DNA from: Trichocoleus sp. FACHB-46
Lineage (GTDB): Bacteria; Cyanobacteriota; Cyanobacteriia; FACHB-46
Direction: 5' to 3'
DNA: 64,000 nucleotides
Assembly: GCF_014695385.1 (NCBI RefSeq)
Contig: NZ_JACJOD010000022.1
Span: forward strand, 248,001-312,000
The notes beneath the pieces were generated by a model. The model had not been told where the DNA came from and made no database searches. It saw nothing but the letters and a program-made list of their open reading frames with translations. Every line of letters starts with the position of its first letter. The first letter of the stretch is position 1. Of the stretch, positions 1 through 64,000 are shown in pieces. Position numbers and translations under genes: made by a program.

Positions 1-676
1 CCGCTTCCCCGCCACCACGAAAGTTGCGGCGTGTTTCTTTACAAAAAGACTTCAGGGTTACAGGGCGCTCCCAATAACAGCGCGGGATGGGGGCGCAAGC
101 GACACGATCCGTTGTCTCATGTAAGAGCAGGGCAAACAGCATGTCATCCCCTGCTAAAGTTAAATCTTCTGGATAACCACCAATTTTTTCCCATAAGGAT
201 TTGCGATAGGCGATCGCTCGTGAGGAAGCGTGAGACTTGGGAGTGGCAATTAATTTCGGCCCATCGAGTAAGGCATACTCTATCTTTGCCCAATCACTCT
301 TGAGGTCTTCCCAGCGAACTTGCCAACTCCCCATCACGGCTTCCAGTTGCTTATTCTCTAATAATGGTCGAGCTAGTTCCTCTAACCACTGGGATTCCCA
401 CATACAACCAATGTCTGTAGAAACAATTATTTCATGTTGGGCTTGAGCGATCGCTAAATTTCGACCACGAGCTACATTACAGCCAATTTCCTGAGTGACC
501 TGTAGTGGATAAGGTTTCTTCGGCTGGTAGTTTTGTAGGAACTCCCAGGTGCCATCCTTTGAACCAGCATCGACAATGACAATTTCATCAGGCAGATAAG
601 TCTGTGCTTCCATTTGGGTAAAGAAAGCAGCACATCCTTGCTGATCATTTAATACAGTAGTTACAAGTGAAATCAT
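1..676 (-). CDS. Family 2 glycosyltransferase (3' end cut by window edge)
   Basis: This gene is open from an ATG at 676 to the window edge, giving 225 visible residues with the C-terminus missing. The N-terminus (MISLVTTVLND) followed by IVIVDAGSKDGTWEF is the usual GT-A nucleotide-sugar binding start of GT2 enzymes. DIGCMWESQWLEELARP lies where the DxD-containing segment is expected, and GDDMLFALLLHE further on resembles the ED/DD catalytic region. It should transfer a sugar from a nucleotide donor in the cytoplasm. Its ATG overlaps the stop of the upstream gene by one base (TAATG on the minus strand), so the two are probably translationally coupled. It is the most downstream visible gene of the glycan cluster. 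The acceptor and sugar cannot be inferred. Confidence 0.85.
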   Translation of the reverse strand, partial: MISLVTTVLNDQQGCAAFFTQMEAQTYLPDEIVIVDAGSKDGTWEFLQNYQPKKPYPLQVTQEIGCNVARGRNLAIAQAQHEIIVSTDIGCMWESQWLEELARPLLENKQLEAVMGSWQVRWEDLKSDWAKIEYALLDGPKLIATPKSHASSRAIAYRKSLWEKIGGYPEDLTLAGDDMLFALLLHETTDRVACAPIPRCYWERPVTLKSFCKETRRNFRGGGEA

Positions 677-1815
677 TAGGCTAACTGGCGACAGACTTCT
701 GCCCAGAGCTTCATGTTCTGAGCTACATTTTTAAAGTAATTTTTCAGCGCTTCATCCCAGAGGAATCCTTGCTGTTTCGCTGACCATTTCTCGATTCGTT
801 CTGCTAATTCAACAGTTGCCTCACTATAGGTTTTCGCTGGAGACAACGGCGCTTCTAAAAGAGGCAGCATATCATCAATGACAACCATACCCGCCAATTC
901 ATTCCAAAGGTCTTTGTAGAGGTTGTGGGGAGAACGGCGATGCTCAACAACGGGAGAGCCAACTTTGATACGATGTCCCACCGCTTGGGCACACTTTTGC
1001 ACAAAGAAACCGCTAAATATGTCACCGAAACGATCCAGTTTCATGCCCCCAACTGGATGTCCCATTTTGACGTAATAGTAAGCTGGAATCGCCTCTCGGA
1101 TAAGCCCAGTATTTTGGGTATTGATAGGCATTAACGTGTCAGGGGCAAGTAGGTAGTCAGTTGTAAACTTTTCCTTGGCGATACAACGAGTGACTAAGCG
1201 AGTGGCAGCATCAACATCTGGGTCGCCTGACCAAAGACCAGCATTGATTGCGACAAGACCCGTAGAAACTTCAGCATCAACTTTTGAACAGGCTATGTCA
1301 CGCCGCTGATAGGGAAAGCCCCTGGCATAAACCGTTTCTCCAGCCCCTAAAGAAGGACATTGAACCTGCATCATGGAACACAAGTTAAACCAGCTATTAT
1401 GTCCAACTGCCGAAAGGAGAGAAACTTCTTTACCGACCTCAGAATGCCCTGCTAAGAACGGCCAATTCTTTTGGGGATAGTTATCATCATCAATCGCAAT
1501 AATCACATCACAGCGATCGCGATAAGCCATCAGAAAGCCGATGTTACGCCGGTTGTCAGTCTTCCAAGGAATTTCAGCGGCAAGTTCTGGAAAAGGCTTG
1601 AGGAAATCATTTTGCTCATTTGGGCCTAGGTAATACCAGGGTAAACCCTGCTTTGTGTATTGTTCTACCTGCTCTCGGCAACTAGTTGGTGTTGAGAGAT
1701 CACCTACTACATAAAAATGAACCTTTTCCAAATCGCCACAAGCTAAAAAATGGTTGTAGTACTCATGAATAAACTGGCCATCATAAATCGTTGTGACAAC
1801 AATGCCAAATTTCAT
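676..1815 (-). CDS. Reversibly glycosylated polypeptide / UDP-arabinopyranose mutase-like protein (GT75-like)
   Basis: The 379-residue protein begins MKFGIVVTTI and has an acidic IAIDDDNYP motif (DDD at about 109-111), as expected for metal-nucleotide-sugar binding. RGFPYQRRD (about 165-173) and GLWSGDPDVDAATRLV (about 193-208) align by eye with the RGYPFSLREG and LWLNIPDYDAPTQL motifs that I recall for plant RGP/UAM proteins. A later stretch (TLMPINTQNTGL, then a conserved DIFSGFFVQK region) matches the order of the rest of that family. Plant members interconvert UDP-arabinopyranose and UDP-arabinofuranose and can self-glycosylate. Here it sits among glycosyltransferases, so a role in making or transferring an unusual sugar is an inference. 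The family call rests on remembered motifs, not on a search. Confidence 0.65.
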   Translation of the reverse strand: MKFGIVVTTIYDGQFIHEYYNHFLACGDLEKVHFYVVGDLSTPTSCREQVEQYTKQGLPWYYLGPNEQNDFLKPFPELAAEIPWKTDNRRNIGFLMAYRDRCDVIIAIDDDNYPQKNWPFLAGHSEVGKEVSLLSAVGHNSWFNLCSMMQVQCPSLGAGETVYARGFPYQRRDIACSKVDAEVSTGLVAINAGLWSGDPDVDAATRLVTRCIAKEKFTTDYLLAPDTLMPINTQNTGLIREAIPAYYYVKMGHPVGGMKLDRFGDIFSGFFVQKCAQAVGHRIKVGSPVVEHRRSPHNLYKDLWNELAGMVVIDDMLPLLEAPLSPAKTYSEATVELAERIEKWSAKQQGFLWDEALKNYFKNVAQNMKLWAEVCRQLA

Positions 1816-1874
1816 AGGCTTAGAAAAAGGTAAGTGAATATTTAAGCAGCAGGTTCTAGATTTTGTCGTTTATT

Positions 1875-2693
1875 CTAAGTGCAAGATATTTTTTCTTCAG
1901 AATGCAAATAGAGGGCTTGAAAATAATCTTCTCCCTGAAACTGCTCACCCTCTAGCAGAGTTTCTTGATAATTCAGGCGATTCAAGAAGCCTCGCAGCTC
2001 AACCACACTAGCCCCAAAACTCGGCAGCGCAAACCCGTGCACCTCAATTAGTAGTGGTGGATGCCATTGCCGCAACAGTTGCTCAGCACCCCGGAGCACC
2101 TCTAGCTCTGCCCCTTCAACATCAATTTTGATCAAATTTACGGGTAGATTGAGGGGAGGCCAAAAATCATCCAACCGGACATTCGCAACTTGAATTTTTG
2201 TCTGGGATTGGGTGGATTCTGCTGATAGGGATGCAGTAACAGCTACTGTTTCAGGTGGTACAAAGAAATCAAGAAACAGATCAGTCGAATTTGATACTGC
2301 TTTTGGAATAATTTTTACTTGTTGCTGCACATGATTGATTGCAACATTTCTACGTAATAAGTTTAGGTTTGTAGGAACGGGTTCAAAGGCAAAAACACAG
2401 CCTTGAGGACCCACGGCCTTAGCAGCATATAACGTATGCAATCCAAAATTTGCCCCTACGTCAATCAAGATATGACCGGGAGCTAAGTACTTTCCTAGAA
2501 TCTGATGAATTGCAGCTTCAGCATCAATATTCCAGCGTCTGAGGGACTCATCCAATCGAACAATTTCGTTTCCCATTTGAAAAGGAACGCCTCTAAAACC
2601 ATAGCGAAGCTTGAATAATGAATCTTTGAGTAACGGTAAGAACATTCTTAAGACTACTGAAGGAACAACTGGCGCGGGATACTCACTGGTCAT
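1875..2693 (-). CDS. FkbM family methyltransferase
   Basis: The 272-residue class I SAM-dependent methyltransferase has motif I as LIDVGANFGLHTLYAA (about 76-91), an acidic second motif FAFEPVPTN (about 102-109), and the FkbM signature LIKIDVEGAELEVLRGAE. The FkbM family methylates hydroxyl groups of sugars or polyketides. In this setting between glycosyltransferases, O-methylation of a glycan residue is the likely job. No signal peptide or membrane segment is visible. It lies about 60 bp upstream of the GT75-like gene and about 70 bp downstream of a GT2 gene, on the same strand. Length is normal for the family. Confidence 0.88.
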   Translation of the reverse strand: MTSEYPAPVVPSVVLRMFLPLLKDSLFKLRYGFRGVPFQMGNEIVRLDESLRRWNIDAEAAIHQILGKYLAPGHILIDVGANFGLHTLYAAKAVGPQGCVFAFEPVPTNLNLLRRNVAINHVQQQVKIIPKAVSNSTDLFLDFFVPPETVAVTASLSAESTQSQTKIQVANVRLDDFWPPLNLPVNLIKIDVEGAELEVLRGAEQLLRQWHPPLLIEVHGFALPSFGASVVELRGFLNRLNYQETLLEGEQFQGEDYFQALYLHSEEKISCT

Positions 2694-2762
2694 ACAATAT
2701 TTCTGCCTTTACTCAGGAGAAAATCTAACATTCTAGTCTGTCCTCTACCTCTAATATCCATC

Positions 2763-3698
2763 TCAGTACTTCAGAAATGGCTTGATTCCAACTAATCGTC
2801 GAGCGACCATTGACAATTTTGGTTTTCGAACAACGCGGAAATACTCGCGTAGCCAAGCCTCAGCATGCAGTCTTGCCACTTCTGCTACTTCTTTTGCCTG
2901 TTGATGACAAGCCGAGCGGTACAGTTCAACATACACTCGCATTAGATTTTCACATTGCGCTGAGGTGTAGTCGGTCTTAGCTTGCTGAAGAACTTGTTGA
3001 TTGTGAGTGATCGCGGCATGGACTCCTTCAAACCACTTTTCTGGGTTTGAAATCTGGCTACGACATTCAGCTGTTTGAGTGCGATACAAGGCTCCCTGGC
3101 TAGTTCCATAGGTTACTCTGCAAGAGGTAACTAGCTTAAACCAGAAGGCAATATCTTCCCCTAAGTAGCAATCGAGTTGTTCTGGCCAATAGCAATCTGG
3201 CACCAGCGAACTATGCTTGATGATTGCGGCATGGACAGCCCAAGGAGCAAATGCGATCACAGCGTCTCTTAGTTCTTGAGGCGATCGCCCCATACCTGCT
3301 GGCTGCTTCAGCTTCTTCACAGTTGGATTTTCATCGATAAATTCCTGCCAACAACAAGCAATGATATCTGCGTCTGGATCTTGTTGGGCTGCTTGCAGTT
3401 GTTGAGAAAGATGGTTGGGTTCAAGCAAATCATCCGCATCTAGAAACTGAATCCATTCTCCCTGAGCATAAGATAGCCCATAATTACGAGCAGCTCCTGG
3501 TCCTTGTTTAGATGCTCGCAACAAGTGAATACGCGGATCTGGTAATTGTTGAGCAATTTCCCAACTGCTGTCTATGGAACCATTGTCAACAATCCACAGT
3601 TCCCAGTTTGAATAAGTCTGCGCTAATACAGAGTGGATGGTAGCTGCAATGTAGGGTGCTTTGTTATATAGCGGTGTAATGATTGAAATAGTTGGCAT
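2763..3698 (-). CDS. Family 2 glycosyltransferase
   Basis: The 311-residue protein opens with PTISIITPLYNKAPYI, followed by WELWIVDNGSIDSSWE and WIQFLDADDLLEPNHL, which are the GT-A fold motifs; the DADD is the metal-binding DxD. This is the classic cytoplasmic GT2 pattern for polysaccharide assembly. GEDIAFWFKL later resembles the catalytic ED motif. The start is an ATG only 15 bp after the stop of the upstream methyltransferase, which supports co-transcription. No transmembrane segment is seen, so this is unlikely to be a processive synthase. The donor sugar is not predictable. Confidence 0.9.
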   Translation of the reverse strand: MPTISIITPLYNKAPYIAATIHSVLAQTYSNWELWIVDNGSIDSSWEIAQQLPDPRIHLLRASKQGPGAARNYGLSYAQGEWIQFLDADDLLEPNHLSQQLQAAQQDPDADIIACCWQEFIDENPTVKKLKQPAGMGRSPQELRDAVIAFAPWAVHAAIIKHSSLVPDCYWPEQLDCYLGEDIAFWFKLVTSCRVTYGTSQGALYRTQTAECRSQISNPEKWFEGVHAAITHNQQVLQQAKTDYTSAQCENLMRVYVELYRSACHQQAKEVAEVARLHAEAWLREYFRVVRKPKLSMVARRLVGIKPFLKY

Positions 3699-3713
3699 GA
3701 AAACGAACCAATC

Positions 3714-4694
3714 CTATTTTTTGCAAAGCCAAAAACTGCCACATTGATGGAACTTCTGCTGCCACTGAAGGACATTAGGCCAAAGTTTCGCCACCTCTTC
3801 TGGGTAATCAAGAGACAACCAATGATTTGCTAGCTTGACCTCGAAAACGTTGTTATAAGCTAAAAACGCTTCTAGCATGTACTGTTCGCTCCAGGCTCGG
3901 CGCTCCTTGATTAACCAGTCAGGGGGGTAATCATAGGGAAAGAAAATATCGTGGAAATGAACCCATACTCCAGATGGAAGAGCTGGTAGAATTTGTAAGA
4001 TTTCTCGGCAAACATCACTATCGAACTTTACTGTGTGCGTTGAGTCGATCAATAGAACATCTCCCGCACTTAGTTGTTGAAAAAAGTCTAGACTTAGGGT
4101 TTCTACCTTCTCAGTGATAAGCTCTACCGCTAAATTAGCTTCTGTCAGCCTTGCTTCAGGGTAAGGTTCAACACAAATAATTCCGCCGCTGTATCCTTGT
4201 TGCAAGTTCTGGGCAATTGCTAAAGCTGCTATTTGAGTTGAATAGCCACAGCCAATTTCAATTACCCTCCTAGGCTTTAGCTCTCTCAAAATTGCGTAGT
4301 AAACTGCTGCATCTAGCTCAGAAAAAACACTATTTGAGAAATCAAATGAAATACTAGTCTGCCCCTCTACAATCTCTTGAATTTCAGATTGATACTGACT
4401 CAGCTTTCGAACTAAGCTAACTTGCCTTTCTAAATTCCAATCAATGCAGCTGGATACCCGTCGCTTTAACACCTGCTCTGGTGTAATTGCTGAAAATTCA
4501 GGCAGTGGCTCGTAGTAATGGCACTGACGAATAGAATAACCCCAGCGATCGCCTAACGTTGGATACTTTTGTAGTAACCAAAGCAATCTCTGCATTAAGC
4601 GTATAGGCAATCTCTGAAAAGCTTTTAACAGCAAGTTATCTACTAGCCTACTCAGTGTTTTTGGTAACAGATGGGGCCTAGGAGTGCTTGACAT
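3714..4694 (-). CDS. Class I SAM-dependent methyltransferase (Methyltransf_24-like)
   Basis: The 326-residue protein has VIEIGCGYSTQIAALA as SAM-binding motif I, IICVEPYPE as the acidic motif II and DVLLIDSTHTVKFDSD as a later motif with a DSTH/HD pair, a pattern common in Methyltransf_24 sugar O-methyltransferases. WVHFHDIFFPYDYP carries the HD residues that often bind a metal in this group. The N-terminal ~120 residues look like a family-specific helical region. It sits between two glycosyltransferase genes in one transcription direction, so glycan methylation is inferred. The specific acceptor is unknown. Confidence 0.8.
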   Translation of the reverse strand: MSSTPRPHLLPKTLSRLVDNLLLKAFQRLPIRLMQRLLWLLQKYPTLGDRWGYSIRQCHYYEPLPEFSAITPEQVLKRRVSSCIDWNLERQVSLVRKLSQYQSEIQEIVEGQTSISFDFSNSVFSELDAAVYYAILRELKPRRVIEIGCGYSTQIAALAIAQNLQQGYSGGIICVEPYPEARLTEANLAVELITEKVETLSLDFFQQLSAGDVLLIDSTHTVKFDSDVCREILQILPALPSGVWVHFHDIFFPYDYPPDWLIKERRAWSEQYMLEAFLAYNNVFEVKLANHWLSLDYPEEVAKLWPNVLQWQQKFHQCGSFWLCKK

Positions 4695-4745
4695 AAGATT
4701 ATCTTGATATAGCAGTGTTGAATAATTTGTGGGTAGACTGGATTT

Positions 4746-5927
4746 TTATAGTTTAGTAATAGAGTAAAGGCTTTCAATAAACTGTTGTTGAATTGTCAGA
4801 GGGTTAAACATTGTTTGAGCCATCTCTAATGCTTTTTGGCCCAAACGTTCTTGTTCTATAGGTTCCTTTGATAGGTCTATAACAGCCCTAACCAAATCTT
4901 CGACGACAGGGGATGTTACTACTCGTGCTGAATCATATTTCTGCCCCCAGTCAACCACAGAGCAACCTTTTGGCCCCCAAATAACAAGCGCTTTACCAAA
5001 CTGGCAGTATTCTAATAGCTTAGAGGGGAAGCTAGTCTGCATTCGCTTTTGATCTGATTCAGCAAATGACATAATCACTAGCAAAACATCCGCTTCCCAA
5101 AGGGCTTGAATTAATTGATTACGTGGCAAAAAACCAGTATAAATTCCCTGGAGCTGAAATTCCTGAACTTTTTCCATAGGCCAATCAGGAACAGGTCCTA
5201 GTAGCTTGAGTTGAAATGTATCTACTGATTGAGATATGGTGGCTAGCTTCTGAAGTAATGGCCCATAGATATCTGATAGATTACCTGCATACACCGCTGT
5301 CAACTTGTTGCTCAAAGCTTTCTTTTTAGGATTACCTTCAAGACTGATTTGCTGTGGGATCGGCAACAAAATTTGGGCATTTTGATGCTGGCCTAATGCT
5401 TGCTGCATAGCTTCACTAACACAGAAAGCTAGCTGGCTCTGGCGGTATAGTTGTCGAAACCGATGGGCGATCGCGTGTCTTACCCAATCATGTACATATG
5501 CTAGATCAGGCCACCAATCATGAAATATAGTCACTAAGGGGATGGAATACTCTTGGGCAAGTTTCTGGGCTAACCAGCACAAATCACCATGAGCAACGGT
5601 CAAAATTAGGTCGGGCGGTTGTTCTTGAATATAGCGTCGCAATAGACGAGTATCGTAAAAGCTGCTTAGGAGTTGTCGCACACCATGAATCCATCGAGCT
5701 GCTCTAGTTTGAGCTAACCGTGTTAGCAATGGATGAATTGGCAGTTTGATCACTGCCTCGACTGTCATATCTTCAGCGACCCTAGTGGGATCATCAGTGG
5801 CGATCGCTACTTTGAATGGTGAGCTTTGCCAAAGATGTCTATAAAGAATTAGTTCTCCCCCGTTACTGTTTCGCGGCAGCACTGAGGAAACCAACAGAAT
5901 TCGTATAGGTATCGATATTCTTTCCAA
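4746..5927 (-). CDS. Family 4 glycosyltransferase, TTG start
   Basis: The 393-residue GT-B enzyme has an N-terminal IRILLVSSVLPRNSNGGELI Rossmann start with the glycine-rich acceptor loop. The C-terminal half has KLTAVYAGNLSD, a FAESDQKRMQTSFPSKLLEY stretch and a region near the donor site (FPSKLLEYCQFGKALVIWG) typical of GT4-type enzymes. The reading frame begins at TTG (5927); a strong AAAGGAG lies five bases before it and no ATG or GTG follows nearby, so the TTG start looks real. It is separated by about 50 bp from the downstream methyltransferase and about 40 bp from the upstream glycosyltransferase. Confidence 0.8.
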   Translation of the reverse strand: MERISIPIRILLVSSVLPRNSNGGELILYRHLWQSSPFKVAIATDDPTRVAEDMTVEAVIKLPIHPLLTRLAQTRAARWIHGVRQLLSSFYDTRLLRRYIQEQPPDLILTVAHGDLCWLAQKLAQEYSIPLVTIFHDWWPDLAYVHDWVRHAIAHRFRQLYRQSQLAFCVSEAMQQALGQHQNAQILLPIPQQISLEGNPKKKALSNKLTAVYAGNLSDIYGPLLQKLATISQSVDTFQLKLLGPVPDWPMEKVQEFQLQGIYTGFLPRNQLIQALWEADVLLVIMSFAESDQKRMQTSFPSKLLEYCQFGKALVIWGPKGCSVVDWGQKYDSARVVTSPVVEDLVRAVIDLSKEPIEQERLGQKALEMAQTMFNPLTIQQQFIESLYSITKL

Positions 5928-5967
5928 GGCTGCTCCTTTCTACAACTTTGTAAGCTAACACTAAGGA

Positions 5968-7077
5968 TCAGGACGATCGCAGCTTAGCTACTGAACGGTA
6001 AACATTAAGAGTCTGAGCTACTGTCTTATCCCAGCTAAAAGCTTTTGCCCTCTGATATCCTTTAGCGATTAAGCGATCGCGTTCTATAGAGTTGTCTAGA
6101 AGGGAGAGTAAGATATCTGCTAAATCACTAGTAGATTTGGGATTAAATAATAAGGCAGCATCACCGACTACTTCAGGAATGCTGGAGCAATTGGAAGCAA
6201 CAACAACAGCTCCACAGGACATTGCTTCGAGTGGAGGAATGCCAAAGCCTTCATATAGGGACGGATAGACAAAGGCAAGACTGCAACGATAAAGCTTTGC
6301 TAAATGGCGATCGCTAGTGTAGCTGTAGTGTTCTATGTACTCACTCAGCCTCAGCTCGGCAATCAGTTTCTCTTCGGTTTCATTAAAAGGCAGACCAACA
6401 ACACAAAGTTTAATCTCAGGTCGAACAGAAACAACCTTTGCAAAAGCGGCTAGCAAGCTATCGAAGTTCTTATAAGAGTAGCGACCGCCTACATAGAGAT
6501 AGTAAGGTTGGGGGGGGACTGGCTCAGAACCATGAGAAAGGGTTACATCTATTTCTGAGGCTAAGTATGTAACGGTTACTTTCTCCTCTGGCAATGAGTA
6601 TCGTTCCAATAAATCCTTCTTGGTATTCTCCGAAATACAGATAACAGCTTGTGCTGCCAAGATTGCTTTTCGCTTCTCTTCGGTTTTGTGACCGCTGGGA
6701 TCAAGTTGATCAGCGAAAAGCTCATGGATCATGTCATAAACTGTCAGAACAACAGGATATCGACATTGATTAATTTCTTGGCGGGTAAGCAGTCCATAAT
6801 AAGTGGGGTGGACAAGATCGAAGGAATTAAAGGAAGCAACAGCCCGAAAGTAATATTTTTCCAACCAGTATGAAACGCATCCTGGACGAAATCCAAATCT
6901 TTGATAGAAATAAGTTTTCAGATTTGGATGAGTGGGATAGTTAACATTGCGAAGCTGGCAAGTAGTAAGGGCAGAAGTAAAATCTTCTGGCAATCTGCTA
7001 ATCAGGTTAGCAAAATAGCGATTGATACCTCCAGTAGGTTGCGATGCATATATCTGGCCATCATAGAGAATACGCAT
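5968..7077 (-). CDS. Family 4 glycosyltransferase
   Basis: The protein begins [20 protein letters not shown], with the glycine-rich loop of GT4 enzymes. It contains [19 protein letters not shown] at the start of the C-terminal Rossmann domain and the GT4 donor-site motif [18 protein letters not shown], in which the two Glu residues contact the nucleotide sugar. I chose ATG 7077 rather than the in-frame TTG at 7089 because it matches the usual MRILYD start. Mannosyl- or rhamnosyl-type transfer is common among similar proteins, but the sugar cannot be read from sequence. It is similar in architecture to the next upstream gene, suggesting consecutive additions to one glycan. Confidence 0.9.
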
Positions 7078-7118
7078 GAGCAGACTCAACCTTCAGGTAA
7101 AACTAAGAAGAAAGACTA

Positions 7119-8420
7119 CTAACTGCTTAAAGCTGTTTTGTAAGCGTTAATGGTTTCTTGAGTACACTTTTCCCAGCTAAACTGTTTTGAGCGCTCTATC
7201 GAACTCAAAGACATAGTCTCTCTTAGAGAAGGATTATTATAAATCTCAAGCATACTTTGACATAGTGCATCGGCATCTGTAGGGGAAACCATTATCCCTG
7301 CATCACCAACCACTTCTGGTAGGGAGGATGTATTGGAAGTGATTACTGGAACACCGCACTGCATTGCTTCCAAAGGTGGAAGGCCAAACCCTTCATAAAA
7401 AGAGGGGTAAACAAATGCCATAGCTCCACTATATAGGGCAGCTAAATCTTCATCAGCTACGTATCCAGTCACAATAATGCGGTCTTTTAAATACTGATGG
7501 TGAGATATTTCATCAAAGATTTTGCTGTAATCCCAACCTTTGGTACCAACTAGAACAAGATATAGATCTTTAATATGTTCTTGTTGCGATAATTTTACAA
7601 AACATCGGATAGTGTGATCAATGTTCTTTCGAGGTTCTAATGTACTTAAACTTAAAATATAAGGTGCTTCAGGAAGATTGTATTTTTTTCTTATTGATGA
7701 AATCTGCTCAGGATCATTACAAGGATAAAAAAGCTCTGATGCAGCTAAGGGTGTTACAAAAACTCTTAAAGGATCAATTTCGGGAAATTTATTACACAGA
7801 TCGTTTTTTGTACTATCTGATATGCAGATAACCCAGCTCTCTGGAGCGAGACTATCTAAAATTTTCTTAAGAAGATGATCTTCGTTGAACTCAAAAAACT
7901 GTGGAAACATAATGGGAATTAGATCATAAACTGTGAGAAACACATATTTGTTTTTTCTTTGTCTGATTTGTTCAGGTATAGGATAAAAAGGCGAGTGAAA
8001 TATGTCTGTCTGCTCTAAGCTTTTAGGACAAATCAGATAATTTGATTTGTCGCCAATTATCTTATCTGTACTGTAGAGTAATTTTCTCCAGATCTTTAGG
8101 TATAAAAGCCTTAGTTGTGCCTCATTACCAATATTACTAATTTCTAAATTAAGGTCACAAATTTTAGTATCAAGACCTCTCTTAATCTTTATGATATCTG
8201 TCTCAGGAAGAGATATCTCTTTAAATAGCGAGCTAAATTTCAGGTAATCTAAAGAACAGTTCAGTTGTTGAAATGACTCACCAGCGCAAAAGGACAAATC
8301 ACACTCTTTTGAAGAGGCCAGCCCATAAGCTATATTTTCAACAACTCTAAAGATTCCAGTTCGGGCACGAGGATGATAGTAGCCTGCTCCAAGTACTGAT
8401 ATATCATATAAAACTTTCAT
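7119..8420 (-). CDS. Family 4 glycosyltransferase
   Basis: The 433-residue GT-B protein starts [38 protein letters not shown] marks the second Rossmann domain, and [18 protein letters not shown] is the GT4 donor-binding motif. An extended region of about 60 residues after the first beta strands makes it longer than its neighbour. The gene is clearly AT-rich compared with genes outside the cluster, with many AAA/ATT codons, and I found no HIP1 octamer in it. It lies seven bases downstream of the methyltransferase gene, so co-translation is likely. It is part of a divergent AT-rich segment together with that gene. Confidence 0.9.
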
Positions 8421-8427
8421 AACTCTT

Positions 8428-9210
8428 CTACAAAGAAGCTAAGTCTACGACAGCAACTAATCCGGTAGGTATATCTTGATATGAAGCTTTATCAAGCAGT
8501 TCATTGGTCAAAAAATCATAAAATTCTTGATAGAGAGATTGTGATTTTGAAGCACCAAATCCAACTATTTGTTTCAATTTAATTTTAGCCAATGAAGATT
8601 TCATATATTTTTTAGTAAAACTATCAACATCAAGTTGAATTACTTGTCTCACTAAATTTCGTGTAGGTATAGCAAGTTCAGGGAAAATCCTAATATTGCA
8701 ACAATCAATACCACTAAGTAGTTTTCTTAAAGAACTTTCCGTATAGTTCCTTAAGTGGGTTTTATCTTGATAATGTAAAAACGTAAGATTAAATTTATTC
8801 ATAATCTCATCTTCCTTCGGTACTGCGATGATTAATCGCTTAGTAGTCACTCTAGCTAATTCCTGAATAGCCAGCATGTCATTTACATGTTCTAGAACAT
8901 CAAAACAATATGTGCATTCAAATGCTTTATCAGGAAAGGGAAGACTAGTTATATCCTCTTGGACGTAAGTTCCTATCCGACCTTCTTCTTTTGCTAATTG
9001 TAAAAACTGAGTATATTTGTCAACGCCTGTAATCTCTAACCCTTTTTGAGCCAAGAATTCTACATAGGCACCACCACCGCATCCGGCATCAAGAATTTTT
9101 TTACCTATTAAATACTTTTCAAGGTGTGATACCCGTTCAGGATTTAAGTTGCCATTGACAGAAGACCAGTTGAATTTTTGGGCATTTTCAAGTGAGTAAA
9201 GTTCATCCAT
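8428..9210 (-). CDS. Class I SAM-dependent methyltransferase (Methyltransf_11-like)
   Basis: The 260-residue protein has KKILDAGCGGGAYVEFLA as motif I, ITGVDKYTQFL as motif II, and FECTYCFDVLEHVNDM, the motif IV region of Methyltransf_11 enzymes. RLIIAVPKEDE is the usual following beta strand. The family methylates many small molecules and sugars; glycan or lipid-carrier methylation is inferred from its neighbours. Only three bases separate it from the ABC ATPase stop upstream and seven from the next gene, so it sits in the core of the operon. It shares the AT-rich, HIP1-free composition of the downstream glycosyltransferase. Confidence 0.85.
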   Translation of the reverse strand: MDELYSLENAQKFNWSSVNGNLNPERVSHLEKYLIGKKILDAGCGGGAYVEFLAQKGLEITGVDKYTQFLQLAKEEGRIGTYVQEDITSLPFPDKAFECTYCFDVLEHVNDMLAIQELARVTTKRLIIAVPKEDEIMNKFNLTFLHYQDKTHLRNYTESSLRKLLSGIDCCNIRIFPELAIPTRNLVRQVIQLDVDSFTKKYMKSSLAKIKLKQIVGFGASKSQSLYQEFYDFLTNELLDKASYQDIPTGLVAVVDLASL

Positions 9211-9213
9211 AAC

Positions 9214-10494
9214 TTATACTTCGGTCAACTGTTTTACGTTCCAATTAAGCTTGGGTCGTATAATTCCAGGAAGTTTTTCACTGCGTGACCCATGACCCTC
9301 CACATCTTCAATGGTGAAACTTAAACAGTACGGAGTTGTTACAAGAGGGCTTGTATAAGGTGGTATATCTGCGCCAAAAAAAACCGAATATTTGGCAGCA
9401 TTGAGAAGATAGCCGGGGAACGTACATTTGCTAATGTAATAACCTGGGTTTCTTAGAGTGGCTGGCCAGGCATTTGGATCATTAGAACCACATATAGGAA
9501 CTCCTTCTAAATTTTGCATGAAGAAGCCAATTCTTAAATCATCTAAAGGTTTAATGACTTCGTACTCTACAACAACAGAAAATTCTTTGCGACAATCTAA
9601 AGAAGAGGCATACTGACCTTTATCATTCAATATATAGGCCTTAGTAAAGCGAATTTCTGGAGATTGAGGTGCATCGTATTGGTTCCATACGACTGTCGCA
9701 TCAGATGTATCTCCTTCTGATAAGTAATTACTAATAGCAGTCTCAAAATCAGAATCTGTAATAAGCTGTCCCCTCTTCATCAAAAGTGCTCGACTACAGA
9801 GAGATCTGATTGCTGCCATATTATGGCTAACAAAAAGAATAGTTCGCCCTTCCTTCGCTACATTCTCCATTTTTCCTAAACACTTTTTCTGGAATTGAGC
9901 GTCCCCTACCGCCAGCACCTCATCCACAATCAAAATCTCTGGCTCTAAGTGGGCAGCAACTGAAAAGGCAAGACGCACATACATTCCAGAAGAATAATGC
10001 TTAACTGGTGTGTCTAAAAACCTTTCAACTTCAGCAAAATAAATAATTTCATCAAATTTCTTTTTAATTTCCACCCTGCTCATTCCCAGAATTGCACCGT
10101 TGAGATAGATGTTCTCCCGCCCAGTTAATTCTGCGTGAAAGCCTGTTCCCACTTCCAATAAACTAGCTACTCGACCTTGAATTCGAATACTACCTTTTGT
10201 TGGTTCTGTAATTCGACTCAGAATTTTTAGAAGCGTTGATTTTCCTGCACCATTTTGGCCAATGAAACCGACGCGATCGCCTTGCTTAATTTCAAAAGAG
10301 ACATCTTTAAGCGCCCAAAACTCTTCTTGATCAAGTCGTGGCTTTTCTTTGTGCTTAGATGGTAAAAAATGCTGACCCACTGACCGAGCTGTTTGAGCGA
10401 TCGCATCTCGTAAAGTCAGGTATCTTTCCTGTTTCTGGCGACCGATAATATATTTTTTACCTAAGTTCTCAACCCGGATCACCGTATCAGACAT
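9214..10494 (-). CDS. Polysaccharide/O-antigen export ABC transporter ATPase, Wzt-like
   Basis: The 426-residue protein has Walker A GQNGAGKST (about 79-87), signature HYSSGMYVRLAFS, Walker B ILIVDEVLAVGD and a H-loop (LFVSHNM), so it is an active ABC ATPase of the TagH/KpsT/Wzt group. The last ~160 residues after the ATPase form a beta-rich domain like Wzt-C, which in E. coli O9a reads the terminal modification of the finished O-polysaccharide. Methyl groups are a known Wzt-C recognition signal, and three methyltransferases lie downstream. The partner permease (Wzm) is not beside it in this window; the next upstream gene faces the other way, so the permease must be elsewhere. This appears to be the first gene of the cluster. 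Confidence 0.9.
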   Translation of the reverse strand: MSDTVIRVENLGKKYIIGRQKQERYLTLRDAIAQTARSVGQHFLPSKHKEKPRLDQEEFWALKDVSFEIKQGDRVGFIGQNGAGKSTLLKILSRITEPTKGSIRIQGRVASLLEVGTGFHAELTGRENIYLNGAILGMSRVEIKKKFDEIIYFAEVERFLDTPVKHYSSGMYVRLAFSVAAHLEPEILIVDEVLAVGDAQFQKKCLGKMENVAKEGRTILFVSHNMAAIRSLCSRALLMKRGQLITDSDFETAISNYLSEGDTSDATVVWNQYDAPQSPEIRFTKAYILNDKGQYASSLDCRKEFSVVVEYEVIKPLDDLRIGFFMQNLEGVPICGSNDPNAWPATLRNPGYYISKCTFPGYLLNAAKYSVFFGADIPPYTSPLVTTPYCLSFTIEDVEGHGSRSEKLPGIIRPKLNWNVKQLTEV

Positions 10495-10930
10495 ACTCAG
10501 CCAATAAATTACTTCTAAATATTCCGTCTAAGCTAAGTTTCTATTTGCTCTTAATAGTCTTCTGATCCCATAAAAGATACCCGGAAATTAAGCATTAATT
10601 AATCTAAATTCATATTTAAAAACTCTTTTCAAAAGATAATCATATAAATAATGCGAGCAAGAGAGTTTTAGCTCTCCTTGTTGCCTGCATCAACATCTTC
10701 CTGTAAATCTCCCTCTAGCTTCTAGCACAGACAGCAACAGCTCCGGTAAACATAGAGATGCAACCATCCGTAGCATCCCTCAGGCTAACGAATGGAGCCC
10801 TAATTAATCAGCAATTCTGCCCTGACAAACCTGCGATCGCCCTCACTAATATGTTGAGAAGTGTGGCTGACCTCTCCAGGCATCACTCACTCTCACCTCA
10901 CTCCTCGCTACAGATCTAGGTTTAGTCAGC
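10495..10930. other. Intergenic region between divergent glycan operon and secreted-protein gene
   Basis: This 436-bp stretch separates divergently oriented genes and must hold promoters for both. The half nearer the ABC gene (about 10550-10660) is very AT-rich; the other half is GC-richer with one HIP1 site. A weak hairpin (GAGAG/CTCTC around TTTTAG) lies near 10661-10676. I see no tRNA, no convincing ORF and no confident promoter. Confidence 0.6.
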
Positions 10931-11374
10931 ATGTTTAGCAAATTCTCTAAAGTGGCGATCGCGATCGCTCTCTCCAGCGCCGCCATCAGCACCTCAACCC
11001 TCAAAGCTGAAGCAGTCACCAATCCCACCACTACACCTCCTGGTACTGCCTCAGCCGAGATTAGCCTAGCCACTCACCTAACTCAGGCAAACATAAAAAT
11101 GTATGGTGCCTATAACTGTCCTTTTAGCCTGCTCCAGCGGCAATTGTTTGGTGAAGCCGCATTCAAGCAAGTGACCTATATCGAGTGCAACGCCAACGGC
11201 AAAAATGCCCAGGCCAGCCTTTGTCAAGCATTGCAAATCAAACAAACCCCAACTTGGGAAATTGGCGGACATCTTTATTCCGGTGTCCGCTCCTTAGAGC
11301 AATTAGCCCGTCTCTCTAAGTACCAAGGATTCACTCACTTTCAGCAAGCTGAATCCTTGGTAAACAGCTTCTAG
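10931..11374 (+). CDS. Secreted thioredoxin-like protein of the VKOR-associated type, degenerate CxxC
   Basis: The 147-residue protein has an N-terminal signal peptide (KFSKVAIAIALSSAAISTST, cleavage probably near AEA at 26-28). Residues 57-130 resemble the C-terminal thioredoxin-like domain of cyanobacterial VKOR proteins: KMYGAYNCPFS, then YIECNANGKNAQASLC, then the cis-Pro segment TPTWEIGGHLYSGV and LEQLARLSKY. Where that family has CPxC, this protein has CPFS (63-66), so the resolving Cys is lost, while C86 and C98 remain. It may bind or isomerise substrates rather than reduce them; that is inference. Its end overlaps the end of the convergent downstream gene by four bases. Confidence 0.7.
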   Translation: MFSKFSKVAIAIALSSAAISTSTLKAEAVTNPTTTPPGTASAEISLATHLTQANIKMYGAYNCPFSLLQRQLFGEAAFKQVTYIECNANGKNAQASLCQALQIKQTPTWEIGGHLYSGVRSLEQLARLSKYQGFTHFQQAESLVNSF

Positions 11375-12108
11375 CGGCAGGCCGCTTGACTAATCAACAT
11401 GCCATTACTAGTAGGGTTGACAGACTTGAGCTGCGATTGTTGCTGGCTTGTGGTTGAGTCGTAGGGGCAAGCCAAGTGCCCTCCCGCCCGGACTAGAAAG
11501 TCATCAAAGTCTCGGTCTTGAGCATTGGGCTTCACAATCACAGACCCCGTATCATCCCAAATAATGGCGATGCCTTGGTCGGCCAGGTTGCCCAGCCCTC
11601 CCTCAAATCTCACCAATCTGCTGCCATTGGTTTGGTTTTGGAAATTGGTGGAATAAAGTACGCCAGCAGGTCGTCCCTGAAAGCTAGACTCCAAATAGAA
11701 GGCATAGCGAGTATTGGCTTGAAACTCAAACTCAGCCAAAGGCTCAGGCACCGTATTGCCCGGCGTGCCCAAGAAATCATCGTTATCGCTAGTACCAATG
11801 TCAGAACTGTAATCCGAGGGTTCCATCAACGCTTGAGGATTGTCAGAAGGCTTCACTTCCGTAAACAGCGGCGTCCTCTCTCCCGTGTCTAAGTTCACAA
11901 TCCCAAAAATGGACTGGTACGCCCCGTTGGATTCAATAAACTCAAACTCCACAATCGTATCCACATCAAAGCGGATACCTTCTGTGCCAAAGATTTCCTC
12001 AGCTTGGACTGGAGCCGCCAATCCTCCCAATAAAAAGCTGCTCGCGATCGCGCCTAGCCACCACCCAATACTTCCAGCCTCTTTGTTTCGCATTGCCTGC
12101 CTTCCCAT
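11371..12108 (-). CDS. Secreted protein of unknown function
   Basis: No family is recognised. A signal peptide is visible (WWLGAIASSFLLGGLAAPVQA, cleaved after AQA-like VQA), so the mature protein is exported. The rest is acidic and beta-rich by composition, with one Cys pair near the C-terminus (ACPYD and the last residues AACR). I chose the ATG at 12108 because AGGAG ends seven bases upstream; an in-frame GTG at 12123 would place the ribosome site inside the gene. The preceding gene has nearly the same leader (AGGAGTAACTTT before its ATG), suggesting related expression. The 3' end overlaps the convergent thioredoxin-like gene by four bases. Confidence 0.7.
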   Translation of the reverse strand: MGRQAMRNKEAGSIGWWLGAIASSFLLGGLAAPVQAEEIFGTEGIRFDVDTIVEFEFIESNGAYQSIFGIVNLDTGERTPLFTEVKPSDNPQALMEPSDYSSDIGTSDNDDFLGTPGNTVPEPLAEFEFQANTRYAFYLESSFQGRPAGVLYSTNFQNQTNGSRLVRFEGGLGNLADQGIAIIWDDTGSVIVKPNAQDRDFDDFLVRAGGHLACPYDSTTSQQQSQLKSVNPTSNGMLISQAACR

Positions 12109-12156
12109 AGAGTTACTCCTCACTTAGACCACTGCCAACCCTCAACGCTGGAATGG

Positions 12157-12573
12157 TTACCAAATCTTCAAGTTCGCGCTTTTGAGTTGTTCAACTTGGG
12201 AACTATCCAAACCGCTGAGAAATTCCTGCGACGCTCTAATCGCTTCATTCAAGCGAGACAAAGCTGGATTCACACATTCTTCACCAGGCCCACGAGCAAA
12301 GCGCCGGGGCACACGGGTCACTGCCTGCTCAGTCGTGTTGTAGGCATTGCGAGCCGCCGTTAATTCTTGAGCCAGCCGATTTGCAGTTGCCAGGGTGTCA
12401 GGGTTCAGACCAGGTCTGGAAGGAAACCGGGGAGCCGTATTGTTAAAAACATTAGTGCCACTTACATCCGACTGATTGTTGATTTGAACTTGAGCCTGAG
12501 CCGAACCTGCAAAACAGCTCCCTCCCACTAAAGCAACTCCAACAATCCAACTCGCCCACCGCTTACTACGCAT
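12157..12573 (-). CDS. Small secreted protein of unknown function
   Basis: The 138-residue protein begins with a clear signal peptide (IVGVALVGGSCFAGSAQA, cleavage after AQA near residue 27). The mature part starts QVQINNQSDVSGTNVFNNT, then a helix-rich region (LATANRLAQELTAARNAYNTTEQAV) with one conserved-looking Cys (GEECVNPAL). No family is recognised. The start is fixed by AGGAG seven bases before the ATG. It lies upstream of the larger secreted gene on the same strand and downstream of the SLH porin-like gene, so all three may form an envelope group, although the gaps are around 50 and 110 bp. Confidence 0.7.
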   Translation of the reverse strand: MRSKRWASWIVGVALVGGSCFAGSAQAQVQINNQSDVSGTNVFNNTAPRFPSRPGLNPDTLATANRLAQELTAARNAYNTTEQAVTRVPRRFARGPGEECVNPALSRLNEAIRASQEFLSGLDSSQVEQLKSANLKIW

Positions 12574-12626
12574 AAAGTTACTCCTGACTCCATCATCAAA
12601 TTTTGGGGTTAAACTTTGCGGTTCAA

Positions 12627-12668
12627 GAGAAGGTAAAAGATTGGTCGCCCTTGATCTTCGACCTTCTC
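12627..12668 (-). terminator. Hairpin downstream of SLH porin-like gene
   Basis: GAGAAGGT and ACCTTCTC flank a further AAGAT/ATCTT pair, giving a long imperfect stem just after the stop of the minus-strand porin-like gene. There is no U-tract, so intrinsic termination is uncertain; RNA stabilisation is an alternative. Confidence 0.4.
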
Positions 12669-12680
12669 AGATTTCAGATA

Positions 12681-14765
12681 CTAAAACTTCCAGGAATATC
12701 CCAGTCCTACTACAAAGCGAGCCCCATCGCCTGCACCAGCAATATCTCTCACGGCTGGAGTGATTACCAAGCTTTGATTTTTGAATGGCACAATTGAAAG
12801 ACCTGCCGCTAAGTCTTCGCCTGTCCATTCCACTAAGGCACTCACAGGGCGAACAACTCTCACGGCCAAGCTGCCAAAGACGTTGAAGTTATCTTTATCT
12901 TCAAACACATCATCTTCCGTTCGGAAACGACCATTGCCAATCCCTCCCGTGAGAGCAACTCGGCTGAATGGCGTGTTCAAATCTGGGCGAGTTCGGAAGA
13001 TTTTAGTTGCGACTGCATAAATCGAGTCTTTAAAGTCTTCGTTGAATTCGTCACCAATCGTGATGAACCCATCCCAGCCCAAAGCAGCAGCAAAGTCTTC
13101 AGAGAAGGCGCGGTGAAGTTTCACATTGAATCCACCAGTGCCAAAGTCTCGGTTGCCTCCAAAGCTAGCCAGCGTATAGGACAACTCAACGCCTACATTT
13201 CTCCGGGCATCTCCTAAACCTACACCAAACCCAACTGCGGCATCATCTTTGTCACCGTAGCGAGTGCGTTCTTGATAGGTAGCACTGATAAAGCCAGTGC
13301 CGTTATCAGCTCCAAAGCCTACCGGGTTAGCAATGCTGAGAGCTGGCGATCCTTCAAAGACATTGCCGAAATTTTCTGACTCAGTTTGCACAGCTTGCAA
13401 GCGAGTCTGCAAGTCTTGAATCGTTTCCTCGGAAGGAGCTGCTGCTGTCGTCGGCGTGGTTGGCAATGTCTGCGCGGGTGAAGTGGTAGGGGTTTCAGCC
13501 GTAGTTGCTGCGCCAGCAATGTATTGGGCTGCTGTGGTGCTTGCATCCAGCGCTGATACTTCACCTGTTTGCACTAAGGCTTGGTAAATAAAAGCCGCTA
13601 CCTCAGCTCTAGTGGCTAATTGCTGCGGGTTCAGCGCTCTCACGTTTGGATAACTGACAACCAAGCGCTTGTCAGTTGCGATCGCTAAATCAGTTCGCTC
13701 TGCCGTTGACACCTGGGCCGCATCTTCGAAATAAGTTTCTAAAATATCGGCACTGGTTGACTCCGAGGTCAATTTCAAGCCATTGACTAAGCCCACCAGC
13801 GCTTGGTTGCGGGAGATACCCTGGTCGGGAAGAAACACATTGTTGCCAGATGCGGAGACGAACCCAGAACGGTAGGCTTCGTCGATGGCGCTGTAAGCCC
13901 AGTAGTTCGTGGATACATCCGAAAACTGTACCGAGGTACGGACGGGTTGCACTTGGAAGGCTTGCCGCACGATCGCAGAAAATTGGGCTCTGGTCACTGT
14001 AATGTCGGGTCGAAAGGTGCCATCGGGAAAGCCACGCACCACATCCCTGGATGCCAACGATTCAATCACGCTTTGCGCCCAGTGGCCTTGAATATCTGAA
14101 AACGAGCTAACTTGGGCTACCTGATATTCGCTTCTAGAGCTGGATACAGGTGCGATCGCAGGGTTAGATTCACGACGCTGAGGTGCCAACTCAGGTCTTA
14201 GAGTTTCTGCTCTAGTTTTAGGGCTAGGCGTAATTGCGGTTGGTTCAGCAGCAGTTAGTTGTTTCGGTTGTGCCGCCACAACCGGAGTTTCAGGGCGATC
14301 GGCCTCTGAAGCAACCACTGCGGATTGAGAGTCGGAGACTGACACAGATTTGTCAGTTACATCCGGTGCTGGAACTAAATCATTGATCGTTACGGCTGAC
14401 TCCACTGATGCAGATGACCAACCTAGCTGGGCATCTGGAAGAGCTGTGGCTGCAAATTCAGTAACCGAAGCACTTTCTGGAGGCGCGATCGCGGGTGTGG
14501 TGACTAAATCAGCCGCGTTAGTTGAAACGACAGAGCTGCCAGGTTCTGGGACTGATGCCAATGGAACGACCACATCTGCCTTAGCTTCTGGCGTTAAGCC
14601 AGCTCCTACTAAAGCTAACAATGTACAGGTAGCCACGGTGCGAACATAACTCACCGTCTCTTTTTGCACCCAATGTTGCCAAACAGCACGCAACAAAAAT
14701 CGCTTGTGCTCATTTGTAGTGTTGCTATTTGGACTCTGAAGAAGCCTGCGATCGCTCGGTATCAT
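12681..14765 (-). CDS. SLH-domain outer-membrane beta-barrel (porin-like) protein
   Basis: The protein has a long N-terminal region with one hydrophobic export segment (ATCTLLALVGAGLTPEAKA). A Ser/Ala/Pro-rich linker follows, then three SLH units beginning FSDIQGHWAQSVIESLASRD, which bind pyruvylated secondary cell-wall polymer or peptidoglycan. A TPTT-rich linker and a short coiled coil (IQDLQTRLQAVQTE) lead to about 230 residues of alternating beta pattern ending in YSWKF; a terminal Phe is the BamA insertion signal. The order SLH-coiled coil-barrel is that of cyanobacterial SomA-like porins, though the barrel here is shorter than OprB. I chose ATG 14765 (AGGAG ten bases upstream); ATG 14831 with AGGA upstream is possible. 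Confidence 0.82.
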   Translation of the reverse strand: MIPSDRRLLQSPNSNTTNEHKRFLLRAVWQHWVQKETVSYVRTVATCTLLALVGAGLTPEAKADVVVPLASVPEPGSSVVSTNAADLVTTPAIAPPESASVTEFAATALPDAQLGWSSASVESAVTINDLVPAPDVTDKSVSVSDSQSAVVASEADRPETPVVAAQPKQLTAAEPTAITPSPKTRAETLRPELAPQRRESNPAIAPVSSSRSEYQVAQVSSFSDIQGHWAQSVIESLASRDVVRGFPDGTFRPDITVTRAQFSAIVRQAFQVQPVRTSVQFSDVSTNYWAYSAIDEAYRSGFVSASGNNVFLPDQGISRNQALVGLVNGLKLTSESTSADILETYFEDAAQVSTAERTDLAIATDKRLVVSYPNVRALNPQQLATRAEVAAFIYQALVQTGEVSALDASTTAAQYIAGAATTAETPTTSPAQTLPTTPTTAAAPSEETIQDLQTRLQAVQTESENFGNVFEGSPALSIANPVGFGADNGTGFISATYQERTRYGDKDDAAVGFGVGLGDARRNVGVELSYTLASFGGNRDFGTGGFNVKLHRAFSEDFAAALGWDGFITIGDEFNEDFKDSIYAVATKIFRTRPDLNTPFSRVALTGGIGNGRFRTEDDVFEDKDNFNVFGSLAVRVVRPVSALVEWTGEDLAAGLSIVPFKNQSLVITPAVRDIAGAGDGARFVVGLGYSWKF

Positions 14766-15049
14766 GACTGAACCACTCCTACTACCCACCAGGAAATTTC
14801 TTGTCTGTCGTGAACATTGCTCAGACAACATTCACATCCTTGCCAACTGGCAGCCAGCACCCGATCTGATCTCGCTTACAGGCTGTTAGGTTGAGTATCC
14901 GCATAAAACAGGATCAACCGTCGAAAAAGCTAAAAAACTTCTCCTAATCATGAGCGAGTCGGCAGGTGATGGCAAAAAATTTTTGGAAATATTTAAAGAT
15001 TTTAGGTAGCGTAGCAAGACTAGCGGCAATTTGCTAGATCAGTTGAGCA

Positions 15050-16195
15050 TCACAGACTGGCTTGTCGCCGATAAAAGGGGCGCTTTACCACTTCCCCTGA
15101 ATAGAATTTGCCGCGAATCTCTACATTGAGTTGCTGCCCCACTTTGCTCAAAGCTACGGGGACATAAGCCAGCGCGATCGCTTGCTCTAAAGTGGGTGAC
15201 CAACTACCACTAGTTACCTCGCCCACCGTTTGTCTCTCATGCACCACCGGATAGCCATGCCGCGCAATATTGCGCCCTGCCATCCTCAGCCCTACTAAGC
15301 GCCGTTGCACACCTGCTTGCTTCTGTTGCTCCAACACCGATCGCCCGATAAAGTCGCCTTTAGTGTCTAGATGCACCAACCAGCCCAAACCTGCTTCTAA
15401 GGGTGTGGTGGTTTCGTCAATATCTTGGCCGTAGAGGGCCATTGCCGCCTCTAAACGCAAGGTGTCCCGACAGCCCAAGCCACAAGGAGTCACACCTGCC
15501 GCCAGCAGCGATCGCCATAGTTCTACACCTGCCGCTGCATCAACCATGACTTCAAAACCATCTTCTCCGGTATAGCCTGTGCGAGCGAGGAAACCGAGTT
15601 GACCCAAGACTGGAGCTGCTAAATGACCAAAGGGCTTAACGGCACTCAAGTCGGCTTCAACTAAGGGTTGGAGACAGGCGATCGCTTGAGGGCCTTGTAC
15701 GGCAATCAGGGCTTTTTCTGTAGACAGGTCTTGAAAATCCACCTGGCCCAAATCCAGATGCTCGGTCAACCAAGTTTTATCTTTTAACGTGGTGCCCGCA
15801 TTGACAATTAGCACTACCGTTGGTTGCCCTGCTGCATCTTCTCCTTGGTAATACACAATCAAATCATCCACAATACCCGCTTCTGGCGTGAGCAAAACGG
15901 TATATTGGGCGGCACCAGGTTGGAGCCGAGCTAGATCTGAGGGCACTAAACGCTGGAGTTGCTCAATTACTTGGTGGCCCTTCAGCACAAATTTGCCCAT
16001 GTGGGAGATGTCAAACATTCCCGCTTGCTGCCGCACCGCTTGGTGTTCTTGAGCAATGCCGACATACTGCACAGGCATCTCCCAGCCAGAAAAGGCAGTC
16101 ATGCGAGCTTTCAGGGCTACGGCATGCTCAAATAGTGGGGTCCGGGCCAAGGGCAGAGGAGTTGCAGCATTGTTTGCATCGCTTAATGAGGCCAC
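15050..16195 (-). CDS. gcvT: Glycine cleavage system T protein (aminomethyltransferase)
   Basis: The 381-residue protein matches the full GcvT length. LARTPLFEHAVALKARMTAFSGWEMPVQY is the typical start, followed by MFDISHMGKF, the folate-binding region with GLGCRDTLRLEAAMALYGQDID, and GYTGEDGFE. It transfers the aminomethyl carbon from lipoyl-H protein to tetrahydrofolate, releasing ammonia, as part of photorespiratory glycine decarboxylation. It stands alone here with gcvH and gcvP not in the window. The upstream neighbour is divergent, with about 150 bp between them. Confidence 0.96.
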   Translation of the reverse strand: MASLSDANNAATPLPLARTPLFEHAVALKARMTAFSGWEMPVQYVGIAQEHQAVRQQAGMFDISHMGKFVLKGHQVIEQLQRLVPSDLARLQPGAAQYTVLLTPEAGIVDDLIVYYQGEDAAGQPTVVLIVNAGTTLKDKTWLTEHLDLGQVDFQDLSTEKALIAVQGPQAIACLQPLVEADLSAVKPFGHLAAPVLGQLGFLARTGYTGEDGFEVMVDAAAGVELWRSLLAAGVTPCGLGCRDTLRLEAAMALYGQDIDETTTPLEAGLGWLVHLDTKGDFIGRSVLEQQKQAGVQRRLVGLRMAGRNIARHGYPVVHERQTVGEVTSGSWSPTLEQAIALAYVPVALSKVGQQLNVEIRGKFYSGEVVKRPFYRRQASL

Positions 16196-16344
16196 AGCTT
16201 TGAATTCCGTTCGAGTAAGACTGTATTGATCCTACGGGAAACTACTACCAGTTGCTTTAACCGTTAGGGTCGCTGATTCTGGGTCAGCAAAATCAGGGTA
16301 AACTCTGAATCACTTCGTTGATCGTCACCTTCCATAGCTTGACC

Positions 16345-18528
16345 ATGCCTGCATCCTACCGCTTCCAATCGGCTGCTCTCCTAGGACTTTGGGTTGGCCT
16401 CACAGAAATTGCGATCGCGCCCAGCGTCACAGCTGCTCCCAGCTCTGAGACTAATCCCTCACCTGCGCCACATTTACGGGTAGTGGTCAACAGCAATCAA
16501 GATGGGCCGATCCAGCCAGATACAGCCATAACCCTGCGAGAAGCGATCGCCCTAACGAATGGCACCCTGGAGCGCGATCGCTTGAGTACCGAAGAACAAG
16601 CTCAAGTCACAGCCCTAAGTGCCGATGCCCCTTCCCGCATCGAGTTCAGCTTACCTGCCGAGCAAACAACAATTCGTCTCACTTCAGTTCTACCACCGCT
16701 CGCTCGCCCTGGCTTAGTTATCGATGGCAGCACGCAACCCGGATATGATGCAGAAAAATCGGCTACGGCTGAAATCAGCATTCCGATCCCAGTAGTCGCT
16801 ATTACTCCCGCGGAGGGTCAGGAAGTCTTTCGGGGGCTAACTGTCGTTGCGGACAATGTGACGATTCGCGGCCTCAGCCTTTACGGATTCAACTCCCGTC
16901 GTCAAGTACCCGCCAGCACTCCGCCTGCCGATATTTTTATTGCACACCGTTTACCACCCCCAGACACCAGCCAGCAGCAACCTCCCAACGCCAACTTCCC
17001 GTTTGGTGCTGAAGACAAACCGCCGCAGAACGTCACGATTGAGAACAACTGGTTAGGCCTAACCATTAATGAACAGATGCCTACCAATCCCTCAGCGTTT
17101 GGTGTTTCTGTGTTTAACGGAGTCGGCACCGTGATTCGGCGCAACCGGATTGCCAACCATGAAGGCAGTGGCATTATTACGGCGGTGCGGGCGGAGAATA
17201 CCCAAGTTACAGAAAACATTATTGTGGGCAACGGTATTGCGGGGATGCCCGACGCGATTCGCTTGGAAGGTGTGATCGATCGCTCCCAAATTACGGCTAA
17301 CTTGATTTGCGGCAACGATGGCAGTGGCATTTACTTGTTTAAGCCTGATGGATCAGTCCAGATTCAAGCCAACCAAATTAAGCTCAATGGACGACGGTTG
17401 CGGCGAGCCGCAGTCTATTTAATGGGCAATCAGCATCAAGTGATCAAGAACCAGATTAGCTACCAAACGGGGCCTGGAGTCGTAGTCACTTCTTACCCCA
17501 AGAGCGATCGCAACTTGATTCAAGACAACGAATTTGCCGCCTTAGAAGGACTCAGCATTGATCTGAACACGCAGCAGAACGTAGGCGTGCAAGACTATCA
17601 GCGTGGTGATGGTCCCAATCCCCCCCGCAATTCGGGCAATCGCCGCTTAGATACGGGGAACTCAGCCATTAATGCCCCTCAGTGGCTCAGTTCCGAATTC
17701 GTTCTGCTCAATGATCAAGTAAATGTGGATGGCAAAGCCGATCCGGGTACTCAAGTCGAGATTTATCGAGTTGAAGCCAGGAGCCAGGAGTCAGGAGTAA
17801 AGAGCAAAGCCATTAATCTGTTTCCGGGTTATGCACCCTTAAGCAAAGCGATCGCCACCGCAACAGCCAACGAAAAAGGTCGATTTAGCGCCACCTTGAC
17901 CAACGTGCAGCCCGGCGAGCAAATTAGCGCGATCGCCACAGATAGCCGTTACGGGACCTCCGAGCCAGCCGCCAACGCCACTATCCGCACCACTCAAGGT
18001 GCTGCGGCTCCTCCCACATCACCTACGCCAGTTACAGAAGTGCCCCGTTGCACCACTCCCCCCGTGGCTCAGGTGCCACCCACACCTCCAGTAGAACCTA
18101 CACCAACTCCACCTCCCATTCGGTTGCGCGTACCTAGAAACATCCACTTTGCTCTCGACAAAGATATTGTCAGCCCAGAGAGCGCGGCAGTGCTCAATCA
18201 AATCGCTGAGGTGCTGCGAGAATATCCTTTCATCGTGGTGGATATTGAAGGCCACACTGACCCTCGGGCTAGCGATGCCTACAACTTAGATCTGGGTCGT
18301 CGTCGAGCTTTAGCAGCCAGAAATTATTTACTCCGTCGAGGCGTTGCACCAGAACGGTTGACCATTCGTTCTTTGGGCGAAACCCAACGTAAAACTACTG
18401 GTGCCAGTCGCGTAGATTACGCTCGCGATCGCCGAGCCGAATTTACCTTCCAAGACATACGCGGTGTAGACATCATCTTTGAGTCTCAAGAAGAAGACTT
18501 GCAAATTGAACCTGGGGGTAGCAGGTAA
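16345..18528 (+). CDS. Beta-helix protein with C-terminal OmpA peptidoglycan-binding domain
   Basis: The start is taken at ATG 16345 (MPASYRFQSAALLGLWVG), which opens with an export-type hydrophobic segment; an in-frame TTG at 16318 is less likely. The first half has an ITLREAIAL motif like CSLREA-type surface proteins and then parallel beta-helix repeats (VTIENNWLGL, GTVIRRNRIANHEGSGI, TQVTENIIVGNGIAG). A Thr/Pro linker leads to an OmpA-like domain: FALDKDIVSPESAAVLNQIA, VDIEGHTDPRASDAYNLDLG, RRRALAARNYL and DYARDRRAEF with the DAP-contacting Asp/Arg. It is probably an outer-membrane or periplasmic protein anchored to peptidoglycan. A heptanucleotide repeat at 17776-17810 interrupts the region before the linker. 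Confidence 0.85.
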   Translation: MPASYRFQSAALLGLWVGLTEIAIAPSVTAAPSSETNPSPAPHLRVVVNSNQDGPIQPDTAITLREAIALTNGTLERDRLSTEEQAQVTALSADAPSRIEFSLPAEQTTIRLTSVLPPLARPGLVIDGSTQPGYDAEKSATAEISIPIPVVAITPAEGQEVFRGLTVVADNVTIRGLSLYGFNSRRQVPASTPPADIFIAHRLPPPDTSQQQPPNANFPFGAEDKPPQNVTIENNWLGLTINEQMPTNPSAFGVSVFNGVGTVIRRNRIANHEGSGIITAVRAENTQVTENIIVGNGIAGMPDAIRLEGVIDRSQITANLICGNDGSGIYLFKPDGSVQIQANQIKLNGRRLRRAAVYLMGNQHQVIKNQISYQTGPGVVVTSYPKSDRNLIQDNEFAALEGLSIDLNTQQNVGVQDYQRGDGPNPPRNSGNRRLDTGNSAINAPQWLSSEFVLLNDQVNVDGKADPGTQVEIYRVEARSQESGVKSKAINLFPGYAPLSKAIATATANEKGRFSATLTNVQPGEQISAIATDSRYGTSEPAANATIRTTQGAAAPPTSPTPVTEVPRCTTPPVAQVPPTPPVEPTPTPPPIRLRVPRNIHFALDKDIVSPESAAVLNQIAEVLREYPFIVVDIEGHTDPRASDAYNLDLGRRRALAARNYLLRRGVAPERLTIRSLGETQRKTTGASRVDYARDRRAEFTFQDIRGVDIIFESQEEDLQIEPGGSR
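17776..17810. repeat. In-frame heptanucleotide tandem repeat inside the beta-helix/OmpA gene
   Basis: Five 7-bp units run in tandem: GCCAGGA, GCCAGGA, GTCAGGA, GTAAAGA, GCAAAGC. They encode ARSQESGVKSKA within an otherwise ordinary region. Short tandem heptad repeats (STRR) are known dispersed elements in cyanobacterial genomes; being inside a gene is less usual. Confidence 0.75.
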
Positions 18529-18735
18529 GTTACATCCGTAAATTCCGTCAAATCACCAGGCCCTTTAAAGCAACTGGCTGGGTGGAGATCCGTGTGAACG
18601 CCAGTTAATTCTCCATGCGTTCCAGGCAAAGTGAGGGCTATGCGATTTACTAGCTTTATTGCTAGGAGCAATCGTGTTTTTGGTGTGAAATAGGGTGTCC
18701 TCGCTCAGTCCTTTATCGAATTGAACGAACCACGC

Positions 18736-19389
18736 ATGACGATCCCATCCTCAAACTGCCGTCCCCTGCAATTGCTACTAACTGCATCATTAACGATAGG
18801 TAGCTTAGCAGCCGGATTGCTAGATCCAGCGATCGCAACTCCCCAAAATTACCGGATTCAAGTTACTACCAATTCAGCCACTGGCTCCATCAAACTGATT
18901 CAAGTACCAGTGCCAAGTTATCCTGTCGCGGCCTCTAGACCATCCAGTTCGAAGCCCAATTTTGCTTGGCCCACAGATTCCTCCCTCCAAGCAGGTTATA
19001 TTTGGCCCGTCAAAGGCGTCGTCACCTCTAGATTTGGTCCACGTTGGGGTCGCATGCACAATGGCATCGATATTGCTGGCCCTGTTGGTGCGCCGATTCA
19101 AGCAGCAGCAGATGGAATTGTGATCAGTGCTGGCTGGAACCAGGGTGGGTACGGCAACTTAGTCAAAATCCAACACCTGAATGGCAGCGTCACCTTTTAC
19201 GCTCATAATCAGAGAATTTTGGTGCAGCAAGGCCAGCAGGTGCGGCAAGGCCAAATCATCGCTGAGCTAGGCAGTACAGGTAATAGTACTGGCCCTCATT
19301 GCCACTTCGAAATTCGCCCCCAAGGACAAAGCGCTGTTAATCCGATCGCCTATCTTCCCAGTACGGTGGCTCAGCAATTCACTCACTAA
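18736..19389 (+). CDS. M23 family metallopeptidase (LytM/peptidoglycan endopeptidase)
   Basis: The protein has a signal peptide (LLLTASLTIGSLAAGLLDPAIA) and a C-terminal LytM domain. Zinc ligands are visible in MHNGIDIAGP (HxxxD) and GPHCHFEIR (HxH), with the fold marked by WPVKGVVTSRFGPRWGR and GYGNLVKIQHLNG. These enzymes cut peptide cross-links of peptidoglycan in the periplasm; all metal ligands are kept, so it should be active. ATG 18736 is preferred over an in-frame TTG at 18721. It follows the OmpA-domain gene by about 200 bp on the same strand, consistent with an envelope-maintenance pair, but they probably have separate promoters. Confidence 0.9.
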   Translation: MTIPSSNCRPLQLLLTASLTIGSLAAGLLDPAIATPQNYRIQVTTNSATGSIKLIQVPVPSYPVAASRPSSSKPNFAWPTDSSLQAGYIWPVKGVVTSRFGPRWGRMHNGIDIAGPVGAPIQAAADGIVISAGWNQGGYGNLVKIQHLNGSVTFYAHNQRILVQQGQQVRQGQIIAELGSTGNSTGPHCHFEIRPQGQSAVNPIAYLPSTVAQQFTH

Positions 19390-19497
19390 TTCTCTCTAGA
19401 AAAACTAGTGCTGCACCAAATCAGATTTGCGATTTTATATTGGGCAGTTCACTCGACCAAGCAAAATTAACTTGAGGCAACGCTAGGGGCTAAATGT

Positions 19498-19526
19498 AAG
19501 GTATAGACTAGAACTCTAGATACTAC
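19498..19526. promoter_or_regulatory. Candidate operator: imperfect palindrome before HxlR gene
   Basis: GTAT and ATAC flank CTAGA and CTAG halves in the 40 bp before the regulator ATG. HxlR regulators commonly bind partial palindromes with GTAC/GTAT ends next to their own gene. Autoregulation is an inference from position and symmetry only. Confidence 0.3.
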
Positions 19527-19539
19527 CCCAAAAGATACT

Positions 19540-19887
19540 ATGGAGCCACAAGTTGAGAGCCGCGATCGCGTCACCTGTGCTGTAGAAACGACACTAGGCG
19601 TGATTGGTGGGCGTTGGAAGGTTTTGATTATTCGCGAATTATTTCCTGGAGTAAAACGCTTTGGAGAGTTACACCGAGCGTTGAATGGCATCACCCAAAA
19701 AATGCTGACGCAACAACTGCGAGAAATGGAACAAGACGGTTTAGTGCATCGCCAGGTTTACCTGCAAGTCCCACCCAAAGTGGAATACTCCCTGACTCCC
19801 CTTGGCGCAACCCTCAAGCCAATCTTGAACTCCATGCACGAATGGGGAACTAAGTTTTTGGAGAGCCAGGAGTTAGACCAGATTTGA
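19540..19887 (+). CDS. HxlR family transcriptional regulator
   Basis: The 115-residue winged-helix protein has the HxlR hallmark order: CAVETTLGVIGGRWKVLIIRELF, GVKRFGELHRALNGITQKMLTQQLREME, DGLVHRQVYLQVPPKVEYSLTPLG. The CxxE... Cys near residue 11 matches the redox- or electrophile-sensing Cys found in many members (HypR, QorR type). It would bind DNA as a dimer and often controls an adjacent oxidoreductase, but no such gene is next to it here: upstream is the M23 peptidase and downstream the convergent prk. The coding sequence ends inside AGCCAGGAGTTAGA, a heptad-type repeat remnant also seen at 55272. Confidence 0.92.
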   Translation: MEPQVESRDRVTCAVETTLGVIGGRWKVLIIRELFPGVKRFGELHRALNGITQKMLTQQLREMEQDGLVHRQVYLQVPPKVEYSLTPLGATLKPILNSMHEWGTKFLESQELDQI

Positions 19888-19925
19888 CCTCAGCCAGCGA
19901 TCGCCATATTGCCATCAACGCCATA

Positions 19926-19953
19926 GAAAAAGCGCGAGACCTCAGCCTCGCGC
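19926..19953 (-). terminator. Intrinsic terminator of prk
   Basis: On the minus strand GCGCGAG pairs with CTCGCGC across an eight-base loop and is followed at once by TTTTT. It lies about 35 bp past the prk stop codon. Confidence 0.8.
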
Positions 19954-19988
19954 CCTAGTAATACAGCCTGTGATGGAAACAAAAAGCT

Positions 19989-20999
19989 TTAGACGTTAGC
20001 TGCTACTTTGGTCTTCGCTTCTTTAGACGTCAAACGCTCGTAAGTTGCCCGCATCTTCAGACCCGTCAGCACTTGGAATAAACCAGTACCGTTGTTCGAA
20101 CCGGGATACTCACGGTGTTGCAGCAACAGATGAGTCACTTCACCTTCGTACTTAGCCGAAGTCTTGCTGAGGTGCTTCTCAATGTAGATTACTTCCTCTA
20201 GCTCGTCGAACTGACCATCCACTTCCAGCACGGAAACGCTGTGATCGTAGTAGGTATCAGGACCGTAGAACATCTTGATACCGGGATACGAGCAAGTAAG
20301 CTTACGACCACAAGGAGTCCAGTCGATAGTAGAGCCTTCATCAAACAGATAAGCAGGCTCGAATCCTTCAACCCCATCTTTCTGCACCATGCGAACGCGC
20401 AGAACTTTGCGCTCCGTTTCACCTTTGATCAGGTTAGTGGGTAGTACCTGAATCACTACATCAGCGTGGCCTTTTTGCGGATCGATATAAGCTTCGAAGT
20501 CAGGGCGACGAGCATTGATGGCTGCCATGACATCGTCATAGGTGTGACCACGCTCGGCCATATCTCGCTGAATCTTCCAAGCGATCTTCACTTCGTCACT
20601 GATGTCGAGGTAAACGCTGAAGTCAAGCAGCGATCGCACCCGCTCATCATGCAGAGGATGCAAACCTTCAATCACGATGATGTGATTAGGATCAATCCGT
20701 TCTGGAGGATCGAGTTCGCCCGTTTCGTGGTTGTAGATAGGCTTATCAATAGACTGGCCGTTCTTCAGAGCTTTGACCTGCTCGTACATCAAGTCAAAGT
20801 TGTTAGCACGGGGATCAAGGGCGGTAATCCCGGTCTCCTTACGTTGCTTCCGGTCCAGACTGTGGTAGTCGTCGAGGCAGATTACGGTAACAAAATCTTC
20901 CCCAAACAAATCTGTCAATCGGCGCAAAAATGTAGATTTACCGCATCCGGAGTCTCCGGCAACGCCAATTAAAACCACGCGGTCTGGCTTACTGGTCAT
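19989..20999 (-). CDS. prk: Phosphoribulokinase
   Basis: The 336-residue protein carries the P-loop GVAGDSGCGKSTFLRRL and ICLDDYHSLDRKQRKETG, giving the two N-terminal Cys residues that form the regulatory disulfide in oxygenic phototrophs. IVIEGLHPLHDERVRSL and TCSYPGIKMFYGPDTYYDHSV are further family motifs. It phosphorylates ribulose 5-phosphate with ATP to make RuBP in the Calvin cycle and is silenced in the dark by the CP12-GAPDH complex. It is a single-gene unit, with a clear terminator after it and a 570-bp spacer before the divergent petH. Confidence 0.98.
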   Translation of the reverse strand: MTSKPDRVVLIGVAGDSGCGKSTFLRRLTDLFGEDFVTVICLDDYHSLDRKQRKETGITALDPRANNFDLMYEQVKALKNGQSIDKPIYNHETGELDPPERIDPNHIIVIEGLHPLHDERVRSLLDFSVYLDISDEVKIAWKIQRDMAERGHTYDDVMAAINARRPDFEAYIDPQKGHADVVIQVLPTNLIKGETERKVLRVRMVQKDGVEGFEPAYLFDEGSTIDWTPCGRKLTCSYPGIKMFYGPDTYYDHSVSVLEVDGQFDELEEVIYIEKHLSKTSAKYEGEVTHLLLQHREYPGSNNGTGLFQVLTGLKMRATYERLTSKEAKTKVAANV

Positions 21000-22827
<1,828 letters not shown>

Positions 22828-22998
22828 GCCGCGATCGCTCCGTGAATGCTCCGCTGAGCTGAAGTCTCAGAGTGTCATCACTAGCAGTTAAACTAGCCCT
22901 AGAGTTTGGATCGATTGGGAAGCAACTTTTCTTCCTGAAGATTCAAACCCTAGGGCTTATTCGTTTGTCAGAACTTATTGGAATTTGGGATAACGGTT

Positions 22999-24324
22999 GT
23001 GACCTTCAAAGTCGGTTTGCTAGGGCTAGGAACAGTGGGCACGGGTACAGCACAGATTTTGCTCGATGCAACGCAGCGCCACCCTTTGTTAAAGGAGTTA
23101 GAAATTCATCGAGTTGGGGTGCGATCGCTCGACAAATCCCGTGAAATCGACCTGCCCGCTGACTTACTAACCACGGATCTCGAATCCATTGTGACCGATC
23201 CCAACATTGATATTGTGGTTGAAGTGATGGGAGGTTTAGAGCCTGCGCGATCGCTGATTCTTCAAGCCATTGCTCATGGTAAGCATGTGGTCACGGCCAA
23301 TAAAGCTGCGATCGCCCGGTATGGCGCTGAGATTTTCACCGCTGCCAACGAAGCAGGAGTATATGTACTGCTAGAAGCAGCGGTAGGCGGGGGAATTCCA
23401 GTAATTCAACCCCTCAAGCAGTCACTCGGGGCCAATCGTATTGATACGGTCATAGGGATTATCAACGGCACTACTAACTACATCCTGACCCGGATGCAAA
23501 ATGAAGGCGCTGACTTCGCTGAGGTGCTAGCAGATGCTCAACGATTGGGTTATGCCGAAGCCGATCCCACCGCTGATGTAGACGGCCTAGATGCAGCCGA
23601 CAAAATTGCGATTCTAGCTTCACTCGCCTTTGGCGGACGAATTAAATTAGCAGAAGTTCATTGTGAAGGCATTCGTCAGGTCAGTGCTGCTGATATTGCC
23701 TACGCGGAGCGGCTCGGTTTTGTAATTAAGCTGCTAGCGATCGCCAAACGCAACACAGTCTCTACTGAGAACGCACCGGAGCAGCTCCAAATCCGAGTAC
23801 ATCCAACTCTAGTTCCCAAGTCTCACCCTCTTGCCAGCGTCAACGATGTCTACAACGCCATCTTGGTGGAAGGTGACCCAATTGGGCAGGTGATGTTCTT
23901 TGGTCGTGGTGCAGGGGCAGGCCCAACGGCTAGTGCTGTGGTGTCAGATATACTCAACATTGCCGCTATGCTGCAAGCTAATTTAGTGCCAGTTTCCACT
24001 CAGCCCACTCAAGCTGCGCATCCCCTCCTAGCTTGCTCTCACCAGCACTACAGCGCGATCGCACCGATGACAGACCTAGTGACCCGCTTTTACGCCCGAT
24101 TTCTCACTAAGGACTACCCTGGCGTCATTGGCAAACTAGGTACCTGCTTCGGCAACCATCAAGTCAGCTTGGAATCCGTTGTTCAGATCGGCAATCAAGA
24201 TGGTTTAGCAGAAATCGTCGTCGTTACGCACGATGTCCCAGAAGGAAACTTTCGCCAAGCCCTAGAAGAAATCCGCAGCTTGTCATCAATCAGCAGTGTC
24301 TCTAGCGTGCTACGAGTGCTTTAA
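22999..24324 (+). CDS. hom: Homoserine dehydrogenase
   Basis: Starting at GTG 22999 (MTFKVGLLGLGTVGTG), the protein has the N-terminal NAD(P) Rossmann motif GLGTVGTG, the family motif NGTTNYILTRM and the catalytic-domain signature AEADPTADVDGLDAADKIAILA. A C-terminal ACT domain (about the last 80 residues, PGVIGKLGTCFGNHQVSLESVVQ) probably binds threonine for feedback control. It reduces aspartate semialdehyde to homoserine on the path to threonine and methionine. A GGGA lies nine bases before GTG; the in-frame TTG at 22978 would add seven unconserved residues. It stands about 170 bp after petH. Confidence 0.96.
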   Translation: MTFKVGLLGLGTVGTGTAQILLDATQRHPLLKELEIHRVGVRSLDKSREIDLPADLLTTDLESIVTDPNIDIVVEVMGGLEPARSLILQAIAHGKHVVTANKAAIARYGAEIFTAANEAGVYVLLEAAVGGGIPVIQPLKQSLGANRIDTVIGIINGTTNYILTRMQNEGADFAEVLADAQRLGYAEADPTADVDGLDAADKIAILASLAFGGRIKLAEVHCEGIRQVSAADIAYAERLGFVIKLLAIAKRNTVSTENAPEQLQIRVHPTLVPKSHPLASVNDVYNAILVEGDPIGQVMFFGRGAGAGPTASAVVSDILNIAAMLQANLVPVSTQPTQAAHPLLACSHQHYSAIAPMTDLVTRFYARFLTKDYPGVIGKLGTCFGNHQVSLESVVQIGNQDGLAEIVVVTHDVPEGNFRQALEEIRSLSSISSVSSVLRVL

Positions 24325-24334
24325 CTTTGCAACA

Positions 24335-24377
24335 TAAAATCCAGCTCTAAGAAAAGCCTCATTACTTAGAGCTGGAT
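24335..24377. terminator. Shared hairpin between convergent hom and repeat-protein genes
   Basis: A perfect 13-bp stem (ATCCAGCTCTAAG / CTTAGAGCTGGAT) with a 13-base loop lies 14 bp after hom. Read on the minus strand it is followed by TTTTAT, so it best fits termination of the minus-strand gene, and may also act weakly on hom. Confidence 0.7.
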
Positions 24378-24448
24378 CGATAGGATTCTAAGGTCTTGGT
24401 ATGAGCTTGAAACAGTGAAACCCTGGGGGCTTTGTCTGACTGAGAACC

Positions 24449-25069
24449 TCAGGGGGTCTGAGGTGCAGGTGAATCTGAGCTGGGGGCTGATTCAGGAGAC
24501 ATAGAACCGTCAGGACTCATGCCGGGGTCGGTCGTACTCCCAGCGTCATCGGCGGGGCTAGATGGGTCTACTTCAGGCACAGTGCCGCTGTCAGGGCTAC
24601 CAGGTGAGCTGGGTGGACCCGCAGGCCGAGTCATATCGGGCTCTTCGGTCTCGGTTGTGTCTGTTGTGTCTGTTGTGCCCGGGTCAGTCATAGTCCCAGA
24701 GTCATCAGCGGGGCTAGATGGGTCTACTTCAGGTACAGTGCCGCTGTCAGGGCTACCAGGTGAGCTGGGTGGACCCGCAGGCCGAGTCATATCGGTCTCG
24801 TCGGTCTCGGTTGTGTCTGTAGTTGTATCCGCAGGTTCAGCCGTATCCTCAGAAGGGCTGGTGGGGGCTGCGGTCGAATCTAAAGGGGTACCACCAGGAC
24901 AGCGGGAGTTTAGGGGAAAAACTTCGCACAGAATTCTGAAGCCTTCTGGAGAAAGCTTGATTTCTGCCGCAGAGGGGGCAGTTGTGCCACTCGATTGGGC
25001 AACAGCAGCACCGCTAGTGAGAGCCAGGGCTAGGGCTGTCCCAAAGAGGGTAACGTATTTAGCCTTCAC
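24449..25069 (-). CDS. Secreted low-complexity protein with 52-residue tandem repeats
   Basis: From GTG 25069 (GAGG nine bases upstream) the protein starts with a signal peptide (YVTLFGTALALALTSGAAVA). The N-terminal mature part has a short conserved-looking region with two Cys (ILCEVFPLNSRCPGGTP). The rest is acidic Pro/Ser/Thr/Asp-rich: two units with DMTRPAGPPSSPGSPDSGTV then PEVDPSSPADD, spaced 52 residues apart, with Thr/Glu-rich spacers and a Pro/Ser tail. No family is recognised; the composition suggests an extended, possibly glycosylated, surface or periplasmic spacer. The DNA of the two repeat cores differs at only one base in 88, so the duplication is recent or kept uniform. Confidence 0.75.
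   Translation of the reverse strand: MKAKYVTLFGTALALALTSGAAVAQSSGTTAPSAAEIKLSPEGFRILCEVFPLNSRCPGGTPLDSTAAPTSPSEDTAEPADTTTDTTETDETDMTRPAGPPSSPGSPDSGTVPEVDPSSPADDSGTMTDPGTTDTTDTTETEEPDMTRPAGPPSSPGSPDSGTVPEVDPSSPADDAGSTTDPGMSPDGSMSPESAPSSDSPAPQTP
24552..24795. repeat. Direct repeat, two copies 156 bp apart in the low-complexity gene
   Basis: Copy one spans 24552-24639 and copy two 24708-24795; the 88-bp cores differ by one base (C/T in GGCACAG versus GGTACAG). The spacers between are similar but diverged. Confidence 0.9.
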
Positions 25070-25443
25070 AAGACTTAACCTCAACAAAGGACTTTGCCAA
25101 TTAAATCAGAAGGCAAATTTTTAGAAATCCGCCTTATAGGTAGTGTGAATATCCTCCTACGGAGGGTAGACGGTTTAACATCTTGCCCCGTGGCATCCAT
25201 CTATGGATATGCCAAACTTTGATGTCAGAGCTTCATAACCTGTTTTTAACCTTTTGGCTAGGAATCAAAAGAGGAGCGCAACTTACGCCCCTACTCTTCG
25301 TGCTGTTAGGACTCTATAGGTGTCCTAAATAATTTATCCGTTTGGGGTTTGTGAGAGGTGCGCCGCTCACAAACCATTTAGGATTGCTATATCTGATTGA
25401 GAGACACCAAGTTGTTTGGTTAGATTTCACTAATCAGCTTTCA
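25070..25443. other. Intergenic region with a palindromic element
   Basis: No gene is seen in these 374 bases. The half next to the low-complexity gene is its promoter region. The half next to gatC contains the nested inverted repeat described separately at 25323-25383. Confidence 0.6.
25323..25383. repeat. Nested palindromic element (MITE-like)
   Basis: The outer arms TCCTAAAT (25323-25330) and ATTTAGGA (25376-25383) enclose a perfect 10-bp hairpin GGTTTGTGAG / CTCACAAACC (25346-25355 and 25366-25375). The following GGATTGCTATA resembles ends I recall from dispersed cyanobacterial repeats. No transposase gene is associated. Confidence 0.65.
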
Positions 25444-25734
25444 CTAATCAGCGTTGATGATTTTAGGCACTCTAAAAAAGTCAGCATCCCGCTCAGGTGC
25501 GCCTTCAAGAATCGTTTCGCGATCGCTATATGGCTGCAACTGGTCTACTCGCGTCACATTAGTCAAATCAATCGCCCGTGTGGTTGGTTCTACATTGCTT
25601 GTGTTCAACTCACTGAGCTGCTCAAAGTAGTCCAAAATGCTGCTTAGTTGAGTCGCAAACTTCTCTTCCTCTTCGATCGCCAATTCTAAACGAGCGAGAT
25701 GAGCAACTTTATGAACTTGATCGCGATCCAGCAT
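25444..25734 (-). CDS. gatC: Asp-tRNA(Asn)/Glu-tRNA(Gln) amidotransferase subunit C
   Basis: The 96-residue protein starts [24 protein letters not shown] and continues [29 protein letters not shown], the GatC pattern. It ends with [10 protein letters not shown], matching the usual tail that wraps round GatA. With GatA and GatB it converts Glu-tRNA(Gln) to Gln-tRNA(Gln). ATG 25734 is preferred to an in-frame TTG at 25749. It is not near gatA or gatB here, which is common in cyanobacteria. The upstream gene is ycf3 on the same strand, about 80 bp away. Confidence 0.95.
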
Positions 25735-25829
25735 AGGTAAGTAGCTCAAAAGTAAAGGTCAAAAAAATTACAGCTAATCATGGAAAAAGATTAGCTGCTG
25801 TAGGTCAACTCAATAGAAGGAGCAAGCGA

Positions 25830-26351
25830 CTAAAAATACACATCCATCTGCGAACGGCCTGTGGTTTTGAGCCAGTTCTGCGCCTCAATATAGTTGTTAG
25901 GAGCCATCCGAATGGCAGTTTTCCAATATTGAGCTGCTTGATCAAACAAGGCTTCGGCTGCCTCATCGTTGCCCGCTTCTTTTTCCTGTTCGCCTCGGTA
26001 GTGGTAAATTACTGCTACGTTGTTGAGGGCCTGAGGTAAGCGAGGGTTCAGCTCGATCGCTTCTAGATAGTTCTTTAGGGCTTCTTCGTGTTCACCATTG
26101 TTGGTGCGAATTAAGCCAATGTTGTAAAGAACGTAACTGCGATCGTAGGGATCGTCTTCCAGCTTCAAGGCTTCGAAATAGTTGTCGAGAGCTTCCGCAT
26201 ACTCTCCATCAGCCTGAGCAGACATGCCATCTCGGTAATAGGCAAACGCTTCTTTTTCCTTCTTGGTGGCTGGCAGAACTTTGAGAATCATGTCTGCCAT
26301 GACTGTGAAGCTTTTATCGATGAAGTTGTCGTTTCGTTGAAATCTTGGCAT
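25830..26351 (-). CDS. ycf3: Photosystem I assembly protein Ycf3
   Basis: The 173-residue protein has the family start [20 protein letters not shown] and three TPR units ([72 protein letters not shown]...[10 protein letters not shown]). It ends [14 protein letters not shown], as in chloroplast Ycf3. It is a thylakoid-associated chaperone that brings PsaA/PsaB subunits together. Length equals the family norm (about 170). It precedes gatC on the same strand. Confidence 0.98.
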
Positions 26352-26492
26352 AGTCGCCTCTGCGAATGGGGGCCAGTGGCTCAGATAACCGCTTGGCTAG
26401 GTCACTTGCTAAACGCTTATTCCACTAATTTAGCGTCGATTGGTCACTTCCTGAGGAGCAATCCCGCTTGTAACAGTTCTTAGTGAGTTTAA

Positions 26493-27221
26493 TTAAGTTG
26501 AAGCGCGATCGCCGACCGATAAAAAATCTTGTGGCGAGATGGCAATTGGCATCAGTCGCTCCAACTCCAAATTAGCGGCAACTTCCGTTAACTTCGCTAA
26601 ATCGGTGGCATCTGTTAAATGGGGGATCACCCCTAACACTGGCACATTCGTTAAAGACTGAATCAGATCGCTGGGTGCCCAGTCCTCGATTTCCTGCTCG
26701 GTGCGAGGTTGGGTACAATTCAGCACAATGCCTTTGAGGTGCACCCGCGCTTGACGCGCTAAAGCAACATTAGCGACTGCTTGAGCGATCGCCCCTAAGC
26801 GCACAGGCACCACCAACACAGTCGGCAACCGCCAATCCCAAGCCAAATCTGCCACTGTGGTTTCGTGAGTAACTGGGGAACCCAAACCACCGAGCGATTC
26901 TACTAACACCCAATCTCGCTGTTGTCGGAGCGTTTCCAAACCTTTCCAAGCCAGTTCTAGCTCGATTTTGCGCCCTTCGCGATCGGCTGCCAGCGGTGGC
27001 GCTAAAGGAGCTTGAAAGTAAAGCGGGGTAATTTCGTCTATAGACTGATTCAGGTTGAAAAGGCGCAGATAGAGTTCGCGATCGCCCAGCCCTGACTGGA
27101 TCGGTTTCATAATCCCTAAACTGCGGGTAGGGCAGTAAGTCTGCCAGTAAGCAGCAAGAGCAGTCGTCAAGACAGTTTTACCTGCGTCTGTATCAGTTCC
27201 AGCAATGAGTAGTGCGTTCAA
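26493..27221 (-). CDS. bioD: Dethiobiotin synthetase
   Basis: The 242-residue protein has the P-loop [30 protein letters not shown] (substrate-binding Lys) and [13 protein letters not shown] with the metal-binding Glu. It uses ATP and CO2 to close the ureido ring of 7,8-diaminopelargonate in biotin synthesis. No other bio gene is adjacent. The gap to ycf3 is about 140 bp and that to the kinase gene about 125 bp, so it is likely its own unit. The motif [19 protein letters not shown] near the end is typical of cyanobacterial BioD. Confidence 0.93.
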
Positions 27222-27347
27222 GGGGAGTGGAATGGTATCTGTTAGATTACGAAGTCAAAGACAGTCTCAAACTATACTTTACCGTTCTTCCTTACATCAG
27301 TTAGGTTGAGCTGTGAATCCCATCATTGGGACCATAGATGACCATAG

Positions 27348-29384
27348 CTATGGAGAGGGTTCCTGATTCTGGGCGCTAATATTTAGCGTGAAGTTAGTAT
27401 CGCGAGCTGCAATCACATCAATTTGGTAATCTCCATCCGTTGGCAACTGCGACTGCCACGAAACAACTCCAGAAGCATCCTCTACCAACCGACCATCTGG
27501 ATAGCGGATGTCGAGTGTAGCAGCGCCATCCGTAATTTCTACGTTGAGTACTTGTCCTGCTTGAGCGGTGACTAAATAACGCTTGATTGTCGTGGGGTTA
27601 GTCTGACCAGATACTTGGGTCTCGGTTGCCCCTGGGGGAAAACTGACTCGCTCGACATCAACCGCACCCGGTGTAGGGCTAGGAGTAGGCGTCGGGCTAG
27701 GCGTCGGGCTAGGCGTCGGACTCGAAGTTGGAGTTGGCTCAACAGGACTCTCTAAGTTCAACTCCAATTTATAATCTGCCTGAGCAATCCCTCGCACCGG
27801 GCTGAGTTGAATATAGTAGTCTCCGGTATAGGGCAACGCTCCTTCCCAAGCGGAGACACGCTTAGCGCGATTGTTGACAGGGTTTTGATCCGGAGCGAGC
27901 ACCGTCATTAAAATTCCTTCACCACCCAAATAAGCACTTAGGGTTTGGTCCTGCTGCCCTGGCACGATGTAACTAATGGTCTCGTTAGCTTTCAACCCGC
28001 CTTCAACTGTATTTTGTTCGCCAGGAGTAACATTCAGCCGCTGGCTAAATTGAACTGGACTAGGGCTGGGTGTTGGCGTCGGACTAGGGGTAGGACTAGG
28101 GGTGGGACTAGGAGTAGAGCTAGAGGTGATAGTAACGGAAGGCGTTGGAGAAACAGAATCTCTTGGAGAGCGTAGTAAAGAAGTGACCAAAGCCCAAGAA
28201 CCTAGCCCAGCGGCTAAGGCTAAAGCTGTTCCTACTGCTGCGATCGCCCAAGGATTTTCCCAAGACGGACCACTCGAAGGAGCAGGAATTACAGGATTGG
28301 TTCGGTTGGGATCACTATTGGGATTGGGATTTACGGGGTCTGGTCGGCGACCCACGGCAACAGTGGCCACCTGAGACAAGTTGGGATTAGCCGGGGGCGA
28401 AGGCGTTTGAGGAGGCGTTTGAGGAGGTGTCTGAGTAGGAGGAGGTGGAGGTGATGGTACTTGAGCCTGAACGGGAGGCGGAGGAGGTGATTGCGGTTGC
28501 CCAGGATAAGCAGGCGGAGGAGCTGGTGGAGAGACAACCGTAGGTTGAGTCAGAGCTTGTAGTGCTTGAACCACCTCAGCCACAGATTGATAGCGATCGC
28601 CCGGTTTATAACTCAACATTTGGTTCAAGATCTGAGCCAATCCGGGGCTAACCTTAGCCAAATCTTGCCAGTGCCAAGTCAGAGTACTTTCGTTGTAGAG
28701 TTCTTGTGGCTCCTTGCCCGTTAGCAAAACTATAGCCAGTACCGCCAAAGAATAGAGATCACTGCTGGGGTAAGCGCGGCCCGTCTGCATCTGTTCGCTG
28801 GGTGCGTAACCAAACTTACCAACTGTAGTAGGTTGCGGCACCGTCTCCGGGGATTGAATCCGGGTCGCCAAGTCTTTCACCACACCAAAATCAATCAAAA
28901 CTGGCAGGTGGTCACTTTCTCGCAAAATCAAATTATCAGGCGCAATATCTCGGTGAATAATGCCCTTACTATGAATGTGAGCTAGTACAGGCAAGATTTG
29001 CCGTAGCAGTTGGATCACCTCTGACTCCGAGAAGGGATAACCCTGCGCCGTCCGCTCCTGAACCAACGTGCCATAGGTTTTGCCCTCAACATAGTCCTGA
29101 ACTAAAAAGAGGCGCTGATCCTGTTCAAACGTGGCTCGAAATTGAGGTACCTGCGGATGCTGAATCTGATACAGAATCGCCGCTTCTCGCTGAAACAATT
29201 CCTTGGACTTCTCTAAAGCGTAAGGACTCGACTGAGCCGGAATAAATTCCTTTAAGGCGCAGCGCTCATTAAAACGCCCTTGATCCTCCGCTAAATAAGT
29301 TCGGCCAAATCCACCTTGGCCCAAAATACTAACTAAGCGGTAGCGGTTTTGCAGAATAGTCCCGGCAGGAATTGGCGGTTGCAT
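27348..29384 (-). CDS. Membrane-anchored Ser/Thr protein kinase with C-terminal PPC-like domains
   Basis: The kinase domain spans about 15-275: Gly loop GQGGFGRTY, Lys45 (CALKEF), HRD at 144-146 (IIHRDIAPDNLIL) and DFG at 165-167, so all catalytic residues are present. A Pro-rich linker precedes one transmembrane helix (IAAVGTALALAAGLGSWALV, about 380-400). Outside the membrane are two beta domains separated by SPTPSPTP repeats, each with the pattern of bacterial pre-peptidase C-terminal (PPC) domains (DQTLSAYLGGEGILMTV; GDYQIDVIAARDTNFTLNIS). It is a Hanks-type sensor kinase with a possibly ligand- or protein-binding exterior. Regulation and targets are unknown. Confidence 0.92.
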   Translation of the reverse strand: MQPPIPAGTILQNRYRLVSILGQGGFGRTYLAEDQGRFNERCALKEFIPAQSSPYALEKSKELFQREAAILYQIQHPQVPQFRATFEQDQRLFLVQDYVEGKTYGTLVQERTAQGYPFSESEVIQLLRQILPVLAHIHSKGIIHRDIAPDNLILRESDHLPVLIDFGVVKDLATRIQSPETVPQPTTVGKFGYAPSEQMQTGRAYPSSDLYSLAVLAIVLLTGKEPQELYNESTLTWHWQDLAKVSPGLAQILNQMLSYKPGDRYQSVAEVVQALQALTQPTVVSPPAPPPAYPGQPQSPPPPPVQAQVPSPPPPPTQTPPQTPPQTPSPPANPNLSQVATVAVGRRPDPVNPNPNSDPNRTNPVIPAPSSGPSWENPWAIAAVGTALALAAGLGSWALVTSLLRSPRDSVSPTPSVTITSSSTPSPTPSPTPSPTPTPSPSPVQFSQRLNVTPGEQNTVEGGLKANETISYIVPGQQDQTLSAYLGGEGILMTVLAPDQNPVNNRAKRVSAWEGALPYTGDYYIQLSPVRGIAQADYKLELNLESPVEPTPTSSPTPSPTPSPTPTPSPTPGAVDVERVSFPPGATETQVSGQTNPTTIKRYLVTAQAGQVLNVEITDGAATLDIRYPDGRLVEDASGVVSWQSQLPTDGDYQIDVIAARDTNFTLNISAQNQEPSP

Positions 29385-29585
29385 AGCAGGTTAGTTTGCT
29401 TTGAATTGATTGCAACAGGGACATCACGGACTCAGCTCACCAGAGGTAGAGCCACCAAAAATTAGCTGAGGGTGGCCCATAGCTATAATTGCGCCCGTAA
29501 CTATGTTGTGACAAAGAGGCTACAGCTGAGTAGGTTTAGCTAGCAACTTTAGGGACACTCAAGCTAGCTGTGCTCCCACAACAGC

Positions 29586-30044
29586 TTATTCGCTCAACTT
29601 GGCTTTGACTAGAGCTTGAATCTTCTTGCCATCGGCTTGACCTTTAACTCGTTGGATGGCAGTCCCCATAACTTTGCCTAGGTCTTTCAGTGAAGTTGCT
29701 CCCACCTCTGTGATAATTTCATCAATGATCTTGCTTAACTCGTCATCTGAGAGTTGTGCCGGCAAATACGCTTCCAGAATTGCCAACTCTTGGGCTTCTT
29801 GATCCGCTAAGTCTGTCCGTCCTGCTTGCTGATATTGTTCGATAGAATCACGGCGTTGCTTGGCTTGTTGCAGCAGTAATTCCATTTCCTGGGCTTCTGT
29901 CAAATCTGTCTGTCCACTGGGTCTGAGACTGACTTCTTTTTCTAACAATGCCTTTTTAATACTGCGGATCGTTTCTAAGCGAAGTTTCTCCTTAGATTTC
30001 ATTGCCGCTTTTAAATCTTCACTAATGCGATCTTTCAAGCTCAT
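29586..30044 (-). CDS. GatB/YqeY domain protein
   Basis: The 152-residue protein has the YqeY pattern: SLKDRISEDLKAAMKSKEKLRLETIRSIKKALLEKEV, REDSIEQYQ-like helix and the conserved tail DLGKVMGTAIQRVKGQADGKKIQALVKAKL. The fold is the tRNA-binding tail domain of GatB. Its free-standing role is not settled, though binding to tRNA or to aminoacyl-tRNA amidotransferase is the usual suggestion. It lies alone, divergent from prs, about 370 bp from the prs start chosen here. Confidence 0.92.
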   Translation of the reverse strand: MSLKDRISEDLKAAMKSKEKLRLETIRSIKKALLEKEVSLRPSGQTDLTEAQEMELLLQQAKQRRDSIEQYQQAGRTDLADQEAQELAILEAYLPAQLSDDELSKIIDEIITEVGATSLKDLGKVMGTAIQRVKGQADGKKIQALVKAKLSE

Positions 30045-30417
30045 AAGGCCATCCTCAGAAGAAATTTTTCGCCCTACTTAAAGTGGAGCTGTTTGCTCCT
30101 ATTTCCCCAATAAACTAGGCAGAATTTTTCTCACAAATATGAATGAAGAATTTTGCCTAAACCAGCTAGGTGATCAATTTTAGCTTGCTTACTGACTGTT
30201 TGGCGGGGAAGTGAACACAGCTATTGCCTTCCACCGATCTGCAAGTTTCTCTGAAATTCTCATTAATCTGCGCATTGTTCAGCCAAAAATCGCTAGTTTG
30301 CCTCTCCACTCTTGTGCGACAATTCCTAGTCAGTTTCCACAAAAATTACTCTCCATAGCTACACCTAATTCAGGGAATTTTTGGAGGATGATTCTGGATC
30401 AGAATGATAATATTGCG

Positions 30418-31434
30418 ATGAATGCGCTTCGGGGGCCTGTTGTGATCCGTTCTGCAACTTTGACTCTTCACCCAACTCTGCCGACTATTTCTGACAATAG
30501 TCGTCTGCGGTTGTTTTCCGGCTCTGCCAATGTACCGCTCTCTCAAGAAGTTGCTCGGTACTTGGGCATGGACCTAGGACCTATGGTCCGTAAACGGTTT
30601 GCCGATGGAGAACTTTATATCCAAATTCAGGAATCGATCCGAGGGTGTGATGTTTATCTAATTCAGCCGACGTGCCAGCCGGTTAACGATAACCTGATGG
30701 AATTACTGATCATGGTGGACGCTTGCCGACGAGCTTCGGCTCGGCAAATTACCGCTGTGATTCCTTACTATGGATACGCTAGAGCAGACCGTAAAACTGC
30801 CGGGCGAGAGTCTATTACAGCCAAGCTTGTAGCTAACTTAATTACTCAGGCTGGCGCAAATCGAATTCTAGCAATGGATTTGCACTCAGCCCAAATCCAA
30901 GGCTATTTTGACATTCCCTGTGACCATGTCTATGGTTCACCAGTTGTGTTTGACTATTTAGCCAGTAAGAATTTGTCGGATATTGTTGTCGTTTCGCCAG
31001 ATGTGGGTGGAGTCGCGCGGGCCCGAGCCTTTGCCAAAAAGCTCAATGATGCTCCACTTGCCATTATTGATAAGCGTCGTCAAGCTCATAATGTGGCAGA
31101 AGTGCTCAATGTGGTTGGGGACGTTGCTGGCAAGACTGCCATCTTGGTGGATGACATGATCGATACTGCAGGGACGATCTGTGAGGGAGCTCGCCTCCTA
31201 CGCAAGGAAGGGGCTCGTCAGGTTTATGCTTGTGCGACCCATGCTGTTTTCTCACCCCCGGCGATCGAGCGGCTATCCAGTGGCTTGTTTGAGGAAATCA
31301 TTGTCACCAATACCATTCCAGTGCCTGACACAAGCCGCTTTGAGCAACTGACGGTACTCTCGGTGGCCAATATCTTGGGTGAGGCAATCTGGAGAATTCA
31401 CGAAGACAGCTCACTCAGCAGTATGTTTCGGTAA
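30418..31434 (+). CDS. prs: Ribose-phosphate pyrophosphokinase
   Basis: From ATG 30418 (MNALRGPVV...) the protein has 338 residues. It shows RLFSGSANVPLSQEVARYLG, the ribose-5-phosphate/ATP region QPTCQPVNDNLMELLIMVDACRRASARQITAVIPYYGYARADRK, the catalytic HSAQIQGYFDIPCDHVYG and the PRPP loop VDDMIDTAGT. It makes PRPP from ribose 5-phosphate and ATP for nucleotide, His and Trp synthesis. The frame is open back to GTG 30211 and there is an ATG at 30388 directly abutting a GGAGG; I chose 30418 because the family begins MNA at this place. Confidence 0.96.
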   Translation: MNALRGPVVIRSATLTLHPTLPTISDNSRLRLFSGSANVPLSQEVARYLGMDLGPMVRKRFADGELYIQIQESIRGCDVYLIQPTCQPVNDNLMELLIMVDACRRASARQITAVIPYYGYARADRKTAGRESITAKLVANLITQAGANRILAMDLHSAQIQGYFDIPCDHVYGSPVVFDYLASKNLSDIVVVSPDVGGVARARAFAKKLNDAPLAIIDKRRQAHNVAEVLNVVGDVAGKTAILVDDMIDTAGTICEGARLLRKEGARQVYACATHAVFSPPAIERLSSGLFEEIIVTNTIPVPDTSRFEQLTVLSVANILGEAIWRIHEDSSLSSMFR

Positions 31435-31484
31435 TGTATTAGCGTTCTAGTTTTGTATGTTAGGCGTAGCCATAACTTAAGTAG

Positions 31485-31515
31485 GGGCACCTCTTGTGGG
31501 TGCCCTTCATTCTTT
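31485..31515 (+). terminator. Intrinsic terminator of prs
   Basis: GGGCACC pairs with GGTGCCC across a seven-base loop, followed by TTCATTCTTT. It lies about 50 bp after the prs stop and before the convergent NUDIX gene. Confidence 0.7.
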
Positions 31516-31521
31516 AAAGCT

Positions 31522-31974
31522 TTAGAGGTAATCAAAAAACTGCTCTGGAACCAAGGTGAGTTCTCCAGATTTGAAGCGATCGCTCTCAATCCAGAGGGCT
31601 TTTTTCTGGCGATCGCCTTCGGCAAACATCAGTTCATCCAGTTCGTAGAATTTAGGATCAGCGAAGTCGCATTTGTAGAGCTGGATCAGCTCATGACCTG
31701 ATTGGCCATTAAACACAAAGATGTTCTCTAGACAGCCCAAGTAACGAATGTTAGCTAGCTCTGCTTGGATTTCTTCCTGAAATTCTCGCTGCAAAGCGAT
31801 CAGGCTGGTTTCACCAAAGTCTACGCCACCTCCTAAGGCTCGATAAAAAGTTTTTTGTTTCACTGGGTCGTATCCTTCCGAGACAAAGATGCGATCGCCT
31901 TTTCCAGCAGCAGCAGCCTGACGGTCTTGGATTAGCCCTAGCGCTAAAACGCGAATTTGATTGACTCCGTACAT
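31522..31974 (-). CDS. NUDIX hydrolase
   Basis: The 150-residue protein has a complete Nudix box, GGGVDFGETSLIALQREFQE followed by E (GX5EX7REUXEEXGU), with the metal-binding Glu cluster. The N-terminal strands VNQIRVLALGLIQD and the following FVSEGYDPVKQKTFYRALG are usual for this fold. It would hydrolyse a nucleoside diphosphate linked to another moiety; the substrate is unknown. Its ATG follows the DUF3531 gene by about 80 bp on the same strand. The 3' end faces prs. Confidence 0.9.
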   Translation of the reverse strand: MYGVNQIRVLALGLIQDRQAAAAGKGDRIFVSEGYDPVKQKTFYRALGGGVDFGETSLIALQREFQEEIQAELANIRYLGCLENIFVFNGQSGHELIQLYKCDFADPKFYELDELMFAEGDRQKKALWIESDRFKSGELTLVPEQFFDYL

Positions 31975-32052
31975 AGTTCTTAGAAGATGGGATGCAAAAG
32001 CTACGCCAAACCTAATTAGCAGAATTAACGGGGTGGCGGATGGGTTAGCTGA

Positions 32053-32508
32053 TTAATTATCGTCGTATTCTGAGTACTCTCGTTTGCGGCTTTCGGGGAT
32101 CGGCCAGTCTTCATTCTCTCCGCCAATAATCAGCGTTGTGATTTCTACGTAATCTTTGCTGAATTGCCGCAAGGAATTGATTAAAACATCTAGGGCGATC
32201 GCGTCACTGGTGCCTAAGTCGAACCAACAACGGGCCCAGTTGCTCTCGTACTCTACTTCCCCAATGTTGTGCATCAAGGCCATGAAGCTATCTTCAGCCG
32301 CATCCTGGTTGTAATTCATGTAGCTGATTTCTAGGCCAACATCTTGCACCTGGAGATTTTCGGCGTTAAACCCGCCTAATTTCCCTAGAAAAAACCAGGA
32401 GTTGATAATTTCTTCAACGTACTGTTTTTCTAGTTCAGAGGGGTTCAAGCTGAACTCTAGCCAAATCCAGACATTAAAGGGATCAAACTCCCGAAACTGT
32501 ACTTGCAT
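32053..32508 (-). CDS. DUF3531 family protein
   Basis: Starting at ATG 32508 (MQVQFREFDPFNVWIWLEF), the protein has about 151 residues and matches my memory of DUF3531, a family confined to cyanobacteria and plastids. Conserved-looking parts are ELEKQYVEEIINSWFFLGKLGGFNAENLQVQD and EVEYESNWARCWFDLGTSDAIALDVLINSL. No enzyme motif, signal peptide or membrane segment is visible. The frame extends to a TTG at 32571, but those residues look unrelated. Function is unknown. Confidence 0.8.
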   Translation of the reverse strand: MQVQFREFDPFNVWIWLEFSLNPSELEKQYVEEIINSWFFLGKLGGFNAENLQVQDVGLEISYMNYNQDAAEDSFMALMHNIGEVEYESNWARCWFDLGTSDAIALDVLINSLRQFSKDYVEITTLIIGGENEDWPIPESRKREYSEYDDN

Positions 32509-32703
32509 TTTGTTTGAAAACCGAATAATTGGGGCGTGGCTTAAGCGATCGCGAATGTGCAAGCTAAGCAATTCCAGAATACCGCAGCCAGTTTAGCCTG
32601 CTGTTGTGAGGGTAGCCACTCTGTAGAAACCCACCCATAAAAAAAGGTGCCATACTTGACACCCTCAGAAGTATTTTCGAGTAATTGATTGAGCGATCGC
32701 GAC

Positions 32704-33687
32704 CTATTTCTTAAGCTCAGTACTGCAATTGCGCTCTTTTTGATCAATGCGGAATTCGGTTCTACAGCGCTCATACGCGATTTGGTTTCGCAGTTGGCGA
32801 GGCAATTGAGCGGTTTTATCCAAGGCTTTGCGGAAAAATTCTAGGCTTTCCTGATTTTTACCCTGTTTAACGAGAACTTGGGCTTTGAGGTAGTACAGAT
32901 CTGGGTTGTTAGGGGTCACCTTCAGAGCTTGATCAACAAACTCTAGCGCTTTCGTCGGTTGGTTCAGGTCTCGGTAGCCAATCGCAATCCCCCGATAAGC
33001 CAAGTAACGAGGCTGGGCATATTTGTTCAATCGCTCTACCGCGTCCGCTGGATTGGCAAAGGGGAGATTAACCGCCAGCATCAAATCCATAAAACCTTTC
33101 ACTAAGTTAAGTTCTGGGTCTTGAGGACTGAGCTTTTCAGCCGCATTCAATGATTGAAACACTCGTTGAAGTTTGTTCAGGGCTTGAGGAGTCCCTCGCA
33201 CCGTACCTTCACGGGAGACGATATAAGCGCCTTCCATAAATTCGCCCACTGCTACGTACAAGTTGCCGCGTAGGGGGTCAGTTTTACGTAGCTGCTCAGC
33301 GGTTTCGCGAGTCTTAGTGGCATTGGTTCGCAAGGCATTCCAATCTTTGTCCAGGTAAGCTAGTGACGCTTTCATGGCATAGCTGAGTGGCTCACTGGGT
33401 TCAGCTTGAGATAAGTATTTTCTGGCAGCTTGGTAATCGCCCCGCTCAAAAATCGCTTTGAAGGCTGCTTCGGTATTCTTACCAATGGCATGCTGGTTAG
33501 TAGTACGGAAGGGATCGCCCGCAAAAGCAGGACTGCCGCATAAGCTAAGGGCGATCGCCGCAGTACCCGCAACGGCAGAAACGAACCGCCGGGAAGCGGA
33601 AACAGGGCGGCTTTGGCGTTGCATCCTAGAGGAGCAGGGTGGGGCATTTGTCCCAACACTACTGGGAGCAATCGGCATGTTCGTCAT
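32704..33687 (-). CDS. Exported TPR-repeat protein (Sll0314/Alr1548 type)
   Basis: The protein has a hydrophobic export segment (FVSAVAGTAAIALSLCGSPAFA) and then TPR-like helices: AFKAIFERGDYQAARKYLSQ, ALEFVDQALKVTPNNPDLYYLKAQVLVKQGKNQESLEFFRKAL. The whole resembles a conserved cyanobacterial family that I know as Sll0314/Alr1548. It ends with a Cys-bearing tail (YERCRTEFRIDQKERNCSTELKK), which may form a disulfide. ATG 33687 is preferred, with AGAGG eight bases upstream; TTG 33702 is in frame. The protein probably scaffolds other periplasmic proteins, but this is inference. Confidence 0.8.
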   Translation of the reverse strand: MTNMPIAPSSVGTNAPPCSSRMQRQSRPVSASRRFVSAVAGTAAIALSLCGSPAFAGDPFRTTNQHAIGKNTEAAFKAIFERGDYQAARKYLSQAEPSEPLSYAMKASLAYLDKDWNALRTNATKTRETAEQLRKTDPLRGNLYVAVGEFMEGAYIVSREGTVRGTPQALNKLQRVFQSLNAAEKLSPQDPELNLVKGFMDLMLAVNLPFANPADAVERLNKYAQPRYLAYRGIAIGYRDLNQPTKALEFVDQALKVTPNNPDLYYLKAQVLVKQGKNQESLEFFRKALDKTAQLPRQLRNQIAYERCRTEFRIDQKERNCSTELKK

Positions 33688-34142
33688 AATAGAGCCTCTC
33701 AAAACGTTCCTCGAATTCGTTCTGCTTGCAAATGCTCTAGAGCCTCGGATGGCACTCGATGAGTTGAAAATTCGCTCATCGCGGTTGATGCCAAAGGTCT
33801 AGAAGCACTCGGTTCAGGTGCGATCGCCTACCGATTAAGGGTTCAGCTAGCTGCATAAATTTGACGCAGTCATTCGGTTTGGGTTCCAGTTAGACTGGTC
33901 GATGGGTAGGCTAAATTTGTCACCGTTGAAACAAAATTATGACTACCTCGCTACAGCCGAAGCCTCAGGTTTGCAACTTTCCTTCTCGTTAGACTAGCGG
34001 CTGGCACGCTTGATTTGATTGAACTTGGGTGGCAATTTCAGCGTCAGGACAGGCTCTAGCCAACGGCGATCGCTGTATCCTGACATTGATCGACTGCTTT
34101 GCACTTCGCTAGAAACCTTGCTCCTCGCTGGTAACATCGTTA
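33688..34142. other. Divergent intergenic region
   Basis: These 455 bases lie between the TPR gene and the ABC ATPase. A 17-codon ORF (33939-33992, MTTSLQPKPQVCNFPSR) is present but has no ribosome site or known match, so I do not call it. One or two HIP1 sites and no clear hairpin are seen. Confidence 0.5.
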
Positions 34143-34823
34143 ATGCTCTATCTCAAAAACCTGATCTATCATCCGACTGCTACCCCGACCGCCATCCTCA
34201 AATCAATCAATTTGGAGCTAGCGCCTCAGCAAATGGGCTTGATCATCGGCCCCAGCGGTTCAGGAAAAAGCACCCTCCTGGAAATTCTAGCGGGGTTGGC
34301 GGAAAAAACTTCAGGTGACATCCTGTGGCGAGAGCAAGAACTGACTCCAGCCCATCTCCAGCAACTGGGTGGTCTTGTCTTCCAGTTTCCGGAGCGACAT
34401 TTTTGCGGTGCCACAATTCTAGAAGAGCTGCGCCTTGGCCACCCAGAACTAGGGACAGAAAAGGTAAATCAGGCTTTAACAGAAGTGGGGTTGGGGCACT
34501 TATCTCTACAAACATCGCCTCATTCCCTGAGTGGTGGACAACAGCGACGCTTAGCCTTGGCCGTACAGTTGATTCGCCAACCCTATTTATTACTACTAGA
34601 TGAGCCAACGGCAGGGCTAGATTGGTCCATGCGACGGCAGTTGGTCAATTTATTGGCCCGCCTCAAAGACCACTGGAGTTTGTTGATCGTGACCCACGAT
34701 GCGGGTGACCTGCTAGCGATCGCTGACCGCTGTTGGACTCTCAACCACGGTGAGTTGCAGTCTGTCGATCCCCAAGTGCTAGAAATGAATGCGAAGCAAC
34801 CTCAATCTGTTGTCCAAAGTTAA
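34143..34823 (+). CDS. ECF-type/CbiO-like ABC transporter ATPase
   Basis: The 226-residue protein has Walker A GPSGSGKST, Q-loop GLVFQFPERHFCG, signature LSGGQQRRLALAVQLI, Walker B LLLLDEPTAGLD and the H-loop IVTHD. The Q-loop QFPE is characteristic of energy-coupling-factor ATPases (EcfA/CbiO). Cyanobacteria and plants have a related family (NAP/ABCI11-like) for metal or vitamin transport, so that is a reasonable guess. No S or T component is adjacent. The stop lies five bases before rsmG, so both genes are probably transcribed together. Confidence 0.85.
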   Translation: MLYLKNLIYHPTATPTAILKSINLELAPQQMGLIIGPSGSGKSTLLEILAGLAEKTSGDILWREQELTPAHLQQLGGLVFQFPERHFCGATILEELRLGHPELGTEKVNQALTEVGLGHLSLQTSPHSLSGGQQRRLALAVQLIRQPYLLLLDEPTAGLDWSMRRQLVNLLARLKDHWSLLIVTHDAGDLLAIADRCWTLNHGELQSVDPQVLEMNAKQPQSVVQS

Positions 34824-34828
34824 CTTTA

Positions 34829-35644
34829 ATGTTGGATCTTGAAACCGTGAACCTGCCAGAAATGATCGCTGTTTGGCAAAAAACTCTCCGCTGGCAGCCC
34901 ACCTCGCACCAGCAACAGCAGTTACAGCGGCTTTACGAACTCATTCTAGAGGGCAACCGTCAGTTAAATCTCACCCGCATTACCGAGCCAAGTGAGTTTT
35001 GGGAAAAGCACTTGTGGGACTCGTTGCGAGGCATAGCACCATTCTTCAAGGAGGAAGGAGGAGGGATGAAGGATGAATTTGACTCCTCTTCCTCCTTCAT
35101 CCCACCCTACGGAAGTGGCGAGGGCGTACATCCTTCATCCTTTCGCGTAATCGACATTGGTACAGGTGGTGGTTTTCCGGGTATTCCGGCAGCGATCGCC
35201 TGTCCTGACTGGCAAGTGACACTGCTAGATTCGACTCAGAAGAAGGTTACTTTTCTGCAAACTCTGGCAACCACGTTAGAGCTGGAAAATATCACCACTT
35301 TAGTAGACCGAGCCGAACAGGTCGGGCAGTTGCCTGAGCACCGGGAAGCTTACGATTTAGCCCTGATTCGAGCAGTAGGGTCAGCTTCTGTTTGTGCTGA
35401 GTACGCCTTACCACTGCTGAAGCTGGAAGGACAAGCAGTGCTCTATCGCGGTCAGTGGACTGCCGAAGAAACCGGAGCCTTGCGTCCGGCGGTGGCTCAG
35501 TTGGGTGGCGCGATCGCCGCGATCGAAGAATGCAGCACTCCCGTTAGCCAAGGGATGCGACACTGTCTCTACTTACGCAAAGTGGCTCCCACCCCTAGTG
35601 AATTTCCACGGGCGATCGGAGTGCCAGCAAAGCAGCCCTTATAG
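34829..35644 (+). CDS. rsmG: 16S rRNA (guanine527-N7)-methyltransferase, with an internal insertion
   Basis: The 271-residue protein has the RsmG features LYELILEGNRQLNLTRITEPSEFWEKHLWDSL, motif I VIDIGTGGGFPGIPAAIA, TLLDSTQKKVTFLQTL and IRAVGSASVCAEYALPLLK. It methylates N7 of G527 in 16S rRNA; its loss gives low-level streptomycin resistance in other bacteria. Residues about 74-104 are not part of the family: they are encoded by heptanucleotide repeats (35050-35140) inserted in frame between the N-terminal helices and SAM motif I. The rest is intact, so activity may be retained with a disordered loop. It follows the ABC ATPase gene by five bases. Confidence 0.93.
   Translation: MLDLETVNLPEMIAVWQKTLRWQPTSHQQQQLQRLYELILEGNRQLNLTRITEPSEFWEKHLWDSLRGIAPFFKEEGGGMKDEFDSSSSFIPPYGSGEGVHPSSFRVIDIGTGGGFPGIPAAIACPDWQVTLLDSTQKKVTFLQTLATTLELENITTLVDRAEQVGQLPEHREAYDLALIRAVGSASVCAEYALPLLKLEGQAVLYRGQWTAEETGALRPAVAQLGGAIAAIEECSTPVSQGMRHCLYLRKVAPTPSEFPRAIGVPAKQPL
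35050..35140. repeat. Heptanucleotide repeat insertion inside rsmG
   Basis: GGAGGAA, GGAGGAG, GGATGAA, GGATGAA run in tandem (35050-35077), followed by the reverse complement TCCTTCATCC at 35093-35102 and again at 35131-35140. The arms could form a hairpin. The segment adds about 30 residues without breaking the frame. Confidence 0.85.
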
Positions 35645-35827
35645 ATTAAGGTGGCGATGAATTGCAGTTAATCCCAGATTTTGGTATCCTGCCAGACTGC
35701 AAGGCGCATTGCTTTTTGGGGTGAGTTGAAAGCGTGGCCTGTAAGTTAAAGCTGAGTTGAGTTAGGAAATTGTTGCCACGTATCAGGGTAACTGTCGGAA
35801 TGAACAACTCCTGGGAGTGAAGTTTGC

Positions 35828-36913
35828 ATGATTGAAGTTGAACAGTTGAGCAAGGTTTATGGCTCAACCCCTGCGATTCAAGATGTGACATTTGCGGTAG
35901 AACCAGGGGAAATCTTGGGTTTTTTGGGGCCAAACGGGGCTGGAAAAACCACCACCATGCGGATTCTGACTGGATACTTACCTGCAACGAGTGGCAGTGC
36001 GCGAGTCGCGGGCTACGATGTTCACGAAGATTCGATGGCGGTGAGGCAGCGCATTGGTTATCTACCCGAGACGCCTCCGCTCTATCCAGAAATGACGGTG
36101 GAGGGGTTTCTCTATTTTGTGGCTCGAATTAAAGGCGTGAGTGCGGGCGATCGCTCTCGACAAGTTCAATCAGCTCTAGAGCGTTGCAGCTTGGTGGAAA
36201 AACGCAAAACCTTAATTCGTAAGCTATCTAAAGGCTTTCGCCAACGAGTAGGCATTGCCCAGGCGATCGTGCATGATCCCCCGGCGATTATTTTAGATGA
36301 ACCGACTGTGGGCTTAGATCCGCGCCAAATTATTGAAGTTCGTAACTTAATTAAGAACTTAGCAGGGACTCATACAGTAATTCTCTCCACGCATATCTTG
36401 CCTGAGGTCAGCATGACCTGTAACCGAGTCGCCATCATTAATCGCGGGCGAGTGGTAGCAACGAATAGCCCGGAAAATTTGATGGCGCAACTCAATGCGG
36501 GGTCGGGGTATGAGCTAGACGTGGACGGCGATGTCAACACTGTGCAACAACTAGTGCAACCCATTCCCGGTGTGCGCTTGGTAGAGCCCATGCGAATCGA
36601 GGAACTAGCAGACCAGACATTAACGCCTCAGCGCTGTCGGGTGCGAGTAGTAGCTGAAGCCGATAGCGATCCAGGTCGGGATATTGCCGCTGCTGTCGTG
36701 GGGGGAGGTTTAGGTCTCTACGAAATGCGCCGGACTAAGGCCAGCTTAGAGGATGTGTTCTTGCAATTGACGATGACCGAAGAAAAAGCCTTAGAGTCGA
36801 GTGCAGAGACTGAGTTGAGCGCTGGGGGGGAAGCGGAGCCAGTCATTGAAGACGCGCCTGGAGCACCAACTGCTGTCGTGTCTGAGTCAGCAGAATCGGA
36901 GGAAGAAGCATAA
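35828..36913 (+). CDS. ABC-2 type transporter ATPase (GldA-like)
   Basis: The 361-residue protein has Walker A GPNGAGKTT, Q-loop YLPETPPLYPEMT, signature RKLSKGFRQRVGIAQAI, Walker B IILDEPTVGLD and H-loop STHI. An added C-terminal domain of about 80 residues plus an acidic Glu/Ala tail follows the ATPase, as in GldA/CcmA-like proteins. It powers the permease encoded immediately after it: stop and start overlap by one base (TAATG). In Bacteroidetes the homologous trio GldA-F-G supports gliding; in cyanobacteria the substrate is not settled. Confidence 0.9.
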   Translation: MIEVEQLSKVYGSTPAIQDVTFAVEPGEILGFLGPNGAGKTTTMRILTGYLPATSGSARVAGYDVHEDSMAVRQRIGYLPETPPLYPEMTVEGFLYFVARIKGVSAGDRSRQVQSALERCSLVEKRKTLIRKLSKGFRQRVGIAQAIVHDPPAIILDEPTVGLDPRQIIEVRNLIKNLAGTHTVILSTHILPEVSMTCNRVAIINRGRVVATNSPENLMAQLNAGSGYELDVDGDVNTVQQLVQPIPGVRLVEPMRIEELADQTLTPQRCRVRVVAEADSDPGRDIAAAVVGGGLGLYEMRRTKASLEDVFLQLTMTEEKALESSAETELSAGGEAEPVIEDAPGAPTAVVSESAESEEEA

Positions 36914-37695
36914 TGCGGGTGATTCTCAGCAATATTGTGGCGATTTATCGCAAAGAGTTGCAGGGGTACTTTGCCTCTCCCTTGGCTTATGCGATCGCGG
37001 GCGTGTTTTGGTTCTTGTCTGGCTTTTTCTTTGTGATTGCCTTGCAAGACACCCTGCAAACTGCCGCCGCTGCGGACCAAATTGGGCAACCCTTTGATGC
37101 GGCTTATGCCCTAATTCAAGCTTTTTTGGGCTTGATGGGAGTTTTGTCTTTGTTTATTTTGCCAATTCTCTCGATGGGGCTTTACGCCGAGGAACGCAAG
37201 CGGGGCACCTTGGAACTGCTAGCCACCTCTCCCGTAACCAACTGGGTGGTCTCCTTAGGCAAGCTGCTAGGAGTTCTCACTTTCTTCATCACCTTAGTGT
37301 TGCCCTTGCTAGTTTACGAAACGATTACTTTGAGTGCTGCGAATCCTCCCTTAAATCCCACGCTGTTGTTAACTGGCTACGGTGGCTTGATTCTAATGGC
37401 CGCAGCAGTTTTATCTTTGGGCATGTTTCTGTCTTCGTTGACCGATAGCAGCATTTTGGCGGCAATTTTGACGTTTGCCCTCGTTTTACTTCTCTGGTCG
37501 ATCCAGGCGATCGCCACAGTGGTGGGGGGGCCTGTGGGTGACGCCATCGGGCACTTATCGCTGCTGAAGCACTACGGCGATCTGGTTCGCGGTGTAGTGA
37601 ATACAAGCGGCTTGATTTTGTTCGTGAGCTACATTATTTTGGGCCTGTTTTTGACTGCCCAGTCTATTGAAGCGCTCAGATTCCAGCGCTCTTAA
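36913..37695 (+). CDS. ABC-2 type transporter permease (GldF-like)
   Basis: The 260-residue protein has about six hydrophobic segments, beginning YRKELQGYFASPLAYAIAGVFWFL, the usual ABC-2 N-terminal pattern with the first helix after a cytoplasmic KEL. The conserved ERKRGTLELLATSPVTNW motif precedes helix 3, and ends with a helix LILFVSYIILGLFLTAQSIEAL. It forms the inner-membrane channel for the ATPase before it and is followed 90 bp on by the auxiliary GldG-like protein. This gene order is typical of the Gld-type exporter operon. Confidence 0.9.
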   Translation: MRVILSNIVAIYRKELQGYFASPLAYAIAGVFWFLSGFFFVIALQDTLQTAAAADQIGQPFDAAYALIQAFLGLMGVLSLFILPILSMGLYAEERKRGTLELLATSPVTNWVVSLGKLLGVLTFFITLVLPLLVYETITLSAANPPLNPTLLLTGYGGLILMAAAVLSLGMFLSSLTDSSILAAILTFALVLLLWSIQAIATVVGGPVGDAIGHLSLLKHYGDLVRGVVNTSGLILFVSYIILGLFLTAQSIEALRFQRS

Positions 37696-37785
37696 TCTAG
37701 CCATTGCACCCGCGTCCACGCTGAGTGGGTCACTGGCTAAAGCCACTTGCAAGTACTATCCCTGTTAAGGGTTGAGTAGAAGTCG

Positions 37786-39462
37786 ATGAAACAAATTCCT
37801 ACCACCTGGAAATCGTTCAAGCAATCTTGGCAATGGCTCTTCTGGGCTGGGCCAGTGCTGGTAGTTATAGGCTTATCCGCCGGAGCTGTGTCTGGCAATT
37901 GGGGCAGCATTCCGGTCGGCCTGACCGTTGCTGGCATTGTGTTGATTGGGGTCTGGCTGCTGCTGCAAAGCCAACCTGGCTCTGGCTTTTGGGGCCGCCG
38001 CTCAACTCAAGCCAGCACCAATGCGCTCCTCTCCACGCTGGCTGTCGTCGTTATCCTAGGTTTGATTAATTTCCTGGGAGTCCGCTATGCCAATCAAGTT
38101 GACCTGACCGAAAATCAACTTTACACCCTTGCTCCTCAGTCACAGGGTATCTTGAGGCGCTTGCCCCAACCTGTGAAAGTTTGGGTGTTTATGGACCCCA
38201 ATAGCCCTAATCCAAATTCTGGCCCGACTCAAGCTTTGTTAGACCAATACAAGCGCCAGTCAAGGCAATTTAATTTTGAGATGGTTGATCCACAAGCTCA
38301 ACCAGGCTTGGCGCAATCTTTTGGCATTCAGGATATTGGCGATGTCTATATTGAGGCAGGCCAAAAACGCCGTTTTCTCCAAAACCTGAAGAGTGAGCGG
38401 TTGTCAGAAGGACGACTGACCAATGCCATTGAGCAAATTACGAGCGATCGCCAAGCCAAAATCTACTTTCTGCAAGGTCACGGAGAGTCTTCCTTGGATG
38501 AGGGTCAAAGGGGTTTAGCCCAAGCCAAAGCTTTGTTGCAGGAGAAAAACTTCATCAGTGAACCGCTGAACTTGGTCGAGCAACCTGCTGTACCTGAAGA
38601 TGCAGCAGCAGTCGTGGTGGCTGGCCCCAAGCAAGCTTTGTTTGACAAGGAAGTTAGGGAGCTGAGCGCTTATTTGCAGCAAGGGGGCAGTGTGTTGCTG
38701 ATGATTGACCCCAATGTAGACCCGAAGCTAGAGGGCTTACTCAAAAATTGGGGTGTGACCCTAGGCAACCGAATTGCGATCAATGCTTCGGCTCAGCAAA
38801 TCGCTGAGTTAGGCCCGACCGCTTCCGTGGTTAATCAGTATGGCGATCACCCGATTACTAAGGATTTTGGCAATCGCTATTCGATTTATCCGATCGCAAG
38901 ACCGATTCAAACGACTCCTGTTTCTGGGGTGCAGGAAACGCCTTTGTTGGTCACGAGTCCTCAAAGTTGGGCGGAAAGTGACCTGAAAAATCAAAACTTG
39001 GAGTTTAATCCGGAGCGCGATCGCCAAGGGCCTTTAGTGTTAGGTGTGGCGCTAAGCAAGGCGGCTCAGGCTACGGGATCTGCTCAGGCTTCTCCCTCAC
39101 CTAGCCCATCTGCTAGCCCGTCTGTTTCTCCTTCTGCTAGTCCCAGTCCTAGCCCTAGTCCTACACCAACTACTGAGGCTAACAAAACGCCATCTGAATC
39201 TCGTCTGGTTGTGGTGGGTAATTCTAGTTTTGCTACGGATGGTTTGTTTGGTCAGCAGTTAAATGGGGATGTTTTCCTTAATTCGGTAAGTTGGCTGAGC
39301 AAGCGGGATGACCAGGTTCTATCGATTCGTCCGAAGGAGGACAAGAACCGCCGAATTACGATGACGGCGCAGCAGGCGAATTTGGTGGGTTGGTTGTCGC
39401 TGGCCGTGTTGCCTTTGTTGGGTTTTGGGACTGCTGGGGTGATGTGGTGGCGACGCCGCTAG
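37786..39462 (+). CDS. GldG-like ABC transporter auxiliary protein
   Basis: The 558-residue protein has two N-terminal membrane helices (WPVLVVIGLSAGAVSG-like WAGPVLVVIGLSAGAV and TLAVVVILGLINFLGV), a large periplasmic part (VDLTENQLYTLAPQSQGILRRL; VKVWVFMDPNSPNPNSGP; IYFLQGHGESSLDEGQRGL; VLLMIDPNVDPKLEGLLKNWG) and a C-terminal helix (LVGWLSLAVLPLLGFGTAGV). This is the ABC_transp_aux/GldG layout. A SPSPSASPSVSP low-complexity loop lies near residues 430-460. It works with the ATPase and permease just upstream. Function of the exporter in cyanobacteria is unknown. Confidence 0.88.
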   Translation: MKQIPTTWKSFKQSWQWLFWAGPVLVVIGLSAGAVSGNWGSIPVGLTVAGIVLIGVWLLLQSQPGSGFWGRRSTQASTNALLSTLAVVVILGLINFLGVRYANQVDLTENQLYTLAPQSQGILRRLPQPVKVWVFMDPNSPNPNSGPTQALLDQYKRQSRQFNFEMVDPQAQPGLAQSFGIQDIGDVYIEAGQKRRFLQNLKSERLSEGRLTNAIEQITSDRQAKIYFLQGHGESSLDEGQRGLAQAKALLQEKNFISEPLNLVEQPAVPEDAAAVVVAGPKQALFDKEVRELSAYLQQGGSVLLMIDPNVDPKLEGLLKNWGVTLGNRIAINASAQQIAELGPTASVVNQYGDHPITKDFGNRYSIYPIARPIQTTPVSGVQETPLLVTSPQSWAESDLKNQNLEFNPERDRQGPLVLGVALSKAAQATGSAQASPSPSPSASPSVSPSASPSPSPSPTPTTEANKTPSESRLVVVGNSSFATDGLFGQQLNGDVFLNSVSWLSKRDDQVLSIRPKEDKNRRITMTAQQANLVGWLSLAVLPLLGFGTAGVMWWRRR

Positions 39463-39470
39463 AATCCGAG

Positions 39471-39522
39471 CCTTGGGGCACTCGCCCCCAAACCGCCGCT
39501 GAGGGACGGTTGCGTCCCTCAG
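39471..39522. repeat. Paired palindromes after the GldG-like gene
   Basis: TTGGGGC/GCCCC pair closely, then CTGAGGGACG / CGTCCCTCAG form a perfect 10-bp stem with a GTTG loop (39499-39522). The arrangement looks like a dispersed cyanobacterial palindrome but may also attenuate transcription into the next gene. Confidence 0.6.
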
Positions 39523-39587
39523 ACTCCCTCCAAAATTGAATTCAGAGCACTATGGAACTCTGGTGAGGGGAATGATCTTGCGGCGAT

Positions 39588-39615
39588 CCAAAATCTAAAA
39601 TCCAAGGTCGAAGAT
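39588..39615. repeat. Heptanucleotide tandem repeat before the DUF4340 gene
   Basis: Units CCAAAAT, CTAAAAT, CCAAGGT, CGAAGAT are in tandem. They end 30 bp before the DUF4340 ATG and separate it from the GldG-like gene. Confidence 0.75.
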
Positions 39616-39645
39616 GGCATTACGAGGTGAGCGGTCAATACAAGT

Positions 39646-40494
39646 ATGAAGCTGAATTCGAAAACTTTGATTTTGCTCTTACTGGCGTGCGGGTTGGGGG
39701 GCTTTGTCTATTTTTATGAAATTCGCGGGGGTGGCAAGGGCCAAGAACAACAAGTGCAAGGGTCGGGGCAGCGAATTTTTGCTTTTGAGGAGTCTCAGGT
39801 TCAAGCTTTGACGCTAACGACATCAGGGCAAAGGTTGGAGTTTGTCAAAGCTCCTACTCCTGAAGCAAAGGCTGGTGCGTCTCCATCTCCAGGGAAGCAG
39901 ACTGAACAAGCTACAGAAAAACCGACGGAGAAGCAATCTGAATCTAAGCAACCTCAATCTCAGTGGTTGCTGAAGGCTCCGGAGGAGGGGCCAGCGAATG
40001 ATGCTTCGATAGCTTTCTTGCTGAGTTTGCTGGCAACGGGACGGAGCGATCGCACGATTAAAGCGCCTCTCACTCAGAAAGCGGATTTTGGTTTAGACCA
40101 ACCCACGGCGACGATTGAGCTGAGGCTGAATGATCAGAAAACTCACCGTTTTGTTTTGGGTAAACCTGACTTTAATCAGAGCTTTTGGTACGCTCAAGCT
40201 GATCCGGCGACTTCAGGAACGCCAGAGTTATCGGTTTTGTTGGTGTCTCCAGACTTTAACAATGCTGTGAGTCGTCCACTGTCGGAGTGGAAAGCAGCAC
40301 CCGAAGCTCCCACTCCCTCTCCCTCTCCCTCTCCCTCGGCGGAGAATGCGGCTCCTAGCCCAGAGCCTGCTCCAGAAGACGCTAGCCCTAGCCCTGAATC
40401 CCCTCCTCCGGCGGACAGTACCAATCCAAGTTCCAGCTCGTCACCAAGCCCTGATCCTGGCACTTCGTCTACTCCTGCTCCTCCAGCAGAATAA
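39646..40494 (+). CDS. DUF4340 protein, exporter-associated
   Basis: The 282-residue protein has one N-terminal membrane helix (LILLLLACGLGGFVYFYEIR). A DUF4340-type region follows (RIFAFEESQVQALTLTTSGQRLEF; WLLKAPEEGPANDASIAFLLSLLATG; DFGLDQPTATIELRLNDQKTHRFVLGK), ending in a Pro/Ser/Glu-rich tail of about 75 residues (SPSPSPSPS, TSSTPAP). DUF4340 proteins often accompany Gld-like ABC exporters, and it is the fourth gene of that operon. It likely sits in the periplasm. The low-complexity tail is unlike the rest and may be a spacer; function is unknown. Confidence 0.82.
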   Translation: MKLNSKTLILLLLACGLGGFVYFYEIRGGGKGQEQQVQGSGQRIFAFEESQVQALTLTTSGQRLEFVKAPTPEAKAGASPSPGKQTEQATEKPTEKQSESKQPQSQWLLKAPEEGPANDASIAFLLSLLATGRSDRTIKAPLTQKADFGLDQPTATIELRLNDQKTHRFVLGKPDFNQSFWYAQADPATSGTPELSVLLVSPDFNNAVSRPLSEWKAAPEAPTPSPSPSPSAENAAPSPEPAPEDASPSPESPPPADSTNPSSSSSPSPDPGTSSTPAPPAE

Positions 40495-40587
40495 GCCGTT
40501 GAGCGTTCTATTTCGGTGATGATGAAGGGGTTAGCTTTGGTTTGCCCCTTTTCGCTATGCGTCTAAACCATTCAGTCCGAGTTTGAT

Positions 40588-41442
40588 ATGACTAGCCCTA
40601 CCGCAACCCTTTTAGTCTCCTGTCCTGACCAGAGGGGACTTGTCGCAAAAATCGCCAATTTTATTTATGCCAATGGCGGCAATATTATTCATGCGGATCA
40701 ACACACCGATTTTGAGGCAGGGCTATTTCTGACACGGATTGAGTGGCAGCTCGAAGGATTTAATTTGCCGCGTGATCTCATTGGGCCTGCTTTCAATGCG
40801 ATCGCTCAGCCTCTACAAGCAAATTGGCGATTACACTTTTCGGATGCGGTGCCTCGAATTGCCATTTGGGTCAGCCGCCAAGACCATTGCTTATTTGATT
40901 TAATTTGGCGACAACGGGCTCAAGAGTTTGCTGCTAAAATTCCGTTGATTATTAGCAACCATCCAGATTTAGGCGCGATCGCCAAACAATTTGGCATTGA
41001 TTATCACCATATTCCTATCAATAAAGAGAATAAGGCTGAGCAAGAAGCCAAGCAGCTAGCTCTACTTCAGCAGTACCGAATTGATTTAGCGGTACTGGCT
41101 AAATATATGCAAGTTTTGAGCGCTGACTTTATTGCTAATTTCCCTCAAGTGATTAATATCCACCACTCCTTCTTGCCTGCTTTTGCGGGAGCGAATCCCT
41201 ACCAGCGGGCCTACAAGCGTGGGGTCAAAATCATTGGGGCTACTTCTCACTACGTGACTGAAGATTTAGATGCAGGGCCGATTATTGAGCAGGATGTCGT
41301 GCGAGTCAGCCATCGTGATGAGGTCAATGATTTAATTCGCAAGGGCAAAGATTTGGAGCGCGTGGTTTTGGCTAGAGCAGTGCGCCTGCATCTCGAAAAT
41401 CGCGTGTTGGTTTACAGCAATCGCACTGTCGTATTTGAATAG
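40588..41442 (+). CDS. purU: Formyltetrahydrofolate deformylase
   Basis: The 284-residue protein has an N-terminal ACT domain (TATLLVSCPDQRGLVAKIANFIYANGGNIIHADQHTD) and a C-terminal formyltransferase-like domain. Catalytic parts are visible as VINIHHSFLPAFAGANPY and GATSHYVTEDLDAGPIIEQD, giving the Asn/His/Asp set. It hydrolyses 10-formyl-THF to formate and THF and so balances one-carbon units; in cyanobacteria and plants it is linked to glycine and photorespiration. It is a single-gene unit, about 95 bp after the DUF4340 gene. Confidence 0.95.
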   Translation: MTSPTATLLVSCPDQRGLVAKIANFIYANGGNIIHADQHTDFEAGLFLTRIEWQLEGFNLPRDLIGPAFNAIAQPLQANWRLHFSDAVPRIAIWVSRQDHCLFDLIWRQRAQEFAAKIPLIISNHPDLGAIAKQFGIDYHHIPINKENKAEQEAKQLALLQQYRIDLAVLAKYMQVLSADFIANFPQVINIHHSFLPAFAGANPYQRAYKRGVKIIGATSHYVTEDLDAGPIIEQDVVRVSHRDEVNDLIRKGKDLERVVLARAVRLHLENRVLVYSNRTVVFE

Positions 41443-41883
41443 AGTAATATTCAAAAACATATCGATTTACAGAGCCAAGTCTCGAATTATTTCAAAGAGT
41501 TACTAATTAAATATTAAGTATTAGCAATATTAGCTGAGTGTTTACTTTTTAATATTTCCTCTAGAATGCCAGTTTGATCATCGTGGTAGACTTTTGAACG
41601 CGCCTAGATTAGAGGGAAAAAGCGCCACGCGATCGCAACATCAATTCAATTTAGAGCTGCAACCTCATTCTTGTAGCTTTAATGGCAAGAGTGAATTATT
41701 ACAGTAGAAATATTGCAGTAAAGAATCGGGATATCAGAATTTTTTTTTGCTAACTAGTTCTTTACCCAATTAATCATTCAAGACACACAAAGGTTTTTAT
41801 TCATCGTGTGTCCACGGTCAAGCATTCGAAACTAGACTCACACTTTAACTTTGCGGCTTCCAGAGGCTGGAAGAGAATTATCT
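41443..41883. other. AT-rich promoter region of the phytochrome gene
   Basis: These 441 bases hold no gene. Two ATTACAGTA/ATTGCAGTA half-sites (41698-41706 and 41712-41720) repeat with a 14-bp step, and a T8 run follows near 41740. They could form a regulator site. A promoter cannot be assigned with confidence. Confidence 0.5.
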
Positions 41884-44202
41884 ATGGTAGGCCCTTTACA
41901 AGCACAAGAGCTTCATCTCGCTTATTTGGAGCAAGCGCCAATTCAGTTTCATAATCAAATTCAGCCGCATGGAGTTCTGCTAGTTTTATCGGAACCAGAC
42001 TTAAAAATTGTCCAAGTCACTAATAATACGCTGGCTGTATTTGGGATTACTCCTGAAAATGTTTTACAAAAAACCTTAGATGAATTAATCGATCCATTTC
42101 AGGTAGAACGGATTAGAGCAGGACTAGCAGATAGCAGCTTAGAGTTAATTAATCCGATTAAGATTTGGACGAAGAATCGGCAAAAAGGGGATGATTACTT
42201 GGTTTTTGATGGAGTTTTCCATCGCAGTTCTGATGGCTTTTTGATTCTGGAGCTAGAGCCTGCCCTTTCTCAAGAAAGCATTCCCTTTCTCAGCTTCTAT
42301 CATTTGGCGAGAGCCTCAATTAACCAGCTAGAAGCGAATTCCAGTCTCCAAGACTTCTGTCAAACAATCGTCCAGGAAGTGCGGCAAGTCACTGGGTTTG
42401 ATCGAGTCATGCTCTACAAGTTTGACCGCGACGGGCATGGTGTGGTTCTCGCCGAAGAAAAGCTGGATCATTTGGAACCTTACTTGGGTCTGCATTATCC
42501 CGAATCCGATATTCCTAAGGCTGCCCGCAAATTATTTGCCTCAAATTGGATTCGGCTGATTCCGGATACTCATGCTGAGGCGATCGCCCTAGTTCCCGCC
42601 CAAAATCCAGAGACGCAGCGATCGCTTGATCTCACCTTTTCGATTCTCAGAAGTGCCTCCCCCTGCCATATCGAATATCTCCACAACATGGGTGTGGGGG
42701 CATCCTTGACCATTTCGCTAATGAAAGATCAGAAACTTTGGGGTCTGATTGCTTGCCATCATCAATCTCCTAAATATGTTTCCTACGAACTGCGAAAAGC
42801 CTGTGAGTTTTTGGGACGGTTAATCTTTGCCGAAATTTCAGCACGAGAAGAAACCGCCGATCATGACTACCGCATGAAGCTGACCTATGTCCAGTCAGCC
42901 TTAGTGGATTACATGTCCCAAGAAGAAAACTTTGTGGATGGATTGGTGAAGCACAATCCCAATCTACTGGACTTGGCAGGGGCGCAAGGAGCGGCGGTTT
43001 GCTTTGGCAACAATTGCACACTGATTGGAGAAACTCCCAAGGAAGAGGATCTCAACTTTTTGCTGCAATGGCTGAGACAGCAAGTTCAGGAAGAAGTCTT
43101 TTATACGAATTCTCTCTCCGAGCTTTACCCAGATGCGGAGCGGTTTAAGAACGTAGCTAGCGGTCTTCTCGCCATCCCCATTTCTCAACGAAATTACGTG
43201 TTGTGGTTCCGCCCGGAGGTAATTCAAACCGTTAATTGGGGCGGCGATCCAAATCAACCGTTTGCCGCAACGCAGACGGAAGGGACGGTGCACCTTTCTC
43301 CCCGCAAGTCCTTCGAGCTGTGGAAAGAAACCGTGCGCTTGACCTCCCTGCCTTGGCACTCTGTAGAAGTGAAAGCGGCGCTAGAACTGAGAAAAGCCAT
43401 CATCAATATTGTGTTGCGCCAAGCTGATGAGTTGGCCCAACTGGCTCAAGACCTAGAACGCTCCAACGCCGAGTTGAAAAAGTTTGCTTATGTGGCCTCC
43501 CACGACTTGCAGGAACCGCTGAATCAAGTCGCCAACTATATGCAGCTGCTAGAACTGCGTTACAACGACAAGCTAGACGAAAACGCCAAGGAATTCATTG
43601 GCTTCGCCGTCGAAGGCGTGAGCTTGATGCAGACCTTAATTGACGACGTGCTAGCTTACTCCAAGGTCGATATCCAAGGCGTTGAGTTTGAACTCACCGA
43701 GGTAGAAACAGCCCTCGATCGCGCCCTCGCGAATGTCCGGGGTCGCATTGCTGCCAATAACGCGGTGATTACTCAAGATCCGCTTCCGACCGTGATGGCC
43801 GACAGCACCCAACTGATGCAGCTCTTTCAGAATTTGGTCGGCAATGCCATCAAGTTTCGCAGTCAGAATCCTCCAGAAATTCATATTGGGGCGCAACGGC
43901 TAGAAGATGCTTGGTTATTCTCAGTCAAAGACAATGGCATTGGTCTTGATCCCAGGTTTAGCGATCGCATTTTTGTCATCTTCCAACGTCTCCATACGCG
44001 AGATGAATATGCGGGCACAGGCATGGGTCTGGCAATTTGCAAGAAAATTGTGGAGTGCCATCGTGGCCGAATTTGGGTGGAATCCCAACTAGGGCAGGGA
44101 GCAACATTCTACTTTACGATTCCAGTAGGGGGACGCGATCGTGAGCGTAGAAGTGGACGAAAAGTGCAAAACCATCTTTTTGGTCGAGGACAACAGAGCT
44201 GA
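41884..44202 (+). CDS. Cph1-type phytochrome histidine kinase
   Basis: From ATG 41884 the protein has 772 residues. Domains in order: PAS (about 10-110, QIQPHGVLLVLSE), GAF with LHYPESDIPKAARKLF and SPCHIEYLHNMGVGAS, in which Cys261 is the phycocyanobilin attachment site (equivalent to Cph1 Cys259); PHY with VVWFRPE-like LWFRPEVIQTVNWGG and SPRKSFELWKE tongue; HisKA with FAYVASHDLQEPLNQV (phospho-His); HATPase with LVGNAIKFR, VKDNGIGLDP and GTGMGLAI. No Cys lies in the extreme N-terminus, so biliverdin binding by the bacteriophytochrome route is unlikely. It is a red/far-red photoreceptor kinase. The response regulator gene overlaps its 3' end. Confidence 0.95.
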   Translation: MVGPLQAQELHLAYLEQAPIQFHNQIQPHGVLLVLSEPDLKIVQVTNNTLAVFGITPENVLQKTLDELIDPFQVERIRAGLADSSLELINPIKIWTKNRQKGDDYLVFDGVFHRSSDGFLILELEPALSQESIPFLSFYHLARASINQLEANSSLQDFCQTIVQEVRQVTGFDRVMLYKFDRDGHGVVLAEEKLDHLEPYLGLHYPESDIPKAARKLFASNWIRLIPDTHAEAIALVPAQNPETQRSLDLTFSILRSASPCHIEYLHNMGVGASLTISLMKDQKLWGLIACHHQSPKYVSYELRKACEFLGRLIFAEISAREETADHDYRMKLTYVQSALVDYMSQEENFVDGLVKHNPNLLDLAGAQGAAVCFGNNCTLIGETPKEEDLNFLLQWLRQQVQEEVFYTNSLSELYPDAERFKNVASGLLAIPISQRNYVLWFRPEVIQTVNWGGDPNQPFAATQTEGTVHLSPRKSFELWKETVRLTSLPWHSVEVKAALELRKAIINIVLRQADELAQLAQDLERSNAELKKFAYVASHDLQEPLNQVANYMQLLELRYNDKLDENAKEFIGFAVEGVSLMQTLIDDVLAYSKVDIQGVEFELTEVETALDRALANVRGRIAANNAVITQDPLPTVMADSTQLMQLFQNLVGNAIKFRSQNPPEIHIGAQRLEDAWLFSVKDNGIGLDPRFSDRIFVIFQRLHTRDEYAGTGMGLAICKKIVECHRGRIWVESQLGQGATFYFTIPVGGRDRERRSGRKVQNHLFGRGQQS

Positions 44203-44587
44203 CATTCGCCTGATCGAAGAAGCACTCAAGAACAGTAATGTCCCGCATCAAGTTGTGGCAGTTCGCAACGGCATGGATGCAATGGCGTTCTTGCGGCAGG
44301 AGGGCGAGTATGTGGATGCACCTCGCCCCGACCTGATTCTGCTGGATTTGAACCTTCCTCGAAAAGATGGGCGGGAAGTTTTAGCTGAAATTAAAGCTGA
44401 TCCCAATCTGAAACGAATTCCGGTTGTTGTTCTCACCACTTCTAGAAACGAGGAGGATATTTCTCAAAGCTATGACTTGCATGTGAATTGCTACATCACT
44501 AAATCCCGCAACCTCAGCCAGCTATTTCAGATCGTGAAGGGAATTGAAGAGTTCTGGCTGGGCACTGTCACATTGCCGCCGGGATGA
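44141..44587 (+). CDS. rcp1: Rcp1-type response regulator
   Basis: The 148-residue single-domain receiver has the acidic pair in IFLVEDNRADIRLI, phospho-acceptor Asp in LILLDLNLPRKDGREVL, the Thr in VVVLTTS and Lys in CYITKS. The NRAD and KDGREVLAEIK features match Rcp1, the partner of Cph1. It should take phosphate from the phytochrome encoded just before it. The GTG start at 44141 lies 62 bp inside the phytochrome gene and no better start follows, so translation is probably coupled. It has no output domain. Confidence 0.93.
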   Translation: MSVEVDEKCKTIFLVEDNRADIRLIEEALKNSNVPHQVVAVRNGMDAMAFLRQEGEYVDAPRPDLILLDLNLPRKDGREVLAEIKADPNLKRIPVVVLTTSRNEEDISQSYDLHVNCYITKSRNLSQLFQIVKGIEEFWLGTVTLPPG

Positions 44588-44614
44588 AGTGGGGAAAGGA
44601 GCGGATCGCAATTC

Positions 44615-45781
44615 ATGATTATGCCTGCAAGCGCCATCAAGGTCTTGTTAATTGAAGACAATCTCGCGGAAGCCAGACTGTTGCAGGAGATCTTGCGGGT
44701 GCCTAAGTTCAAGCAATTTAGCTTACTGCACGTCAAGCGGTTGGCGGAGGCGCTAGTCCATCTCCAGCAAAACAGCTTTGATGCCATTTTGTTGGATCTG
44801 ACCTTACCCGATAGTCAGGGTCTAGCTTCCCTACCGCCTTTGCTGGATCAAGCACCTAATCTACCGATCGTGGTTCTCACCAACACCAATGATGATGACT
44901 TGGCGATCGCGGCAGTGCGCCAAGGAGCCGAAGATTATTTAGTTAAGCGCCAGGTAAATGCCGAATTATTGGCGCGATCGCTCTGCTATGCGATTGAGCG
45001 CAAACAGGTTTCAGAAGCTTTACGCAAAGTCAACGAAGCCCTAGCGATGCAGGTACAAGAGCGCACCGCTGAGTTGATGAAAGCGAAAGAACTTAACCAG
45101 TTGAAGTCGGAATTTGTCTCAATCCTCTCCCATGATTTCCGTAGCCCGCTCAACAGCATCTTGCTGTCTACGGGTCTATTGCAAAACAACCAAAACCAAC
45201 TAACCGAGGAGAGAAGACTCACCCATTTTCAATTAATTCGCTCTGCTATTACTAACATGGCCCATCTACTCGACGAAGTTTCCTTAATTGGTAAAGCTGA
45301 TTTGGGCCACCTTCAGTGCCAGCTCACCGCCCTCGACCTGGCTCCGTTTTGTCGCCAACTATTTGAAGAACTGCGATTCAGTTCTCATGAGAAATACCAA
45401 TTCCTCTTTACTCAGCAAGGCGAATTATCTCAAGCCCTTTGGGATGAGAATTTTTTGCGCCATATTTTGGGCAACCTCCTCTCAAACGCACTCAAGTATT
45501 CGCCCGCCGGAGGTTTAGTGCAGTTCGAGTTGATTGGTCAAGAAACTACAGTCACCTTTCAGATTCAAGACCAAGGCATTGGTATCCCTCCCGAAGATCA
45601 GCCTCGCCTATTTGAGGCATTCTATCGGGCTAGAAATGTAGATAACATTCCTGGGACAGGTTTAGGACTGGCGATCGCGAAAAAATGCGTTGAGGCCCAC
45701 GGTGGCCAGATCTCTGTGCAGAGTGCAGTTGGAGTTGGCACGATATTTACAGTCAGGTTGCCCATTTGGAAAGCCGTGTGA
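44615..45781 (+). CDS. Hybrid receiver-histidine kinase
   Basis: The 388-residue protein has an N-terminal receiver (KVLLIEDNLAEARLL; phospho-acceptor in AILLDLTLPDSQG; VVLTNTND; DYLVKRQV), a coiled linker (MQVQERTAELMKAKELNQLKSEF) and a kinase: HisKA with SEFVSILSHDFRSPLNSI, then HATPase with LLSNALKYS, IQDQGIGIPPED and GTGLGLAIAKK. The receiver-first order suits a phosphorelay in which the upstream signal controls the kinase. It lies 27 bp after the Rcp1-type gene, so the three likely form one light-signalling operon. The alternate ATG two codons on (44621) is equally possible. Confidence 0.92.
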   Translation: MIMPASAIKVLLIEDNLAEARLLQEILRVPKFKQFSLLHVKRLAEALVHLQQNSFDAILLDLTLPDSQGLASLPPLLDQAPNLPIVVLTNTNDDDLAIAAVRQGAEDYLVKRQVNAELLARSLCYAIERKQVSEALRKVNEALAMQVQERTAELMKAKELNQLKSEFVSILSHDFRSPLNSILLSTGLLQNNQNQLTEERRLTHFQLIRSAITNMAHLLDEVSLIGKADLGHLQCQLTALDLAPFCRQLFEELRFSSHEKYQFLFTQQGELSQALWDENFLRHILGNLLSNALKYSPAGGLVQFELIGQETTVTFQIQDQGIGIPPEDQPRLFEAFYRARNVDNIPGTGLGLAIAKKCVEAHGGQISVQSAVGVGTIFTVRLPIWKAV

Positions 45782-45961
45782 TTACCGGGAGACAGGCGAT
45801 AGGCGATCGCTGCCCCTGCTACGTGAGGTTAAAAAGTGAGTAAATTCGCAACTTAGCTTCACGCTTTACTATGAAGACAGGATGGGCACCCTAAGTATTA
45901 ACGCTCCCTGATCATTTCTGTCTATTTGTCTTTGTAGTTCAATCACAAGCCACTCTGCCCT

Positions 45962-47173
45962 ATGGTTTCTACTTCTTTAAGCCCACTTCCCGTCGATCAA
46001 TCTCGGATTCGGCCAGCTATTCAGTCGTTGCAACCCCAACTCGTTGAGTGGCGAAGACAACTACATCAGCGACCCGAATTAGGCTTTCGTGAGAAACTAA
46101 CGGCAGAATTTGTCGCCCAGAAGCTAACTGAATGGGGCATTGAGCATCAAACTGAAATCGCCCAAACCGGAATTGTGGCTACGATCGCCTCTGGCAAACC
46201 AGGCCCCGTATTAGCGATTCGAGCCGATATGGATGCCCTGCCCATCCAAGAAGAAAATGAAGTGCCCTATCGATCGCAACACGATGGCTTGATGCATGCC
46301 TGCGGTCATGATGGACATACTGCGATCGCCCTCGGCACCGCTTACTATCTCTCTCAACATCGAGATAGCTTTGCGGGTACGGTGAAAATTATTTTCCAGC
46401 CTGCTGAGGAAGGTCCGGGAGGCGCACAGCCCATGATCGAAGCAGGGGTACTCCAAAATCCAGCAGTAGACGCGATTATTGGTCTGCATTTGTGGAATAA
46501 CTTACCGCTGGGAACGATTGGTGTGAGAACTGGAGCCCTGATGGCAGCCGTGGAACTCTTTCGTTGCACCATTCAAGGTAGAGGCGGACATGGAGCCATT
46601 CCCCACCAAACCATAGATTCAATTGTGGTGAGTGCCCAAATCGTCAACGCCCTGCAAACGATCGTTGCCCGCAACGTCAACCCCATCGACTCCGCAGTGG
46701 TGACGGTGGGAGAACTTCATGCAGGCACCGCTACTAATGTGATCGCAGCTTCAGCCAAAATGAGCGGCACAGTGCGTTATTTCAATCCAGCCCTAACAGG
46801 CTTTTTCTATCAACGGATTGAACAGATTATTGCGGGGATCTGCCAAAGTCATGGAGCCAGCTACGAGTTGAATTATCAATCTTTGTACCCACCCGTGATT
46901 AATGATGGGGCGATCGCAGACCTTGTTCGTTCTGTCGCAGAGAATGTGGTCGAGGCAGAGGTAGGCATCGTCCCCGAATGCCAAACAATGGGCGGCGAAG
47001 ACATGTCTTTCTTCTTGCAGCAAGTCCCCGGTTGTTACTTCTTCCTCGGTTCCGCCAACATCCACAAAGGCTTAGCCTACCCCCACCACCATCCCCGTTT
47101 CGACTTTGACGAAACCGCTCTAGGCATGGGGGTGGAAATTTTTGCCCGCTGCGTTGAAAAATTCTGTGTTTAG
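45962..47173 (+). CDS. M20 family amidohydrolase (N-acyl-amino-acid/hippurate hydrolase-like)
   Basis: The 403-residue protein has LVEWRRQLHQRPELGFREKLT, the first metal-ligand region IRADMDALPIQEENEVPYRSQ, MHACGHDGHTAIALG with the Cys-His metal ligands, and the dimerisation domain with GRGGHGAIPHQTIDSI. PAEEGPGGAQPMIEAGVL carries the catalytic Glu. The set is that of the ILL/HipO/AmaA branch (IAA-amino-acid hydrolases in plants, N-acetyl amino acids in bacteria). The exact substrate is not readable. It is a single gene after the kinase operon. Confidence 0.92.
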   Translation: MVSTSLSPLPVDQSRIRPAIQSLQPQLVEWRRQLHQRPELGFREKLTAEFVAQKLTEWGIEHQTEIAQTGIVATIASGKPGPVLAIRADMDALPIQEENEVPYRSQHDGLMHACGHDGHTAIALGTAYYLSQHRDSFAGTVKIIFQPAEEGPGGAQPMIEAGVLQNPAVDAIIGLHLWNNLPLGTIGVRTGALMAAVELFRCTIQGRGGHGAIPHQTIDSIVVSAQIVNALQTIVARNVNPIDSAVVTVGELHAGTATNVIAASAKMSGTVRYFNPALTGFFYQRIEQIIAGICQSHGASYELNYQSLYPPVINDGAIADLVRSVAENVVEAEVGIVPECQTMGGEDMSFFLQQVPGCYFFLGSANIHKGLAYPHHHPRFDFDETALGMGVEIFARCVEKFCV

Positions 47174-47192
47174 AACCGCAAACCAATTTAAT

Positions 47193-47741
47193 CTAGCGCT
47201 TGTAGTCCAAAGGGTCCACTGCTAGTAAAAGGGCTTCTTTGGTTTTGGGAATCAGCAGATAAACTCGGCGATCGCCTACCACCAAATCTGTGGAACCATA
47301 GTCAGTTGCGTCTGTCACTCCTTGAGCCAGCCAATCATGGGCTTCATTCCAGTCGGGAAGCATCACCTGCAAAAACTCTTCCATGTAGTTCAGGCTCTGC
47401 GGTTTTCTCTTCTTGGTCAACGGTTTGTGGACCACTAAAACCGCATTAGAAACCAGCTCTTTAGGCGTGACGTTCAGGCGCACCGTCGCCACCCCATCCT
47501 TAGACTTACCGATGAAAGCTGTCTCAGTTTTAGGTTCTAGCCGAAATCCTAGTTGCTCGAAATTTCCTTGCAGAGACACCAGCTTAACGCCCAAGTTAGA
47601 GTTCGCAGCCCAAGCGGCCCCAGGCATCCATAGCGCGATCGCCACCAACAAAGCCAGCCCAGTTGCGATCGCCCCTCGACTAATCCGCGCGATCGCCTGA
47701 CTTAAACAATTTGCTAAACGTGAATTGAAAGTTTGAATCAT
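47193..47741 (-). CDS. Secreted protein of unknown function
   Basis: From ATG 47741 the protein (about 182 residues) has a long signal peptide (GAIATGLALLVAIALWMPGAAWA, cleavage after AWA). The mature part is beta-rich: VKLVSLQGNFEQLGFRLEPKTETAFIGKSKDGVATVRLNV, and ends DRRVYLLIPKTKEALLLAVDPLDYKR. No known domain is recognised. TTG 47750 is in frame but ATG is preferred. It is divergent from the NADAR gene (65 bp apart) and convergent with the M20 gene. Confidence 0.7.
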   Translation of the reverse strand: MIQTFNSRLANCLSQAIARISRGAIATGLALLVAIALWMPGAAWAANSNLGVKLVSLQGNFEQLGFRLEPKTETAFIGKSKDGVATVRLNVTPKELVSNAVLVVHKPLTKKRKPQSLNYMEEFLQVMLPDWNEAHDWLAQGVTDATDYGSTDLVVGDRRVYLLIPKTKEALLLAVDPLDYKR

Positions 47742-47806
47742 GACAAACAAAATTTAGTGAGAGTATATTCTATTGTCTCATCGTTACATAAATACACAAA
47801 ATAGTT

Positions 47807-48250
47807 ATGCCTGTCTATTTCTATGACGTCTATGAAAATCCTTATGGGTGTTTCACGAATTTCTCGCGGCATGGGTGTGAACTCGATGGCGATTGGTGGT
47901 TAACAAGTGAGCATTATTTTCAGGCGCAGAAATTTATCGGTACGCCTCACGCTGAGCAAATTCGTAAACTGCCCACACCCAGGGATGCTTTCAACACAGC
48001 TCAGACTCTCAAACCTTTTGTTCGCTCAGATTGGCTAAAAGCTAGAGACGATGTGATGCGTAAAGCTGTCCTTCGTAAATTTGAATTCAATCCTGGAATT
48101 AAAGCTGTTCTACTCGCGACTGGCGATGCCTTGTTGGTTGAAAACTCACCTGTAGACAACTATTGGGGATGCGGTGCGGACGGTAAAGGGCAAAATCGGT
48201 TAGGGCAAATTTTAATGGAAGTCCGAGACCAACTGCATCAACCTGTTTGA
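47807..48250 (+). CDS. NADAR family protein (YbiA-like)
   Basis: The 147-residue protein has YENPYGCFTNFSRHG, WLTSEHYFQAQKF, and DNYWGCGADGKGQNRLGQILMEVR, the hallmark NADAR/YbiA motifs. YbiA-type enzymes hydrolyse N-glycosidic bonds of early riboflavin intermediates, and NADAR proteins also remove ADP-ribose from nucleic acid. The conserved Glu in TSEHYF and Asp in DNYWG are present, so it should be active. It lies alone upstream of leuC. Confidence 0.9.
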   Translation: MPVYFYDVYENPYGCFTNFSRHGCELDGDWWLTSEHYFQAQKFIGTPHAEQIRKLPTPRDAFNTAQTLKPFVRSDWLKARDDVMRKAVLRKFEFNPGIKAVLLATGDALLVENSPVDNYWGCGADGKGQNRLGQILMEVRDQLHQPV

Positions 48251-48367
48251 ATTGAGCGATCGCTAATTTTGGCTCACGTTGGGTAAAAATCCTCCCTAAG
48301 AGCGAAGCTCAGCTCTACGTTACAATAGTGGATTGATTCCTTAGCGCACTAAGTACCGAACGTCAGC

Positions 48368-49771
48368 ATGAGCAAAGGCACACTCTTCGATAAAGTCTGG
48401 GATTTACACACAGTTGGAATCCTTCCCTCAGGCCAAACGCAACTGTTTATTGGTCTGCACCTGATTCACGAAGTCACCAGCCCTCAAGCCTTTGCCATGC
48501 TGCGCGATCGCGGCCTAAAAGTGCTGTATCCAGAGCGGACAGTGGCAACGGTAGACCACATCGTGCCCACGGAGAACCAAGCGCGTCCCTTTGCCGACAG
48601 CTTGGCCGAAGAAATGATGCAGTCCCTAGAGCAAAACTGTGAAGAGCATCAGATTCGTTTTTATAACGTTGGCTCGGGCAGTCAAGGCATTGTCCATGTA
48701 ATTGCCCCAGAGCTAGGGTTCACTCAGCCTGGAATGACGATCGCTTGTGGAGACAGTCATACTTCCACCCATGGAGCCTTTGGTGCGATCGCCTTTGGCA
48801 TTGGCACTAGCCAAGTGCGAGATGTATTGGCTTCTCAAACGTTGGCACTTGCCAAGCTGAAAGTTCGTAAAGTCGAGGTTAACGGCACCCTGAAGCCTGG
48901 AGTTTACGCCAAAGACGTGATTCTACACATCATTCGGAAACTGGGCGTCAAAGGTGGGGTTGGCTACGCCTATGAGTTTGCGGGCAGCACCTTTGAGCAG
49001 ATGAGCATGGAAGAACGCATGACCGTCTGCAATATGGCAATCGAAGGGGGTGCTCGCTGTGGTTACGTCAACCCGGATGAAGTCACTTTTGACTACCTCA
49101 AAGGTCGGGATTTTGCGCCTAAAGCTGGAGCGTGGGACAAAGCCGTAGCTTGGTGGCAAAGCCTTCGGAGTGATACTGCTGCCGAATATGACGATGTAGT
49201 AATCTTTGATGCGGCTGACATTGCCCCCACCATCACTTGGGGCATCACCCCTGGACAGGGCATTGCGATTAACGAACTAGTGCCAACGCCAGAGATGCTG
49301 CCCGCTGACGAGCAACCGATCGCAGCCGAAGCTTACCGTTACATGGACTTGCAGCCAGGTCAGCCGATTCAAGGCACTAAGGTGGATGTGTGCTTTGTCG
49401 GTAGCTGCACCAACGGTCGTATCAGTGATTTGCGCGAAGCCGCTAAGTTTGCTCAAGGACGACAAGTGGCAGAGGGAGTCAAAGCCTTCATCGTTCCTGG
49501 CTCAGAGCGAGTCAAGCAGCAAGCGGAATCCGAAGGTCTGGACAAGATTTTTGTCGCAGCGGGCTTTGAGTGGCGTGAACCGGGTTGCTCGATGTGCCTC
49601 GCGATGAACCCGGACAAACTAGAAGGTCGTCAGCTTAGCGCTTCTTCCTCCAACCGCAACTTCAAAGGCCGTCAAGGCTCAGCTTCCGGTCGCACCCTGT
49701 TAATGAGTCCAGCAATGGTGGTAGCTGCCGCAGTCACAGGTCAAGTATCCGATGTTCGTGAATTGTTGTAG
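48368..49771 (+). CDS. leuC: 3-isopropylmalate dehydratase large subunit
   Basis: The 467-residue protein has [21 protein letters not shown], the three Fe-S Cys ligands (in [12 protein letters not shown] and [11 protein letters not shown]) and ends [12 protein letters not shown]-type tail [12 protein letters not shown]. With LeuD it isomerises 2-isopropylmalate to 3-isopropylmalate by way of a [4Fe-4S] cluster. Start at ATG 48368 follows an upstream TACAAT-like -10 sequence (near 48323). leuD follows after 12 bp, so both are one operon. Confidence 0.97.
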
Positions 49772-49783
49772 GGAGAGGGCGTC

Positions 49784-50386
49784 ATGAGTAGCGAAGTTAA
49801 GGCAGTGGTAGGGCGGGGTGTGCCCTTAGTTGGCAATGATATTGACACTGATCGCATCATTCCAGCGCGGTTCTTGCGCTGTGTCACGTTTGATGGTTTA
49901 GGCGCACAAGTATTTGCAGACGATCGCATTCAAACCCAAGGGCAGCATCCTTTTGATCAGGCGCAGTACCAAGGAGCCAAGATCCTAGTAGTCAACGGCA
50001 ACTTCGGCTGTGGTTCCTCGCGTGAACATGCGCCTCAAGCTCTTGCTAAATGGGGTATTGAAGCGATCGTGGGTGAGAGTTTTGCAGAAATCTTTTTTGG
50101 TAACTGTGTGGCGTTAGGAGTGCCTTGTGTGATGGCGGCTCCAGAAGATGCTAAGCAGTTACAAGAGGCGATCGCGGCTAATCCTCAGGCAGAAGTCAAA
50201 GTAGACCTGGAAACCATGCAGGTGCAATGTGGGGACCTTACCCTTCCCGTGACGATGGGTGCAGGTCCATGGCAAATGTTCACCAGTGGCACTTGGGATG
50301 CTTGCGGTCAACTCGTCGCCCAAGCCGATCAAATTCGGGCGACTGCTGCCAAACTACCTTACGTTTCCTGGTCAAAAACGGCTTAA
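49784..50386 (+). CDS. leuD: 3-isopropylmalate dehydratase small subunit
   Basis: The 200-residue protein has the swivel-domain pattern [40 protein letters not shown] and [16 protein letters not shown]. It pairs with LeuC encoded 12 bp upstream. A ribosome site (AGGGAG) lies in the short gap. A nested palindrome about 14 bp past the stop could end transcription between it and the convergent ndhJ. Confidence 0.97.
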
Positions 50387-50399
50387 GTCTCAAACAAAG

Positions 50400-50457
50400 A
50401 ACCTCTCCCCCATCCCCTCTCCTTGAAGGAGAGGGGTGCCGTAGGCGGGGAGAGGTT
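50400..50457. repeat. Nested palindromic repeat between leuD and ndhJ
   Basis: Outer arms AACCTCTCCCC (50400-50410) and GGGGAGAGGTT (50447-50457) enclose CCCCTCTCCTT (50414-50424) and AAGGAGAGGGG (50426-50436) with a single-base centre. Such CCCTCTCC/GGAGAGGG elements occur repeatedly between genes in cyanobacteria. It may also serve as a terminator for both convergent operons. Confidence 0.8.
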
Positions 50458-50481
50458 TAAATTGTTCGCAGCAAACTCAAA

Positions 50482-51024
50482 TTAGTAAGCGTCTTGCAAC
50501 TCGTAGAAGTCGGGCGAGATATAGTCTTTGCGGAGCGGCCAGCCCACCCAATCTTCGGGCATCAGCAGGCGCTTCAGGTCAGGGTGTCCCTCGTAGACAA
50601 TGCCAAACATGTCAAAAGCTTCTCGCTCTTGCCAGTCGGCAGTCTTCCAAATCCAATAGACGGAGGGAATTCTGGGCTCTTCGCGAGGGAGAAATACTTT
50701 AATTCTCACTTCGTCTGGGCGATCGCTGTAGTCACTGACCTTGGTGAGGTCATAGAAGCTAACTAACTCTTGCCCAGGCCCCGCGTCATATCCACCTTGG
50801 CAGCGGAGGTAGTTGAAGCCATAAGCATAAAGAGCAGTCGCGATCGGAATCAGAAAATCGCGATCGACCTTGAGCATTTCTACGCCAGAGCGATCAGGCC
50901 CTAAGGACTCATGCTCAAATCCGTTCTCACTCAGCCACTTGGAGATTCTACCAGCCTCGACGATAGGAGCTGGTGTCTGAGCCTGTTCCGCTCCATTTTC
51001 AGGGGCATTAGATTCTTCAGCCAC
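50482..51024 (-). CDS. ndhJ: NAD(P)H-quinone oxidoreductase subunit J
   Basis: The 180-residue protein has the NuoC/30-kDa pattern: [43 protein letters not shown] and the family signature [40 protein letters not shown]. NdhJ belongs to the peripheral arm of NDH-1, which takes part in respiration, cyclic electron flow and CO2 uptake. Its ATG overlaps the end of ndhK by eight bases. Confidence 0.97.
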
Positions 51025-51766
51025 GACGAATTTCCTCCTTCTCTGCGGCTTTCAAAGCGGGTGGAACGGGTAGGCCCATTGCTTCTGTAAGTTCCTTAGG
51101 TGGCGCTTGACGACTTGGAACTTGCAGATAAGTCCCCGTCGTGATGTCAGGCACCTGCTTCATCTTGTGAGCAATGCTGTAGTAGCGATGAGTTTGGCCC
51201 TGCTTGCCGCGCTCTTGCATCGAGTCATTGGCGATTTTCTTTCTCAGCTTGATGATTGCATCGATGATTGCTTCTGGACGTGGGGGACAACCGGGTAAAT
51301 AGACATCGACAGGAATCAACTTATCCACGCCGCGCACTGTGGTAGGCGAGTCTACGGTAAACATTCCACCCGTAATTGTGCAAGCACCCATTGCAATCAC
51401 GTACTTCGGATCAGGCATCTGCTCGTACAAACGGACTAAAGCGGGAGCCATCTTCATGTTGATCGTGCCCGCAGTGATAATCAAATCAGCTTGACGCGGG
51501 CTAGAACGCGGAATTAAACCAAAGCGATCGAAGTCAAAGCGGGAGCCGATGAGAGCCGCAAATTCAATAAAACAACAGGCAGTTCCATATAACAGAGGCC
51601 ACAAGCTAGAGAGGCGCGCCCAGTTATAAAGGTCATCTACAGTCGTTAAAATGACATTCTCTGACAGCGCTTGCGTCACTTGGGGACGCTCAATGGGGTT
51701 GATAATTTGTTCATTTGGCTGCAAAATTCCGCCATTTTGAGCCGCATCTTTGGGACTCATGACCAT
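51017..51766 (-). CDS. ndhK: NAD(P)H-quinone oxidoreductase subunit K
   Basis: The 249-residue protein has [36 protein letters not shown] and [16 protein letters not shown], giving the Cys ligands for cluster N2. It carries the last Fe-S centre before plastoquinone. The ATG at 51766 is seven bases after GGAG; an alternate ATG at 51760 overlaps the ndhC stop as ATGA. It lies between ndhC and ndhJ in the standard ndhC-K-J operon. Confidence 0.97.
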
Positions 51767-52119
51767 TCCAAAGCTCCTTTACGCCAAGCGTAAACTAGAC
51801 CAATCACGAGAATCGCAATAAAAACTAGGGCTTCGATAAAAGCTAGCAACCCCAATTGGTTGAACGCGACGGCCCAGGGGTACAAGAACACTGTCTCTAC
51901 GTCAAAGATGACAAAGACTAGGGCAAACATGTAGTAGCGAATGTTGAACTGAATCCAGGCACCCCCAATGGGTTCCATCCCTGACTCGTAGGTGGTGCGA
52001 CGCTCAGGACCTCGGAGCCGAGGGCGCAATAACTTAGACGCGCTCAGGGCCAGGACAGGTACCAGGCTACAGATAATTAAAAAGCCTAAAAAGTACTCGT
52101 AACCACTAAGAACAAACAC
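51757..52119 (-). CDS. ndhC: NAD(P)H-quinone oxidoreductase subunit 3
   Basis: The 120-residue membrane protein has three helices ([63 protein letters not shown]) and the [20 protein letters not shown] loop typical of NdhC. It forms part of the quinone-binding region of NDH-1. It overlaps ndhK by ten bases at its 3' end, so translation is coupled. It is the first gene of its operon. Confidence 0.97.
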
Positions 52120-52574
52120 TGCTAATAACTACCGCTTTAGTGAAAGAACTTGCGCTGCTTTTCATTTACATTTTGACACGCTCACCGTAAACTGGAGCGC
52201 CTTATGAGGTGGCTCGACAGAAACTGCCGAGTTCATCCTTCAGTCAAGCTAAATTGGCCTTAGGACTCAACCCACTTACCCACTTCTTGAGTATAAATTC
52301 CTGGTGCATCACTCCACTCAATACATTTACTGCATCGTAAATCTCTTTTGCTGGCTGCTCTAAGAGTGGCAGGGTGCCATTACAAGTAAGCCATAGAGTT
52401 GGTTTCAGAATTTTTATAGTTAGCACTTGGTGGGAAACGACAGGCACATGACAGGAAGATTAACAGGGTGTGTCATAATCTTTAACAGATATTTTAAGGA
52501 AGAGATCTTTTATATAGATCTTCTATATAGATCGTTGGCCTAGATCAAATCCTCACCCCTCTGTTTTTCTCGTC
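52120..52574. other. Divergent region between ndhC and rubA
   Basis: These 455 bases must hold both promoters. The rubA side contains a 13-bp tandem repeat at 52504-52533. A minus-strand open frame at 52244-52447 has no ribosome site and starts with GTG; I do not call it. No RNA gene is seen. Confidence 0.5.
52504..52533. repeat. 13-bp tandem repeat upstream of rubA
   Basis: GATCTTTTATATA and GATCTTCTATATA are followed by GATC, so two units and a third start are in register. The GATCT/AGATC ends make each step a partial palindrome, as in a repeated operator. It ends about 40 bp before the rubA start. Confidence 0.6.
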
Positions 52575-52910
52575 ATGAGCACTGAAGCTGTTGATCCTCA
52601 ATCTCTAGACCGCCATGAGTGTAGAGCATGTGGCTATGTCTACGAACCGGTGAAGGGGGATGACAAGCGTCAAATTCCCCCAGGAACTGCTTTTGAAGAG
52701 TTGCCTGCTGATTGGCGCTGTCCAGTTTGCGGTGCCAAAGTTACACAGTTTACAAGTGTTGGACCAGCAGGTGCCGCTTCCGGTTTTCGGGAAAACTTAA
52801 GCTATGGCCTTGGAGTCAACCAACTCACCCCTGGGCAGAAAAATTTACTAATCTTCGGAGGTTTGGGGCTGGGGTTCTTACTGTTTCTCAGCCTCTACGG
52901 TTTGCAGTGA
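52575..52910 (+). CDS. rubA: Membrane-anchored rubredoxin
   Basis: The 111-residue protein has the rubredoxin Fe sites CRACGYVYEPVKGDD and CPVCGAK, followed by a linker and one C-terminal helix (NLLIFGGLGLGFLLFLSLYG). RubA is needed for early photosystem II assembly in oxygenic phototrophs and is coded beside ycf48 and psbEFLJ, as here. The four Cys are intact. ycf48 follows after about 100 bp. Confidence 0.96.
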   Translation: MSTEAVDPQSLDRHECRACGYVYEPVKGDDKRQIPPGTAFEELPADWRCPVCGAKVTQFTSVGPAGAASGFRENLSYGLGVNQLTPGQKNLLIFGGLGLGFLLFLSLYGLQ

Positions 52911-53012
52911 AGGAATGGAGCGCCCTCAGCAACGCGATCGCGGCTCCTTGAGCTCCTTCATTGAAACACCAAACATTATTGATCAAACATTCCAGGGATA
53001 GGCTGAAGCGAG

Positions 53013-54023
53013 ATGAACTCGATTGTGAGAACACTGAAACGAATTGTAATGTTGCTAGCCGTAGTTATTCTATGTGCTAGCTGCGCTAACCGATATTTAA
53101 GCTCTTTGGATTACAACCCTTGGCAGCTTGTCCAACTGCCAACCGATGCCACGATCGCAGACATCAGCTTCGCGAGCGATCGCAAGCATGGGTGGGTAGT
53201 TGGCAGCAACTCTACCCTGTTGGAAACTAACGACGGCGGCGAAACGTGGGAACTTCGCAGCCTCAATTTAGGCGATCAGAAGTATCGCTTTGATTCAGTT
53301 AGTTTCAATGGCGAAGAGGGATGGATTGCTGGACAACCTGGTCTCTTGCTCCATACCACCGATGGGGGTAAATCTTGGGCACGAATTCCCCTCAGTGCCA
53401 AACTCCCCGGTTCTCCGAATACAGTGTTGGCCCTTGGTCCCCAAACGGCTCAAATGACTACCGATATTGGAGCCATTTATCGCACTACAGATGGCGGTAA
53501 AAATTGGAAGGCTGAAGTTCAGGAAGCTGTGGGTGTGGTCCGCAACATTTCTCGCTCTAGCGATGGCCAATATGTCGCTGTCTCTGCCAAGGGTAATTTT
53601 TACTCTGTTTGGCGACCTGGACAAGAAGCGTGGGAGCCACATAACCGCAATAGCTCTCGTCGAGTCCAAAACATGGGCTTCACGCCAGATGGTCGCCTGT
53701 GGATGCTAGCGCGGGGTGGCCAAGTTCAATTTAGTGAAGCCAATGACTTCGAATCTTGGCAGACCGCAAACAGCCCAGAATCCGCGACTAGTTGGGGATT
53801 TTTGGACCTGGCTTACCGAACTCCAGACGAGCTTTGGGTGAGCGGCGGCAGCGGCAACTTGCTTTGCAGCTTAGATGGTGGCAAAACTTGGCTCAAAGAT
53901 CGAGATGTGGAAAATATTCCTGGTAATTTCTACAAAGTGGTCTTCCTGAGTCCTGACCAAGGATTTGTCATTGGACAAAGAGGTACCTTACTCAAGTATC
54001 AAGCCTCAGTGAAGTCTGCTTAA
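53013..54023 (+). CDS. ycf48: Photosystem II assembly factor Ycf48 (HCF136)
   Basis: The 336-residue protein has a lipoprotein-like N-terminus (IVMLLAVVILCASCANRYLS), likely anchored at Cys22. The rest is a seven-blade beta propeller with BNR-like TNDGGETWELR, TTDGGKSWARI, TTDGGKNWKAEV and LDGGKTWLKDRD repeats. Ycf48 binds pre-D1 and helps build the PSII reaction centre and its repair. It lies between rubA and psbEFLJ. Length is standard. Confidence 0.97.
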   Translation: MNSIVRTLKRIVMLLAVVILCASCANRYLSSLDYNPWQLVQLPTDATIADISFASDRKHGWVVGSNSTLLETNDGGETWELRSLNLGDQKYRFDSVSFNGEEGWIAGQPGLLLHTTDGGKSWARIPLSAKLPGSPNTVLALGPQTAQMTTDIGAIYRTTDGGKNWKAEVQEAVGVVRNISRSSDGQYVAVSAKGNFYSVWRPGQEAWEPHNRNSSRRVQNMGFTPDGRLWMLARGGQVQFSEANDFESWQTANSPESATSWGFLDLAYRTPDELWVSGGSGNLLCSLDGGKTWLKDRDVENIPGNFYKVVFLSPDQGFVIGQRGTLLKYQASVKSA

Positions 54024-54091
54024 TCATGAGTTTGCTTGACAATTGTGCAGTCATAAGCAGTCGAAATTAGCTCTTTCAGCAGATGACTTGC

Positions 54092-54120
54092 TTGTGACTG
54101 TTTCTATCGTTCCGTATGAT
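54092..54120 (+). promoter_or_regulatory. Candidate sigma70-type promoter of psbEFLJ
   Basis: TTGTGA (54092-54097) and TATGAT (54115-54120) are spaced by 17 bases and lie 40 bp before the psbE ATG. The -10 hexamer is good and the -35 is moderate. Transcription from ycf48 is also possible. Confidence 0.5.
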
Positions 54121-54160
54121 AGTACTTAAGCTTTGTGTTGTTGTCAGAGGAGAAATCTGA

Positions 54161-54406
54161 ATGTCCGGTACTACTGGTGAGCGTCCATTTTCCGACATTA
54201 TTACTAGCATTCGCTATTGGGTAATTCACAGTATTACAATCCCTGCATTATTTATTGCAGGCTGGCTCTTTGTCAGCACTGGTCTAGCATATGATGTGTT
54301 TGGTACTCCTAGACCCAACGAGTACTTCACTCAGACTCGTCAAGAAGTGCCAATTGTGCAAGATCGCTTCGAGTCAAAAGAGCAGATCAATCAATTCCTC
54401 AAGTAA
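54161..54406 (+). CDS. psbE: Cytochrome b559 alpha subunit
   Basis: The 81-residue protein has [38 protein letters not shown], with His (WVIH) as heme ligand on the stromal side, and the conserved [18 protein letters not shown]. With PsbF it binds the b559 heme in photosystem II. It starts at ATG 54161 after AGAGGAG. It is the first gene of the psbEFLJ operon, whose order is fully kept here. Confidence 0.99.
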
Positions 54407-54432
54407 TTGTTTTCAAACTTTGGTTCTAGATC

Positions 54433-54567
54433 ATGACTACCAATACTCCCAATCAACCCGTTTCTTATCCGATTTTTACAGTTAGATGGCTGGCTGTTCA
54501 TACCCTAGCCGTGCCAACCATCTTCTTCTTGGGCGCGATCGCATCTATGCAATTTATTCATCGGTAG
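54433..54567 (+). CDS. psbF: Cytochrome b559 beta subunit
   Basis: This 44-residue protein is [20 protein letters not shown] followed by [19 protein letters not shown] and QFIHR. His in [11 protein letters not shown] is the second heme ligand of cytochrome b559, paired with PsbE. A single membrane helix spans the last half. It lies 26 bp after psbE. Confidence 0.98.
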
Positions 54568-54575
54568 GAAAAGAA

Positions 54576-54701
54576 ATGGCAGATCGGTCTTCTAATAACC
54601 CTAACAAGCAGCCTGTTGAGCTAAACCGTACTTCACTGTACTTGGGGCTACTGCTGGTTTTCGTTTTGGGTATTTTGTTCTCCAGTTATTTCTTCAACTA
54701 A
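54576..54701 (+). CDS. psbL: Photosystem II protein L
   Basis: The 41-residue protein has the conserved [20 protein letters not shown] and [12 protein letters not shown]. It is a single-helix subunit at the PSII dimer interface that influences Q_A function. The ATG follows psbF by eight bases, with AGGAAAAGA before it. Confidence 0.98.
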
Positions 54702-54771
54702 CTGGATGTAAGCTAACTGGCTATTGTTTAATCGGCCAGTTTTATTCAATTTTAATTAGGAGGTAAAAGCT

Positions 54772-54891
54772 GTGTCTGGAACTGGAAGAATTCCTCTGTG
54801 GGTTGTTGCTACTGTTGCAGGTCTAGGTGCCATTGGCATTTTAGGACTTTTCTTTTATGGAGCCTACGCTGGCTTAGGTTCGTCTGTTTGA
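54772..54891 (+). CDS. psbJ: Photosystem II protein J
   Basis: The 39-residue protein, [20 protein letters not shown] then [19 protein letters not shown], is a one-helix PSII subunit near the Q_B exit. It starts with GTG, and a strong AGGAGG seven bases upstream makes this start secure. It is the last gene of psbEFLJ. Confidence 0.97.
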
Positions 54892-54969
54892 TTCACCCAA
54901 AAGCTGGTTTTAACTCAGAATTTTCTATCGTCTCAAATTTTTGACATCTGCTTGTCTAAAACTCAGCGT

Positions 54970-55006
54970 AAAAAACCACCTACCCTTTAGAAGTAGGTGG
55001 TTTTTT
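54970..55006. terminator. Bidirectional terminator between psbJ and psaI
   Basis: A perfect 14-bp stem (AAAAAACCACCTAC / GTAGGTGGTTTTTT) with a nine-base loop has a T-run on either strand. It lies 78 bp after psbJ and 46 bp after the psaI stop, so it can end both convergent units. Confidence 0.9.
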
Positions 55007-55052
55007 GTTATGAGAGTTTTTATGGTTTGGCTACTTTTAATTCAGTACCAAA

Positions 55053-55169
55053 CTAGATGCCTGAGGGATCTTCGCGCTCGATATAGATAAACAGAAAAGC
55101 CATTGCCACGGCAGGAAAGAGTAAACCTACAGCGGGGACTAGGATTGAGGGCAAAAATGAAGCTGCCAT
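55053..55169 (-). CDS. psaI: Photosystem I subunit VIII
   Basis: This 38-residue protein is [20 protein letters not shown] then [18 protein letters not shown]. The LPSI(L/F)VP.VGL.FPA.AMA.LF core matches PsaI, including chloroplast forms. It has one membrane helix and helps hold PsaL and the PSI trimer. AGGAA lies six bases before the ATG. psaL is not adjacent, unlike the common psaI-psaL pairing; here psaI stands alone facing psbEFLJ. Confidence 0.93.
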
Positions 55170-55271
55170 AGAAAAGTTTCCTATCTAAGATTGCACAATT
55201 CCAAGACCGAATTTACTGTGAATCGATGGCTAAATTTCTATCTGCTAAAGATTTTTAACAAAAATGTGACT

Positions 55272-55285
55272 AGCCAGGAGTTAGA
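55272..55285. repeat. Heptad-repeat remnant, copy of the one at 19864
   Basis: AGCCAGGAGTTAGA at this place is identical to the 14 bases at 19864-19877 inside the HxlR gene end. It fits two units of the GCCAGGA/GTTAGAG heptad type. Confidence 0.5.
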
Positions 55286-55336
55286 GCACAGATCAACCTA
55301 GAATATTTTGCGTTTCACTGTCTTTGGCATCATCCC

Positions 55337-57949
55337 TTAGTCCCATTCTGGATATGACAAGGTAGGCGTATCAGGCGGCACCACCATTCTAGTAGCTACC
55401 ACTTTGTGACTCTCCCTTTGAGTTGCCATTTCGATCGCGATCGCTTCAAACTGAATCTCTAAGCTGCCGAAGGGTACGGTCATTTGAGTGGTTGCTTCTA
55501 AATCTCCTAGCCCAGTCGGTGTAAAGTCAACCAGCCAACGGGGGCCATCTAGGAGCGATCGGGTTTGGCGATCGTTAACCCAAAGCTTGACATAAATTCG
55601 GCAGGGTAAATCTGGCATTCTGACTCGCACAGATACTGACTTACCAGAAACCAACTCCCCAGTTTGGACTTCCAGTTGAGGATTAGGGACGAGCGCATCT
55701 GGATCAAGTAAAGCAGGGCTAAGCACTTCGGGGGTGGGTTCAGCAGGTAGAGCCGTTGCGATGACTGGATCATCCTCGACGACAATTTCTTGAGCAACCC
55801 ACTGATCTTCTGGAGGTCTTGCGGTCGGATGGACAATCATCTCGCTGTTTTGAGGTGCCGCCAAGCTATCAGATGACAGGCCCAAATTGTGATCAGTTGC
55901 TGAATTAGGTGCTAAGTCAGCTTCAGAGAGGGGTTCGGCTAAATCGGCTAAATCAGCGGCGCTGGATGAATCAGTATCATCCTCCTTCAACCACTCTGAG
56001 AGGTTTGCATCTGAAGCTAGAGCATTCAGCCGAGCCCAGAAACGCTCCTGAAAATTCAAAGATTGAGAGCTAGTCTCTACCGCAGGCTCACTCTCCTCTG
56101 GAATCGTTGCAGTCTCAGCCAACTCGTCATTAGACAAGTCTACTGTCACTGTCGTATCTATCTCTGCAACAGCTAGGTCAACGTCTCCTAAGTCAGAGTC
56201 AAGCTCTCCTAAGTCAGAGTCGAGATCGATGAAAGCTAGAGATGGTTCTAGCTGCATGTCTTCCACAATTGTTGCAGAATCATCAATTTCTGAGATATCT
56301 GCTTCTATCCCTGCTTCTGCGGGCAGTTCACCTTGGCCTGGATGCAATCCTCGAATCACGGGCAGGGCTGGAGTCTTAGCAGCTTCCGATTGATGGGAGT
56401 GATAGATTTGGGGCGGGAGCGGCGAACCTGTCGAGGGTTGAATGTAGAATGGCGGCTTATCTTGCGATTGCTCTCCAACCTTTAAGAAGGAGAGATTTAA
56501 ATAAGCCCGCTCTGACGGTTGAGTGTCTGTAGTAGAGTCAGCAGGTTCAAGTTCGGGCTCAGCCTCAGCCTCTAACGTTGCAGGCGAAGGTAAATCCAAC
56601 AACTGAGCTTCACTCAAGTCGGCAGCGATCGCATCTAGCAACTCGTCTACATCTGCGGTGAGCGTAAAGGACTGGCTGGCGATCGCTGTGTCCATCGATT
56701 CTGAGCGGGTCGATTCTGCGCTAGCTGAATCCGGGTCTACGGTCGTGACGGCTGAGCGGTAGAAACCAGCTTCTCCGAGCAACAAGCGGGTTCTGCAACT
56801 TAAGGGAATTTCGAGTGTGCAGCTGAATGAATAAGGCAACTGTGGGTTGGCGACAGGCTGCCGCACCTCAACCAAAATTTGACCGCTTTGGGGATCGCGC
56901 AAGCCAACATATAATTCTCCCTGACCCGAACGAACTTCAGCCGGAAGACTAGCGATCGCCGCTGTAGCAATTTCTGGCTCTTGCAATTCAATGCGACCAG
57001 ACAACGTAAAAGGCTGTCCCCATGAAGTCATATAGGCAGCTTCAGCCAGTACTAGTTGTAGCGGTAAACTTGCTGACTCGGCTGTTTCTAGCAGCGGATC
57101 AGGAGTCGCAGGTATCGCAAAATCCCCTAAAGCGGGGGAATCAGCTTCTGTCTCTGACGGAACCGCGATCGCAGATGGCGGAACATTCTCATGATCAGGG
57201 TTCGCGATCGCGGCACTAACTTGATATTCGTCAGGACTTGCTTCGGGTAAGAGGCTGGCTTCCGCTTCTGAGATTCGCTCAGCAATGTACTGCAACTGTT
57301 CTACAGAATAGTCAGTGACCTCAGTCAGGTGGTGCGTACTATTTACAATCTCTGGTGTATTAGGCGTTGGCGCTGCTTCTGGCGTTGCTTCTACAGTAGG
57401 CTCAAATTGGACAGCAACTTCCGGTTCTACCGTGAGTGCATCTGGTTCTGGCTCAGGTTCGACCTGATGCTGAGTTGGCTCTTGATCTAGATCAGCAACT
57501 GTCGCTGTAGTAAATGCTGAGTTTGATTGTGAGGAGGATTCTGTCGTTTCTTCATCCTGCATTTCCCACTCAGGATCCCAATCCGTCTCAGACTCAAACT
57601 CCTGAGGTAATACTTGTAGACAAACCATATGTTGCCAGCTTTGGCCCATAAAGTCTGACATCAGATCGCCCACGCAACGAATTTCCCATAATCCGGGTTT
57701 CATCCGGGTAAAGGGAAAAACCACCATCAATCCGTCTTTATTGGTGCGGCCAAATCGTTTTTGCGCCCGTCGCTTAGGCGATACTTCGTCGTCAATTTGA
57801 TGCGTGATTCGGATTTCGACGCTTGTATTGGCGCGGCTAGAGCGTGCAACCACTCGATAGCGTCCCTCTAAGATTTCCACATCGGGGGACTCTAGAGGTA
57901 GCCAGGAGCGATCGCCCTCTTTCTGTAGTAGAAATTCCCAGTATTCCAT
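55337..57949 (-). CDS. Large acidic protein of unknown function
   Basis: From ATG 57949 (GAGG six bases upstream) the protein has 870 residues; a GTG at 57979 is in frame. The N-terminal ~130 residues look like a beta domain (EYWEFLLQKEGDRSWLPL; VVARSSRANTSVEIRITHQ; VVFPFTRMKPGLWEIRCVGDLMSD). A second beta domain lies mid-protein (AYMTSWGQPFTLSGRIEL; GELYVGLRDPQSGQILVEV) and a third at the C-terminus (SGKSVSVRVRMPDLPCRIYVKLWVNDRQTR). Between them are very acidic Glu/Asp/Ala/Ser linkers (DLDSDLGELDSDLGDVD). No signal peptide or membrane helix is visible, so it seems cytoplasmic. No family is recognised. Confidence 0.75.
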   Translation of the reverse strand: MEYWEFLLQKEGDRSWLPLESPDVEILEGRYRVVARSSRANTSVEIRITHQIDDEVSPKRRAQKRFGRTNKDGLMVVFPFTRMKPGLWEIRCVGDLMSDFMGQSWQHMVCLQVLPQEFESETDWDPEWEMQDEETTESSSQSNSAFTTATVADLDQEPTQHQVEPEPEPDALTVEPEVAVQFEPTVEATPEAAPTPNTPEIVNSTHHLTEVTDYSVEQLQYIAERISEAEASLLPEASPDEYQVSAAIANPDHENVPPSAIAVPSETEADSPALGDFAIPATPDPLLETAESASLPLQLVLAEAAYMTSWGQPFTLSGRIELQEPEIATAAIASLPAEVRSGQGELYVGLRDPQSGQILVEVRQPVANPQLPYSFSCTLEIPLSCRTRLLLGEAGFYRSAVTTVDPDSASAESTRSESMDTAIASQSFTLTADVDELLDAIAADLSEAQLLDLPSPATLEAEAEPELEPADSTTDTQPSERAYLNLSFLKVGEQSQDKPPFYIQPSTGSPLPPQIYHSHQSEAAKTPALPVIRGLHPGQGELPAEAGIEADISEIDDSATIVEDMQLEPSLAFIDLDSDLGELDSDLGDVDLAVAEIDTTVTVDLSNDELAETATIPEESEPAVETSSQSLNFQERFWARLNALASDANLSEWLKEDDTDSSSAADLADLAEPLSEADLAPNSATDHNLGLSSDSLAAPQNSEMIVHPTARPPEDQWVAQEIVVEDDPVIATALPAEPTPEVLSPALLDPDALVPNPQLEVQTGELVSGKSVSVRVRMPDLPCRIYVKLWVNDRQTRSLLDGPRWLVDFTPTGLGDLEATTQMTVPFGSLEIQFEAIAIEMATQRESHKVVATRMVVPPDTPTLSYPEWD

Positions 57950-58012
57950 CTCAACCCTCGGCAAGGGGATGCCCACCACACGTTACTTAAGGTGGTGAAT
58001 TAGTTTGGCGGC

Positions 58013-58042
58013 AAAAAAGACTGCTGGGTTAAATTAGCAGTC
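58013..58042 (-). terminator. Intrinsic terminator after the DUF948 gene
   Basis: On the minus strand GACTGCT pairs with AGCAGTC across a ten-base loop and is followed by TTTTTT. It separates the DUF948 gene from the large acidic-protein gene. Confidence 0.8.
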
Positions 58043-58169
58043 CTAGTTGCGACAGGATCGCTCCAGAAGCAATCTAGACGTTTCTGATCGCATCGTTGAA
58101 CTTTGGTTTTAAGTCTATCCCACTCCCGATCATTCCGCTTGGTCTCATGGCATTTTTCTTAACTGAAAC

Positions 58170-58841
58170 TCACCATTCCACAGACTTCTCTTCAGACTCC
58201 GCAGATTCTGGTTGGGGCGAAGTTGACTCTGGCAGTTCTCGCCTTGGCGGATAGTTATGGTTGGTATTTTGTAGCCGAGTTTCTTCTCGAAGGCGATCGC
58301 TTTCTAAGTTAGATGGACGCTCTTCTAATGGCGAAGCTGGCCGACTCACTTCTCCAAGTTCGCTAAGAGCATCAGAGGTAGACCGAGCATTATAGCTACC
58401 GCTCTGCACATCCAGGGGCGATCGCGAAGGAGGAGGCAAACGCCCCATGGAGCGACGACCACCAGCGGCACCAGTAGGGGTTCGACTAAACGTGCGCCAT
58501 GCCGCTTTCATGCCTGCAAAAACGCTACGAGTAGTAGTCTGAGCTTTTTGGACTTGCTTCCGAGCACCATCAAAACTCTGGTCTACTTGTTTGACGACTT
58601 GACCCGCACTCTTCACGCCTTCGCTCATGTCATCTGTCAGATCACTAATCTCTAACCCAGTCAGGCGAATCGATTCTAGAGTGGGAGGCAATTCCCGGGA
58701 GAGGGTGTCAAATAGTTTTTCAGCACTGCGAGCCGCCCTCGCTAATTCTTGAAGTGCTGGTATGGCTACAACTAAGACTGCTGCGAGACTCACGGCCACC
58801 AGTAGAATTGAAAGTCCTAGCCAAAAAATGGGATCAATCAC
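58170..58841 (-). CDS. DUF948-like membrane protein
   Basis: The 223-residue protein has one N-terminal helix (FWLGLSILLVAVSLAAVLVVAIPAL) and then an amphipathic region (EKLFDTLSRELPPTLESIRLTGLEISDLTDDMSEGVKSAGQVVKQVDQSF), the DUF948 layout. The tail is Arg/Ser/Pro-rich and low complexity. It is followed on the same strand, 22 bp away, by the YtxH-like gene upstream, and such pairs are common in bacteria under envelope stress. Function is not established. Confidence 0.78.
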   Translation of the reverse strand: MIDPIFWLGLSILLVAVSLAAVLVVAIPALQELARAARSAEKLFDTLSRELPPTLESIRLTGLEISDLTDDMSEGVKSAGQVVKQVDQSFDGARKQVQKAQTTTRSVFAGMKAAWRTFSRTPTGAAGGRRSMGRLPPPSRSPLDVQSGSYNARSTSDALSELGEVSRPASPLEERPSNLESDRLREETRLQNTNHNYPPRRELPESTSPQPESAESEEKSVEW

Positions 58842-58863
58842 TGAACTCTGCCTACTCTACAAG

Positions 58864-59226
58864 TTAGTGAATTTTATCGAACGCATCATGTTTAGGTAGA
58901 TCGGATTCAGCCGCTTCCGAAGCTGGCACTTGCTCTAATACCTGTTGCTCACGCTGAGTTGCTTCGATCCCAGAGGCGATCGCTTCCTTCAGGCGTCCTA
59001 GTGTTTCATCCCAACTCCGCAGAGCTGACTCTGATAGGCGATCGGCTTGGAGTTGCACACTAGTAGACAAATCCTCTGCGAGTTCTGGTAAAGCATCCGC
59101 AGATTTCTTTAAGAGCTGCCGCGTCTCCCGTCCTGGCCGAGGAGCAATCAATAAACCGGTCACTGTTCCAACAGCAGCTCCTAACAGTAGACCTCCAATG
59201 AATGATCCGGAACGGTTGTTCGACAT
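58864..59226 (-). CDS. YtxH-like protein
   Basis: From ATG 59226 the protein has 120 residues: a Gly-rich N-terminal helix (FIGGLLLGAAVGTVTGLLIAPRPGRETRQLL) typical of YtxH, then a charged amphipathic region (ADALPELAEDLSTSVQLQADRLSESALRSW). YtxH proteins are general-stress-linked membrane proteins. It lies 22 bp upstream of the DUF948 gene. TTG 59247 is in frame but adds no conserved residues. Confidence 0.85.
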   Translation of the reverse strand: MSNNRSGSFIGGLLLGAAVGTVTGLLIAPRPGRETRQLLKKSADALPELAEDLSTSVQLQADRLSESALRSWDETLGRLKEAIASGIEATQREQQVLEQVPASEAAESDLPKHDAFDKIH

Positions 59227-59433
59227 TGTCTGGCTTCTACCTTTCAATAACTAGCGGATTAATCTAACTGAATTTGATGCCACCTAGCTTGTGATCAGGT
59301 GGAACCGCCCCGATTTTACCGGATTGGCTCTCTAGAAGCTGCATCCTGCTTAGCACTCTTTGGGCGTTTAGACACTTAAATCAGCGTTCTATGCTTCACT
59401 ACACATTAATCTATCTCATGGTTTAGCTATCAG

Positions 59434-59766
59434 CTAAAAACGCTTTTTCGGTATTCTTGGTCGCTGCGATCGCCTGACCTGCTGCCGCCAAACACCCTGA
59501 CCCAAACTTATCAGACCTAAAACTTGCTGCACTTTCTGCAATTGCAATTCTAATTTTTGGTACTGTTGTCGCAACTGGTTCACACCTCGCTGCCCTTGCA
59601 AAATTCCAGTAGGAGCACCATATAAGACGCTATGGGTACTACGCTCAGAAGCTGTTAGAGCATTAGCTACTTGAGCCAAGGTGCGACGCAATTTCCAAAT
59701 CTGCCAAGCTGCATAGAAGCAAAAGCAGCTAATCAGGAGATTAATTACTACTACGGTGATCACCAT
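59434..59766 (-). CDS. Small membrane protein of unknown function
   Basis: From ATG 59766 the protein has about 110 residues: one helix (MVITVVVINLLISCFCFYAAWQIW) and a Gln/Leu-rich coiled-coil region (GVNQLRQQYQKLELQLQKVQQVL) with a basic tail (RRSQRPRIPKKRF). No family is recognised. It sits between PRC-barrel and YtxH genes on the same strand. The basic tail suggests contact with membrane or nucleic acid; this is inference. Confidence 0.6.
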   Translation of the reverse strand: MVITVVVINLLISCFCFYAAWQIWKLRRTLAQVANALTASERSTHSVLYGAPTGILQGQRGVNQLRQQYQKLELQLQKVQQVLGLISLGQGVWRQQVRRSQRPRIPKKRF

Positions 59767-59943
59767 CGCCACACCTCCTAACCCGCGATGCCCCAATCGT
59801 TACATAGTTCTTGCCGCTGTAACATCTGCTAGCGAGACTAGTCGCCGGACTTACACCAGAACTTAATACAGCATGATAGAGCTGCAAAAGTAAAAATCCG
59901 GAGAGCCAGAAGTTGCGATAGCCTGCCCTATAGAAAATAGAAT

Positions 59944-60900
59944 CTACTGTGCAGATTCTGAAGGCTTTTCCGGGCTGACATCCACAATTACTTCAGTGGT
60001 GTGAGTCGGCTGGGCAATAACAGAGGTATCCGGTTGAACTGAGACAACAATTTCAGGTTCAGCGCGATCGCTAGCATTGGCTTTTGCTTGCTCCGCTAAA
60101 GCTTGAGTTTTGTCTTTGACTTGTTCGCCTAACAGTTGCGCTCGGTCTTTAAGAGTCTCTTTGAGTGTTTGGCTTTTCTCTTGGGCTTGCTCCGCTAGGG
60201 TTTGAGTTGTGTCTTTAAGCTGTTCACCCACCGTTTGCGCTTGTTCTTTTGCCTGAACACTCAGGGTTTGTAGTTGTTCTTTAGCTTGGCTAGTAATGGC
60301 TTGAATCCCGCCCAGCCAAGACTTCACATCTTGCTTCGTTTGTGCGTAATCTGACTGTAAAAAGCTACTAACCTTAGCAACTTTATGTCTAAGACCCTCG
60401 GTGTAGATAGAAATCTCTTGAGCCGCATTATTGGAGATCATGACCCGCTTGCTGCCCAAGCCCAAAATCATGGATGGCTGTAACAGGTAGCTGCCATCTG
60501 TCAGGCTACTCCAGCCTCGTGCCACAAACAGATATTGAGTAATTTCTCCAGTCGCAGGGTCAAATAAATAGTCCGTCAGCTTGCCAATCTTACTGCCAGC
60601 ATCGCTCCAGACTTCTCGTCCAATCAAGGAATCAATCGGTTTAATGTCCTCAGGATTGACGCTGGTGTGACTAGAGTTAACGACAATGCTATCTGTGCCA
60701 AATGCCTCAATTTGCACCAGGGTAAACATTTGTTTCTTACCCTTCAAAAACCCGGTCGTGCAGATAATGCCCATGACTCGATGCAATTCTGGCACCATCC
60801 AAATTTGATCGACTCGACCCAGTTCTTCTGCGGTCTCTCGATCGAGTACTAAACGGTTGAGAAGCTCGCCTTGTCGGGCGATCGCTTGTGGAGAAGCCAT
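59944..60900 (-). CDS. PRC-barrel domain protein with C-terminal 11-mer helical repeats
   Basis: The 318-residue protein has two PRC-barrel units: residues about 5-75 (RQGELLNRLVLDRETAEELGRVDQIWM) and about 85-165 (PIDSLIGREVWSDAGSKIGKLTDYLFD). The C-terminal part repeats an 11-residue amphipathic pattern (AKEQAQTVGEQLKDTTQTLAEQ and copies), as in LEA-like or apolipoprotein-like helices, which can lie on membranes or protect proteins under drying stress. A short acidic tail ends it. It is divergent from the SLH surface-protein gene. Confidence 0.85.
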   Translation of the reverse strand: MASPQAIARQGELLNRLVLDRETAEELGRVDQIWMVPELHRVMGIICTTGFLKGKKQMFTLVQIEAFGTDSIVVNSSHTSVNPEDIKPIDSLIGREVWSDAGSKIGKLTDYLFDPATGEITQYLFVARGWSSLTDGSYLLQPSMILGLGSKRVMISNNAAQEISIYTEGLRHKVAKVSSFLQSDYAQTKQDVKSWLGGIQAITSQAKEQLQTLSVQAKEQAQTVGEQLKDTTQTLAEQAQEKSQTLKETLKDRAQLLGEQVKDKTQALAEQAKANASDRAEPEIVVSVQPDTSVIAQPTHTTEVIVDVSPEKPSESAQ

Positions 60901-61197
60901 AAAGACCTCAAAAATAGATGCGCTTTCCCAGCAGTATAGCTTCTGGATTCAGAAACTTTTAAGAATCGCTACAGAGCCCAGCAGCCATGCCTTTAGATGT
61001 TGGCTAGAGGACTTAAAGAGCCGTGAGGTATCAGCCACTCTCTATCAAGATGAAAAACTGCCCCTAAAATCGACTTGCACACCTTGTAGCTCTCTAGTAC
61101 GTCACCAGCTTTTGGGGGTTCTAACTCCGACCAACAAAATTAACGTGACGCAATACATAGGTAAGTGCTCTTAAAGATTGCGGATAGGTGCAAAGTC

Positions 61198-63435
61198 ATG
61201 GTTCAATCGGCTCCCGGCTCGATCTTGTATGTCAATCCTACAGCAGGTAATGATGCTGCCAATGGTAGTCAAGCTACTCCCTTCAAAACTCTAAAGCGAG
61301 CCTTACAGCAAGCCCGTGGTGGAACTACTATTCAGTTAGCAGCAGGCACCTACAATGCTGCTAATGGAGAAGTGTTCCCGCTCGTGATTCCCGCAGGTGT
61401 GGCGCTTGTAGGCAATGAAAGTAATAAAGGTAGTGGAGTTTTGGTTGAAGGCAGCGGCGAATATATCAGCCCTACCTTTGCGCGGCAAAACATTACCCTA
61501 CGGCTCGAGAACACAGCCCAACTGCGGGGTGTCACCGTTACCAACCGAGCCCAGCGTGGCACTGCCGTTTGGGTAGAGTCTACAGCTCCCACAGTTGCTA
61601 ACAGTACGTTTACTAACTGTGCTCGCGAAGGCATTTTCGCCACCGGGACAGCGAATCCCGTCATTATAGACAACGTGTTTTTTCAAAATGCCGCCAGTGG
61701 CATCTCGCTGGTGCGGAACGCAAAAGGTGAAATCCGTCGTAATGTTTGTCAGAAGACAGGCTACGGCATTGCCATTGGAGATAACGCTGCTCCTCTAGTC
61801 GTTGATAACAGAATTTTTGAAAATCGTTCTGGGGTCGTACTGTCTGGTCAAGCCAATCCTGTACTTCGCAGTAACGTCCTGGAAAAAAACACCAGCGACG
61901 GCCTGGTCATTACGAATACTTCGTTGCCAGATTTGGGTAAAAGCCAAGATCCGGGGGGCAATATCTTTAGAGACAACGGTTCGTTTGACTTACACAATGC
62001 CACCAAAACCACTCTGATTTCCGTCGGCAATCAATTAAACCCCACCCGCGTTCAAGGTCTGATCAACTTTGTGGCCAGCGAGGTTCCCACTCCTACCCCA
62101 ACTCCAGTTCCAACTCCGACACCAACACCTATTCCTGTTCCGACCCCCACTCCCACGCCTACGCCAGTTCCAACTCCGACGCCTATTCCCGTTCCCACAC
62201 CCACTCCCACGCCTACGCCAACCCCAGTTCCGACACCCACTCCAACTCCGACGCCCACTCCGAATCCCGTTGGCTTGACTGATATTACAGGTCATTGGGC
62301 CGAAGGGTTTATTCGAGGGTTAGTCAGTCGTGGCATCATTAGCGGCTTCCCCGATGGTACCTTCAAGCCTGGAGCCAGCATTACCAGAGCCCAATATGCT
62401 GCGGCGATCGCTAAAGCGTTTAATCTACCCAACAAAAAAGAAGCGACTGATTTTGCGGACGTTCCGGCTGATTTCTGGGCCAAGGCAGCAATTCAGAAAG
62501 CAGCTCAAATGGGATTTGTCTCTGGTTTTCCAGACAACACCTTCCGACCTGATCAAAACTTGACGCGAGTTCAGGCGATCGTGTCTTTGGTCAGCGGTTT
62601 AGGGTTTACAGGTGGTAACACCAATATCTTGCTGGTCTATAGCGATCGCGCCCAAATTCCTAGTTATGCGACCGATGAAGTAGCTACAGCAACTCAGCGC
62701 CGCATGGTGGTGAATCAACCGCAGGTGAATCAACTAGAGCCAATGCGAGACATCAACCGAGCGGAAGTCGCAGCCTTGCTCTACCAAGCTTTGGTGGCTC
62801 GTGGTGAAGCCCCAGCGATCGCCTCTAACTTTATTGTCAACCCAGATCAAGCGACCCCCTCCTTCACCGATATTCAAGGTCACTGGGCGGCGGATTTTAT
62901 TCGCGCACTAGGTGGTCAAGGACTCATTAGCGGCTTTGAAGATGGTTCCTTTAAACCAGACGCGAAGATGAATCGGGCGCAATATGCGGCTCTGCTCGTC
63001 AAAGCCTTAAATCCGCCTGCCGTCCGAGCCGCTACTAGCTTTAGCGATGTGGCCGCAGATTTTTGGGCCGCTAACGCAATTCAGCAAGCTTACCGGGGTG
63101 GGTTTCTTTCTGGGTTCCCAGATAATACCTTCCGCCCGAATGAGAACGTGCTGCGCGTTCAAGTGCTCGTTTCCTTGGTCAACGGCTTGAACTTGGGAAG
63201 TGGTGATGAAGCTGTATTGGGGATCTATAGCGATCAAAGTTCAATTCCACCTTTCGCCCGTGGTGCTGTTGCCACAGCCACAAAACGCCGGATGGTAGTG
63301 AACTTCCCCACCGTAGGACAGCTAAACCCTAACCGGGAGACAACTCGTGCTGAAGTAACCGCTATGGTTTATCAAGCCTTGGTCAATGCTGGGCGATCGC
63401 CTGCAATTAGCTCTCCATACATCGTTTCCGCTTAG
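61198..63435 (+). CDS. DUF1565 beta-helix protein with two SLH triads
   Basis: From ATG 61198 ([21 protein letters not shown]) the protein has 745 residues. The first ~290 residues are DUF1565 beta-helix ([55 protein letters not shown]). A Pro/Thr/Val linker ([11 protein letters not shown]) follows, then six SLH units in two triads 196 residues apart ([16 protein letters not shown] and [16 protein letters not shown]). SLH triads hold proteins on the cell wall, so it should be a surface protein, yet no signal peptide is visible at the N-terminus. It could leave by a non-classical path or have a start I have missed. Confidence 0.85.
62085..62268. repeat. Pro-Thr-Pro-Val coding microsatellite
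   Basis: Degenerate CCNACNCCN units (CCGACGCC, CCAACTCC, CCAGTTCC) repeat in tandem across about 180 bp and encode the linker of the SLH protein. Such tracts vary in length by slippage. Confidence 0.85.
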
Positions 63436-63449
63436 GTCATCCCTGTAAT

Positions 63450-63484
63450 GTTGTGTTGGCTAGGCTCTACCTATCCAGCACAAC
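63450..63484 (+). terminator. Hairpin after the SLH protein gene
   Basis: GTTGTGTTGGCTAG pairs with CTATCCAGCACAAC (one mismatch, one G-T pair) across a seven-base loop, 14 bp after the stop. There is no T-run, so it may stabilise the mRNA end instead. Confidence 0.5.
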
Positions 63485-63638
63485 TGACCCGATCTTGGGT
63501 TTCCTTTGCCTATCTCTTGTCCTCTAGCCACTTCCCTTTATCTCTGCTTCCTCAACCGCCAACGAGTTTTGATTTAAGGCAACTGATCTATATGATTAAG
63601 AATAGTTAACTGTCCATTTAAGATTTAATTCTAAAGAC

Positions 63639-63974
63639 ATGGCTGAAATTCAATTTTCCAGAGGTATTACCGAAGATGCAGTGCCTGAAGTCCGTGTAAC
63701 TCGTTCTCGCGACGGCAGTAATGGTACGGCGACGTTTTACTTTGAGCGACCTAAGGCTTTAAGCTCCACCAGCACTGAAACAATCACAGGTATGTACTTG
63801 ATTGATGAAGAAGGTGAAATCTCTACACGTGAAGTAAAAGCAAAGTTTGTCAATGGTCAACCAGAAGCACTGGAAGCCTTCTACTATATAAAGTCCGTGG
63901 CAGAGTGGGAGCGCTTCATGCGGTTTATGGAACGCTATTCAGAAGAGCACGATCTTGGGTTCAGTAAGTCTTAA
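63639..63974 (+). CDS. psb28: Photosystem II reaction-centre protein Psb28
   Basis: The 111-residue protein begins [21 protein letters not shown] and has [17 protein letters not shown] and [32 protein letters not shown], the Psb28 pattern. Psb28 binds PSII intermediates at CP47 and is absent from mature PSII; it is also linked to chlorophyll supply. It is monocistronic in view of the flanking spacers. Length is standard. Confidence 0.97.
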
Positions 63975-64000
63975 TTGCCTTCTCTCATCCTCTAAAAAGC

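Follow-up and report, generated by a model that had tools for sequence, protein, structure and literature searches.

A dispersed heptanucleotide repeat carrying a nested 25-nt unit has very probably been copied into a permissive loop of the 16S rRNA methyltransferase RsmG and tolerated there in frame, and likewise in Mfd, CobK, and an SNF2-family helicase. The rsmG gene lies in a 64-kb window (contig C22:248001-312000) of a 6.56-Mb cyanobacterial genome, here called G000, which we compared with two congeners, G001 and G002, and with RsmG loci from other cyanobacteria. HIP1 sites, GCGATCGC, can be seen in the window sequence. By analogy, the insert is best read as a short repeat of selfish type that resembles STRR, while its nested unit resembles SDR, in a loop predicted to be disordered. 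The most interesting part is the repeated use of this one loop by unrelated repeat families.

The rsmG gene and its composite insert

The protein matches the profile PF02527 at 165 bits and the equivalog family TIGR00138 at 158.9 bits, above the cut-off of 99.5. Its nearest solved structures are 1xdz and the 3g88 group, and an AlphaFold2 model built on 28 RsmG sequences (mean pLDDT 87.8) has the RsmG fold, with a TMt of 0.93 to 1xdz and 0.88 to 3g8b (Foldseek). Judged by profile and model, the product is a true RsmG; the reading frame remains open and the RsmG motifs are intact, as an earlier note on this DNA had stated. That note also placed the insert directly before SAM motif I, and the whole repeat composite is indeed translated as the linker preceding this motif (Table 1). 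The apparent size of the insert depends on the reference. Where B. subtilis 1xdz has 11 residues between the aligned blocks, the present protein has 38 (residues 69-106); measured as in the survey of cyanobacterial linkers, its linker is 42 aa long against a median of ~26 aa. The earlier figure of about 30 added residues therefore agrees with the comparison to Bacillus and Thermus (+27) but not with that to cyanobacteria (only ~+16). Structure modelling, which the note had proposed, predicts the insert to be disordered: pLDDT is below 50 at residues 77-87 and 95-101, which make up most of it. This stretch is flanked by a helix ending at residue 67 and a strand at residues 106-110 that leads into motif I, with the RsmG fold well predicted around it.

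Table 1 Features of rsmG and its insert (coordinates in the window).
Feature	Position	Strand	Basis
rsmG (gidB), 16S rRNA G527 N7-methyltransferase, 271 aa	34829..35644	+	ORF, PF02527, TIGR00138, Foldseek
Hypervariable linker, residues 65-106, KHLWD to VIDIGTGGG (SAM motif I)	35021..35146	+	Cyanobacterial RsmG comparison, AF2 pLDDT
Four-heptad unit GGAGGAA GGAGGAG GGATGAA GGATGAA	35050..35077	+	1 mismatch to dispersed 28-mer
Inverted repeat, left arm GGGATGAAGGA	35063..35073	+	Hairpin in centroid fold
Two reversed heptads, TTCCTCC TTCATCC on +	35089..35102	-	Sequence match
Inverted repeat, right arm TCCTTCATCCC	35093..35103	+	Pairs with left arm in fold
Nested 25-nt second repeat (TACGCCCTCGCCACTTCCGTAGGGT on minus strand), heptads on both sides	35104..35128	-	Relatives elsewhere
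Reversed heptads past nested repeat, TACATCC TTCATCC on +	35127..35140	-	Sequence match

The insert is a composite of two repeats. Tandem Repeats Finder places a heptad array at 35048-35077 (period 7, 4.3 copies, 86% matches), and TCCTTCATCC occurs at 35093-35102 and 35131-35140 with its complement at 35064-35073, which bears out the earlier description of GGAGGAA/GGATGAA heptads with two reverse-complement copies. Missing from that description was the second repeat, the 25-nt unit, whose site reads GGATG-TACGCCCTCGCCACTTCCGTAGGGT-GGGATGAA on the minus strand. Relatives of this unit, flanked by heptads, lie in mfd (L181) and cobK (L229) of G002 and at one site in G001 (L173); in the 1.1 Mb of loci examined, the unit is nested in heptads at four sites and the reversed control at none. 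All three copies of CCTTCATCC in the window fall in the rsmG insert, against an expectation of 0.5, a count reached in one of 100 shuffles. The composition of the heptads bears on whether they can be translated. In tandem, at least three pure GGATGAA units in the sense orientation place a TGA in every frame, because 7 is not a multiple of 3, while TTCATCC is open in all frames and GGAGGAG variants make the sense orientation readable. Other repeats in the window are two tandem 156-nt copies matching at 93% (24520-24820) and long degenerate tandem repeats of 24/54/60 nt that are apparently Pro/Thr-rich if translated (62085-62261).

The dispersed family and its in-frame copies

With up to three mismatches allowed, the 28-mer GGATGAAGGAGGAGGGATGAAGGATGAA has 15 copies in the G000 genome and 17 and 65 in those of its two congeners, and its reversed controls have none in any of them. 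The rsmG insert is therefore one member of a dispersed family, with the units GGATGAA, GGAGGAA, GGAGGAG, and GGATGAG. The 14-mer TTCATCCTTCATCC occurs eight times in the whole genome, compared with zero for its reversed control, and 157 times compared with 39 at up to two mismatches. Most of the 33 heptad sites examined in G000 lie between genes or precede a likely start, a placement read from pattern searches and individual sites; ORF-internal matches at two loci (L154 and L155) look like lone chance hits and were left out of the count. At one site a heptad hairpin, GGATGAGGGATGAAGGATGAATTAGAATTCTTTCATCCCTCATCC, directly follows a tRNA (tRNA-Asp by eye; L038 1494-1538, G000:C24:25273-25324), with similar hairpins in both congeners, and could be a terminator or mark a favoured insertion site.

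Interior in-frame copies are found in G000 in rsmG, mfd (encoding the transcription-repair coupling factor; TIGR00580, 1056 bits), cobK (cobalt-precorrin-6A reductase by profile match), the gene for an SNF2-family helicase, and that for a DUF6884 protein. The heptad peptides are nearly identical, reading KEEGGGMKDE in RsmG and KDEGGGMKDE in both Mfd and CobK. Orthologues in most other genera lack the heptad insert, although some other genera have SNF2 linkers similar in length and composition (L255, L256), so the SNF2 site may not have been empty beforehand. A repeat element has thus become protein sequence in a housekeeping gene, as the earlier note proposed for rsmG, which proves to be one example among several rather than the only one. 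Because the heptad repeat lies in frame in at least three proteins besides RsmG, junk-like DNA repeatedly becomes apparently harmless protein at tolerant spots. In G001, cobN (L194) and an unnamed 759-aa ORF (L188) are further in-frame candidates, in the opposite orientation. Both cobN and cobK (L139, G000) belong to the cobalamin pathway and carry heptads in frame, in opposite orientations, and the antisense heptad peptides FHPSSLLLHPS and SHPSSLIPHPS are found in the 759-aa ORF and the DUF6884 ORF (L167, G000).

For rsmG, mfd, cobK, and the SNF2 gene alike, all three species have the insert at an identical codon site. A check of close relatives for presence or absence of the rsmG insert, also proposed earlier, thus found it in every congener; insertion is therefore as old as the genus and the event itself was not observed, and a recent strain-specific insertion is ruled out. 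Insert lengths in G000/G001/G002 are 38/30/42 codons in rsmG, 22/15/37 in mfd, 23/21/42 in cobK, and 17/16/17 in the SNF2 gene, always differing by multiples of 3 nt, and the mfd inserts of G000 and G001 are exactly 21 nt apart, equal to three heptads. In the flanks, G000 differs from the other two species at 26-47% of four-fold sites. Despite this, mfd of G000 and mfd of G002 both contain the 28-mer without a mismatch, although 36 of 97 four-fold sites differ between them; so do rsmG of G001, the G000 copy having one change, and the SNF2 gene of G002. The heptad core has been lost from rsmG of G002, and the peptide is broken or shortened there, in mfd and SNF2 of G001, and in cobK of both G001 and G002. 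From the sequences, the exact 28-mer in mfd fits homogenisation and would also fit selection on the peptide, but the mosaic as a whole agrees more closely with overwriting, time and again, or with homogenisation from the dispersed copies than with conserved peptide function, without being proof of it.

The same loop in other cyanobacteria

We compared 110 RsmG loci, including this one, of which 62 remained after thinning. The linkers range from 15 to 63 aa, cannot be aligned between genera, and are all longer than in Bacillus. Richness in internal direct or inverted repeats (p<0.01 vs shuffles) was found in 8 of the 62 linkers and in 5 of 240 windows elsewhere in the gene (tail test, Fisher p=0.001). 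The other 54 of 62 linkers have no significant internal repeat, and with repeats lacking in so many, a paired Wilcoxon test over the whole set of linkers gives no significant difference in repeat content (p=0.56). Several linkers draw on repeats resident in their own genomes: GGGGAGAT in Fischerella muscicola PCC 7414 (165 genome matches), AATTCAA heptads in Tolypothrix campylonemoides (140), and AGAAGGC heptads in Leptolyngbya FACHB-321 (37) and Lyngbya HA4199-MV5 (74). Controls for these repeats gave no matches, nor did any of the four linker repeats match the G000 genome. The Lyngbya RsmG also has an N-terminal extension, MREQGEQGEQGE, that resembles another translated repeat (L011 / L127), besides its repeat-filled linker. 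In Mfd of an unrelated genus (G014), in-frame AATTCAA heptads encode NSKFKIQNSK at the same site as the GGATGAA heptads (L207), and three of the four matches to the AATTCAA pattern in that genome lie within mfd.

The earlier note had reasoned that the same insert in distant RsmG proteins with unrelated DNA would mean an ancestral loop, and this holds only in part. Cyanobacteria in general have a long, variable linker, and the loop is therefore ancestral, but the DNA that fills it varies from lineage to lineage and in several cases comes from a repeat family of the genome itself. We tentatively suggest, as a possibility that we would not yet favour, that the RsmG loop before motif I and the Mfd loop (LIALDEPEQC..HVEE to PKIHR) are recurrent landing and homogenisation sites for resident repeats, which would drive concerted, frame-filtered length evolution of housekeeping proteins across the phylum.

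Competing explanations and related repeats

In the explanation that we prefer, the heptad repeat with its nested 25-nt unit would have been copied into the RsmG loop that joins the N-terminal helices to motif I, ahead of the divergence of the three known species, and the 28-nt heptad unit would also have been copied into loops of Mfd, CobK, and the SNF2 helicase. This account is the most economical: a selfish-type repeat would multiply through the genome and persist within genes only at points where it falls in frame into a tolerant, disordered loop. The RsmG insert would persist because the frame is preserved and the position is outside the folded cores, adding a flexible acidic, Ser/Pro-rich stretch with, on the model, no evident effect on catalysis. 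After insertion, heptads may have been gained, lost, or overwritten in frame-keeping steps. Mobility was presumably RNA-mediated, transposase-assisted, or by gene conversion, and the insert is probably without function in the protein. The linker could instead be an ancestral loop of low complexity that evolves fast and lengthens through local slippage, with heptads made in place and their likeness to other copies convergent. The excess over the Bacillus linker in every cyanobacterial RsmG compared, and the failure to align between genera, are what this explanation would lead one to expect. However, the four heptads recur in the same order at unrelated sites both inside and between genes, in several cases without a mismatch, the reversed control gives none, the nested 25-nt repeat recurs too, and slippage leaves the reverse-complement copies within one loop unexplained. 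Local slippage is consequently improbable, and a purely ancestral loop is ruled out by DNA-level identity with the dispersed copies.

A role for the insert, in the protein or in the nucleic acid, would also account for its presence. That an acidic KDEGGGMKDE loop was selected in RsmG, Mfd, CobK, and the helicase, for example to bind a common partner, is more doubtful than slippage: several proteins retain this peptide, and the mfd 28-mer is unchanged between G000 and G002 despite 37% four-fold divergence, but at each of the four sites the peptide is broken or shortened in one sister species or another, the four proteins have no common pathway, and the RsmG insert is predicted to be disordered. 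Least probable of all is that the element is maintained as an mRNA hairpin, an attenuator, or a protein-binding DNA site. The inverted-repeat arms in rsmG can pair and similar hairpins occur in conserved intergenic spots, such as after a tRNA in all three species, but G002 rsmG has lost the heptad core, and excess folding stability of the insert relative to shuffles was looked for and is absent (z -1.2 and -1.3), and on that ground we rejected RNA structure as an explanation of the insert.

The copied repeat is close to several known elements. Short tandemly repeated repetitive (STRR) heptanucleotides of filamentous cyanobacteria also occur in the tRNA-Leu intron, and the small dispersed repeats (SDR) of Nostoc are reportedly 21-27 nt long and sit inside tandem heptamers. 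STRR sequences inside cyanobacterial rnpB are the subject of Vioque (1997), going by its title as cited in PMC2858038, and the Nostoc SDR are credited to Elhai et al (2008) in the part of PMC4390886 that cites them. Like STRR, the repeat described here consists of tandem 7-nt units in several copies, is dispersed at many genomic sites above chance, and lies within a housekeeping gene; the likeness is one of unit length, tandem arrangement, and dispersal. Unlike in STRR, the host gene is protein-coding, the copies are in frame, and several proteins are affected. The nested 25-nt repeat resembles SDR in size and in its nesting in heptads, and differs in lying within coding sequence. Rickettsia palindromic elements (RPE) are selfish-type repeats found in frame in unstructured segments of unrelated housekeeping proteins, and RPE-like coding palindromes are also known from Wolbachia and Methanocaldococcus (PMC10969869, PMC2996958). 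The in-frame survival of a selfish-type repeat in tolerant segments of unrelated housekeeping proteins (RsmG, Mfd, CobK, and the SNF2 helicase) is shared with RPE; for RsmG, the segment is predicted to be unstructured. In contrast to the Rickettsia RPE, with a defined palindromic unit of ~150 nt, the repeat here is built as a 28-nt heptad module whose copy number varies, with arms of only 11 bp in rsmG, and the same protein loop is struck by unrelated families in different genera. By analogy, the rsmG insert works like an RPE but is not one. REP/REPIN elements with RAYT transposases are also short dispersed units (PMC3116915) and, being hairpin-capable, offer a possible analogue for mobility; their GTAG/CGTC tag was looked for in the rsmG insert and not seen. 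A literature search returned no report of such repeat inserts in cyanobacterial proteins; Vioque (1997) and Elhai et al (2008) were outside its reach and may have priority.

Discussion of how selfish repeats spread in frame into housekeeping proteins has mostly centred on intracellular bacteria, Rickettsia and Wolbachia among them, in which weak selection offers itself as the explanation. The cyanobacterial case, with one loop struck independently by different families, is a natural experiment on which protein positions tolerate new sequence, and it allows a direct test of where the insertions peculiar to one lineage in conserved proteins come from. It also calls for caution, as a 'signature' insertion that a cyanobacterial protein shows in one lineage only may consist of repeat DNA.
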